From the IMG/VR virus record IMGVR_UViG_3300035670_000701, positions 1 to 36,256 of that record: a stretch of DNA of 36,256 nucleotides; one strand, written 5' to 3'. Source of the DNA: a virus. The position numbers were made by a program, and so were the translations under genes. The stretch's first letter is position 1. Every line of letters starts with the position of its first letter. Positions 1-36,256 of this stretch are shown here, piece by piece. The notes under the pieces were generated by a model. That model had not been told where the DNA came from. It did not search any database and was given only the letters and a program-made list of their open reading frames with translations.

Positions 1-179
1 ACTGCTAACTTTCTTGTAGTATTAGCATTTGCCAGAGTCATTGTTCCGCAAGGAGTTCCCCCACAGTCTACATCAACCGGAACATCTAACAAGTTAGCAC
101 CTTGTGCGCTGGACCCTTCAGAATTTATTAATCCAAAACTAAAAGCTGCCAAGACGGCAGCGAGAAACATTTTCCTCAT
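1..179 (-). CDS. Secreted protein with N-terminal signal peptide (partial, C-terminus outside window)
   Basis: The reading frame stays open from an ATG at 179 to the window edge, giving 59 visible codons. The ATG has a GGAGGG ribosome binding site at 190-195, about 10 bases upstream. The N-terminus has the layout of a Sec signal peptide: MRKMF, a hydrophobic core (LAAVLAAFSFGLI), then a small-residue stretch ending SSA before QGANLL, a likely signal peptidase I site. The mature start carries two nearby cysteines (DCGGTPCG). Function is unknown; an exported or envelope-associated phage protein is possible. It lies downstream of the 2OG oxygenase gene, beyond a hairpin terminator, so its expression may be partly uncoupled from that operon. 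The true length cannot be judged here. Confidence 0.72.
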   Translation of the reverse strand, partial: MRKMFLAAVLAAFSFGLINSEGSSAQGANLLDVPVDVDCGGTPCGTMTLANANTTRKLA

Positions 180-195
180 AGTGGTATTTCCCTCC

Positions 196-230
196 AAAAT
201 AAAACCGTGACAGTCCCTCAACTGCCACGG
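196..230 (-). terminator. Rho-independent terminator after the 2OG oxygenase gene
   Basis: On the minus strand, bases 230-205 form a 10-bp stem (CCGTGGCAGT with ACTGTCACGG, one G-U pair) closed by a 6-base loop. It is followed at 204-196 by the U-rich tract TTTTATTTT. It sits between the stop of the oxygenase gene and the ribosome binding site of the secreted-protein gene. Confidence 0.8.
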
Positions 231-263
231 CTAATAGTAATACTTTCTATCTATCTTTAAATA

Positions 264-1043
264 TTAAATGAAAACTTCACTTCTTTTTATAGCACTGTTT
301 AGTGAATGGTAAGACTCACCCAGTGCAGTACTTGTTCCATAATCAGTATGAATAAATAAAAATATATAACACTTATTTCCAGACTTTACCCTTTTTACAC
401 TATGTTTTGCCAAACATGGCAAGAAAACTATGCTCCCAGCAGAAGGAGATATCTCGTAATTAAAATCGGGGAAAGATAATTCACCCCCATCATAATCATC
501 ATTAAGATATATAAGAGCAGTCCAATCCATAGTATTGAGTGGATTTTCCACGTTCTTATCAACGTGTTCACCCATAAATCCATTCACTCTGTATTTTCTT
601 ACGCAGTAATTTCTTGTTATATATTCTGGAACTTTATTTCCCGTTTCTTTTGACCAAATACCTAAAGCCTTTATGTAATCATTTTCTATTAAAGATATAG
701 CCTCATAGGCTAAAAGGTGGGAATCGCTGGAACTTGGATGCAAAGGGACTCTTGGCCAATGGGGATTTTCTTCGTATAAAGTTTCATCCCAGTCAAAGTT
801 CTTACAAACTCCACGATGACTGTCCTCTGATCCATCAAAATACTGTACCCATTTAGTTGGATCTGTTGGGTCAGTTCTTACTGGGCCACCATCCTCCCAG
901 AAGGACCATTTAGGTATGATCGAATGCACTGCGTCATTACCTTCAAGCTCTTCTAGTTTCAATAAAAAATCTTTACTCTTAGGAAATGCGTTTTCCATGT
1001 ATAAAACATTTCCTGGCAAACGGTTAACAACAATACGACTCAC
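264..1043 (-). CDS. 2-oxoglutarate/Fe(II)-dependent oxygenase, prolyl-4-hydroxylase type
   Basis: A 259-aa cytoplasmic enzyme of the 2OG-Fe(II) dioxygenase superfamily, which hydroxylates substrates using 2-oxoglutarate and O2. The double-stranded beta-helix core lies in the C-terminal half. Visible metal ligands are H160 and D162 (GEHVDK) and H214 (AKHSVKRV), and K224 is placed to bind 2-oxoglutarate. The NDDYDGGELSFPDF stretch is typical of the P4H branch. The start is a GTG at 1043 with GAGG five bases upstream. The substrate is unknown; phage members are often near structural or modification genes. A second, shorter and divergent oxygenase sits at 19027-19545. The gene ends just before a hairpin terminator and starts just downstream of the small basic-protein cluster. 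Confidence 0.88.
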   Translation of the reverse strand: MSRIVVNRLPGNVLYMENAFPKSKDFLLKLEELEGNDAVHSIIPKWSFWEDGGPVRTDPTDPTKWVQYFDGSEDSHRGVCKNFDWDETLYEENPHWPRVPLHPSSSDSHLLAYEAISLIENDYIKALGIWSKETGNKVPEYITRNYCVRKYRVNGFMGEHVDKNVENPLNTMDWTALIYLNDDYDGGELSFPDFNYEISPSAGSIVFLPCLAKHSVKRVKSGNKCYIFLFIHTDYGTSTALGESYHSLNSAIKRSEVFI

Positions 1044-1058
1044 AAAAACCTCACTAAA

Positions 1059-1322
1059 TTACTTTTTACCCCTATTTCTAGCCCTATTTTTACTAGGGCT
1101 TTCTGGCACGAGTTTACCACTTTTAGTATGTGACATGTCTTTGCCACCTTTACCCATTATTCCTCTTTTATATCTAGCTTTAGCTAACTGTCTTCTTTTT
1201 GCTTTTTGGGAAGGACTAGAATTAAAAGCTTTATCTGTAGCGGCTTTTTTTCTTCTTGCCGCAGCGTTTTTTCTATAATACTTTGCTGTTCTTTTTACTT
1301 TTTTTAATTTTGGTGGAGCCAT
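1059..1322 (-). CDS. Small highly basic protein, 87 aa
   Basis: The chosen ATG at 1322 begins MAPPKLKKVKR and lies about 10 bases after an AAGGAAG ribosome binding site. A longer in-frame start at 1373 would overlap the preceding gene and has no better site. The product is dominated by Lys and Arg (runs such as RRKKAA, KAKRRQ, NRARNRGKK) and has no hydrophobic segment, so it is probably nucleic-acid binding and partly disordered. It belongs to a run of four very small basic proteins (1059-2140). I do not recognise a family. It could be a DNA-condensing or virion-internal protein; function not assigned. Confidence 0.72.
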   Translation of the reverse strand: MAPPKLKKVKRTAKYYRKNAAARRKKAATDKAFNSSPSQKAKRRQLAKARYKRGIMGKGGKDMSHTKSGKLVPESPSKNRARNRGKK

Positions 1323-1323
1323 A

Positions 1324-1572
1324 TCATTCTGACTTCCTTGTTCTGGTCTTTTTTGGAGGATCCGACTTCTCATAATGCCACATCATATGATCCTGCATTT
1401 GATCATCGACTTTATCTATTTTGCGATGTAGGTTAAAGAGCTCATCCTTAACACCACTTACCATACCAGCAACCACGTTGTGGTCGTCCCTATTTTCTTT
1501 ACGACTCTTCTGAACCAAAGCCGTAACTATTCCACCTACTGCAGCTATTGCTGCAACAATTACTGCCTCCAT
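1324..1572 (-). CDS. Small membrane protein with one N-terminal helix and a charged coiled-coil-like tail (holin-like or DUF2746-like)
   Basis: An 82-aa product starting at ATG 1572, with GGTGAG five bases upstream; GTG codons at 1581 and 1584 are alternatives overlapping the previous gene's stop. Residues 3-20 (AVIVAAIAAVGGIVTALV) form one membrane helix. A short basic stretch (QKSRKEN) and a charged helical region with heptad-like spacing follow (NLHRKIDKVDDQMQDHM). This architecture resembles small actinophage membrane proteins of the DUF2746 kind and some holins, a match from memory only. The basic residues after the helix predict the tail on the cytoplasmic side. It is one base from the next gene, so it is co-translated with the basic proteins around it. 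Confidence 0.68.
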   Translation of the reverse strand: MEAVIVAAIAAVGGIVTALVQKSRKENRDDHNVVAGMVSGVKDELFNLHRKIDKVDDQMQDHMMWHYEKSDPPKKTRTRKSE

Positions 1573-1577
1573 ACCGC

Positions 1578-1865
1578 TCACCACTTAACCCTATCAGCCC
1601 AATAGGCTGCAGACATTTTGCCTTTTTTAATATTCGAAGCATGGCGGGCCTTAAAAGATCTTCTCCTTGCCGCATAAGATGCGGACTCCCCTTTTTTCTT
1701 TGGGGATCCAGAAACACCTTGCTGACCAAAACGAATAGTCTTTACCTTGTCACCGACTTTAGCAACAACTACATGTGACTTAGTAGGGTGGCCTGGTGTT
1801 CTTTTTGGTTTATTAAACCCAGAAACACCAGCTCTAGCTAACCTTGGATCTTTTTTCGCGGCCAT
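1578..1865 (-). CDS. Small basic protein, conserved phage type, unknown function
   Basis: A 95-aa product starting at ATG 1865. The start overlaps the stop of the upstream 39-aa gene (TAATG), with a GGGAAAAAG purine-rich site before it. The sequence is rich in Lys, Arg, Gly and Ser and well structured in motifs: RLARAGVSGFNKPKRTPGHP, then KVKTIRFGQQGVSGSP, then RRSFKARHASNIKKGKMSAAYW. From memory, very similar proteins occur widely in large marine and freshwater phages without a known role; no database check was possible. The FKARH...KGKMSAAYWA stretch suggests a compact fold, possibly nucleic-acid binding. It is co-transcribed with the other small basic genes. Confidence 0.8.
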   Translation of the reverse strand: MAAKKDPRLARAGVSGFNKPKRTPGHPTKSHVVVAKVGDKVKTIRFGQQGVSGSPKKKGESASYAARRRSFKARHASNIKKGKMSAAYWADRVKW

Positions 1866-1984
1866 TACTTTTTCCCTTTTTTCTTACGTTTTTTATATCT
1901 AGTCTTAACAACTGGTCCGTTAGACTTCTGATTATTAGTTCCCATTCTTGGGCCACTAATGTAAACAAATTTTTTTATGGCCAT
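1865..1984 (-). CDS. Very small basic protein, 39 aa
   Basis: A short ORF from ATG 1984 to TAA at 1865-1867, preceded by an AGGG ribosome binding site seven bases upstream. It ends with a TAATG overlap on the next gene. The protein starts MAIKKFVYISGPRMGT and ends in a run of Lys and Arg (KTRYKKRKKKGKK). Good ribosome binding site, tight coupling and a composition matching its neighbours argue that it is real. Function is unknown; the tail could bind nucleic acid. Confidence 0.68.
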   Translation of the reverse strand: MAIKKFVYISGPRMGTNNQKSNGPVVKTRYKKRKKKGKK

Positions 1985-1987
1985 TTA

Positions 1988-2140
1988 CTAGCCCTTATTT
2001 TTTTTGATTTTTCTTTTTCCAGGAACAGACTCTGGTGGAGTAACTTTAAGATCCTGTATATTTGGGCTAGCATCGGATAGAAGCTTGTAGTAATTTTTTT
2101 CTGAGGATGTCTTCATCCCAAAACCTTTTTTGTCAGCCAT
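1988..2140 (-). CDS. Small basic protein, 50 aa
   Basis: The start is ATG 2140 (MADKKGFGMKTSSEK), five bases after AAAGGTG; the longer in-frame start at 2170 has no better ribosome binding site. The product carries a short central segment (YKLLSDASPNIQDLKVTPPESVPG) and a Lys/Arg-rich C-terminus (KRKIKKNKG). No family is recognised. It is the first gene after the terminator at 2188-2211 and heads the group of small basic proteins, which implies either read-through or an unrecognised promoter between 2141 and 2187. Confidence 0.65.
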   Translation of the reverse strand: MADKKGFGMKTSSEKNYYKLLSDASPNIQDLKVTPPESVPGKRKIKKNKG

Positions 2141-2187
2141 AACAACACCTTTCAAAGATATTATGTACAATAGTAAACGTAGATAAC

Positions 2188-2211
2188 AAAAAAGAGAGGG
2201 TTACCCCTCTC
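2188..2211 (-). terminator. Rho-independent terminator after the AT-hook protein gene
   Basis: On the minus strand GAGAGGG (2211-2205) pairs with CCCTCTC (2200-2194) across a 4-base loop. Six T residues follow at 2193-2188. It lies 17 bases past the stop of the gene at 2228-2503 and would end the transcript from the kinase/AT-hook side. Confidence 0.82.
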
Positions 2212-2227
2212 AGTTCTGTGTCAGCAA

Positions 2228-2503
2228 TCAGGCTTTTTTAGAGGGAGTCTTTTTTGCTGGAGTCTTTTTTGCTGGAGTCTTTTTTGTGGAAGAACTCTTA
2301 GGTCTTCCAGGCTTTTTCTTAACTTCACCTTCAACCTTAACTGGCTCTATCTTTACTACTTCTGTGATATCTTCACCAATTTCAGGCTTATCATCTATGT
2401 CATAACCACCTATATTAAACTCTGATAATCTTTTGCTAGCCTTTTCTTCGATACCCTTGTTAGATGGTATTATGTTTTTAAAAAATCTTTTGATAATATT
2501 CAT
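2228..2503 (-). CDS. AT-hook and histone-H1-like tail protein
   Basis: A 91-aa product from ATG 2503 with AGGGAG eight bases upstream. The N-terminal half is mixed (MNIIKRFFKNIIP...). The C-terminal half contains KKKPGRPKSS, where G-R-P flanked by basic residues is the AT-hook signature for the minor groove of A+T-rich DNA. Repeated KKTPAKKTPAKKTPSKK units follow, as in histone H1 and bacterial H1-like tails. A DNA-binding or nucleoid-compacting role is therefore likely but inferred. The repeats are encoded by a near-perfect 15-bp tandem repeat. A terminator follows directly. An accessory role in transcription or packaging is equally possible. Confidence 0.72.
   Translation of the reverse strand: MNIIKRFFKNIIPSNKGIEEKASKRLSEFNIGGYDIDDKPEIGEDITEVVKIEPVKVEGEVKKKPGRPKSSSTKKTPAKKTPAKKTPSKKA
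2244..2287 (-). repeat. 15-bp tandem repeat, about three copies, inside the AT-hook gene
   Basis: The unit ggagtcttttttgct on the plus strand occurs at 2244-2258 and 2259-2273, with a third, slightly diverged copy at 2274-2287. Each unit encodes one KKTPA block. Being in frame, copy-number change would lengthen or shorten the basic tail without breaking the gene. Confidence 0.8.
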
Positions 2504-2504
2504 T

Positions 2505-2825
2505 TCAACTCCCTTGCTGTGACTCTTTTATTAGTAAATATCTTTCCCCAGTTTCTTTAGAAACTATACCAAAACCATAAGCTGCGGCTTCTTCTACTGC
2601 AGCTTGCAACGCTTCCTTATCTTTAAGAGAAACATCTGACAGTGGAAGGGTTATACCTGCGTAAACATCTATGTTCTCAAAATTACCTATATTTATTTTT
2701 CTATTGACTCCACAAATAAAAACTGGATTAGTAGAAATACTTACTTCACTGGACAAAATTTGCACCACCTTTTCTATGGAATGATTATCTGACTGCTCAA
2801 ATGCTGAAGGGACTATCTTAGGCAT
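2505..2825 (-). CDS. Conserved phage protein of unknown function, 106 aa
   Basis: Starts at ATG 2825, overlapping the end of the kinase gene by 8 bases, and ends two bases before the AT-hook gene. The sequence is a soluble mixed alpha/beta protein. A central strand-rich part (NPVFICGVNRKINIGNFENIDVYAG) is followed by a helix (LKDKEALQAAVEEAAAYGFGI) and a final strand (ERYLLIKE). No catalytic motif or cysteine cluster is visible. I do not recognise the family with certainty. Its position between a nucleotide kinase and a DNA-binding protein hints at DNA metabolism, but this is context only. Confidence 0.7.
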   Translation of the reverse strand: MPKIVPSAFEQSDNHSIEKVVQILSSEVSISTNPVFICGVNRKINIGNFENIDVYAGITLPLSDVSLKDKEALQAAVEEAAAYGFGIVSKETGERYLLIKESQQGS

Positions 2826-3606
2826 AGGTTCCCACTAAACTGTTGACATAATCAAGAGTAAATAAAGTTTGATCTTCTACTGTTAAATCATCTGTATTAA
2901 TCACAACATTGCACACTTTAGCTATGTCATCTATCTGTAACTCGGAGGAATGATTCATTTGCTCCTCTGTCATGTACCTACCATCCCTACTAAACATTCT
3001 TTCATTTCTGACTTTATCGGAAGCAGTATAGCATACAATCATACCATTTTCTTGGTCTAAAATTGTTTGAGCCTCATTTAGATACCTAACATCGGACACC
3101 ACTACAGCAAATGGAGAAGGATCGGTATCCTCCAATAAAGACCTAACATAAGACAAGTGTAGAGAATTGGCTTTTCTAATTGCCCACTTACAAAAACACT
3201 CGGGATCATGAGACCTACACTCGTCTCCGGCTTTTTGCAAAAAGGTTCTAGGCTTTAGACCTTCAGGCTCTATTGGCATGGATTGAATTGCCTGCACCAT
3301 AGAGACCATATCCTCATAAGGTGGAACATCACCTATCGGTGAGTTTCCAAACAAATCATAAAGAGTATCGTGTATACCATACAGTTGCCTAACTGTTTGT
3401 CTGGAACCTATAACACCTTTTTTTATTGCAGCTAGTTCGTAAAGTGGAAGCGCAAAAAATATATGATCCCACACGATTCCATTGTTGCCTAAGTCAACTT
3501 TTGCTTTAGGTACTATTTTTTCAGCTACTGAAGTTTTTCCAGTGGCAGCTTTTCCTGCTAGTCCTACTATTATAGGTTTATTTGGATTATATTTAAATTT
3601 TTTCAT
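2818..3606 (-). CDS. Deoxynucleoside monophosphate kinase
   Basis: A 262-aa P-loop kinase of the phage dNMP kinase type, expected to phosphorylate dNMPs (such as dTMP from ThyX) to dNDPs. The Walker A motif is GKAATGKTS at residues 18-26. An RYLNEAQ stretch and a lid-like segment with arginines (KVRNERMFSRDGR) follow the core. Size fits phage enzymes of this kind (about 200-260 aa). It completes the nucleotide pathway with the reductase, ThyX and dCMP deaminase encoded at 20.9-24.5 kb. No ribosome binding site precedes the ATG at 3606. Instead an extended -10 promoter ends nine bases upstream, suggesting a leaderless message. It overlaps the next gene by 8 bases. Confidence 0.85.
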   Translation of the reverse strand: MKKFKYNPNKPIIVGLAGKAATGKTSVAEKIVPKAKVDLGNNGIVWDHIFFALPLYELAAIKKGVIGSRQTVRQLYGIHDTLYDLFGNSPIGDVPPYEDMVSMVQAIQSMPIEPEGLKPRTFLQKAGDECRSHDPECFCKWAIRKANSLHLSYVRSLLEDTDPSPFAVVVSDVRYLNEAQTILDQENGMIVCYTASDKVRNERMFSRDGRYMTEEQMNHSSELQIDDIAKVCNVVINTDDLTVEDQTLFTLDYVNSLVGTYA

Positions 3607-3614
3607 AATGGATA

Positions 3615-3623
3615 ATTATATCA
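3615..3623 (-). promoter_or_regulatory. Extended -10 promoter placed for leaderless transcription of the dNMP kinase
   Basis: The minus strand reads TGATATAAT (3623-3615), a TGn-TATAAT extended -10 element with no convincing -35. A start about seven bases downstream would fall at about 3608, with the kinase ATG at 3606-3604. There is no Shine-Dalgarno sequence in the 23 bases between the RNase H stop and this ATG, consistent with a leaderless mRNA. Confidence 0.5.
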
Positions 3624-3629
3624 CAATCT

Positions 3630-4058
3630 TTACTTTAGTTCTTCTTTCCTATAGTGTAAATTATCAAGAAACTGATTAGCTAAACTATCTGCTTCCCAAA
3701 CATAATTTCTTTTAACTTGAACAATCCTAAAATTAAATTCTGACCTTATTTCTTCTACAGTCATCAATAAAGGAAGAAGTGATTCATTCTTGCATCTCCA
3801 TCTACCGCTTATTTGATTGGCTACGACGGCTGAATCTGTATAAATAATTGGATCTATAAGATCAGCCATGGAGCATATCAAAAGACCAGTTATAACTGCC
3901 TCGTATTCAGCTTCATTATTTGTCCTTGGGCCAAGTCCCCTAGCAAACTGTGCTACCTTTTTTCTATTCTTATAAACTACGGAAGCGCAGGATGCTTCGC
4001 CAAATTTCTTTTGACCCTGACCTCGTGATGCTCCATCGCAAAAAACTTCAACATTCAT
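3630..4058 (-). CDS. rnhA: Ribonuclease HI
   Basis: A 142-aa enzyme that cuts the RNA strand of RNA-DNA hybrids, for example when removing primers during phage replication. The full set of acidic catalytic residues is visible: D8 (VFCDGASRG), E49 (NNEAEYEAV), D75 (IYTDSAVV) and D124 (WEADSLANQ). Length is that of single-domain RNase HI. The product has no N-terminal hybrid-binding domain. The start at ATG 4058 has only a distant AAGG, so translation may depend on the preceding gene, which stops 6 bases upstream. It pairs functionally with the primase and polymerase at 8-13 kb. Confidence 0.92.
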   Translation of the reverse strand: MNVEVFCDGASRGQGQKKFGEASCASVVYKNRKKVAQFARGLGPRTNNEAEYEAVITGLLICSMADLIDPIIYTDSAVVANQISGRWRCKNESLLPLLMTVEEIRSEFNFRIVQVKRNYVWEADSLANQFLDNLHYRKEELK

Positions 4059-4063
4059 TATTA

Positions 4064-4273
4064 TCAGTTAACCTTAACATTATATTCAATACCTATTTTC
4101 TTTATTGTTTCCATTAACCTATTATTAATAGAAGGAGAGGAAACTACTATGGTTTTGATTAGACTATATCTACCACCATTATATTCAACTTGAGTTGGAA
4201 AATCACAAGTTTCTCTTGGCTCAGAATAGAATTCAACAGGTGAAGAAACACTTTTATAGACAGCGTAAAACAT
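4064..4273 (-). CDS. Hypothetical protein, 69 aa
   Basis: Starts at ATG 4273 after an AGAGAAG purine-rich site and ends six bases before the RNase H gene. The product is soluble and probably beta-rich at the N-terminus (FYAVYKSVSSPVEFYS), with a short helix near the C-terminus (NNRLMETIKKIGIEYN). No family is recognised and no catalytic residues stand out. Coding support comes from its packing and ribosome binding site. Confidence 0.6.
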   Translation of the reverse strand: MFYAVYKSVSSPVEFYSEPRETCDFPTQVEYNGGRYSLIKTIVVSSPSINNRLMETIKKIGIEYNVKVN

Positions 4274-4285
4274 ATACTTCTCTTT

Positions 4286-4801
4286 CTAGTAAGTACTAAA
4301 ATCAGAGCTACTATAGAACCCTTTCTCTTCCCTATAGGTAGCTATTTGCATGGACTGCATCTTGTCCATCAATTTTCTTGCTGATTCTGATGCTATTCTG
4401 GCAGAAAGTTCTATAGCCTCAGCTAAATGAACTATAGACTCACAAGTGACAAGAGCAGAATACTCAGACTCAGCTGCTGCTATAGCGGAAGCTTCTCTTT
4501 CTGAGTCGTTCTTTCCTACTTTATTAGCTTTATATACCCTATTGTAGTCTCCTTGGAGAATTTTCAATTGAGCTCTAGCTATACCAGCAAATCTAGCAGC
4601 TCTGCCATAAACATTAGAAGTTCTAGCTACAAGTGAAGCAATGGCGTCAAAACCCATATCAACAGTATCATTCTCTGGTATCTCAACAAAATACTTATTT
4701 TGCTTGTCAATACTGCTGTACGCTTCTATCACTTCTGAAAGTTGAGGTCCTAAAAATTCAATCAGAAGCTCCCTAAGTTTTTCTAAGGAAGGAGTATTCA
4801 T
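4286..4801 (-). CDS. All-helical phage protein of unknown function, 171 aa
   Basis: Starts at ATG 4801, overlapping the sigma-like gene stop by ATGA, with GGAG seven bases upstream. It is predicted almost wholly helical. Residues 60-150 are alanine- and glutamate-rich with coiled-coil-like spacing (ARFAGIARAQLKILQGDYNRVYK, then SEREASAIAAAESEY, then AEAIELSARIASESARKLMDKMQSM). The pattern resembles adaptor or scaffold-like helical bundles rather than an enzyme. Its tight coupling to the sigma-like factor allows an anti-sigma or co-activator role, and its proximity to RNase H allows a replication role. Neither is shown by the sequence. Confidence 0.68.
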   Translation of the reverse strand: MNTPSLEKLRELLIEFLGPQLSEVIEAYSSIDKQNKYFVEIPENDTVDMGFDAIASLVARTSNVYGRAARFAGIARAQLKILQGDYNRVYKANKVGKNDSEREASAIAAAESEYSALVTCESIVHLAEAIELSARIASESARKLMDKMQSMQIATYREEKGFYSSSDFSTY

Positions 4802-5679
4802 TTATTTTTCTCCATTGATATTAAAGTTTTATATTCATACATATCAAATTCAATTATGTAGTCTACTATTTTTTGTCTAACCTTAGAAAGATGCTCCCTA
4901 ACCGTATTAGGATGTTCATTTATTTTCTGAGAAATTTGACTCGACCTTTGACCGTCAACATATCTCCATTTTAGCAGCTGCCTTTCCTGAACAGATAGTT
5001 TATCAAATGGTGGAGAATTTTTCTCACCTAAGACCCAAAATTCATCTATTTTGTCTGACGATAGCATCTCTTCAAGCGAAAACTCAACCGGATCTGCCTT
5101 AAATCCAACGTAATTCTCTTCTGACTCATCATCTACGCTACTATCATCTGATATCAAAGGAAAGGTCTTCCTACCAAGTTGGTCTATTAAAAAGGTGTCA
5201 ACATTCTTTTTAAGAAGATAAAAAAAGTAACTATACAAAAATCCACTAAAAGGTATCGATCCCTTTCTCTCATATCTAGCTATGCACTGGAAGAATGTCA
5301 TATCAACAGTTTGCCTAATATCTTCTTCATCACCGTATCTTCTAGCCATATAATTTATTCCCCTCATGCATTCTTGAATCTCTTTCATTGCTTGAGGCGT
5401 AATTTTATTTTTTCTAAGCGCAAAGCGAGTATATGGATCTTTTATAAATAAAGATATAAATCTCCTTATATCGTAATCGTTCAAGTTAAATCTATTAAAA
5501 TACAGCAGTGCGCTATACTTACTTAAAAAATTATTAAAAACTTTTAGAAGTTCTTCTTGACCACTTGAAGATCCAGTTTTGGCTTTAACTATAAGATTCT
5601 GCATGTCTTCCTCGGGAAGGGAGTAATAATTTTCTTTATAGGTTTTCTTTTTCTTTTCTTCTTTTTTTTCTTGGTTCAC
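4798..5679 (-). CDS. Sigma-70-family-like RNA polymerase sigma factor
   Basis: A 293-aa product best started at GTG 5679, which has GGAAGG six bases upstream and overlaps the endonuclease stop as GTGA. A TTG at 5694 is in frame but has no site. The N-terminus is a Lys/Glu-rich disordered arm. A helical region-2-like segment lies near residues 110-170 (EEDIRQTVDMTFFQCIARYERKG... FSGFLYSYFFYLLKKN), and a clear region-4-like helix-turn-helix near 223-275 (LSVQERQLLKWRYVDGQ... SQISQKINEHPNTVREHLSKVRQKI). This is the arrangement of an alternative sigma factor lacking regions 1 and most of 3. It probably directs host RNA polymerase to middle or late phage promoters. It is second in an operon with its own sigma-70-like promoter. 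Confidence 0.72.
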   Translation of the reverse strand: MNQEKKEEKKKKTYKENYYSLPEEDMQNLIVKAKTGSSSGQEELLKVFNNFLSKYSALLYFNRFNLNDYDIRRFISLFIKDPYTRFALRKNKITPQAMKEIQECMRGINYMARRYGDEEDIRQTVDMTFFQCIARYERKGSIPFSGFLYSYFFYLLKKNVDTFLIDQLGRKTFPLISDDSSVDDESEENYVGFKADPVEFSLEEMLSSDKIDEFWVLGEKNSPPFDKLSVQERQLLKWRYVDGQRSSQISQKINEHPNTVREHLSKVRQKIVDYIIEFDMYEYKTLISMEKNK

Positions 5680-6242
5680 TTTTTTCCTTCCCAATTTAAA
5701 AGATATTCGCTGTACTCGTCTCTTAAATCTTCATAAAACATAATACTAGGAACTTCAAGCTCCTTCATAAAGCTAATAGCGTCTTTTGAGTACCTGCTGA
5801 TGACACAAGTGAGGTTTAAAAATTCTTCAATATAATATCTTTTAAATCTTTTAAGTTTAATTTTACTTTTATCATCAAGATACCCCTTGATTTCAATCCA
5901 ATCTTTATTTCTTCTTAAGAAAAAATCGGGAGTATAAGCTCTAGTCCCTCTTTTTACTGGGAATGGAAAAACTGTAGGTTCAAAATCAAAATCTATCTTA
6001 TAGATGTTTAAAACCCTAACGAAGTTAGCTTCCCAACTGGATCTAACGTTCATTTGGATATCATTTCTAAAACCAGTTTTAGTATACTGGAAAGCGTTGC
6101 CCTTTTTTCTCTGAACGATTCCATCATTCTCCAGAAGCGCTTGATCAACCTGCCTGTTTCTGATATTGTTCATGTTCGGGTGATTTTTGAAAGAGGATTT
6201 TTCCAAAAAAAAGTCTCTTGACTTGACAACCTCTACGCCCAT
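5676..6242 (-). CDS. PD-(D/E)XK-family endonuclease (TnsA/phage endonuclease-like)
   Basis: A 188-aa product starting at ATG 6242 with AAAGGA seven bases upstream; the in-frame extension to 6308 would run through the promoter and is rejected. The nuclease core is visible as E71 (RSSWEANF), D106 (YTPDFFL) and E117-x-K119 (WIEIKGY), the classic E...D...ExK arrangement for two-metal DNA cleavage. The NVRSSWEANFVRVL and F.EP...FPF segments are typical of small phage endonucleases. The role could be a recombination junction or repair nuclease, or host DNA breakdown. It is the first gene of the operon that also encodes the sigma-like factor. Confidence 0.78.
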   Translation of the reverse strand: MGVEVVKSRDFFLEKSSFKNHPNMNNIRNRQVDQALLENDGIVQRKKGNAFQYTKTGFRNDIQMNVRSSWEANFVRVLNIYKIDFDFEPTVFPFPVKRGTRAYTPDFFLRRNKDWIEIKGYLDDKSKIKLKRFKRYYIEEFLNLTCVISRYSKDAISFMKELEVPSIMFYEDLRDEYSEYLLNWEGKK

Positions 6243-6252
6243 TGTGATATCC

Positions 6253-6281
6253 TTTACTCGTAAACCTATAAGTAGAATAAT
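6253..6281 (+). promoter_or_regulatory. Candidate plus-strand promoter for the 68-aa gene
   Basis: TTTACT at 6253-6258 and AATAAT at 6276-6281 are separated by 17 bases, a moderate sigma-70-like match. Transcription would start near 6288, leaving a leader of about 42 bases that includes the AAAGG site before ATG 6330. The -10 overlaps the opposing minus-strand -10 by two bases. Confidence 0.42.
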
Positions 6282-6308
6282 TATACAGTATAAATTAAAA
6301 AAATACAA
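6280..6308 (-). promoter_or_regulatory. Sigma-70-like promoter of the endonuclease/sigma operon
   Basis: On the minus strand TTGTAT (6308-6303) and a perfect TATAAT (6285-6280) are separated by exactly 17 bases. Transcription would begin near 6273, giving a leader of about 30 bases with AAAGGA before the endonuclease ATG at 6242. It is the best-spaced promoter in the window. Confidence 0.72.
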
Positions 6309-6329
6309 ATTATAATGAAAGGTTACATT

Positions 6330-6536
6330 ATGAACACTTTAAATACTTTGATCACCAGCATTAACGAGAACATTAAGACAAATACGGTCAAAGACCTCAT
6401 GTCTATTGGGCTGTCTCAAGATGAGGCTACGTCAATGTTAATTAAGTTTACCCCTAACTACCAGGAGCAAGCTGAATTGTTTGCCTCTTTTGGAGATGAG
6501 GACCTGACCGAAGTAGCATTTAATAGCGAATTCTGA
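6330..6536 (+). CDS. Lone plus-strand small acidic protein, 68 aa
   Basis: This is the only supported plus-strand gene in the window. The start at ATG 6330 has AAAGG eight bases upstream; an in-frame ATG at 6315 has no site. The product is acidic and helical, with an N-terminal helix (LNTLITSINENIK), a compact VKDLMSIGLSQDEATSMLIKF segment reminiscent of a three-helix UBA-like or DNA-mimic fold, and a very acidic C-terminus (FGDEDLTEV). Its codons are visibly richer in G and C than its neighbours. It has its own promoter region and a strong terminator, so it is an independent cassette. Function is unknown; an early host-takeover or anti-sigma protein is one hypothesis. Confidence 0.75.
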   Translation: MNTLNTLITSINENIKTNTVKDLMSIGLSQDEATSMLIKFTPNYQEQAELFASFGDEDLTEVAFNSEF

Positions 6537-6542
6537 TAAACC

Positions 6543-6585
6543 AAAAAAGAGGGGTAGTCTGCTGGTCGGACTACCCCTCTTTTTT
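6543..6585. terminator. Bidirectional rho-independent terminator
   Basis: A perfect 17-bp inverted repeat (6543-6559 with 6569-6585) encloses a 9-base loop. The arms carry GAGGGGTAGTC/GACTACCCCTC with six A residues outside on the left and six T on the right. It can therefore end both the plus-strand gene at 6330-6536 and the minus-strand Cas4-like gene, whose stop codon (6584-6586) overlaps its edge. Confidence 0.93.
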
Positions 6586-7381
6586 ATTTACCTATTTTAC
6601 TATTCCTGTAAACTCCAGTACCACAAGCTCCGGACTTAGCGTGATCGCAGTAGGAGCATATTCTTGTATTGGATGTTGGAAGATAGTTCACATCTTCAAC
6701 TATTTTTTTCATCTGATCAATAAGTTTAATCTTAACATTTTCTATATCTTCATATGAGAATGTGTGCCCCTTCCTTCTACCAGATCTTAAATAGTACAAT
6801 TCTGCATATACTTTTTTCTCAGGAAAAATCAATGATGCAGCTAGCGCATAGATTCCCAATTGTAAATTATTTGGTACTTCCTTACTTGAGACTTCCCATT
6901 TCCCAGTTTTATAATCTATAATGTGTACGATGTCACCTCGAACATCAACTCTATCTATAAAACCTCGTATAATATAAGAACCTATTATAAGCTCAAAGCC
7001 CATTTCTTTAGCAAATATATTAAACTTTTCTTCATGATGAGTATCAAAGAAGTCTTCTATTATTACAGACCCAGCGTCAAGTAAATCGGTTGATATTTGA
7101 TTGGAAGGATCATACTTAGGTATAGCTGACGCATACTCTGATTTTAGTTGATCTAGATCAAGCTGAGATTCATTATCTAATACATTTTCAAAGACTTCAT
7201 GGACTATATTACCCAGCACGGCTGCTGGGGAAAACTGTCTCGGCTCCTTTGAGATGTAACTATAAAAATATTTAGCTGCACATTGGTTGTAGGTATCTAT
7301 CCTTGAATAAGAAAAGTCTACTAAAGCTATTTTTTCTAAATCAGATAAATTATCGTAGTTTTTTACTTCAATTGATCTCAA
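6584..7381 (-). CDS. Cas4-like RecB-family exonuclease with iron-sulfur cysteines
   Basis: A 265-aa PD-(D/E)XK nuclease of the Cas4/AddB-like type. Residue C34 (YNQCAAKYFYS) and C242, C245 and C253 near the C-terminus (ICSYCDHAKSGAC) form the four-cysteine set that binds a [4Fe-4S] cluster in this family. The active site is intact: H61 (NIVHEVFE), D143 (GFIDRVD), D156-x-K158 (IIDYKTG) and Q174 (LQLGIYA). Expected role: processing DNA ends in phage recombination or replication. The start appears to be TTG at 7381 with GAGG eight bases upstream. A paralogous protein at 13699-14481 keeps the cysteines but not the active site. There is no CRISPR context. Confidence 0.87.
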   Translation of the reverse strand: MRSIEVKNYDNLSDLEKIALVDFSYSRIDTYNQCAAKYFYSYISKEPRQFSPAAVLGNIVHEVFENVLDNESQLDLDQLKSEYASAIPKYDPSNQISTDLLDAGSVIIEDFFDTHHEEKFNIFAKEMGFELIIGSYIIRGFIDRVDVRGDIVHIIDYKTGKWEVSSKEVPNNLQLGIYALAASLIFPEKKVYAELYYLRSGRRKGHTFSYEDIENVKIKLIDQMKKIVEDVNYLPTSNTRICSYCDHAKSGACGTGVYRNSKIGK

Positions 7382-7395
7382 AAAATTTCCTCACA

Positions 7396-7566
7396 TTAAT
7401 CATCCTTTTCGTTTGGATCGTACACAACCTTACCAGTTGGATCGTACTCGACTCCACATTCATCTATAGTATGGCCATTAACCTTATTTAAATACCAACC
7501 CTCACCAACTGAAACCCAACCTGAATTACCTATTTCCATAAAATCTGTTTCTAATCTTGGCCACAT
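7396..7566 (-). CDS. Small acidic protein, 56 aa
   Basis: A short ORF from ATG 7566 to TAA at 7396-7398, with GGAG nine bases upstream. It begins MWPRLETDFMEIGNSGWVSVGEG and ends in an acidic tail (DPNEKDD). The aromatic-rich core and a repeated YDPTGKVVYDP motif suggest a small beta fold. No family is recognised. It lies snugly between the 67-aa gene and the Cas4-like gene. Confidence 0.66.
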   Translation of the reverse strand: MWPRLETDFMEIGNSGWVSVGEGWYLNKVNGHTIDECGVEYDPTGKVVYDPNEKDD

Positions 7567-7577
7567 AATTTAATCTC

Positions 7578-7781
7578 CTAATCTATACTATGTAAATCTT
7601 CTATATTTATATAGTAATTAAGTAGTAGGAAAAGATCCTTCATTTCCTTTGGAGTAACAAAGAATCCTAATATTCCATTTTGTACATATACTTTTTCCAC
7701 ATCTAACGTATCACTATGTGCATACTCGGTTATTTTTATGTTACCTTTTGATATGGTTTGCATCTCGAAAAGATTATTCAT
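7578..7781 (-). CDS. Hypothetical protein, 67 aa
   Basis: Starts at ATG 7781 (MNNLFEMQTISKG) with GAGGAG five bases upstream; that site overlaps the stop of the preceding cysteine-rich gene, so the two are translationally coupled. A GTG two codons further upstream is less likely. The product alternates strands and a hydrophobic helix (KDLFLLLNYYINI). Function is unknown. Confidence 0.62.
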   Translation of the reverse strand: MNNLFEMQTISKGNIKITEYAHSDTLDVEKVYVQNGILGFFVTPKEMKDLFLLLNYYINIEDLHSID

Positions 7782-7783
7782 GT

Positions 7784-8149
7784 TCACTCCTCATATATAG
7801 TTATAGGGTTCCAGTTGGGGTCGTCCATCTTTTCTCTCATGTCCTTAACATAAGAATCCCAATCTCTTTCGTCTTCGGACTTCTTTTGATAATGGACTTC
7901 GCCCTTGAAAGGATTGCTCCTAAATTTAGTAATTATAAGTCTACCTTGCTGAGTTCTCCATCTAAGGACTCCATTTGCGCAATCACAGAAATCATCAGGA
8001 TGTGGATCTATTTTTCCAGATGGATCATATCTGCCGCTGCAGTCTCCACACTTTGCGTACTTTCCTTTATCTGCACATCTATTGCACGACTTACAGAACT
8101 TCCAACATGAACGAGTTGATGGATTTAAATATGTTCCATTAGCTGCCAT
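7784..8149 (-). CDS. Cysteine-rich zinc-binding-like protein, 121 aa
   Basis: Starts at ATG 8149, overlapping the end of the polymerase gene by 11 bases. The first 60 residues hold eight cysteines: C15, C19, C22 and C25 (SCWKFCKSCNRC), C34 and C37 (KCGDC), and C55 and C57 (FCDC), with nearby histidine. This looks like one or two zinc knuckles, comparable to DnaJ-type zinc repeats in layout only. The C-terminal half is charged and helical (EDERDWDSYVKDMREKM). Its overlap with the DnaE gene suggests a replication- or nucleic-acid-linked role, but no known family is recognised. Confidence 0.72.
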   Translation of the reverse strand: MAANGTYLNPSTRSCWKFCKSCNRCADKGKYAKCGDCSGRYDPSGKIDPHPDDFCDCANGVLRWRTQQGRLIITKFRSNPFKGEVHYQKKSEDERDWDSYVKDMREKMDDPNWNPITIYEE

Positions 8150-11100
8150 TAAAATTCTCCAATTCTATTAAAGAGTCTACCATTTCTTTAATCCTAGGTG
8201 CAGCAGTGGCGTTAAATCTATAGCTATATTTATGCTTATCTATAACAACCTCTGCATACACTGGTCTATCTCCAGGATTTGCTTTTATTATATCATATAT
8301 ACTTTGAATAACAGAAGGCTTAAAGTTATCCGGAAGTGAAAGAATTATTGATTTACCTTTATTTATTAAAGATGAATCCAACTTTTCCATAGAGGAAAAA
8401 TAGATTTTTACATCTGTAACTTCTCCATCTGATTCATTCATAACTGTACCGGAAACAATTATCATGTCCCCCTTTTTAAAGAAATCATCATTCATTTCCT
8501 TGGCGGAATTAGGAAAAACTATTACTTCAATATCTGAAGATATGTCTTCAATAATAACCTTAAACATTTTATTGCCTTTTTTGGTTATTATTTTTTTACA
8601 GTCAGATACTATTCCGCCAACTTTAACAAAAGAACCAGAGGACACTTCAGGTAAGTCTACTATTTCAAAATCAATCTTCTTTCTTAAGATATCCCATACT
8701 CCCATTACCGGATGAGAGGTAACATATATACCCAACTGAGATTTTTCATACTCTAAAGCCATCAGTTCTGCTACTCTAGAATAATCTTCTGAATAATTTA
8801 GTATAAGCTCATCAAACGCACCTGATTGAGCCAGGTTTTCTAGTGTACTTTTCTTAAGTACTATGGGATCACAATTCCTAAAAAAATCATACATTGAACC
8901 GTAAGTGTACCCATTTCTACTCTTTATTATTGCCTCAGCTACAGAATTACCTATTCCTGAGATGGCAGAGAAACCAAATATTATCTTATTATGACCCACT
9001 ACTCTGAAATCTATTTCAGACTTATTAATAGAGGGAGCTAACACTTCAACCCCTACCTTTCTACAGTCGGAAAGATATAGCGATTGCTTATCTTTATTAC
9101 CAACCACTGAACTCATCAGAGCGGCCATATATTCGACTGTATAGTTAGTTTTTAAATATGCTGTTATATAACTCACCATCGCATAGCTAGCGGCGTGTGC
9201 TCTGTTGAATCCATAGCCACCAAAGTACTCTATGTCTGAAAATATTTTATTAGCTAATGATTCATCTAGATCAGAATTAGACATGCATCCTTCTACGAAC
9301 TTTTTTCTCATAAGAGGAATTTTATCCATTAATTTTTTTCCAATAACTTTTCTTAGATCATCTGCCTCAGCTGAAGTAAACCCAGCCAACTCTCTAGATA
9401 CTGCCAAGACGTCTTCTTGATATAACATGATCCCTAAAGACGATTCTAAAACTTTTTTTAACTTTGGATGCTCGTATGTTACTTTACTTCTACCGTGTTT
9501 CCTATCTATATACTCCCTATCCATTCCAGAGCCCATTGGACCAGGTCTATGTAGGGATATCAGTGCCATAATATCCTCTATGCTTCTCGGCTGCATGGCC
9601 ATCATCATTTGTCTCATCGAGGAAGATTCCAACTGAAAGACTCCAATGGAATTACCTTTACATAATTCATCAAAAGTTGACCTATCATCAATTGGTATTT
9701 GATCAACTACAATCTCATGGTTTCTATTTTCCTTGACAAGTTTTATGCAGGAATCTATCACGCCAAGATTCCTTAATCCAAGGAAATCTATCTTAAGTAG
9801 ACCACACTGCTCAACTCTACCCATATCCCATTGGGTAACTATTGGGTTATCCTTACCCTTTTGCATTATAGGAAGGTAATCTGTGAGGGGACCTTTTGAA
9901 ATAACCACACCAGCTGCATGTATGCCTGTCTGTCTAACTATACCCTCAAGACCAAAGGCTGTATCTACAATTTCTTTTGAAATAGGATTGGAATTATATT
10001 CTTTGGCAAATTCATCCACATCCATGCACTCAGATAGGCTTTTGGAAATTCCAAGAATTGGAGCTGGAACAAGTTTTGATACCTTATCTCCTTCACTGAA
10101 GCTATAGCCCAGTGCTCTAGCGGAATCTCTTATAGACTGTCTGGCCCCAGTTTTATTAAATGTACATATATGTGCTACTCTGTCATCCCCATATTTTGAC
10201 CTAGCGTAGTCTATTACCTTATCCCTATATCTATCATCGAAGTCTAAATCTATGTCCGGCATTGATTTTCTTCCCTCAACAAGGAATCTTTCAAAGAGTA
10301 AACCAAATTTAATAGGATCTAGATTTGTTATGTTAAAGGCATAGGATAGAATACTGCCTGCGGCCGACCCCCTACCCCATCCAACCATAACCCCATTATC
10401 CTTTGCCCACTTAACAAGGTCAGAGACAACAAGAAAGTACTCAGGAAATCCCATTTCCTTTACTACCTTAATCTCATGATTTGCTCTATCAACTATTTCC
10501 TCAGGAAGGGGAGACCCATATCTTTCGACAAGGCCCTCCCAGGCCAATCTTTCGAAATAGTCATCTGAAGATTCATTAGTTGATATTGGGTAATTAGGGA
10601 AATGTAAATCTCCAAAACTTAAATTTACATCTACCATGTCACAAACATTCATGGTGTTTCTTAACCAATCCTCAGGAAAAACTTCTTCCATTTCAGAATA
10701 AGATTTGAGGTAGAAATTATCTCCATGAAAACAAAATCTATTTTCTGTATGTATGTTTGCATTTGTGGATACACATAACATTATGTCATGAGCCCTAGCA
10801 TCGTCTTTGTGAACATAATGGCAATCGCCACTGGGCACAATAGGGGCACCTATTGTATTGGCTATCCTTACAAGATCATTCATAACCTGCTTCTGTTCTT
10901 TAAGACCATGGTCATGAACTTCTATAAAATAATTGTCTTTACCAACAATATCTTGCATTTTTGCAGCAGACTTTAATGCGTAGTCATAATCACCCCTAAG
11001 TAATGCCTGAGCCACCTCACCATTCAGGCAACCAGATAGAACAATTAGTCCTTCACTATATTGACCTATAAGATCATGATCCACTCTAGGCTTAACATAA

Positions 11101-11471
11101 TACCCATCTATAAAAGACATTGACGATATCTTTATCAAATTATGATAGCCCGTATTATTTTTTGCAATTACTGTTAAGTGATATGGACCTCTTTGCTCCC
11201 ATTCATTTTTAGCTGGACCGGATCTTTCCTCTTCATCTTTGTCAAACCTAGTTTTTCTAGCCTGATAAAGCTCAGAGCCTAGTATAGGCTTTACGCCCAC
11301 TGCGGTGCCTGCGTCATAAAAGTCTAGCCATGAATGTATATTACCGTGATCAGTGGTAGCTATACCAGACATTCCTAATGATTTAGCTCTATCTAAATAC
11401 TTTTCAATATCTCCATGACCATCTAACATGGAATACACGGTATGATTATGTAAGTTCGTCCAGTTTTTCAT
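8139..11471 (-). CDS. dnaE: DNA polymerase III alpha subunit (DnaE-type replicative polymerase)
   Basis: An 1110-aa C-family replicative polymerase. The N-terminal PHP domain (about 1-270) keeps metal-binding candidates H8, H10, D17, D41-H42, H46, E67, H98, and D216/H218, so it may proofread. The palm carries GWGRGSAAGS (364-373) and catalytic D406 and D408 (PDIDLDFDD), with the third Asp at D562 (LKIDFLGLRNLG). Fingers and a helix-hairpin-helix region follow, with an OB-fold near 940-985 (VGGIVSDCKKIITKKGNKMFKV). Length is near that of bacterial DnaE. The ATG at 11471 overlaps the upstream stop (TAATG) and has AGAGGA before it. No separate clamp, clamp loader or epsilon subunit is encoded here, so host partners or genes outside the window are needed. 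Confidence 0.97.
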   Translation of the reverse strand: MKNWTNLHNHTVYSMLDGHGDIEKYLDRAKSLGMSGIATTDHGNIHSWLDFYDAGTAVGVKPILGSELYQARKTRFDKDEEERSGPAKNEWEQRGPYHLTVIAKNNTGYHNLIKISSMSFIDGYYVKPRVDHDLIGQYSEGLIVLSGCLNGEVAQALLRGDYDYALKSAAKMQDIVGKDNYFIEVHDHGLKEQKQVMNDLVRIANTIGAPIVPSGDCHYVHKDDARAHDIMLCVSTNANIHTENRFCFHGDNFYLKSYSEMEEVFPEDWLRNTMNVCDMVDVNLSFGDLHFPNYPISTNESSDDYFERLAWEGLVERYGSPLPEEIVDRANHEIKVVKEMGFPEYFLVVSDLVKWAKDNGVMVGWGRGSAAGSILSYAFNITNLDPIKFGLLFERFLVEGRKSMPDIDLDFDDRYRDKVIDYARSKYGDDRVAHICTFNKTGARQSIRDSARALGYSFSEGDKVSKLVPAPILGISKSLSECMDVDEFAKEYNSNPISKEIVDTAFGLEGIVRQTGIHAAGVVISKGPLTDYLPIMQKGKDNPIVTQWDMGRVEQCGLLKIDFLGLRNLGVIDSCIKLVKENRNHEIVVDQIPIDDRSTFDELCKGNSIGVFQLESSSMRQMMMAMQPRSIEDIMALISLHRPGPMGSGMDREYIDRKHGRSKVTYEHPKLKKVLESSLGIMLYQEDVLAVSRELAGFTSAEADDLRKVIGKKLMDKIPLMRKKFVEGCMSNSDLDESLANKIFSDIEYFGGYGFNRAHAASYAMVSYITAYLKTNYTVEYMAALMSSVVGNKDKQSLYLSDCRKVGVEVLAPSINKSEIDFRVVGHNKIIFGFSAISGIGNSVAEAIIKSRNGYTYGSMYDFFRNCDPIVLKKSTLENLAQSGAFDELILNYSEDYSRVAELMALEYEKSQLGIYVTSHPVMGVWDILRKKIDFEIVDLPEVSSGSFVKVGGIVSDCKKIITKKGNKMFKVIIEDISSDIEVIVFPNSAKEMNDDFFKKGDMIIVSGTVMNESDGEVTDVKIYFSSMEKLDSSLINKGKSIILSLPDNFKPSVIQSIYDIIKANPGDRPVYAEVVIDKHKYSYRFNATAAPRIKEMVDSLIELENFNGS

Positions 11472-11677
11472 TAAATTCCTCTACCACCGTCAGAGTCTTT
11501 CAACGCTGAATTTCTAGTTTCCCTATATGTAATTATAACAACACCACCACAGTATTTGCATGGGACTGGCTTCCCCTGCTGCGCAAATGGACTGTTATAC
11601 ATATAACTCTCTGGTTGATCAGAATGACATTCCGAACATACACCAATAACATCATCTGGGTTTTCTATTTTAGGCAT
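11471..11677 (-). CDS. Small zinc-ribbon protein, 68 aa
   Basis: Starts at ATG 11677 (MPKIENPDDVIGV), five bases after a full AGGAGGTGA ribosome binding site, one of the strongest in the window; an in-frame start at 11686 lies inside that site. Two CxxC pairs (CSECH and CKYCGG), 27 residues apart, form a treble-clef or zinc-ribbon. It sits between the primase (8-base overlap) and the polymerase (TAATG), and the strong site suggests a high level relative to them. It may be a primase or polymerase accessory factor, or a small transcription-type zinc ribbon. Confidence 0.72.
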   Translation of the reverse strand: MPKIENPDDVIGVCSECHSDQPESYMYNSPFAQQGKPVPCKYCGGVVIITYRETRNSALKDSDGGRGI

Positions 11678-12875
11678 CTGTCTCACCTCCTTTCTTTATG
11701 CTTACATATGCGAATCTTACAGGCGAAGGAGAAGAAAGCTCATCACTTTCGACATATCTATCTCCTATCTTCACCCATTTCTTTTTTTGATCTAAAGAAC
11801 AACTACCACAACCTACACCTACAGAATTTGCTCTTTCACAAGTATAAGGTCTTCCACCTATACCCAGCTGTCTTCTTCTTATCCAGTCATTAATGTGACT
11901 ACTACTTTTTTCATAATTATAATCATCACAATTACTTAGTATCCCATGTAAAAACTTAATCGAATCTTCTGTATAGCTTAAAATAGAGCATAAGAAAAGC
12001 CTAGCTTCATGCTCTAAAAAATGAGTATCTATTGCCTGTTGCCATAGATTTCTAACTGCTGGGCAACCCTCTATTAATCTCTTTGGTGTAAATTCTTTCG
12101 ATACTTCCTTATACTCCTTAAAGGCTGAAGAGCCATGTTTATTAAAGTACGATAAGAAATCTTTTGATCTTTCTTTTTCTATTTCTAAGTCATATATAAA
12201 TTCTCTAAACCACTGATTTGCTGTAGCATCGAATTGCTGATCATCTACATGATTCAATTGTCTATTTTCACAATACTTCTTGATAGAACCAATAGAATCA
12301 TTTAATATTTCATATGGAATTAAATTCTTATACAGTCCAGTATCCTGATGTATACTTCCCTCTAATCTCCACATTCTTCTTGCATCATAGACACTAAAGT
12401 CTAAGCTCCGCAATTGCAAGGATTCTCTTATTTTTGTGGCAACCCATCTAAATATATTTGGTAAATTGTTAGACGGGTTTATACCAAGAGTAACAGCCTC
12501 ACACTCTATGTGAAACCCTTTCTTCCCAGTAAAATATACTAAAACAGCTGACTTTGGTATTTTACTAATTAAGTAATTATAAAGCGATAAGCACTCTGCG
12601 TATGAAACTTCAATGTCATCTGAGTCTAGGTCAAAATATAAAGAACCCAATCTCACGGAGGATTCTATGTCAGGCTTATTATATCTCCATACAGAAGTAT
12701 ATAGTCCAATATTATTATTTAAATCTCTAAAATTATCTATATCTTCAATGGAATAAAATACTGGTAAGTCATTTTTTTTCTCCCTAATAACACGTGATAA
12801 AGAACTAATGTACTTAGCAACTTCTACGTATTTCCATTGCGACAAAAATTTTGACGATTCAGGAGATATATTCAT
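11670..12875 (-). CDS. DNA primase of the archaeo-eukaryotic (AEP) superfamily with PriL-like cysteine module
   Basis: A 401-aa primase predicted to make primers for the phage replicase. The AEP core shows D82-x-D84 (YFDLDSDD), the GKKGFHIE nucleotide-binding loop with H122, and the RRMWRLEGSIHQDTG segment with basic residues typical of the third motif. The C-terminal part (260-365) is helical and has C271 (EGCPAVRNL), C346, C356 and C359 (TCERANSVGVGCGSCS). This spacing resembles the iron-sulfur or zinc module of large primase subunits (PriL), an inference. It is a bacterial-virus system combining AEP primase, DnaB helicase and DnaE polymerase. AGGG lies about 10 bases before ATG 12875. Confidence 0.85.
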   Translation of the reverse strand: MNISPESSKFLSQWKYVEVAKYISSLSRVIREKKNDLPVFYSIEDIDNFRDLNNNIGLYTSVWRYNKPDIESSVRLGSLYFDLDSDDIEVSYAECLSLYNYLISKIPKSAVLVYFTGKKGFHIECEAVTLGINPSNNLPNIFRWVATKIRESLQLRSLDFSVYDARRMWRLEGSIHQDTGLYKNLIPYEILNDSIGSIKKYCENRQLNHVDDQQFDATANQWFREFIYDLEIEKERSKDFLSYFNKHGSSAFKEYKEVSKEFTPKRLIEGCPAVRNLWQQAIDTHFLEHEARLFLCSILSYTEDSIKFLHGILSNCDDYNYEKSSSHINDWIRRRQLGIGGRPYTCERANSVGVGCGSCSLDQKKKWVKIGDRYVESDELSSPSPVRFAYVSIKKGGETDA

Positions 12876-13050
12876 TTATATTAACCCTACTAGATTCTTT
12901 CTCTATACAAATAAGTTCTAATCTATTATTAGAATCCATATAACCCGAATTGGATCTATAATAAACTGACTCTTTAATTATACTCTCTATATTAGAGAGT
13001 ATCCAAATCCTTTTCTTCAACCTGTCTTCAGGGGATTCTCCATTTTTCAT
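12859..13050 (-). CDS. Small charged protein, 63 aa
   Basis: Starts at ATG 13050, overlapping the HD-domain gene by 23 bases, and overlaps the primase start by 17 bases. There is no clear Shine-Dalgarno, so translation probably depends on coupling. The product is helical and basic at the N-terminus (PEDRLKKRIWILSNIESIIKES), then acidic. No family is recognised. An inverted repeat (12980-13002) lies inside it. Confidence 0.5.
   Translation of the reverse strand: MKNGESPEDRLKKRIWILSNIESIIKESVYYRSNSGYMDSNNRLELICIEKESSRVNINEYIS
12980..13002. repeat. Perfect inverted repeat inside the small ORF upstream of the primase
   Basis: ATACTCTCTA (12980-12989) is followed by a 3-base loop and TAGAGAGTAT (12993-13002), a 10-bp perfect stem. 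It lies 105 bases upstream of the primase ATG. It has no U-tract on either strand, so it is not a standard terminator; an operator, RNA hairpin or chance palindrome are possible. Confidence 0.5.
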
Positions 13051-13717
13051 TAATTAACTCGCTATCGTTGATGTAGGTATGGATTTTACTTGCAACATTG
13101 TCCGATACATGAACAATGTAATCCAAATATGTTATGGGAAAAGTTTCTGGAACAGGTGACCATGGACCCAGGTGACACCTAACCAGTCTTAATATGGTAT
13201 TTATAGCCTCTTCAGAAACAAATAGACATGAAGAACAGTCATCACTACCGTACTCCTTATCGTGATCTATACACTTTGATATAAAAGCTCCAACAGTATA
13301 CGGGTGCATTGGATCATACTCAAAATTTTCAGAAGAAGAATTTTCTATTCCCTTAGTCACATCATGAAGAAGACAAGCTGCAATTACGACATCTCTTTCT
13401 TCATTAATGACAGAATGAGATTCACAAAGAGTATTAGCGACTCTAACTACTCTCTTGGTATGTAAAACGTTTCCACCTGTCCCATGCTCATCTGGTGGAT
13501 GATATTTACCAGAAAAACTAGAAGGTATAAACCAAAAAGATTTGGCTTTTAATAAGACTGATCTAACAAAAGACTTAATCGACTCATCTTCGATTAGTTC
13601 TATCTCATCAAGTAAGGGTTCTAATATCTCATTTTCATTATCATAAGACTGATTAGAGTCACTCTCTATTATGTGATCTAAAATACTTTTTTTTACCACT
13701 ACTTCCATCCTATCCAT
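13028..13717 (-). CDS. HD-superfamily phosphohydrolase
   Basis: A 229-aa metal-dependent phosphohydrolase. HD-domain residues appear in order: H86 (VLHTKRV), H118-D119 (LLHDVTKG), H138 (MHPY), H182 (CHLGPW) and D206 (VSDNVAS). That is a complete set for a two-metal HD-like centre. The HxPPDEHGTGGNVLHT lead-in and the CHLGPWSP motif resemble bacterial YhaM-type and HD nucleotidohydrolases. Possible substrates are nucleotides, oligonucleotides or RNA 3' ends; the sequence does not decide. It could serve dNTP control, such as the dUTP or dCTP removal step otherwise missing here. The start at 13717 overlaps the Cas4-like gene by 19 bases with no obvious ribosome binding site. Confidence 0.8.
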   Translation of the reverse strand: MDRMEVVVKKSILDHIIESDSNQSYDNENEILEPLLDEIELIEDESIKSFVRSVLLKAKSFWFIPSSFSGKYHPPDEHGTGGNVLHTKRVVRVANTLCESHSVINEERDVVIAACLLHDVTKGIENSSSENFEYDPMHPYTVGAFISKCIDHDKEYGSDDCSSCLFVSEEAINTILRLVRCHLGPWSPVPETFPITYLDYIVHVSDNVASKIHTYINDSELINEKWRIP

Positions 13718-14481
13718 TTAGAGCAGGGATCGTCATATGGACACTTGCTACAGTAAGGTGTCATACCCCTTCTCGGAACGAAAACTTCCTTTTCAACAAT
13801 AGTATCACACCAATACTGTAGTGCGTCAATATCTTCTGAATTAACTTCATACTCCTTAAAGGAAACATCATTAGACAATAAGTCTACATACCCAAATTTA
13901 GCTTGATGAATTTTCTCTGAATACCTATTGTAGAATCCCATCCACATCGTAGAAAAGTCTACCTGATAGATATAAGAATTTTTTGCCTTATAATTAAAAA
14001 GATACTTAGTAACATATATATTTTTTCCATTAGAATATATAACATCATAAGTATCAGAGATACTGCTTTCTTTGTTTGGTATAGCTAAATACTCTTCAGA
14101 AATAGCAATTGGTATTAAGGAGTTTTCTGAATACTTTTCATAAAAATTTACAAGAACCGAGGCAGCTTTGCTTGTCAGACTAGATATATTTCCATACGCA
14201 CTTTCATGCTGCTCTGTTGTTATATCATAAAAATCAGTATCTTTTGGAAACCATAATTTTTCCCATCTATTCAGTAAAGAAGCATAGGATGGTGTGATCC
14301 CTCCTTGTTTTTTATACCAAAAATAAGATAATATCGTTTTTATTGTGTTTTCAAACTTTATAGAAAACATATCTCTTGAATATATTTTCTCTGAATCCAG
14401 TAAATTGTCATTGTATCTGTAATCATACAGTCTCTCGCATGTCTGAAAATCTTTTATAGACTTAACTGTAAGATGTTTCAT
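13699..14481 (-). CDS. Cas4-like PD-(D/E)XK protein with degraded active site
   Basis: A 260-aa protein with the framework of the Cas4-like exonuclease at 6584-7381. C15 (DFQTCERLYDYRY) and C244, C247 and C253 (YCSKCPYDDPC) form the four-cysteine [4Fe-4S] pattern. The nuclease residues are largely missing. The expected h-D-x-K strand reads YVTKYLF (V157-T158-K159), and the motif-I histidine position is occupied by a non-histidine residue in FENTIKTIL. It is therefore probably a structural or DNA-binding paralogue. It overlaps the helicase stop by one base, placing it as a possible helicase or primase partner. Residual activity through shifted acids cannot be excluded by eye. Confidence 0.72.
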   Translation of the reverse strand: MKHLTVKSIKDFQTCERLYDYRYNDNLLDSEKIYSRDMFSIKFENTIKTILSYFWYKKQGGITPSYASLLNRWEKLWFPKDTDFYDITTEQHESAYGNISSLTSKAASVLVNFYEKYSENSLIPIAISEEYLAIPNKESSISDTYDVIYSNGKNIYVTKYLFNYKAKNSYIYQVDFSTMWMGFYNRYSEKIHQAKFGYVDLLSNDVSFKEYEVNSEDIDALQYWCDTIVEKEVFVPRRGMTPYCSKCPYDDPCSKWIGWK

Positions 14482-15941
14482 TAGTAAAAGCTCTCCTCAT
14501 TTATTAGGTTGTATAAATCTGTACCTTCAGAATAAGAAGATTCAGTAACAATTTCATAATCTTCATAGATTTTTTTAGAATCAACATATCTGACTAGAGG
14601 CGGATCATAAACAAAAGATGATCCAGTAATTCTATTTTTTGGTATCTGAAGCTGCATTATATTTTCATCCTCTGTTTCATCTTCTGATATTAATCTTTTC
14701 TCAGTTATGAAAATTGTAACTGCACACTTCTGCTGAATAGCTAGAGATCCACCAGTATCAGATTGCTGTACCACCTCTCTCTTTTCCTTCATTCTGTTAG
14801 CATTTTCCTGTGCGGTTATAATCAACACGCAATTCATATCTCTAGCTAGCTTTTCAAGCTTTACCATCATTTCCTCAAACTCACCCCAGCGAGGCTTACC
14901 CTTGCCACTACCACGTGTAAACATCGACTGAATCGTGTCAATTATAACTATATCTGGCAAGTTATAGTTCTTGCCTATTATTTCCCTAAGCCAACTTTCA
15001 AGATCCTCAAAATATGGAGTGTCTGGATCATGTCTAACCATTAATCTGTCCCCCCATGTTTCTAGTTTTTCTTTAAACTTTTTTAAGGCACTTTTCTTTT
15101 GTTGATCATTCCATTTACCGGACTCTGCGTAAACATTTACCCCAAGTATCTGAGTCATTAAGACTCTTTCCCAGTGACCAATAGCCTCTTCAAAATTTAC
15201 ATATAAAACTCTATAACCATTATCTAACCAATTGTTTGCTAAGCACTTAGCAAAAGTGCTTTTACCTTTTCCGGAAGGTGCAATTATTGCATGAACAGCG
15301 CCCTTAAAGAATCCTCCTTCGTCCGTATAGCCCATAGCTCTATTTAGAGCCTTAAACTGGGTAGGGACAAAATCAGGTATGTCAAGCAGGGTTTCTGATC
15401 TATTAATAATATCCTGTGCTGTCGTAACGTCAGAAAAAGGGTTTCTTTTCGAAAAGCTTTGAAGCTCTGATATTTTATTTGTTAAGAATGATATTCTTTT
15501 CGAATCCTCATCACTATGATAGCCCTTTTTGGAAAGAAGGTAATTAAGTTCAGAAAGATTATCTTTAAGATTTTTCTTAATTTCTTTATATTTTATAATC
15601 TCAACTATAGATTTTTTATCTGGATAATCTATATTTAAGATACTACCTACAAGAGCATCGAAGCCCTCCTGTCCACCTAAGGCCTTATATACATCAGTCT
15701 CAGTTTCTAGCCACACCTTAAAAGCTACTTGATCTACATAATCAAGTCCTGTTTTCTTATGAAAATCAACAAAAGCGCAAAAAAGTTCATGTATTCCAAT
15801 TTCACCATGCACGTGTCCAACAGATTCATGATCAAGCTGGTCGGCATAGAAGCCTATAGCCCCTGGCTCCTTTAGGCATGAAGCAAAAAGTTTATACTCT
15901 ATGGAATCAAGCAGTGTTTCATTACCCTCTTCTAAGGTCAT
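14481..15941 (-). CDS. dnaB: DnaB-like replicative DNA helicase
   Basis: A 486-aa RecA-fold hexameric helicase that unwinds DNA ahead of the phage polymerase. The N-terminal helical domain (1-165) is followed by the ATPase core. Walker A is APSGKGKST (221-229), the catalytic Glu pair lies at 251-252 (VNFEEAI), Walker B is IVIIDTIQS with D335, and the sensor-like LIITAQEN is at 373-380. GSLAIQQKC (398-406) matches DnaB motif H4. Length equals that of bacterial DnaB. The ATG at 15941 overlaps the upstream endonuclease by 20 bases. A loader protein is not evident, so it may self-load or use the neighbouring Cas4-like protein, which is inference only. Confidence 0.94.
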   Translation of the reverse strand: MTLEEGNETLLDSIEYKLFASCLKEPGAIGFYADQLDHESVGHVHGEIGIHELFCAFVDFHKKTGLDYVDQVAFKVWLETETDVYKALGGQEGFDALVGSILNIDYPDKKSIVEIIKYKEIKKNLKDNLSELNYLLSKKGYHSDEDSKRISFLTNKISELQSFSKRNPFSDVTTAQDIINRSETLLDIPDFVPTQFKALNRAMGYTDEGGFFKGAVHAIIAPSGKGKSTFAKCLANNWLDNGYRVLYVNFEEAIGHWERVLMTQILGVNVYAESGKWNDQQKKSALKKFKEKLETWGDRLMVRHDPDTPYFEDLESWLREIIGKNYNLPDIVIIDTIQSMFTRGSGKGKPRWGEFEEMMVKLEKLARDMNCVLIITAQENANRMKEKREVVQQSDTGGSLAIQQKCAVTIFITEKRLISEDETEDENIMQLQIPKNRITGSSFVYDPPLVRYVDSKKIYEDYEIVTESSYSEGTDLYNLINEESFY

Positions 15942-16596
15942 TATTTCTTTTTTCTTTCAGTTCTTTATATTTTTTCTTTCTATACTCTGAATTTTTCTTT
16001 TTCATATCATTATAAAACTCAGAAGTTTTAGAAATTTTGGACTTTGTACCTGATTCTATCATACCTGAACCATCAAATGACCTTATCGCATCTATAATTC
16101 TGCTATAGACACTTTCTTCGGTCAGAGAATCATTATATCTAAATACAATTAGTATGATTCCTTTTTCTTTACATAGTTCAACTTTTTTTTCATCTCTCTT
16201 TTGTGCTTCTATAAATTCATATTTTGAATCAAAAAATCTTTTTGTATAAAAGAAATGTTGCCTACCATGATACTCTATGCCTAAATTATAAGCTGGACAG
16301 TATATATCTAGCATCAGCCTATCCCCTAGGTGAAACTCATTTATCACTTCTTCACCAGGAACTATTTTCTTAAGAATATCAGTTAAAGATGACTGCCCCC
16401 TGGACATTTTTCTTTTACCTTTTTTAACCCAAGATAATCCATTATGATTTATTTTTTTGTTAACTTCATTAATAGAAATATTTAACTCTTTAGCTATTTC
16501 AGAAATGCTAAGATTAGTTTCCATTAATAAATCAGTTAAAAAGTCAACATCATCATCATCGAATGAATTAATTTGACGACAATCTTTCTTTTTCAT
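15922..16596 (-). CDS. HTH plus DUF559/Vsr-like endonuclease
   Basis: A 224-aa two-part protein. Residues 28-47 form a helix-turn-helix (LSISEIAKELNISINEVNKK). Residues 70-170 carry a PD-(D/E)XK-type fold seen in Vsr/DUF559 nucleases: E87, D97 (LMLDIYCP), then E108-x-H110 (LGIEYHGRQHFF), a basic EAQKRDEKK helix and the ILIVFRYND strand. The C-terminal 50 residues are a Lys-rich arm. It probably nicks or cuts DNA site-specifically and may be a free-standing homing-type or repair nuclease. It sits between a sugar-transfer gene (29-base overlap) and the helicase, co-transcribed with both. Confidence 0.75.
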   Translation of the reverse strand: MKKKDCRQINSFDDDDVDFLTDLLMETNLSISEIAKELNISINEVNKKINHNGLSWVKKGKRKMSRGQSSLTDILKKIVPGEEVINEFHLGDRLMLDIYCPAYNLGIEYHGRQHFFYTKRFFDSKYEFIEAQKRDEKKVELCKEKGIILIVFRYNDSLTEESVYSRIIDAIRSFDGSGMIESGTKSKISKTSEFYNDMKKKNSEYRKKKYKELKEKRNNDLRRG

Positions 16597-17230
16597 GATT
16601 GGCTACCGAACTCCCCTTTAGTAAAGATATAGTCTTTCCTAAATCTATTATTGACATATCCAAATTTTTCCAAACCTTAGGAAATATTCCCAGACCGAAT
16701 ACACCACAATCAAGAAGGCAATAATGAGATCCTCCATCAAACTCAGCTAGCTGAGCATACACATCATCGATCTTAGAATAATAATTATTAAATGGAATAC
16801 TGATTACATGTACAGAACTACCTAATGCTTTAGTGATAAGTTTTTTATCATGAAAAGTAACAATAACACTTGGCGTATTTCTGATATAGAAATCTATCAT
16901 GCAGTTGTAATTATCTCTTTCGTTCATGTAATAATACTCAAAAACATTTGAATACAAGTATTCATTATTTTTATGAAGACCTATTTTATAATGCTTGTTA
17001 TCAGCTATATCTGGAACAAGAGAATGTGATATTGCCTTCATTACTCTTGAATCATTAACCTTAAGGGAGCTAATTACATTTTTAGCAAAGAAATTTGGAA
17101 AAGAATTTTCACTGTTCCTACTAAGTGATACTATTGATGATTTAGGTATATTTATATAGGCAAACTTATCTCTACCATTCATAGCTTCTGTTAATTTAAT
17201 TATAGACTGTTTTTGATTTAAGAATGTCAT
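16568..17230 (-). CDS. Possible GT-D-fold-like glycosyltransferase or unknown protein
   Basis: A 220-aa protein with a GGAG site four bases before ATG 17230, just after the GT2 gene stop. It has alternating strands and helices. Strands such as SVIVTFHDKKLITKAL and VHVISIPFNNYYSKIDDV, with the closing HYCLLDCGVFGLGIFPKVW...SIIDLGKTI, resemble the final strands of GT-D (DUF1792-type) glycosyltransferases, where a strand-loop-helix and an I-D-[IL]-G motif recur. The N-terminal sugar-nucleotide motif of that family is not clear, so this is a tentative fold comparison. Adjacency to a GT2 enzyme supports a sugar-transfer role. Confidence 0.5.
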   Translation of the reverse strand: MTFLNQKQSIIKLTEAMNGRDKFAYINIPKSSIVSLSRNSENSFPNFFAKNVISSLKVNDSRVMKAISHSLVPDIADNKHYKIGLHKNNEYLYSNVFEYYYMNERDNYNCMIDFYIRNTPSVIVTFHDKKLITKALGSSVHVISIPFNNYYSKIDDVYAQLAEFDGGSHYCLLDCGVFGLGIFPKVWKNLDMSIIDLGKTISLLKGSSVANHEKERLSSN

Positions 17231-17232
17231 TT

Positions 17233-17928
17233 TTACTCCATGCCAAAATTTCCCCAGTCTATTAAGACTGGATTACTATCGATTATTGAATTAATATGAT
17301 TTATATTATGAAACTCTCCTTTGTCTAAGGAGGAGTATCTTTCATATTTACTCTGCTTATCATCGTCCTTAACATACCCAAGGTGTTTCATAACTAGTCC
17401 AGAATTAACCCAGTAATTTCTAGACTTGATCCATTCCAAAACATAACTTGGCTCAGAACCACAGGCTAATCTACTATTCCTAAATGCTCCACCTTTTACA
17501 TATCTAAAGATTCTAGAACTGTTATTAGGTGCCCATAATTTATCAACTCTATACTGATCCTGATTCCACATATGGTAAAACCTAACATTTACAACATCAA
17601 ACTCTGAAGAACTTAAAACCTTTTTTATATCTAAATTATCAATATGATATAGTTCTTCATCGCAATCAATTGCGATAACCCAGTCTCCTTCCTCAGCGTA
17701 CTTCTCAAGATTTGACCATGCGTAAGCCCTTAACTTACCTTCATGTTCAGTGAACATAGGTTCTGGAGTAGAAAAAACCTCAGCATATCTAGCTGCAATC
17801 TCAGGAGTTTCATCTTCTGAACAATCGTCAGTAAAGATTATCTTATCGACCTGTTGACTAAGTCTGGATAAAACTTGTTCTAGATATCTAGAGCTTTCAT
17901 TTCTACCTATTATTTGCGCATATATCAT
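17233..17928 (-). CDS. GT2-family glycosyltransferase
   Basis: A 231-aa GT-A-fold transferase. The N-terminal nucleotide-sugar binding part reads IIGRNESSRYLEQVLSRL then IIFTDDCSEDET (D34-D35), and the metal-binding DxD is D88-x-D90 (AIDCDEEL). The C-terminal third has an acceptor-region signature (MKHLGYVKDDDKQSKYERY) common in phage and bacterial GT2 enzymes. It would transfer a sugar from a nucleotide-sugar to an unknown acceptor. ATG 17928 has AAAGG seven bases upstream. It sits after a 12-bp hairpin and before the possible second transferase. Confidence 0.85.
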   Translation of the reverse strand: MIYAQIIGRNESSRYLEQVLSRLSQQVDKIIFTDDCSEDETPEIAARYAEVFSTPEPMFTEHEGKLRAYAWSNLEKYAEEGDWVIAIDCDEELYHIDNLDIKKVLSSSEFDVVNVRFYHMWNQDQYRVDKLWAPNNSSRIFRYVKGGAFRNSRLACGSEPSYVLEWIKSRNYWVNSGLVMKHLGYVKDDDKQSKYERYSSLDKGEFHNINHINSIIDSNPVLIDWGNFGME

Positions 17929-17949
17929 ACATAGACCTTTTTGTTATGA

Positions 17950-17979
17950 GTAGGGGGAGGGAAAACTCCCTCCCCCTAC
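17950..17979. other. Strong G+C-rich hairpin without U-tract
   Basis: Bases 17950-17961 (gtagggggaggg) pair perfectly with 17968-17979 (ccctccccctac) around a 6-base loop. No run of T follows on either strand. It lies between the 64-aa gene and the GT2 gene and may act as a transcript attenuator, a 3'-end stabiliser for the upstream gene or a processing site. The 82-base gap otherwise holds no clear promoter. Confidence 0.75.
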
Positions 17980-18010
17980 AGGTATAATTAAATTAATAGG
18001 CTAAATAATC

Positions 18011-18205
18011 TCAGTTAGAGATCTGATCATGAGCCTGAACAGAGGTAATTCTATCTACCTCAACGTCCTTATAAAGGAGTTCACCCATTGCTCCAGATAC
18101 CTTACCACGGCTACTAAGGGCAATCTTCTCTGCCGTTGCCTTATTGGGTGCCTTTACAATTGAAGTTGTCGTAACAGTGAAGTACTTGAACTTATTATTG
18201 GACAT
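18011..18205 (-). CDS. Small conserved-looking protein, 64 aa
   Basis: Starts at ATG 18205 with AAAGG six bases upstream. The fold is a beta-hairpin and helix: FKYFTVTTTSIVKAPNKATAEKIALSSRG, then LLYKDVEVDRITSV. The NKATAEKIALS helix resembles small phage proteins where an [N/S]-x-x-x-A-x-x-x-A pattern follows a strand that faces a partner, from memory only. Its stop is followed by the very stable 17950-17979 hairpin, so this transcript end may be protected and the protein abundant. Function is unknown. Confidence 0.7.
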   Translation of the reverse strand: MSNNKFKYFTVTTTSIVKAPNKATAEKIALSSRGKVSGAMGELLYKDVEVDRITSVQAHDQISN

Positions 18206-18220
18206 TTTGAACCTTTCTGG

Positions 18221-18625
18221 TTAATTTGATGGATAATTTACAGCGATATATTCTATCGCTTCTTGCATCGAAGATGCAAGTTTTGTTGCCATATATCTTA
18301 GGTACACCCTATCTTGAGCCTGACGAGAAGCAAAAACGACTACAGGTTGTCCTTTCATCTTTGCCCAAGCCATTTCAAAATCTGTACCTATATATTGACG
18401 ATCTTTTATCATGTACTCTACTAGAAGTATATCAGCTCTCTTTTGTAGATACAAATTTTTTTCTACAATTTCTTCAGGAGTTTCATATTCTGTATCTAAA
18501 ATTGAAGTTGGATCTAGAACATCGTAACCCCTTAAATGCAACTCTTTTGTAGCTACTTTTCTCCACTCAATTCCATACTGCTCTGCATTTTCTATCGCAC
18601 CAGATAGAAAAACTTTAGTGGTCAC
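18221..18625 (-). CDS. Nucleoside 2-deoxyribosyltransferase-like protein
   Basis: A 134-aa member of the nucleoside 2-deoxyribosyltransferase fold, which exchanges or hydrolyses bases on deoxyribonucleosides or 5'-nucleotides. Visible motifs are KVFLSGAIENAE at the N-terminus, YDVLDPT, ADILLVEY and IGTDFEMAWA with the catalytic-type glutamate E84. The start is GTG 18625, which overlaps the upstream nuclease stop as TAGTG, with AAGGAG five bases before it. The family also includes DNMP N-glycosidases and a DUF4406 branch, so the exact reaction is open: salvage, removal of unwanted nucleotides, or making an unusual base are possible. Confidence 0.78.
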   Translation of the reverse strand: MTTKVFLSGAIENAEQYGIEWRKVATKELHLRGYDVLDPTSILDTEYETPEEIVEKNLYLQKRADILLVEYMIKDRQYIGTDFEMAWAKMKGQPVVVFASRQAQDRVYLRYMATKLASSMQEAIEYIAVNYPSN

Positions 18626-19008
18626 TACTGCTCCTTAAATTCTGACCATGTCTTATCGCCACTACCATCATATACTCTAGCTAATCCATTGTCAACTAAG
18701 TCTGTATTAAGGCATCGCATTTCTCTAACATCGGTTACTGTGCCAAGAACTCTGCCATATTTTCCTTTTTGCTCCTTAGTTGTTTTAATAATAAAATCTG
18801 GACCAACACTTTCGAACCACTGCTCTACGTATTCCTTGGCAGCAAGTCCTAACTTCTTTTCTTCCAGATTTGTAGTCCTACTCTCTGGAGTATTAATTCC
18901 AGCGAGGCGGACTCTGCTAAAGTAATGGATATCAAACCCAAGATCAATATAAACATCGATAGTATCTCCATCTACTACTTTTTTTAGTTTTGCCATATAA
19001 GTATACAT
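18625..19008 (-). CDS. Staphylococcal-nuclease-like (thermonuclease) protein
   Basis: A 127-aa OB-fold nuclease. The family's catalytic set is recognisable: VVDGDTIDV with D13 and D15, VRLAGINTPE with R34 and E42, and KYGRVLGTV with R86. It has no signal peptide, unlike secreted micrococcal nuclease, so it would act inside the cell, perhaps on host DNA or RNA. The start at ATG 19008 is six bases after AAAGGA. It is coupled to the deoxyribosyltransferase-like gene by TAGTG, so the two are made together: one could break down polymer, the other act on the resulting nucleosides, a contextual inference. Confidence 0.88.
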   Translation of the reverse strand: MYTYMAKLKKVVDGDTIDVYIDLGFDIHYFSRVRLAGINTPESRTTNLEEKKLGLAAKEYVEQWFESVGPDFIIKTTKEQKGKYGRVLGTVTDVREMRCLNTDLVDNGLARVYDGSGDKTWSEFKEQ

Positions 19009-19026
19009 AATTTTCCTTTCAAAATA

Positions 19027-19545
19027 TCATATTTCCACAAGTGAAACTGATACATACTTTTCTCCACCTTGAACATTTCGAGTCCCATGTAGGACGTCCG
19101 GCGTCAAAATTACTAAATCACCTTTTTGCGTATCTACATCAATTTCTGTGTCATCATAAATATAGAATAGGTTACCGCATTCATAGTCATCGTTTAGATA
19201 AAACACAAATGTTATGAAGTCATCTATTTCAAGATTATACGAGCTTGAATCACTATGTATAGATAACCTTTGACCATCTGGGTACCTTATTGGGGATGTT
19301 GGAATATCCCTATACGGTTGTAATTGTTTATTAAAATAATCGTTAACTACCGCAATTAAGCTATTATAATTTACTGAATTTAAAAAAAGCTGATTAAAAA
19401 GTAAAGTAAAGTTTTCGTGATCATTTTTATTTAAATATTTTTGATGTATATTTCTTTTAAAATGCCAGCTTTCGCAAGAAAGAAGAAAATCCATAAGAAT
19501 GCTCAGCTCACTTTTATTAAAGTAGTTTTTAAAATTATATAACAT
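19027..19545 (-). CDS. 2-oxoglutarate/Fe(II)-dependent oxygenase (short)
   Basis: A 172-aa oxygenase with the core of the 2OG-Fe(II) superfamily. Metal ligands are H97 and D99 (LSIHSDSSSY) and H153 (DVLHGTRNV), and K163 is the probable 2-oxoglutarate anchor. YLNDDYECGNLFY aligns with the equivalent segment of the longer enzyme at 264-1043. The N-terminal 90 residues are helical and unlike that paralogue, so substrates probably differ. It starts near the stop of the GT2 gene at 19547, with AGAG six bases before ATG 19545. Coupling to a glycosyltransferase suggests hydroxylation followed by sugar attachment. Confidence 0.85.
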   Translation of the reverse strand: MLYNFKNYFNKSELSILMDFLLSCESWHFKRNIHQKYLNKNDHENFTLLFNQLFLNSVNYNSLIAVVNDYFNKQLQPYRDIPTSPIRYPDGQRLSIHSDSSSYNLEIDDFITFVFYLNDDYECGNLFYIYDDTEIDVDTQKGDLVILTPDVLHGTRNVQGGEKYVSVSLVEI

Positions 19546-19546
19546 T

Positions 19547-20332
19547 TTAATCTCTATCTATACCCATGTAATCGCAGGCCTCTCTAAAAATTTTTTGACT
19601 AATCTTAAATTTCTGATCAGCCTCACCACCGACAGGACTAGACTTATGCCAACTGTGACCTATGGAAACCGATCCATCATAAATAACATTATAACCCAAA
19701 CTCCTAGCATAGTAGGAGCACCATGTTTCCTCGTAATAATGAGGCGTTGGAAGGAATGCACCTATTGCTCCAGGTACCATATTTTGATATTTTGGATTAT
19801 ATGTCATACTTAACCAAACATTTCTACGAATAAAATAAGCTGAACCAGAAACTGTAACACAGTCAATCCTATCCCTATAAAGCTTATCTCCTGGATCGTG
19901 CTCTCTCCAGCCTCTGTGCCTAGGAGATGTATTGGTTCCGACTATTCCTGCATGCGTAATAAACCCATCTTCATCACGCTGCTTTGGACCTAATATGTGA
20001 ATTTGATCATTGCCGTAAAATATAGACTGAATTTTTTTGATGTCTTCGGTTTTCATCCATACATCGGCGTTAAGCAGGCAGATAATATCTGCGGAACCCC
20101 TAGAAGCTAAATGGTTACATGCAGATGAATATCCTATATTGTTATTGAAATGAATTTCGTTTATAGAATAATTACTTTTATTCTCGATTAGCCATTGCTT
20201 ACTACCATCAGAAGAGCCGTTATCGCAAACGTACAGGTTCCAAATATTTTCTGAAAAATCAGAATGTAAAGAATCTAAAAACCTAGCTAATAAATCTTTA
20301 GTATTATAATTGACTACGCACAAATCTATCAT
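19547..20332 (-). CDS. GT2-family glycosyltransferase (rhamnosyltransferase-like)
   Basis: A 261-aa GT-A transferase. Hallmarks are VVNYNTKDLLARFLDSL, VCDNGSSDGS (D37), NIGYSSACN, and LLNADV at 88-91 in the DxD position. A later ETWCSYYARSLGYNVIYDG stretch carries the ED/ET-type acidic region with a histidine (SIGHSWH) near the C-terminus, as in rhamnosyl- and galactosyltransferases. ATG 20332 overlaps the upstream stop as ATGA, with GAGGA five bases before it. Sugar donor and acceptor cannot be read from sequence. It is translationally linked with the short 2OG oxygenase. Confidence 0.88.
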   Translation of the reverse strand: MIDLCVVNYNTKDLLARFLDSLHSDFSENIWNLYVCDNGSSDGSKQWLIENKSNYSINEIHFNNNIGYSSACNHLASRGSADIICLLNADVWMKTEDIKKIQSIFYGNDQIHILGPKQRDEDGFITHAGIVGTNTSPRHRGWREHDPGDKLYRDRIDCVTVSGSAYFIRRNVWLSMTYNPKYQNMVPGAIGAFLPTPHYYEETWCSYYARSLGYNVIYDGSVSIGHSWHKSSPVGGEADQKFKISQKIFREACDYMGIDRD

Positions 20333-20511
20333 AAAAGTTCCTCAAACACTAAAGTTAAACTTCCTCTTGGAGAAAGTCCTAATTCTATCCACTCCATTAA
20401 AATACTTTTTGCATGAAGTAGATTTTTGTCAATAAAAAATTGACTAAGTATAAAATTAGCTTGATCTAAAGAGATGGAATCAAATCCATTCTTCTTGCTC
20501 TTCTTCTTCAT
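20329..20511 (-). CDS. Small protein upstream of the glycosyltransferase, 60 aa
   Basis: Begins at ATG 20511 (MKKKSKKNGFDSIS), overlapping the previous ORF by 32 bases; an earlier in-frame ATG at 20544 would overlap it more. It is helical (LDQANFILSQFFIDKNLLHAKSILMEWIEL) and ends with an ATGA overlap on the GT2 gene. No strong ribosome binding site is visible, so it may be translated by coupling. Family not recognised; the exact start is uncertain. Confidence 0.55.
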   Translation of the reverse strand: MKKKSKKNGFDSISLDQANFILSQFFIDKNLLHAKSILMEWIELGLSPRGSLTLVFEELL

Positions 20512-20704
20512 AATGATTTTCTTCAGTCTGAAATCTAATTTCATCAGCTACTGATCTCCAAGCGTCTGCGTCGGTGTCATTTTCCTGCTGCTCTGCAAGT
20601 ATATCACATGTTTGAGCCAGATACATTAGAGTTTCGTAACTCATAACAATAGCTGATTCGCCCGGCAGTAGTTTAACAACGTGCTTCTTCTTTATCTTAC
20701 TCAT
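20480..20704 (-). CDS. Small acidic protein, 74 aa
   Basis: Chosen start ATG 20704 (MSKIKKKHVVKLLPGE), eight bases after AAGGA; the ATG at 20710 is also in frame. The N-terminus is basic with a hydrophobic strand (SAIVMSYETLMYLAQTCDIL), and the C-terminus is strongly acidic (TEENHYEEEEQEEW). The mix of a basic head and poly-Glu tail is typical of small phage regulators or DNA mimics but diagnostic of neither. It overlaps both flanking genes. Confidence 0.58.
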   Translation of the reverse strand: MSKIKKKHVVKLLPGESAIVMSYETLMYLAQTCDILAEQQENDTDADAWRSVADEIRFQTEENHYEEEEQEEWI

Positions 20705-20903
20705 TTTCATTTTCCTTTTCTTTTATCTTGTATAAAGAAACTGTATTGGTATCTGGTTCCATCGTTATGAAGAATACTTTCTTGTCTTCCTCAGAGTAAC
20801 CTTCTGGCGGAGGGCTTTCCTCTGCTACTTTTTTGGAGGAACAACCATATACCTGACTGTGATTAGGATAGACTACCAAATAATTAAGCTTAGACGCTGG
20901 CAT
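20697..20903 (-). CDS. Hypothetical protein, 68 aa
   Basis: Starts at ATG 20903 with GGAGG eight bases upstream; the start overlaps the stop of dCMP deaminase as TAATG. The product has a beta-rich core (LNYLVVYPNHSQVYGC, then KVFFITMEPDTNTVSLYKI) and a charged C-terminus (KEKENENE). No family is recognised. Co-translation with the deaminase suggests, but does not show, a nucleotide-related role. Confidence 0.6.
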   Translation of the reverse strand: MPASKLNYLVVYPNHSQVYGCSSKKVAEESPPPEGYSEEDKKVFFITMEPDTNTVSLYKIKEKENENE

Positions 20904-21352
20904 TATACAACCTCCACTAAATTAATTCCACATTGAGACAAAAAAGATCTAACATTTTCCCAGTTTGAATAATGCTCATCTTTAACATAGTATAAATTTT
21001 TTATGGTCGAATTAGATATCAGCTTAGCACAAGAAAAGCATGGGGGTCCATTCACGTAGATATCAATCGCCCTAGAGCTGTAATCAGAATGTATGAGTGC
21101 GTTAGCTTCTGCGTGTATGGCTATACAGTTATCATAGTTGCTACCACTAGGCGAATCTTCTAGGTACCTAGGGCATCCGCCTTCGTCACAATGAGCATAT
21201 CCGCTTGGGCCTCCATTATAACCAACCCCAACAATATGACCAAGTTTGTCAACTAATACGGCGCAATACTTCTTTTTAGCACAGGTTGAAAATATCTCAG
21301 CCATAGAATAACACATACTCATGTATTGGTAATTTTTTCTAGATAAAGTCAT
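20903..21352 (-). CDS. dCMP deaminase
   Basis: A 149-aa zinc deaminase that converts dCMP to dUMP, supplying the substrate for ThyX. The zinc site is H80-A-E82 (AIHAEANAL) with C105 and C108 (PPCFSC), as in the cytidine/deoxycytidylate deaminase family. The GYNGGPSGYAHCDEGGCPRY segment, with its extra cysteines and histidine, is typical of dCMP deaminases of the ComEB/phage type rather than cytidine deaminases. The ATG at 21352 overlaps the preceding 53-aa gene as ATGA. Regulation by dCTP and dTTP is known in this family; it cannot be judged here. Confidence 0.93.
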   Translation of the reverse strand: MTLSRKNYQYMSMCYSMAEIFSTCAKKKYCAVLVDKLGHIVGVGYNGGPSGYAHCDEGGCPRYLEDSPSGSNYDNCIAIHAEANALIHSDYSSRAIDIYVNGPPCFSCAKLISNSTIKNLYYVKDEHYSNWENVRSFLSQCGINLVEVV

Positions 21353-21510
21353 AGTAAAATTACAAGGGCAGCCAAAGAGGCCAGTACTAAAGAAAGAGTA
21401 ACAGAAATAATTTTAGTATTCTTGTCGGAAGAAAACTGATTGATCATCTGAAGTCCAACGACCCAGTTTATCAAAAAAGAAAATATAATTAACTTTAAAA
21501 GAAGTGACAT
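21349..21510 (-). CDS. Small two-helix membrane protein, 53 aa
   Basis: An ORF from ATG 21510 to TGA at 21349-21351, one base after the ThyX stop and overlapping dCMP deaminase as ATGA. Helix 1 is LLKLIIFSFLINWVVGL (residues 4-20). A short polar turn (NQFSSDKNTK) follows, then helix 2, VTLSLVLASLAALVILL (37-53). This hairpin topology fits small holin-like or membrane-anchor proteins. An unusual placement between two nucleotide-synthesis genes argues for a role in phage physiology rather than lysis alone. GGAAGA lies just upstream of the start. Confidence 0.7.
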   Translation of the reverse strand: MSLLLKLIIFSFLINWVVGLQMINQFSSDKNTKIISVTLSLVLASLAALVILL

Positions 21511-21511
21511 A

Positions 21512-22261
21512 TCATCTTCCAATTAACATGGGTACACTTAAGGGAAAGTTCTTGCAAGATAAATCATAAACCGCTTCTGCGTAATCTTGAATCTCCGACT
21601 GTGCGTCTTCTTTCAATCTCTGTGTTAAGAATAAAGCTACAGACTGCAGACTACAAGACCACCTATATACGACATACATTCCATAAGCTGGCAATAGGAG
21701 TCGAGCTTGCTCTGGAGCTATTCCAAGCTCTAGGGCAGAATTATAAAGAGCTTCACATTTTTCAACTAGAGAAATTAATTCCTCACTAAAAAATGCTCCT
21801 GTCATAGGATCCACTGGTCCACCAGAACCCTGCTTTTTATCTTCTGATGCTGTTCTCCATTGATCTTTTTTCGGTATATAAAATTCTGGCTCCATAGTGA
21901 TATACCTACGAGAAGATTCATTCCATGAATCCATAGTGTGATCAGAACCAACTACATACTTCCAATGTTGTCTAGCCACCATAAGCGGAGCTTTGAACTC
22001 AAAAGTCATAAAAGCGTGCCTAAAAGGTGACATATGATTTTCTCTAATTAAAAAATTAAGAAGGCGAGTATCTGAAACAGACATTTCTTTTGATTCTTTT
22101 GCGAAAGAAGCTCTCGCTGCATTTACGACAGATAGATCAGAACCCATATGGTCTACTAATCGAACATATCCCTTATCAAGGACTGTAATCATGTTTGAAC
22201 TTTGACTGGTGCTTTCATTTGCTGAAACAAAAATATCATTATTTGTCATCTTCTTCTTCAT
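21512..22261 (-). CDS. thyX: Flavin-dependent thymidylate synthase (ThyX)
   Basis: A 249-aa ThyX that makes dTMP from dUMP using methylene-tetrahydrofolate and FAD/NADPH. Recognised parts are ENHMSPFRHAFMTF (74-87), MVARQHW (94-100) followed by WNESSRRY (113-120), and EQARLLLP (184-191). The classic RHRx7S motif is altered and lengthened here: ARQHWKYVVGSDHTMDSWNESSRRY departs from RHR...S...SRRY but keeps the conserved N-E-S-S-R-R-Y end. The start at 22261 overlaps the upstream ORF by 23 bases; ATG 22249 is an alternative. It works with the adjacent dCMP deaminase and the reductase. Confidence 0.93.
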   Translation of the reverse strand: MKKKMTNNDIFVSANESTSQSSNMITVLDKGYVRLVDHMGSDLSVVNAARASFAKESKEMSVSDTRLLNFLIRENHMSPFRHAFMTFEFKAPLMVARQHWKYVVGSDHTMDSWNESSRRYITMEPEFYIPKKDQWRTASEDKKQGSGGPVDPMTGAFFSEELISLVEKCEALYNSALELGIAPEQARLLLPAYGMYVVYRWSCSLQSVALFLTQRLKEDAQSEIQDYAEAVYDLSCKNFPLSVPMLIGR

Positions 22262-22607
22262 CCTCTAAATCTTCTATAAAGTCAATTCCAGCTTGTAGTA
22301 TATCATTTTCTATGATGTATTCAACAATAGAGTCATTAAAATTTTCAGAAGATTCTGACATATGATTAAAGAAATCTTTAATATCAGGATTATTTAATGT
22401 AGACAAAGCTTCTTCTGGATTATCTTGAGCAGTTAACATTAGTGATGTCAGATGCTCAAGTGATTCAACTAAAAATTGCATTGTATAATAAACTTCTTTT
22501 AGTGAAATTTGAATATCTGATTTAAAAGCGTTAGATATTTCTTTTAAATCATCTGTTTCTAACATCTCACTAAATTTCTTTTCAAAATCCTCTGGGTTGT
22601 TATCCAT
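22239..22607 (-). CDS. Acidic helical protein, 122 aa, in the ribonucleotide reductase operon
   Basis: Starts at ATG 22607 with AGGAG two to three bases upstream, five bases after the reductase stop. It is strongly acidic, especially at the C-terminus (FIEDLEDEEEDDK). Four to five helices are predicted (KEISNAFKSDIQISLKEVYYTMQFLVESLEHL, and NHMSESSENFNDSIVEYII). No motif is recognised. It could be a regulator or chaperone of the nucleotide enzymes; no function is assigned. Confidence 0.68.
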   Translation of the reverse strand: MDNNPEDFEKKFSEMLETDDLKEISNAFKSDIQISLKEVYYTMQFLVESLEHLTSLMLTAQDNPEEALSTLNNPDIKDFFNHMSESSENFNDSIVEYIIENDILQAGIDFIEDLEDEEEDDK

Positions 22608-22612
22608 TTCTC

Positions 22613-24547
22613 CTACTTAATTGGACATGAACCATCTGCACATTCAAGATTATCCAAAGAAAACTGATTAAGAGAATCTACAAACTGAATATCATTTTTT
22701 ATCTTTGCCTTCATTAGGTCATATTGCTTTTGATCTATCTCCTCATAGGGAGCTAAAGCGAAACCATGGTCGCTATGAAGTAAGAATGAAACAGACTTAA
22801 GTTTGTTCTTATAGTTTTTCTTCATCCATTCTTGAATTTCAGGTAGCTCTTCTTTTCTATAATAGACAGTAACCGATACATTATTGTCAGCCCACTCTGT
22901 TTGAGCTCTTACCACCCATTCTAACTGCTGTATTGCCGTCAAATCTTTAGCTAAAGTGGCATGGGTGGGCGTCTTACATGGGAAGGATACCACACATACT
23001 GTATGATTCTCCTTACCATCTAGACCTACGTCATATTGAACTTCGTAACCTTTCTCTCTGCAGTACGAGACGAGTGGATCACTACTACCCATTCTAACAC
23101 GACGAACATAATACTCGGAATAGGCTGGATGTATACCTGGCGTAACACCAGCAAGTAAGCTTAGTGTACCAGAGGGCTTGACGGTAGTCAACTTAATCGA
23201 AGGATTAATGCCTATGGTACTTGACCAATCTTTATCAAACTCTTTTAGAGCCTCATAACAATCACTTACCCAAGATAGTTGCTCATCTGTAGACTGAAGC
23301 CACCCTGTTATACCTTGTCCAAGTCTTCGATTTCTAGCTATAACACTTTGTGACTTAGCGTAGGGATAGGAGAGATTGGTTATAGCTTTTTGAGTCTTAT
23401 AGAGAAGTTTACTCAAATCTAGTAATTCTTCCTTACTTTCAATATTAGGAAGGAATATCTCCGCCAAGTTACATGGCTCGCCATCCTCAAGGCCTATCTC
23501 TCCGCATGGGTTGGTTCCTATAACTAGCTTGTCATTTACCTTCTCGCCTAATCTGCCATTTTTTCTGATTAGATCACGATTTATTAAGCCATATGGCTCA
23601 CCAGAGCCATCATACCCCTTCCAAAACTCATCTATTATTTCATCGTATGAATCGGCAAAGATGGAATTGTTTGAGTTACCTCTCCATGCCGGAATGTCAC
23701 CCTTGCCCCAGTTTTTTGCACGAAGATACAAGAAGTCATCAGGATCTCCTATGGCGATCTGGGCAGAGCGTCTAGCAGAGCCTGCTACCACTATCTTACC
23801 AATTATATTTGCTATATCAAGAGCATCTATCGATCTTATCTTTTTACCCTCTCTTGCATCTAATATCTTACATATGTCAGCCATACCTTCAATTAGTACT
23901 TCCGGACCAGATGCAGTTCCTCCAAAAGTTTTAAGCGGGGCACCGAAACCTCGAATTAAAACAGTGCTGTAGGTGAAAGATTTTCCAGTATAAAAATAAC
24001 TATCTAATACCTTACCCAATAATGCGGACCACCCCTGCCTAGAATCGGGAACGATAAAATCTGCATCGTTTGTTCTTTGATGGGAAATTGAATGAACATG
24101 CTTAACCTTAGGGAGTTCGTGGACAACCGCTCTTTCAACGGTAAAACCTACACCACCACCAACCATTAAATGATCCATCAAAAACTGAAAATCTTCAACC
24201 TTAGAGATAGTTGTCATCCAGCAGTTTACTAGACTAACTCCACTCATTTTTTCAACTAGAGGAGTACCCAGCTGCCACAGTGATCTTCCTGCGAATATTC
24301 CCTTAAGATTAAATATGTAGTCGAAAAGTCTTTCCGCCTCATCCTGAGTGTAGCCTGCACCAATCTCCTGGGCACCCCTAATGCAGCGGGCAATAGTCTC
24401 ATGCCAGTACTCTTTTCTTCCAATACTTTCAATGTCTCTAGAGTAGGTTCTTTTGTAGACTATTTCGCCCATTCCATTAAATCCCCATGGGGGTGTTTTA
24501 CTGGCGTAAGAATTTACAAAATCTTCTGACAAAATATTAACTGACAT
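22613..24547 (-). CDS. nrdJ: Class II (adenosylcobalamin-dependent) ribonucleoside-triphosphate reductase
   Basis: A 644-aa monomeric reductase of the RTPR (Lactobacillus leichmannii) type that makes dNTPs from NTPs with B12 as radical source. VNCW (C109) is the first redox cysteine. GTNPCGEIGLEDGEPCNLAE holds N346, the thiyl-bearing C348, E350 and the second redox Cys C359. The C-terminus ends CADGSCPIK, the C636/C641 pair that passes electrons from thioredoxin. No allosteric ATP-cone is visible. GGAG lies seven bases before ATG 24547, right after the upstream stop. No B12 synthesis genes are present, so the host must supply the cofactor. A promoter and hairpin leader lie upstream of its operon. 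Confidence 0.95.
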   Translation of the reverse strand: MSVNILSEDFVNSYASKTPPWGFNGMGEIVYKRTYSRDIESIGRKEYWHETIARCIRGAQEIGAGYTQDEAERLFDYIFNLKGIFAGRSLWQLGTPLVEKMSGVSLVNCWMTTISKVEDFQFLMDHLMVGGGVGFTVERAVVHELPKVKHVHSISHQRTNDADFIVPDSRQGWSALLGKVLDSYFYTGKSFTYSTVLIRGFGAPLKTFGGTASGPEVLIEGMADICKILDAREGKKIRSIDALDIANIIGKIVVAGSARRSAQIAIGDPDDFLYLRAKNWGKGDIPAWRGNSNNSIFADSYDEIIDEFWKGYDGSGEPYGLINRDLIRKNGRLGEKVNDKLVIGTNPCGEIGLEDGEPCNLAEIFLPNIESKEELLDLSKLLYKTQKAITNLSYPYAKSQSVIARNRRLGQGITGWLQSTDEQLSWVSDCYEALKEFDKDWSSTIGINPSIKLTTVKPSGTLSLLAGVTPGIHPAYSEYYVRRVRMGSSDPLVSYCREKGYEVQYDVGLDGKENHTVCVVSFPCKTPTHATLAKDLTAIQQLEWVVRAQTEWADNNVSVTVYYRKEELPEIQEWMKKNYKNKLKSVSFLLHSDHGFALAPYEEIDQKQYDLMKAKIKNDIQFVDSLNQFSLDNLECADGSCPIK

Positions 24548-25255
24548 TTACACTCCTGCCTTTTCTATTTTTTTTATGTATTTTTTATTTACCTTAGATA
24601 GTTCTGTGCTTTTTATCTTGATAATTTGATCTATGCTGTATTCTGAATGGATTTTCTTTTCAAAGAAATACCCAGTTCTCCAGTTTAAAACTGTATCAAC
24701 ACTGTGCTGATGCTTCATAAACATGTAACATATAACTGCCCCACCATACGCCCTAATAAGATTAGATACCTTACTTCTAGCATCTTTCATCTGATATTCA
24801 GATAAGGATTCTTCAGTAAGGATTTTTTCATACAACCAATTAAAAGCCTGCCTATTTATCGGCAAAATATCAATCGGATCTACGATGCCAAGAGATAAGA
24901 CGTTATTTCTTTTCTTCACAATTTCAATATCTTCTTTGACTATTGATTTCAAAAGCTCAAACCAATCGTCTTGTTCAAATTGTTTCCATCTAGTGCACCA
25001 AAATAATAAATTACTTGGAGGATCTGGTATTTGAGTTTTTTCAACTAGAGGAAGTATAGTAGCACATGATATTGCTCTTTTAATATATTCTTTTGCTACA
25101 GTTTCATTTCCGTTTTTCTTAAGACTATTATTCCAAAGCTGAGTAATATGAGGGACCCAATCTATATCTGCAACATATATCTTAAGATATTTATCAGCTA
25201 ACTCGACAGAAAGAGTGCCATTCTCTAAAAGTTTTTCATTATCAGAAGTTGACAT
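24548..25255 (-). CDS. Unknown protein, first in the reductase operon, 235 aa
   Basis: Starts at ATG 25255 after GAGGA and stops directly against the reductase start. The product is mainly helical and soluble, with tryptophan- and aromatic-rich segments (DIDWVPHITQLWNN, LLFWCTRWKQFEQDDWFELL) and a basic C-terminus (KVNKKYIKKIEK). There are no P-loop, metal or cysteine motifs. The family is not recognised. Its promoter-proximal place ahead of the reductase suggests co-regulation, possibly an early regulatory or nucleic-acid-binding role. Confidence 0.72.
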   Translation of the reverse strand: MSTSDNEKLLENGTLSVELADKYLKIYVADIDWVPHITQLWNNSLKKNGNETVAKEYIKRAISCATILPLVEKTQIPDPPSNLLFWCTRWKQFEQDDWFELLKSIVKEDIEIVKKRNNVLSLGIVDPIDILPINRQAFNWLYEKILTEESLSEYQMKDARSKVSNLIRAYGGAVICYMFMKHQHSVDTVLNWRTGYFFEKKIHSEYSIDQIIKIKSTELSKVNKKYIKKIEKAGV

Positions 25256-25304
25256 TTAATCCTCAGTAAGTCAAATAAGATTCATGGGTTAACTATCTAT
25301 AGAA

Positions 25305-25330
25305 TTAGCCCCGCCAATTGACGGGGCTAA
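25305..25330. other. Hairpin in the leader of the reductase operon
   Basis: TTAGCCCCG (25305-25313) and CGGGGCTAA (25322-25330) form a 9-bp perfect stem around an 8-base loop. There is no adjacent T-run, so it is an unlikely intrinsic terminator. It lies between a predicted transcription start near 25351 and the first ATG at 25255, so it would be in the 5' leader and could act in attenuation or stability. It is far too small for a cobalamin riboswitch. Confidence 0.7.
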
Positions 25331-25357
25331 GTTCCAATTCTTTTACCCTGCGATCAA

Positions 25358-25366
25358 ATTATACCA
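25358..25366 (-). promoter_or_regulatory. Extended -10 promoter upstream of the reductase operon
   Basis: The minus strand reads TGGTATAAT (25366-25358), a perfect TGn-TATAAT extended -10 with no strong -35. Transcription would start near 25351 and give a leader of about 95 bases carrying the 25305-25330 hairpin. It lies in the 164-base gap between the holin-like gene and the first operon gene. Confidence 0.6.
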
Positions 25367-25419
25367 CAGGTATGTATAAGATGCGAGCTGTTACAACTCT
25401 TAAGACTTAATAAGAAAAA

Positions 25420-25617
25420 TCAGCCTTGTGAAGTCTTACCGAATGCCCCATCGCCTGGGTTCAGGAATCTCATAGCAACTGGTATGACGGCAGCCCAAAG
25501 AGCATTCAATGCCATCTTCCAGTCATTCGTAGCTGCATAGGTTGCAACAGCTGCACCCAATACGCTACGACCATAAGACGCAATCATTTTTTTATTAGCT
25601 TCTGACAATTGTATCAT
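25420..25617 (-). CDS. Holin-like protein, 65 aa
   Basis: Starts at ATG 25617 (MIQLSEANKKM), seven bases after AAGGAG; the longer in-frame start at 25692 runs through the neighbouring gene. The sequence has a hydrophobic, alanine-rich helix pair (RSVLGAAVATYAATNDW and MALNALWAAVIPVAMRFL) and ends NPGDGAFGKTSQG. The R-x-x-x-A-A-x-A-x-Y-x-x-T-x-D-W and LNP-D-x-AFG pattern recalls small holins of actinobacterial phages, a comparison from memory. It would form pores in the cytoplasmic membrane at lysis. It is next to another small membrane protein; no endolysin is visible in this window. Confidence 0.68.
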   Translation of the reverse strand: MIQLSEANKKMIASYGRSVLGAAVATYAATNDWKMALNALWAAVIPVAMRFLNPGDGAFGKTSQG

Positions 25618-25619
25618 TT

Positions 25620-25910
25620 TTAAACTCCTTTGCAAGATAAGTTTTTTCTTATTAGCTTCTCTATAAGAAGATGAAAAGTTAAACCTAGCCACGCTCCTGT
25701 AAATATACTTCCTGATATTTTATTTTCTGTCATTCTCCAAAAGGATTTTGTTAGAGTTTCAATTCTTTTGGACTTTATAGCATACACGTCATACGCTATA
25801 ATTACTAACACCAACATACACCAGGCGAGGACGCCCGAAGTGGTGTCAGACTTTTCTAATCTCAGAGGCTCTGAGAACGCATCAGAGAGCTTTTGCCGAT
25901 GGAACCCCAT
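25620..25910 (-). CDS. Two-helix membrane protein, 96 aa
   Basis: The most plausible start is ATG 25910 (MGFHRQKLSDAF), overlapping the virion-protein gene by 29 bases; GTG 25943 and ATG 25937 are also in frame, and no start has a strong site. Two membrane helices are visible: GVLAWCMLVLVIIAYDVYAI, then SGSIFTGAWLGLTFHLLI, with a basic loop between (KSKRIETLTKSFWRMTENK). The loop charge predicts both termini outside and the loop inside. Placed beside the holin-like gene, with its stop next to the holin ribosome binding site, it is probably a lysis partner or antiholin-type protein. Confidence 0.62.
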   Translation of the reverse strand: MGFHRQKLSDAFSEPLRLEKSDTTSGVLAWCMLVLVIIAYDVYAIKSKRIETLTKSFWRMTENKISGSIFTGAWLGLTFHLLIEKLIRKNLSCKGV

Positions 25911-26511
25911 ACCACTCTTTAACTTTTTCGCGACCATAATCACCTGTTACATTGGGTTGACCATAACCATCTGAGAAAACCTTAGTGCTAACCACACCAT
26001 TAAACTCTGAAGGAACGAAGTAACCAAAAGAACTTGGTGCGCCTTCTTCTTCGGTTCTCTGAGCATGACCGACATTAGTTAATACCTTGGCTGAGTCTAC
26101 ACCATCAAATATATAGTTATTGTAACTATACTCAGAGAAATACTGATTAGCCTGACCAAAATCTCTTGGGAAAGCAGCTGCCCCAGAAAGACCCTTGAAT
26201 TCTAGAGGTCTGAATCTTGCGCCATCATACGTCGCCTTGCCATCAGGGAAGGTGCCGGACAAAGGATGGATGTAAAGAGTTGTGCCATTAAATATTTGAG
26301 ATAAAAATCTATTACCTGGGAATTGACCCGTACCAGGAGCAAAGTGATTATCGGGGAACCCATCCAGAATATGCTCAGTGCTATAGAGTGGGTAGTATGA
26401 ATAAGTGCCTGAACCCTTTGACACGCCATTCATATTCTTATATGGATTTACCATATTTCCAGTGGTTCTACCCTTCAATACGGGTCTAGGACCAACATAA
26501 AATGTAGCCAT
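25882..26511 (-). CDS. Gly/Tyr/Phe-rich probable virion structural protein, 209 aa
   Basis: Starts at ATG 26511 with AAGGAG six bases upstream, giving high expected expression. The product is rich in Gly, Tyr, Phe, Asn and Pro, with motifs MATFYVGPRPVLKGRTT, GTYSYYPLYSTEHILDG, and FAPGTGQFPGNRFLS; no signal, helix or enzyme motif is seen. I associate this pattern with conserved phage-particle proteins of unknown role, not proven. Placed between the tail-gene run and the lysis-like genes, it is probably a decoration or tail-associated protein. Confidence 0.65.
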   Translation of the reverse strand: MATFYVGPRPVLKGRTTGNMVNPYKNMNGVSKGSGTYSYYPLYSTEHILDGFPDNHFAPGTGQFPGNRFLSQIFNGTTLYIHPLSGTFPDGKATYDGARFRPLEFKGLSGAAAFPRDFGQANQYFSEYSYNNYIFDGVDSAKVLTNVGHAQRTEEEGAPSSFGYFVPSEFNGVVSTKVFSDGYGQPNVTGDYGREKVKEWYGVPSAKAL

Positions 26512-26584
26512 GTTTTTCTCCTTATAGAAAATCGTTAACTATATAGTAAAATCGAAAAGCGTATTTCACACTAATGATTAACCA

Positions 26585-27844
26585 TTAAACAGCTTCATAA
26601 TCAATAACTAAATCAGTCAGAATAGGTGCAGTGTTGTCATCTAACATGCTCAGTGTTACCTCAATCCAAACAGACGTAGAAGATCCTGGATTAGACGTAC
26701 TGAATGCAGATCCGTTACTGTATAAAACTCTATAAGAAAAAGCTTCGTCCATTAAAGACAGGGGAATATTGTATATCTTTGGAGTAACATTAAGGACCTC
26801 AGATATTAGGTCACCATTCTTCGGTGTGTATTTTATTATTGTCTTCCCTGAAGGGACAAATTTATCGAATCTTATATCCATATCAGAAAGTCCATAGGTA
26901 TATACATACTTAGGGGATTCATATATGTAATTTCTTTGAATAAATTTAATTCTTATAGCAGTTATATCTTTTTCGGGAAAATAAAATATAAGAGGAGGAG
27001 AATTCCTAATAGCGTCAGAACCTGAATTCTCCCATCCACCAGGCGCGACTCTACCAATAGCTTCAGCTACACCATCATATAATCCGGTTGAGTTAAGTGG
27101 TATCCACCCATCGGACTGAGTTAAGGTAGGATTCTGCTTAGTTGTATATTCTATCAATACTATATCTGTTCCAAAAAATGGATATGGGTTCAACTTAATA
27201 CAATTAGATTTAGTAGCTCCAGATACTTGAAGTGGAACCTGAATATATAACATCATCTGGGCCCCTGCTGCTGATGGTGTATCAGCTATGATGTTTCTAT
27301 ACCATAATTTATCAGAAGAATCCAAAAAAGAATTGTAAATTGGGGTAGATTCAACAACAGCAGCATTTGAATCTACCCCTGGAAAGCTGACATCAACTCT
27401 GGCCTTAAAGTAATCTGGGACAATTTGTCCATTACCAGATTTACCAACTTTGATATGGGAATAAGAACTGCTTCTAACCTTGGGCAGTGTTATAAAGTTA
27501 TATATTGGATCAAAATATAGAAGGTCGGCACCAGAGATAGCAAACGATGTATCAACGAAAGAAGAGTAGTCTAGTTGACTAAAGGACGCCAAAGATATTT
27601 TATTCTCTTGACTTTCCAAATCAGAAACTCTATTTTCTAGATCTACTATCGCATTACTTAAAAATATATTATCTTTTATTACTCTTTCAAAAGCACTTGC
27701 CAACTTAACATCTATGGATTTGGCTTTATTATAAAGGTAGACTAAATCATTGTAATTTTGCTCGATTCTTAAATTGTAATCTGAACTATTTACGGGACCA
27801 TTATACTTAAAATCTCTTTTGGTTGTATTAATAATATCAGCCAT
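26585..27844 (-). CDS. Tail/baseplate-type structural protein, 419 aa
   Basis: The N-terminus (1-85) is a coiled coil (EQNYNDLVYLYNKAKSIDVKL, IVDLENRVSDLESQENK). It is followed by beta-rich domains. A galactose-binding/discoidin-like module around 200-335 includes IRIKFIQRNY (297-306) and YTYGLSDMDIRF (315-326), and a terminal domain ends SVWIEVTLSMLDDNTAPILTDLVIDYEAV. Comparable blocks recur in the next three large genes. Such proteins build the baseplate or tail spike of large phages. The role is inferred from composition and location. Its start overlaps the stop of the 147-aa gene. Confidence 0.76.
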   Translation of the reverse strand: MADIINTTKRDFKYNGPVNSSDYNLRIEQNYNDLVYLYNKAKSIDVKLASAFERVIKDNIFLSNAIVDLENRVSDLESQENKISLASFSQLDYSSFVDTSFAISGADLLYFDPIYNFITLPKVRSSSYSHIKVGKSGNGQIVPDYFKARVDVSFPGVDSNAAVVESTPIYNSFLDSSDKLWYRNIIADTPSAAGAQMMLYIQVPLQVSGATKSNCIKLNPYPFFGTDIVLIEYTTKQNPTLTQSDGWIPLNSTGLYDGVAEAIGRVAPGGWENSGSDAIRNSPPLIFYFPEKDITAIRIKFIQRNYIYESPKYVYTYGLSDMDIRFDKFVPSGKTIIKYTPKNGDLISEVLNVTPKIYNIPLSLMDEAFSYRVLYSNGSAFSTSNPGSSTSVWIEVTLSMLDDNTAPILTDLVIDYEAV

Positions 27845-28280
27845 TTGTCTTACCTTTTTCTAGTGTATTAATTCTAGAGATTAATCTAGATAACCTTCCT
27901 TGATTTCTCAATATAGTACTAAGATATAGTTCATCTTGATCATTTTCATCACTGTAGTCTTTTTCATCTGAGTCAATATAAACCATTAAATTTTCAACAG
28001 GATTAACAACTCCGTCATTTCTAAAAATTTCTTGTAGATTTTCAATAGAGAAGTTATTGTAAATTGAAGTTGTACCAGTCAATTGCTCCACAGCGGGATC
28101 GATAGAAGAGGATAATTGACTCAAGGACGTGCTCACCCTATTGATGTCAAGCAAGAACTGATTTGCCTCCGTAGCCTCTTGCTCGCTGCTTCTAACTCCT
28201 CTATACTTTGCCCTAGTTTTATCAAGTATAGGGGTGATTATTTTTCTTACTTTATTATTACCAGAATAGCTTTTTGCCAT
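27837..28280 (-). CDS. Tail-region structural protein, 147 aa
   Basis: Starts at ATG 28280 (MAKSYSGNNKVRK) with AAGG about eight to ten bases upstream; a GTG three codons earlier lacks a better site. A basic N-terminus is followed by helices (SSEQEATEANQFLLDINRVSTSLSQLSSS) and an acidic middle (DSDEKDYSDENDQDELYLS), ending in a helix (RLSRLISRINTLEK). No enzyme motif is seen. It is sandwiched by 705- and 419-aa tail proteins, so it is probably an assembly adaptor or a tail component. Confidence 0.66.
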   Translation of the reverse strand: MAKSYSGNNKVRKIITPILDKTRAKYRGVRSSEQEATEANQFLLDINRVSTSLSQLSSSIDPAVEQLTGTTSIYNNFSIENLQEIFRNDGVVNPVENLMVYIDSDEKDYSDENDQDELYLSTILRNQGRLSRLISRINTLEKGKTNG

Positions 28281-28292
28281 ATTTACCACACC

Positions 28293-30410
28293 TTACGAAT
28301 CAGTATGCTTGAACTTAACTCTAAGTGAATTAACACTAGGGGCAACAAGGGGGTTCTCCCCCCTGAATAAATCTACCCTGTATCTAACCGCAGTAATTGC
28401 GTCATTTACGTTTTCGTAATATCTTATTAATGAATCATTTTGTATTCTTTTTGTAGATATTATTTGCTTTTGCCCATATAAATCCTGTATCGTAAATGCA
28501 TACAGTGACTCAAATGGTCTTCTTCTAAACTCTACTGGATCTAAATACGTAAAATAATCCAAATAAACATTACCATACTCTAACAAGCTTACTCCTGACA
28601 TTATACTGACATTCTCAGTGAAGTTAGTAAAATTATCATAACCTATCTGTATGTTATTAACACCCTTGATAAAGTTCCACTCTATAGATCCCGATATATT
28701 TCCTGAAGGAAGATCGCATATTAAATTACCATTCAAGTATACTGATAGATTAAAGTCCAAAGAAGACTTAACTACAGTATGTATCGCACTTACATCCTGT
28801 TCACATATTATCTTACAAGACATAAACCCAGATCCACTAGGTCTAATTGAATTCATAACAACCGATTGATTCTTTAATACATCAGCACTAATAAGTCCGT
28901 CAGATACCTGCTGAAGCCAGTAGCTAACAGACTTATATAAATTTGCTGGACTACTTGAATACTGGAAGTACGAACGAACGCCACCTATTCCACTAAGAAT
29001 AAAAGGACTAACAATATCTAATCCAGAAGGAACACCCTTAAATCTATACGCAACTTTTTCACTAGCATATGGGACTGGTATTGGGTTTCTTACATTTAGA
29101 TTTTCTGATTGATTATCTACAATAATTTCAGTGAAAGGAGAATTATTTGAGTTAAAATAAACTGTTCTTAAATTAGATGATAGAAATGAAACATTTTTTG
29201 ATGATATTCCAGAATATAAACCACCTGGCTCTATTGGGTACCAGTTAAAATCTGACACTGATTGAGCCCCCTCAACATCAGGAGCTACATAGTATCTAAT
29301 TAAACTATCTCCAGGAGCACTTTGATCAACGTCTATGGCAACAGTGCTTATCTCAAGATTTGAATTATCTATCGTCGGAAGAGAAAGGGGAGCAGAAATT
29401 AGTACACCTTTTTTATCATGATAGTCAGCTCCAATTAATAATTCAGATATGCCAAATCTATACTTATAAGGAAGAGCAGAGCTGCTTATGATTTCATCAT
29501 GTTCATATTTATATATGGTCAAGGTAATTTTACTATACCTTTGGTTAGGTACTATAAAAGAAAATCTATCATAATCACCTTTAGAATTTTTTATTACTTC
29601 TACAGGACCCTGACTTGGATCTGATGGAATCATGACTATTCCTGCACTACAGGGCGACACTGAGAGCATCCTTAGATTAACTTTAGATATTGAGAAAGAG
29701 GAAGCTACAGGAATGTCCAAAACAACAGCTGCCACAGACGGTGCAGCGCACTCTATTTCGGTGGACCAATAGGTATCAGTTAAGCCATCGAAAACCATCT
29801 CAAAGTCCGGCATATTAGACGATTCTGAAACTACAGCTCCATTTACTATTTTACTCATTGAAACACTAGATGATGTTATCTGATCAGCGGCGATTGCTGA
29901 AGATAAATCTGATGTTATAACGGGTACTGAGCATTGGCCGTTTATTATATCTACGTAAGCTGTAGAAATGTCTAAATCTATTTTATCTATAGTTGAGAAA
30001 GTTTCTAGGAACGAATAAAAATATCCATCTGAATTTTCATTTGAAAAAATAAGCTGATCTACAGCTGCTTCCAACTCTTTTCTTTTTGCCCTAAGATTGT
30101 CCAATTTATTATTAAGGGCCGTAACTACTGAAAGTATTTGATTATTATTTTCCCATACTAAATCATATAATACCTCTAAATTTAGAAGAGTATTAGACAT
30201 TAATTGATTTAATACATCTACATCAATAATATTTTCTTGGTCCAACTCAGAAAAAGCTACCCTAGCTGGAGACCCTAAGGGGTTCTGTGAAAAGTACGCA
30301 GCGAATAACCTCCTGACATCCTGATCATTAGGTTGCACACCTTCAGCGTATAGAGATCTATAAATGTTGTTTAGAAATTTTCTCTTTTGGATACTGGGTA
30401 CGTCTATCAT
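28293..30410 (-). CDS. Tail/baseplate-type structural protein with discoidin-like domain, 705 aa
   Basis: A helical N-terminus (1-130, with LRAKRKELEAAVDQLIF) leads to a discoidin/F5-8-type-C-like domain around 195-330. Marks of that fold are MVFDGLTDTYWS (205-216), SKVNLRMLS, and SKITLTIYKYEH (293-304), followed by YRFGISELLIG (317-327). Later segments are beta-rich. The C-terminus (DLFRGENPLVAPSVNSLRVKFKH) matches the terminal pattern of the neighbouring tail proteins. Such domains often bind sugars, so it may contact the host surface. It overlaps the 744-aa gene by four bases (ATGA), consistent with co-assembly. Confidence 0.78.
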   Translation of the reverse strand: MIDVPSIQKRKFLNNIYRSLYAEGVQPNDQDVRRLFAAYFSQNPLGSPARVAFSELDQENIIDVDVLNQLMSNTLLNLEVLYDLVWENNNQILSVVTALNNKLDNLRAKRKELEAAVDQLIFSNENSDGYFYSFLETFSTIDKIDLDISTAYVDIINGQCSVPVITSDLSSAIAADQITSSSVSMSKIVNGAVVSESSNMPDFEMVFDGLTDTYWSTEIECAAPSVAAVVLDIPVASSFSISKVNLRMLSVSPCSAGIVMIPSDPSQGPVEVIKNSKGDYDRFSFIVPNQRYSKITLTIYKYEHDEIISSSALPYKYRFGISELLIGADYHDKKGVLISAPLSLPTIDNSNLEISTVAIDVDQSAPGDSLIRYYVAPDVEGAQSVSDFNWYPIEPGGLYSGISSKNVSFLSSNLRTVYFNSNNSPFTEIIVDNQSENLNVRNPIPVPYASEKVAYRFKGVPSGLDIVSPFILSGIGGVRSYFQYSSSPANLYKSVSYWLQQVSDGLISADVLKNQSVVMNSIRPSGSGFMSCKIICEQDVSAIHTVVKSSLDFNLSVYLNGNLICDLPSGNISGSIEWNFIKGVNNIQIGYDNFTNFTENVSIMSGVSLLEYGNVYLDYFTYLDPVEFRRRPFESLYAFTIQDLYGQKQIISTKRIQNDSLIRYYENVNDAITAVRYRVDLFRGENPLVAPSVNSLRVKFKHTDS

Positions 30411-32641
30411 CTTTTAACCTTTGCTATTAATTCGTAGGATCTTACTTCAGGAGTTAGATTAGAACCCCTGGATCTAATAGCCTGAATCATAACTCTTATA
30501 TTATTAACGCTTTCCGGAATATCTGGATAGTTCAAGTATAATACACCAGGTAATTCAAAATCTTTTGGTACGTTATTATTGAAAGATATAACTTCAGGAA
30601 TGCCCTGATTATCTAATTGTATAGGACTGATTCTTATCCAAGATTCCCCATTGTTAACTGATATGTAGTAAAACAAATTCGTATTAGATGAGAATGTATT
30701 ATCTATATTACTATCTACCGATAGCATAATTGAATCTACTGGAAAATTAAAGACATAAGGTGTAGATATAATTTCAAACTGAGAACTATATTTTTCATGA
30801 TATACAGATATATCTCTTAATCCTATAGCGTATCTCTTTGCTGAATAAATTTCTTTCTCAGTCCTAATCGGAACAGTAAAGTATCTATCGGAGTCATTAA
30901 ATGTTCTTTCAAAGAACCTAATTTCTATATCTTCCAGATCCAAAATAAACTCAGCGCCAAAACCACCAAGTGACTCCGCGCTTAAAATATACCTACCTTG
31001 TTCATCGGTTTGATTATTAGAATTCTCTATCCATTCGATAAATCTATCCTTATCATTTTGGCCATCTTCTTGACTGTCAAAATATCTAACTGATACACCT
31101 TCAAAATTGGGTCCAAGTTTTAGCTCAGAAGATATAGAAGGAGAGTCGTCAACCCAGTTTGTAAAGTAATAATCCTTTACTATACCAGCCCTTTCCATTG
31201 GTAAGACTATTACGTATTTTGAATAAGTAGCTGGCACCTTTCTGAGTATTACACTGACATTCTTTCTGGCGTCTGGTTGTAATTTGTAAACATTTGGATT
31301 AGAGTATGGAGGAAGTATCGATGTGTAGTCAAATCTAACTTCTTCATAAGTTTCAGAACTTAAAGCTTCTGGATTAAATCTTGACAATCCATAGAATGGA
31401 CTATTATCAGGATTATCCCCATCTAAATAATCCGGCACCCAGTAAAGGTGCTGAATGTCTACATCTTTAGGACTACTTTGAGTAAATCTTATTTTTATTT
31501 TAGACAAATTTCTTTCGCTAAATCTAATAGTAGCATCATTATAAAAGTATGAATTTAAAAAATCTATATTAACCGGTGCTATTGAAGATCCAATAAAAAC
31601 AGGGTTTTTCAAAACTTCTTCAGAAGATCCATCTTGAGAAAAAACTAGGATAGAAGATACCTCAACAAAATCCATAGAAGCAAAAAAGGGAGATATGTTA
31701 ATTGCATTAGCTATTGGTGAATTCCTGGACTCTAAAGTTACTTCAACTTCAAATGGTGAAGACTGTTCGTAATTAGACCAATTGACCAAAGACCCCCCAG
31801 GTATTGAAGGTATAGAGCGATCATCTGTCACATAGCAAAACTCTTTTTCATTCCTAAACTGAGCGACGTCGGATAAAAGCTGACCGTCAGTACCCCTTGC
31901 AGAAGACTTGTCTACACTTAAAGCCTCGCATTCAAAGGATGTTAAAGGATTAGAATCTATTATGTTAGTGACAATATTTAAATTTGGGCTATCTTCAAAA
32001 ACGTACTTATAATTTGTATCCACATCTTGAGATGAACCTATTCTTACTTGGTGATTATTACCGTTCTTAGAATTATATAATGGATCAACTACATTAACTG
32101 ATGTTACTATCCAATCTTTCGATTGCTCTACCGAAAATGAAGCTGAACCATTCCGTATTAAAGGATTCATTCCCTTTTTAATTAAAGATATATCTACTTT
32201 ATCTGCATTTTCGAAAGAATCGCCCAAGTAGACTAAGTCGTCAGAAGGACTTCTATTGTACATTTTTAATATTTTAGCTTTAGAAGCTATTCTATCTAAA
32301 TATTTTTTTTCTTTATCAACATTAGTCTTCATCATGTTAAAAACATTTATTGTCTTAGCAGACAAGTAGTCTACATCAACGGTAATTGCATTGATGTCAC
32401 CAGATAAAGACTGGGTAAATCTGTTCATTTTCTCAGAAAAAGGAGGCTCACCTTTTATGTATGGATCTAAATATGTTAAAGGTCTAGATATTTTTTCGTA
32501 AAGATTTTTCATAACTTCTGAATACTCTTGCAGTCTTTCATTGTCATCCCTGAAAAGACCGTTGATATCTTTCTGGTAGAATTCAGAAAGTTTCATAAAT
32601 ATTTGACTTAAAACTAAAGTATTTGAAGAAGCTTGAGCCAT
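30407..32641 (-). CDS. Tail/baseplate-type structural protein, 744 aa
   Basis: A long helical N-terminal part (1-130; LQEYSEVMKNLYEKISRP, TNVDKEKKYLDRIASKAKIL) precedes several beta domains. A discoidin-like segment (NIIDSNPLTSFECEA, 226-240) is followed by SKIKIRFTQSS (380-390), IEIRFFERTFN (572-582) and YAIGLRDISVY (604-614), matching motifs in neighbours. The C-terminus (NNIRVMIQAIRSRGSNLTPEVRSYELIAKVK) again fits the shared end pattern. No enzyme motif is visible, so it is probably a structural unit of the baseplate or distal tail. Overlap with the next gene is ATGA. Confidence 0.78.
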   Translation of the reverse strand: MAQASSNTLVLSQIFMKLSEFYQKDINGLFRDDNERLQEYSEVMKNLYEKISRPLTYLDPYIKGEPPFSEKMNRFTQSLSGDINAITVDVDYLSAKTINVFNMMKTNVDKEKKYLDRIASKAKILKMYNRSPSDDLVYLGDSFENADKVDISLIKKGMNPLIRNGSASFSVEQSKDWIVTSVNVVDPLYNSKNGNNHQVRIGSSQDVDTNYKYVFEDSPNLNIVTNIIDSNPLTSFECEALSVDKSSARGTDGQLLSDVAQFRNEKEFCYVTDDRSIPSIPGGSLVNWSNYEQSSPFEVEVTLESRNSPIANAINISPFFASMDFVEVSSILVFSQDGSSEEVLKNPVFIGSSIAPVNIDFLNSYFYNDATIRFSERNLSKIKIRFTQSSPKDVDIQHLYWVPDYLDGDNPDNSPFYGLSRFNPEALSSETYEEVRFDYTSILPPYSNPNVYKLQPDARKNVSVILRKVPATYSKYVIVLPMERAGIVKDYYFTNWVDDSPSISSELKLGPNFEGVSVRYFDSQEDGQNDKDRFIEWIENSNNQTDEQGRYILSAESLGGFGAEFILDLEDIEIRFFERTFNDSDRYFTVPIRTEKEIYSAKRYAIGLRDISVYHEKYSSQFEIISTPYVFNFPVDSIMLSVDSNIDNTFSSNTNLFYYISVNNGESWIRISPIQLDNQGIPEVISFNNNVPKDFELPGVLYLNYPDIPESVNNIRVMIQAIRSRGSNLTPEVRSYELIAKVKR

Positions 32642-32643
32642 TT

Positions 32644-35262
32644 TTAAATCTCTATTCTTGATAAGAAGTTTAATTTGTCATAATAAGGATCATAATTCAC
32701 AGTTTTTATTTTAGCTATTAATGTATCAATCTTATCAGATATATTAATATTTGGTACGTTTTTCCTAATAATAACTCTTATTCTAACAGAATCTGGTATA
32801 TAACTATATTCTACAAAGAAAGTTGAATCTATTGACCTATCAAAAACTAAATTATTACCATTAACATAAAAAAGTGGTATCGAAGATTGATAAAACTGAA
32901 CAGGCTTAGATGAATTAGTATAGTTAGTTAGATTAATTGCATATTGTCCATTATCTAGTCTAACTTTTACTGGTGAATAACCTGACCCAGAACCTATAAA
33001 TATAGTACCAAGCTCGGAGTTATATGTACTACTCCTCTTATATGTTTCATTAACAAAAGGTATGTAATCTAGTTTTACAGAATTACCTTGTCCAGTTCTA
33101 GTGAATCTTTGACCTGACCCAAAACTACTAGAATATATTTTAACAGAGTCTTTGTACATATTGGTCTTGACGAAGTCAATTTCATATGGATTATAACTAG
33201 AAAGATTAAGATCGTAACCAATAGTGAATATAGATGACTGACTGTACAATGAGTTGTCAATAAGCCTTAAGGTACTATTTACTTCATTGAAAGAGTATGA
33301 AGATGGATCGCACAAAACTCCATCCTTGTACAAAGATATACTTGAACCTATTGCCCTAAATCTAGTTTTATACCTAAACTCTGAAACATCAAAGACTACA
33401 AATTCAGCTTCAACTGAACCATAATTAAAAGGAAGAATGGGAATCCAGTCGCTTTCTTGAACAGGATTCTCTGAATTACTTACAGAAACTTCGTATGAGG
33501 AAATACTTGGTATATCAAGACCTTCGAAATCATAAGTAGAATGACCATATACTGAATCGAGTTTTATCTTCATAGCTAATGGCTGACCATTTGTCTGTAT
33601 CTTTTTTGTCGTGAAGCAGGCTTTATTTACTGAACCTGAATCATTAATTGTATTTAAAAACTCTATAGATTTCATAGAGAATACATATTCATAGAAATCT
33701 GATCTTTCTTCTGAGTATAAAGAATCCAATGTTTCTCTTCTTGAATCAAAAGAGATAACTGGAGAAAAAGACTGCCTTCTATAGTCGTTTACTATTCCAT
33801 TAGAAAGTTTAACAGTTCCAGATACACCAGAAATAGAAAGTGAACCCCTTGATGAGTCTTCTAGACCAGTATGAACAAGGGGCTGCATAAAGGAATTATT
33901 TCGATCCATAGAATATGAAATTGAATTTACTATCCTTTGGAACTGCTTACTAAGTTCTAAATTAGAGACCTCAGATATATCATAATTTTCAATCATCATT
34001 ATTTGATTTTTTATAGAATCTGCTAACTTATCTACTTTTATTGGAAAAGAGTTAGAGTAATATTCTTTGTTTTGATTTTTGTTTTTAATAAATCCAGATA
34101 TAGTGTTTCTCTTAGTGAAGTAAAAAAGAGCCATGTCCTGATTTAAACTAAATTCTGTTCTTCTATCATATGATTTTATGTTAATGAATTTTTGAATTAT
34201 TTTTGAACCTATTTCAGAATTTATAGGAACAATTTTATTTCTTGCATAAGATCTTTGAGAAAAAATAAATACTAACTTATAAACTTGAACCTGATCAAAA
34301 GAAACTTCATGAGTTCCCTTTAGTAGTATTGGTGAATTTAAAAGAAGTTTGTAGTCCGCTTGATTTGCAGATGACTCTTGATTATTGGAATCTGCATTAA
34401 ACGCAACTATTTGAATCAATGAAAGTCCGTTAGATATATTTGGATTGAATCTTATTGTATCTAACTGAACTGGAGAATTGAATATAACCTCTGCAACTAC
34501 CTCGGCACCTTTTTGAGGTATCCGCCCATCCCTAATGTAGCTAGAATATTTACTGAGAAAAGAAGAAAGTATAACAGGTGACTTTACTGTCACATTCCAA
34601 GAATTTTGTATATCTTGATTAAATAAATTTGAAAACTCTGATTCAGAAGTTATGTATGAGGAAAAATTATTTTCGACACTAATAGAATCAATTCTATCAA
34701 GAACGCTTATATTAGTATAATTTTTACCAACCTTAAACAGTCCAGTAACTGAATCAATAAATCCATTTGCCCCTATTGGAAACGGAATCCCATCCCTATC
34801 TGGTATCCTAAAACTAACCCCATCAGATCTATAGTCTCCTTCTAAATTATCAAATTTCTCTATATAACTGGAATTATAAAAATCGTCTTTACCAGATAGA
34901 AATTCGTAATTATCTATAAAAAGTTTTAAATCACTTAAATCTTTTTCCAGTTTATTTATTTCTGATGAAAATACTTCAATCATAGACCCAAGTGCTGTAG
35001 CTACACCATTTGCAGTAGCAAAAAGAAGTTTTATTCTTGACGAAGAATCTCTAAACATATCTGTCAATATCTGCCTAGTAAGGGTTGACCCTGGAGCTAT
35101 TCTAGCTGCAGCAAAGTCTATCGGTGCTCTGAAATTTGATAACTGCTCTATTATCTGAGAAACGTCATATTTACTTACTTTCATTTGCCTTATAAGACTA
35201 GAAACAGTAGAGTTGGTTCCAGTAGATAGTGTTCCGAAATTTGTAGGAAGTAGACTCAACAT
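32644..35262 (-). CDS. Large tail/baseplate-type structural protein, 872 aa
   Basis: The longest tail-region protein in the window. N-terminal helices (1-120; KLEKDLSDLKLFIDNYEFL) precede beta domains with LDTIRFNPNISNGLSLIQIVAF, VYKLVFIFSQRSY (327-339) and YEYVFSMKSIEF (524-535), parallel to motifs of its neighbours, and a C-terminus ending RVIIRKNVPNINISDKIDTLIAKIK. Serine-, asparagine- and tyrosine-rich sequence is typical of phage fibres and baseplate wedges. There is no catalytic motif, such as a peptidoglycan hydrolase, to suggest an enzyme. It ends two bases before the next gene, and is probably among the first-assembled large components. Confidence 0.76.
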   Translation of the reverse strand: MLSLLPTNFGTLSTGTNSTVSSLIRQMKVSKYDVSQIIEQLSNFRAPIDFAAARIAPGSTLTRQILTDMFRDSSSRIKLLFATANGVATALGSMIEVFSSEINKLEKDLSDLKLFIDNYEFLSGKDDFYNSSYIEKFDNLEGDYRSDGVSFRIPDRDGIPFPIGANGFIDSVTGLFKVGKNYTNISVLDRIDSISVENNFSSYITSESEFSNLFNQDIQNSWNVTVKSPVILSSFLSKYSSYIRDGRIPQKGAEVVAEVIFNSPVQLDTIRFNPNISNGLSLIQIVAFNADSNNQESSANQADYKLLLNSPILLKGTHEVSFDQVQVYKLVFIFSQRSYARNKIVPINSEIGSKIIQKFINIKSYDRRTEFSLNQDMALFYFTKRNTISGFIKNKNQNKEYYSNSFPIKVDKLADSIKNQIMMIENYDISEVSNLELSKQFQRIVNSISYSMDRNNSFMQPLVHTGLEDSSRGSLSISGVSGTVKLSNGIVNDYRRQSFSPVISFDSRRETLDSLYSEERSDFYEYVFSMKSIEFLNTINDSGSVNKACFTTKKIQTNGQPLAMKIKLDSVYGHSTYDFEGLDIPSISSYEVSVSNSENPVQESDWIPILPFNYGSVEAEFVVFDVSEFRYKTRFRAIGSSISLYKDGVLCDPSSYSFNEVNSTLRLIDNSLYSQSSIFTIGYDLNLSSYNPYEIDFVKTNMYKDSVKIYSSSFGSGQRFTRTGQGNSVKLDYIPFVNETYKRSSTYNSELGTIFIGSGSGYSPVKVRLDNGQYAINLTNYTNSSKPVQFYQSSIPLFYVNGNNLVFDRSIDSTFFVEYSYIPDSVRIRVIIRKNVPNINISDKIDTLIAKIKTVNYDPYYDKLNFLSRIEI

Positions 35263-35264
35263 AA

Positions 35265-36256
35265 TTAACCCCAGGGATTTCCTTCCATGTCTTGAAGATC
35301 GTAAACGACTCCAGCTGTTAGATTGTTAGATATAATTCTGTAGATTTCATAATTCCTAGTAAAGTTATTTTTTACTTCTTGAGGAATTCTAATTATGACA
35401 TAGCCACCATTTGGATATGCATGACCGGATGGTGGCTGAACGTCCCAAGCGGAATCTAAACCATCGACATCAGCAAAAATGTTATTATTCAAATATCCGT
35501 CCACCAATCCACCACCCCTAGATCTAGTATCTTCTATCTGTGCTGGTGTGCTATTGGGATTTCTTAATGTATAAATAATAGCTATTTTTAGGGCAAATGG
35601 ATTATACAAGTGAGATGCCTTATCAAATATTCTAGAATCATATGTAAACTTTACACTTGACGTATATTCATATTCTTCCAATAAAGAATAAGTATTATTA
35701 TCGGTAGAATTAGATGCTTTCCAAATCTGTGTCGGCATTATGTAGATATACAACGGGTCTATAAAAGAAACTGTATCACTATTCAATACTGGATTCAGTG
35801 GTATCTGAACACCATCAACTTGCCTAAAGTAGATCTGCTTATCCTTAGTGGTATAATCAACTTTAACCAACCTAGGATCAGATGGAATAACTCTACTTTT
35901 AAAGTCTATTACTCCAGTATTAGAGTTGAAATCTCTCACCCTATCATAGGGCACTTCTTGCCAATCTGAATCAATATTCTCCTTAACATAAACTCTAAAG
36001 ACTGGTTTAAATCCACCAATTGGTGAATCTACATTAGTAGTAGGGTGATTCCATACCAAAAGAGGAGATCTTCTTAGCTGAATCTTTTTCCGATTTATTA
36101 TTATCGGATTTTCATCATAAATATCATAGTATCCATACCCATAAATATCTGACCATGTAGTATCTATATCTTCTGATACATCATAATTACAGTACAGAAC
36201 CTGTCCCACATATTGGTTTTTCCAGTCAGAAAAGTTTATAGAATCTGGTATTGTTA
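35265..36256 (-). CDS. Tail/baseplate-type protein, N-terminus beyond the window (partial)
   Basis: The reading frame is open through the window edge: upstream of a GTG at 36209 it continues as SINFSDWKNQYVGQVLYCNYD with no stop, and that GTG has no ribosome binding site. At least 330 residues are visible, and the true start is most likely outside. The protein is beta-rich, with several tight turns (VDSPIGGFKPVFRVYVKE, VPYDRVRDFNSNTGVIDF, RLVKVDYTTKDKQIYFRQVDGV) and a glycine-rich segment (RSRGGGLVDGYL). It probably belongs to the tail/baseplate block. The C-terminus, ending QDMEGNPWG, lies next to the 872-aa gene. Confidence 0.72.
   Translation of the reverse strand, partial: TIPDSINFSDWKNQYVGQVLYCNYDVSEDIDTTWSDIYGYGYYDIYDENPIIINRKKIQLRRSPLLVWNHPTTNVDSPIGGFKPVFRVYVKENIDSDWQEVPYDRVRDFNSNTGVIDFKSRVIPSDPRLVKVDYTTKDKQIYFRQVDGVQIPLNPVLNSDTVSFIDPLYIYIMPTQIWKASNSTDNNTYSLLEEYEYTSSVKFTYDSRIFDKASHLYNPFALKIAIIYTLRNPNSTPAQIEDTRSRGGGLVDGYLNNNIFADVDGLDSAWDVQPPSGHAYPNGGYVIIRIPQEVKNNFTRNYEIYRIISNNLTAGVVYDLQDMEGNPWG

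Follow-up and report, generated by a model that had tools for sequence, protein, structure and literature searches.

A lone plus-strand gene opposes a resolvase/sigma-like operon in the 36,256-bp IMG/VR virus fragment analysed here (the window, whose coordinates are used throughout), and comparison with its relatives suggests that a terminator, the operon promoter Pendo and this small gene make up a boundary at which a second promoter, P1, faces Pendo so that one RNA polymerase would block the other. We give this account as a whole a probability of about 0.5; the parts of it that the sequence itself shows are those of a boundary, conserved across a clade of large tailed phages, at which one transcription unit gives way to the next. 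A lone wrong-way gene within ~100 kb of co-directional genes, together with a promoter-like element in its neighbour's codons, would mark a point of regulation seldom given up across a widespread group of uncultured phages. The site is a candidate for how these phages separate transcription of their replication genes from that of the sigma-like operon, and it brings forward a new small-protein family as a candidate for study.

Gene order and the limits of the transcription units

The operon comprises a 188-aa T7 endonuclease I-like Holliday junction resolvase (5676–6242, minus strand; phrog_9019, 3e-17) and a 298-aa sigma-like factor (4798–5694, minus) carrying a region-4 helix-turn-helix (Sigma70_r4_2, 27.3 bits against a cut-off of 25.7); the latter ORF gave no region-2 match above the Pfam cut-off, and its match to TIGR02937 (residues 113–278) fell below that model's own cut-off. 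On the other side, the last gene of the upstream operon encodes a Cas4/RecB-like PD-(D/E)XK exonuclease (6584–7381, minus; PDDEXK_1, 3.6e-31) and ends at the terminator. Between them lies the small gene (6330–6536, plus), which encodes 68 aa and is preceded by the Shine–Dalgarno sequence GAAAGG (6315–6320, plus).

This order, exonuclease (minus), small gene (plus), resolvase and sigma-like gene (both minus), is conserved in more than 100 IMG/VR contigs, gathered by IMG/VR scans that used the small protein and its two neighbours, resolvase and sigma-like factor, as queries, with resolvase identities down to ~47%, and the small ORF has the same place and orientation in nearly all complete intervals among them. 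Two further contigs, with resolvases of ~40% identity, also contain a counter-oriented small ORF, whose homology to the small gene is unproven. A bacterial genome scan with the resolvase returned no relative, and no homologue of the small protein was found in cultured phages. The initial annotation had described the 68-aa gene as the only one on the plus strand, set against an endonuclease/sigma-like operon, and this was borne out: it is the sole credible plus-strand gene in the window, the other plus-strand ORFs having been rejected as antisense over real genes. In a 109-kb relative (G006), where orientations were counted with a simple ORF caller from 58 to ~105,290, it is again the only credible counter-oriented gene, and the only other opposite-strand ORF called there, of 55 aa (6131–6298), was not judged to be a gene. 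Measured against its closest relatives the small gene has dN of 0.06–0.26 with dS above 1 or saturated, and therefore codes for a protein under purifying selection.

An intrinsic terminator that can act in both directions is predicted at 6543–6585, where A6, the stem GAGGGGTAGTC/GACTACCCCTC with a 9-nt loop, and T6 form a hairpin of −29.7 kcal/mol; a hairpin scan that allowed loops of up to 8 nt had missed it. A comparable hairpin is present in 32 of 34 lineages, the others being L101, where none was seen, and L076, which is cut by the contig end. The sequence places this bidirectional terminator at the end both of the small gene and of the replication operon (DnaE ... exonuclease), where it would insulate the unit. 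At 2194–2211 a second strong inverted repeat, followed by a run of T on the minus strand (GAGAGGGGTAACCCTCTCTTTTTT), probably terminates the sigma-like operon. Searches of Rfam gave no match and no tRNAs were found.

Pendo (6280–6308, minus) consists of TTGTAT (6308–6303), a 17-bp spacer and TATAAT (6285–6280), with an expected start at ~6273. Promoter-like sites in the window are no commoner than in dinucleotide shuffles (69 versus 77 ± 9.5; 86 versus 84.5 ± 9.3), and the minus and plus sites of the initial annotation rank 56th and 486th, respectively, by a sigma-70 matrix; we therefore relied on relatives rather than on single-sequence matches. In all but a few of 32 protein-distinct lineages TATAAT is kept at 17-bp spacing from a TTG-type −35 element, the exceptions being TATACT in L101 and the −35 elements TGAATT in L038 and TTTCTT in L049. 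Nearly all lineages of the wider set agree, with TATACT also in the L201 type and a −35 element that does not begin with TTG also in L189. The minus promoter of the initial annotation therefore holds both in its coordinates and in its conservation, and a sigma-70-type promoter belonging to the resolvase/sigma-like operon itself is strongly supported by these comparisons. Since the elements of both the terminator and Pendo are conserved, transcription of the replication operon would stop at this site, and the resolvase/sigma-like operon would be transcribed from a fresh start.

A putative promoter nested in resolvase codons

P1 (6223–6253, plus) comprises TTGACA (6223–6228), TGA (6245–6247) and TATCCT (6248–6253), with an expected start at ~6260. 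It faces Pendo and spans both the 5′ end of the resolvase gene, with TTGACA falling in codons 5–7, and the resolvase Shine–Dalgarno sequence. Neither TTGACA...TATCCT at 6223–6253 nor the terminator at 6543–6585 appeared in the initial annotation. The pattern, TTG (TCG in three lineages) followed by 17–19 bases and TA(T/A)CCT, usually with TGN before it, was found in 35 of 35 lineages and occurs once in the window. It recurs in lineages outside the discovery set, for example L191, L207, L221 and L231, and is not obvious in L220–L223, L225–L228 and L229–L230; most of the lineages that were added later through the sigma-like protein show it again, some of the matches listed by pattern being alternative hexamers.

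We first assumed that TTGACA was a coincidence of valine codons and the Shine–Dalgarno sequence, an assumption that codon tests overturned. Valine codon 5 of the resolvase is GTC in 25 of 25 lineages, a codon that makes up 7–15% of valine codons in these genomes, and it is the sole four-fold column of 45 without change on the resolvase tree, the next best being the adjacent codon 4. Where the residue is Thr or Ala instead of Val, CAA is still kept and the hexamer becomes TTGTTA, TTGCAA, TTGTAA or TTGTCA. The mean −35 score of P1 is 5.9 compared with 3.0 ± 0.25 after synonymous randomisation, the conservation tests being only partly corrected for relatedness. These comparisons show that a plus-strand TTGACA-like hexamer, with TANNNT 17–19 bases further on, is maintained in the resolvase gene beyond the needs of the protein, and we infer that the element is the promoter of the small gene.

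A rather unlikely alternative is that TTGACA/TATCCT is a translation-initiation signal of the resolvase mRNA and not a promoter. Constraint on synonymous codons is frequent at the beginnings of genes, and the element overlaps the Shine–Dalgarno sequence and codons 4–7, where such constraint is common; moreover, P1 in the window has a weak −10 element and a 19-bp spacer, which is poor for sigma-70. The CCT of the −10 element is explained by the resolvase Shine–Dalgarno sequence, and part of the conservation of P1 could serve translation. The TA of TA(T/A)CCT is however left unexplained by it, because (A/T)TA after an AGG-type Shine–Dalgarno sequence is rare in other genes (23 of 257 other sites in six genomes). 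Against a translational signal there is also the behaviour of CAA, which is displaced by a single base from one codon set to another with the distance from TTG to TANNNT staying at 17–19, and the lack of a consensus RNA structure in the resolvase leader. Taken as a promoter, P1 forms with Pendo a pair of conserved promoter sequences that face each other with overlapping footprints, as in face-to-face phage promoters.

Overlapping −10 elements and other routes to the small gene

The initial annotation had proposed a different plus-strand promoter, TTTACT-N17-AATAAT (6253–6281, plus; TTTACT 6253–6258, AATAAT 6276–6281), the −10 hexamer of which shares 6280–6281 with TATAAT on the minus strand. 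All the elements that it named are in place, including the two-base −10 overlap. The plus pair itself did not rise above chance, ranking 486th in the window, and its conservation stops at the window and its five closest relatives, with spacings of 16–17 bp, L005 having the 16-bp spacer. By these comparisons it is the weaker of the plus candidates and P1 the better supported. What survives of the proposed overlapping divergent promoters is a set of closely packed opposing promoters: our scan of related phages recovered the synteny in more than 100 contigs, and the AATAAT/TATAAT overlap was lost beyond the closest relatives. A promoter at TATAAT 6311–6316 (plus) was also considered and dropped, being absent in close relatives. 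The resolvase 5′ leader also carries a palindrome, TTTAC-TC-GTAAA (TTTACTCGTAAA; 6253–6264), to which dyads in L019, L053 and L066 are related.

A shared −10 region raises the possibility, which we consider doubtful, of a bidirectional promoter, in which polymerase binds either way round and the Pendo −10 element, used in reverse, drives the small gene. A second plus −10 hexamer, AATTAT (6279–6284, plus), is inherent in the reverse of TATAAT, so that AATAAT/AATTAT overlaps TATAAT at 6279–6285, and the predicted opposite-strand starts lie 15 bp (AATAAT) or 18 bp (AATTAT) apart, within the 7–25 bp taken to define such promoters. The reverse of TATAAT inevitably supplies the A at −11 and the T at −7, so that nATTAT comes with any TATAAT, and in bacterial bidirectional promoters the usual distance between divergent starts that share a −10 is 18 bp (Warman et al.; PMC12825309, PMC10268837), a geometry that AATTAT fits. 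TTTACT/AATAAT is, in addition, kept in the six closest sequences despite saturated synonymous sites in coding sequence. However, the plus site of the initial annotation ranks only 486th, and no good −35 element is kept across the leadered clade. The likeness to bacterial bidirectional promoters extends to a −10 region shared by opposed promoters and to the 18-bp geometry, but unlike in those systems the plus element that is kept best stands apart as a promoter-like site of its own, opposite Pendo, and −10 overlap is not the rule where a further promoter, P2, exists.

P2 has the form TTGnnn-N17-TANNNT-N6/7-ATG and lies directly before the small gene in 21 lineages (~60%). It resembles leaderless genes, in which TANNNT lies ~12 bp before the start codon (PMC3160421), and is predicted from its position to give a leaderless mRNA. 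The window's own clade differs: P2 is absent, a Shine–Dalgarno sequence is used and no TANNNT occurs 6–8 nt before the start codon of the small gene in the window. P2-like patterns are rare in G003, G005 and G006 (1–4 per genome), the small gene being among them each time. P2 stands back to back with Pendo and their −10 elements do not overlap; because most relatives have this extra plus promoter, −10 overlap is not a conserved principle among them. An inverted repeat on the P2 −35 element exceeds shuffles overall (mean arm 5.4 versus 3.7 ± 0.17), an excess that partly follows from the back-to-back −35 elements. In L053, L049, L033, L037, L028 and L117 the arms differ but are complementary, for example TTGCAAC-GCGA-GTTGCAA, and such repeats are a possible operator.

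The small protein and the proposed switch

The small protein is acidic (pI 4.05, net charge ~−8.5) and belongs to a family without a name, mostly of 54–68 aa; the 68-aa ORF has nine direct IMG/VR homologues, and homologues were found in more than 100 IMG/VR contigs in all. In AlphaFold2 predictions of moderate confidence (pLDDT 75 and 79.5) a long helix at the N terminus is joined by two or three shorter helices. The helical core bears a weak resemblance in sequence and fold to UBA-like domains and RuvA domain III, with an LGFxxxxA motif, that does not reach a significant E-value: the UBA profile PF09145 scored 13.2 bits against a cut-off of 27, comparison with UBA/RuvA chains in the PDB gave E of 0.17 or worse, and Foldseek gave E >1. 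No named family in Pfam, PHROGs or NCBIfam was matched, which suggests that the family is new. A C-terminal Phe is present in 34 of 34 closer lineages, compared with 26 of 432 among other proteins; its reading as an SSB-type tail was dropped, since the distant members L207, L216, L221 and L231 lack it (alignment A5 comparison). Our leading guess is that the protein binds a transcription or recombination protein; the sigma-like factor, the polymerase or the resolvase may be its target.

That the small acidic protein regulates the sigma-like factor, as the initial annotation suggested, is a guess, and we regard as improbable the specific proposal that it acts as an anti-sigma factor on the phage's own sigma-like protein, encoded close by. 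It shares small size, acidity and helical content with some anti-sigma proteins of phages, and its gene lies near the sigma-like gene on the opposite strand. No anti-sigma family in Pfam, PHROGs or NCBIfam was matched, however, the resolvase gene stands between the two genes, and their co-occurrence follows from the conserved gene order.

Somewhat short of an even chance, in our estimate, is plain insulation: nothing more than a common kind of operon boundary, equipped with a promoter and a small accessory or host-takeover gene, where the opposing promoters carry no regulatory meaning. Terminators with divergent promoters are common, and distant members of the small-protein family vary in length and C terminus. 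Contig L198 (5250–5480, reverse strand) is near-identical to L197 but has lost the small gene together with the terminator and the final codons of the exonuclease gene, the junction falling just after CACCAT; this gap is either a natural deletion or a misassembly, and if the contig is not misassembled the small gene may be dispensable, which would suit such a boundary. Against it, the layout, a tight spacing of 70–120 bp and the nested P1 are kept among lineages whose small proteins are often only 25–40% identical to that of the window.

In the account that we prefer, P1 and Pendo would face each other with starts ~13 bp apart (~6260 versus ~6273), and one polymerase would block the other because their footprints overlap. 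RNA polymerase would then be unlikely to occupy both opposing promoters together, making mutual exclusion likely. Synthesis of the small acidic helical protein would precede, or take the place of, that of the resolvase and the sigma-like factor, and this would order early replication and later transcription. A switch as the initial annotation proposed is thus plausible from the arrangement of the sites. More tentative is its fuller form, in which the −35 element sits in synonymous codons of the opposed gene and the −10 element over its ribosome-binding site, polymerase choosing between a small UBA-like regulator and the resolvase/sigma-like operon. The expected interference at overlapping promoters is competition for polymerase (PMC6593788). 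The switch is weakened by five E. coli bidirectional promoters at which, at basal activity, polymerases did not compete (PMC12825309), and because of these five cases overlap alone does not make a switch.

A face-to-face promoter layout is found in phages 186 and P2. As with the convergent pR/pL promoters of phage 186 (PMC6593788), the promoters here are facing phage promoters at which transcriptional interference would be expected; they differ in that only ~13 bp would separate the predicted starts and one −35 element is embedded in coding sequence of the gene that it opposes. Neither product here resembles CI or CII, and no lysis–lysogeny regulator was found under P1 or Pendo, their products being the resolvase/sigma-like operon and the unclassified small protein. 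Moorella phage MTATph1 carries a resolvase, a sigma-like regulator, a Cas4-like nuclease and a DNA polymerase adjacent in a row, the same four gene kinds that are adjacent here (compare 4798–5694 in the window and 5544–10713 in L158). Its resolvase is RuvC-like rather than T7 endonuclease I-like and no lone counter-oriented gene is annotated among the four, but the likeness suggests an old module of replication, recombination and transcription genes.
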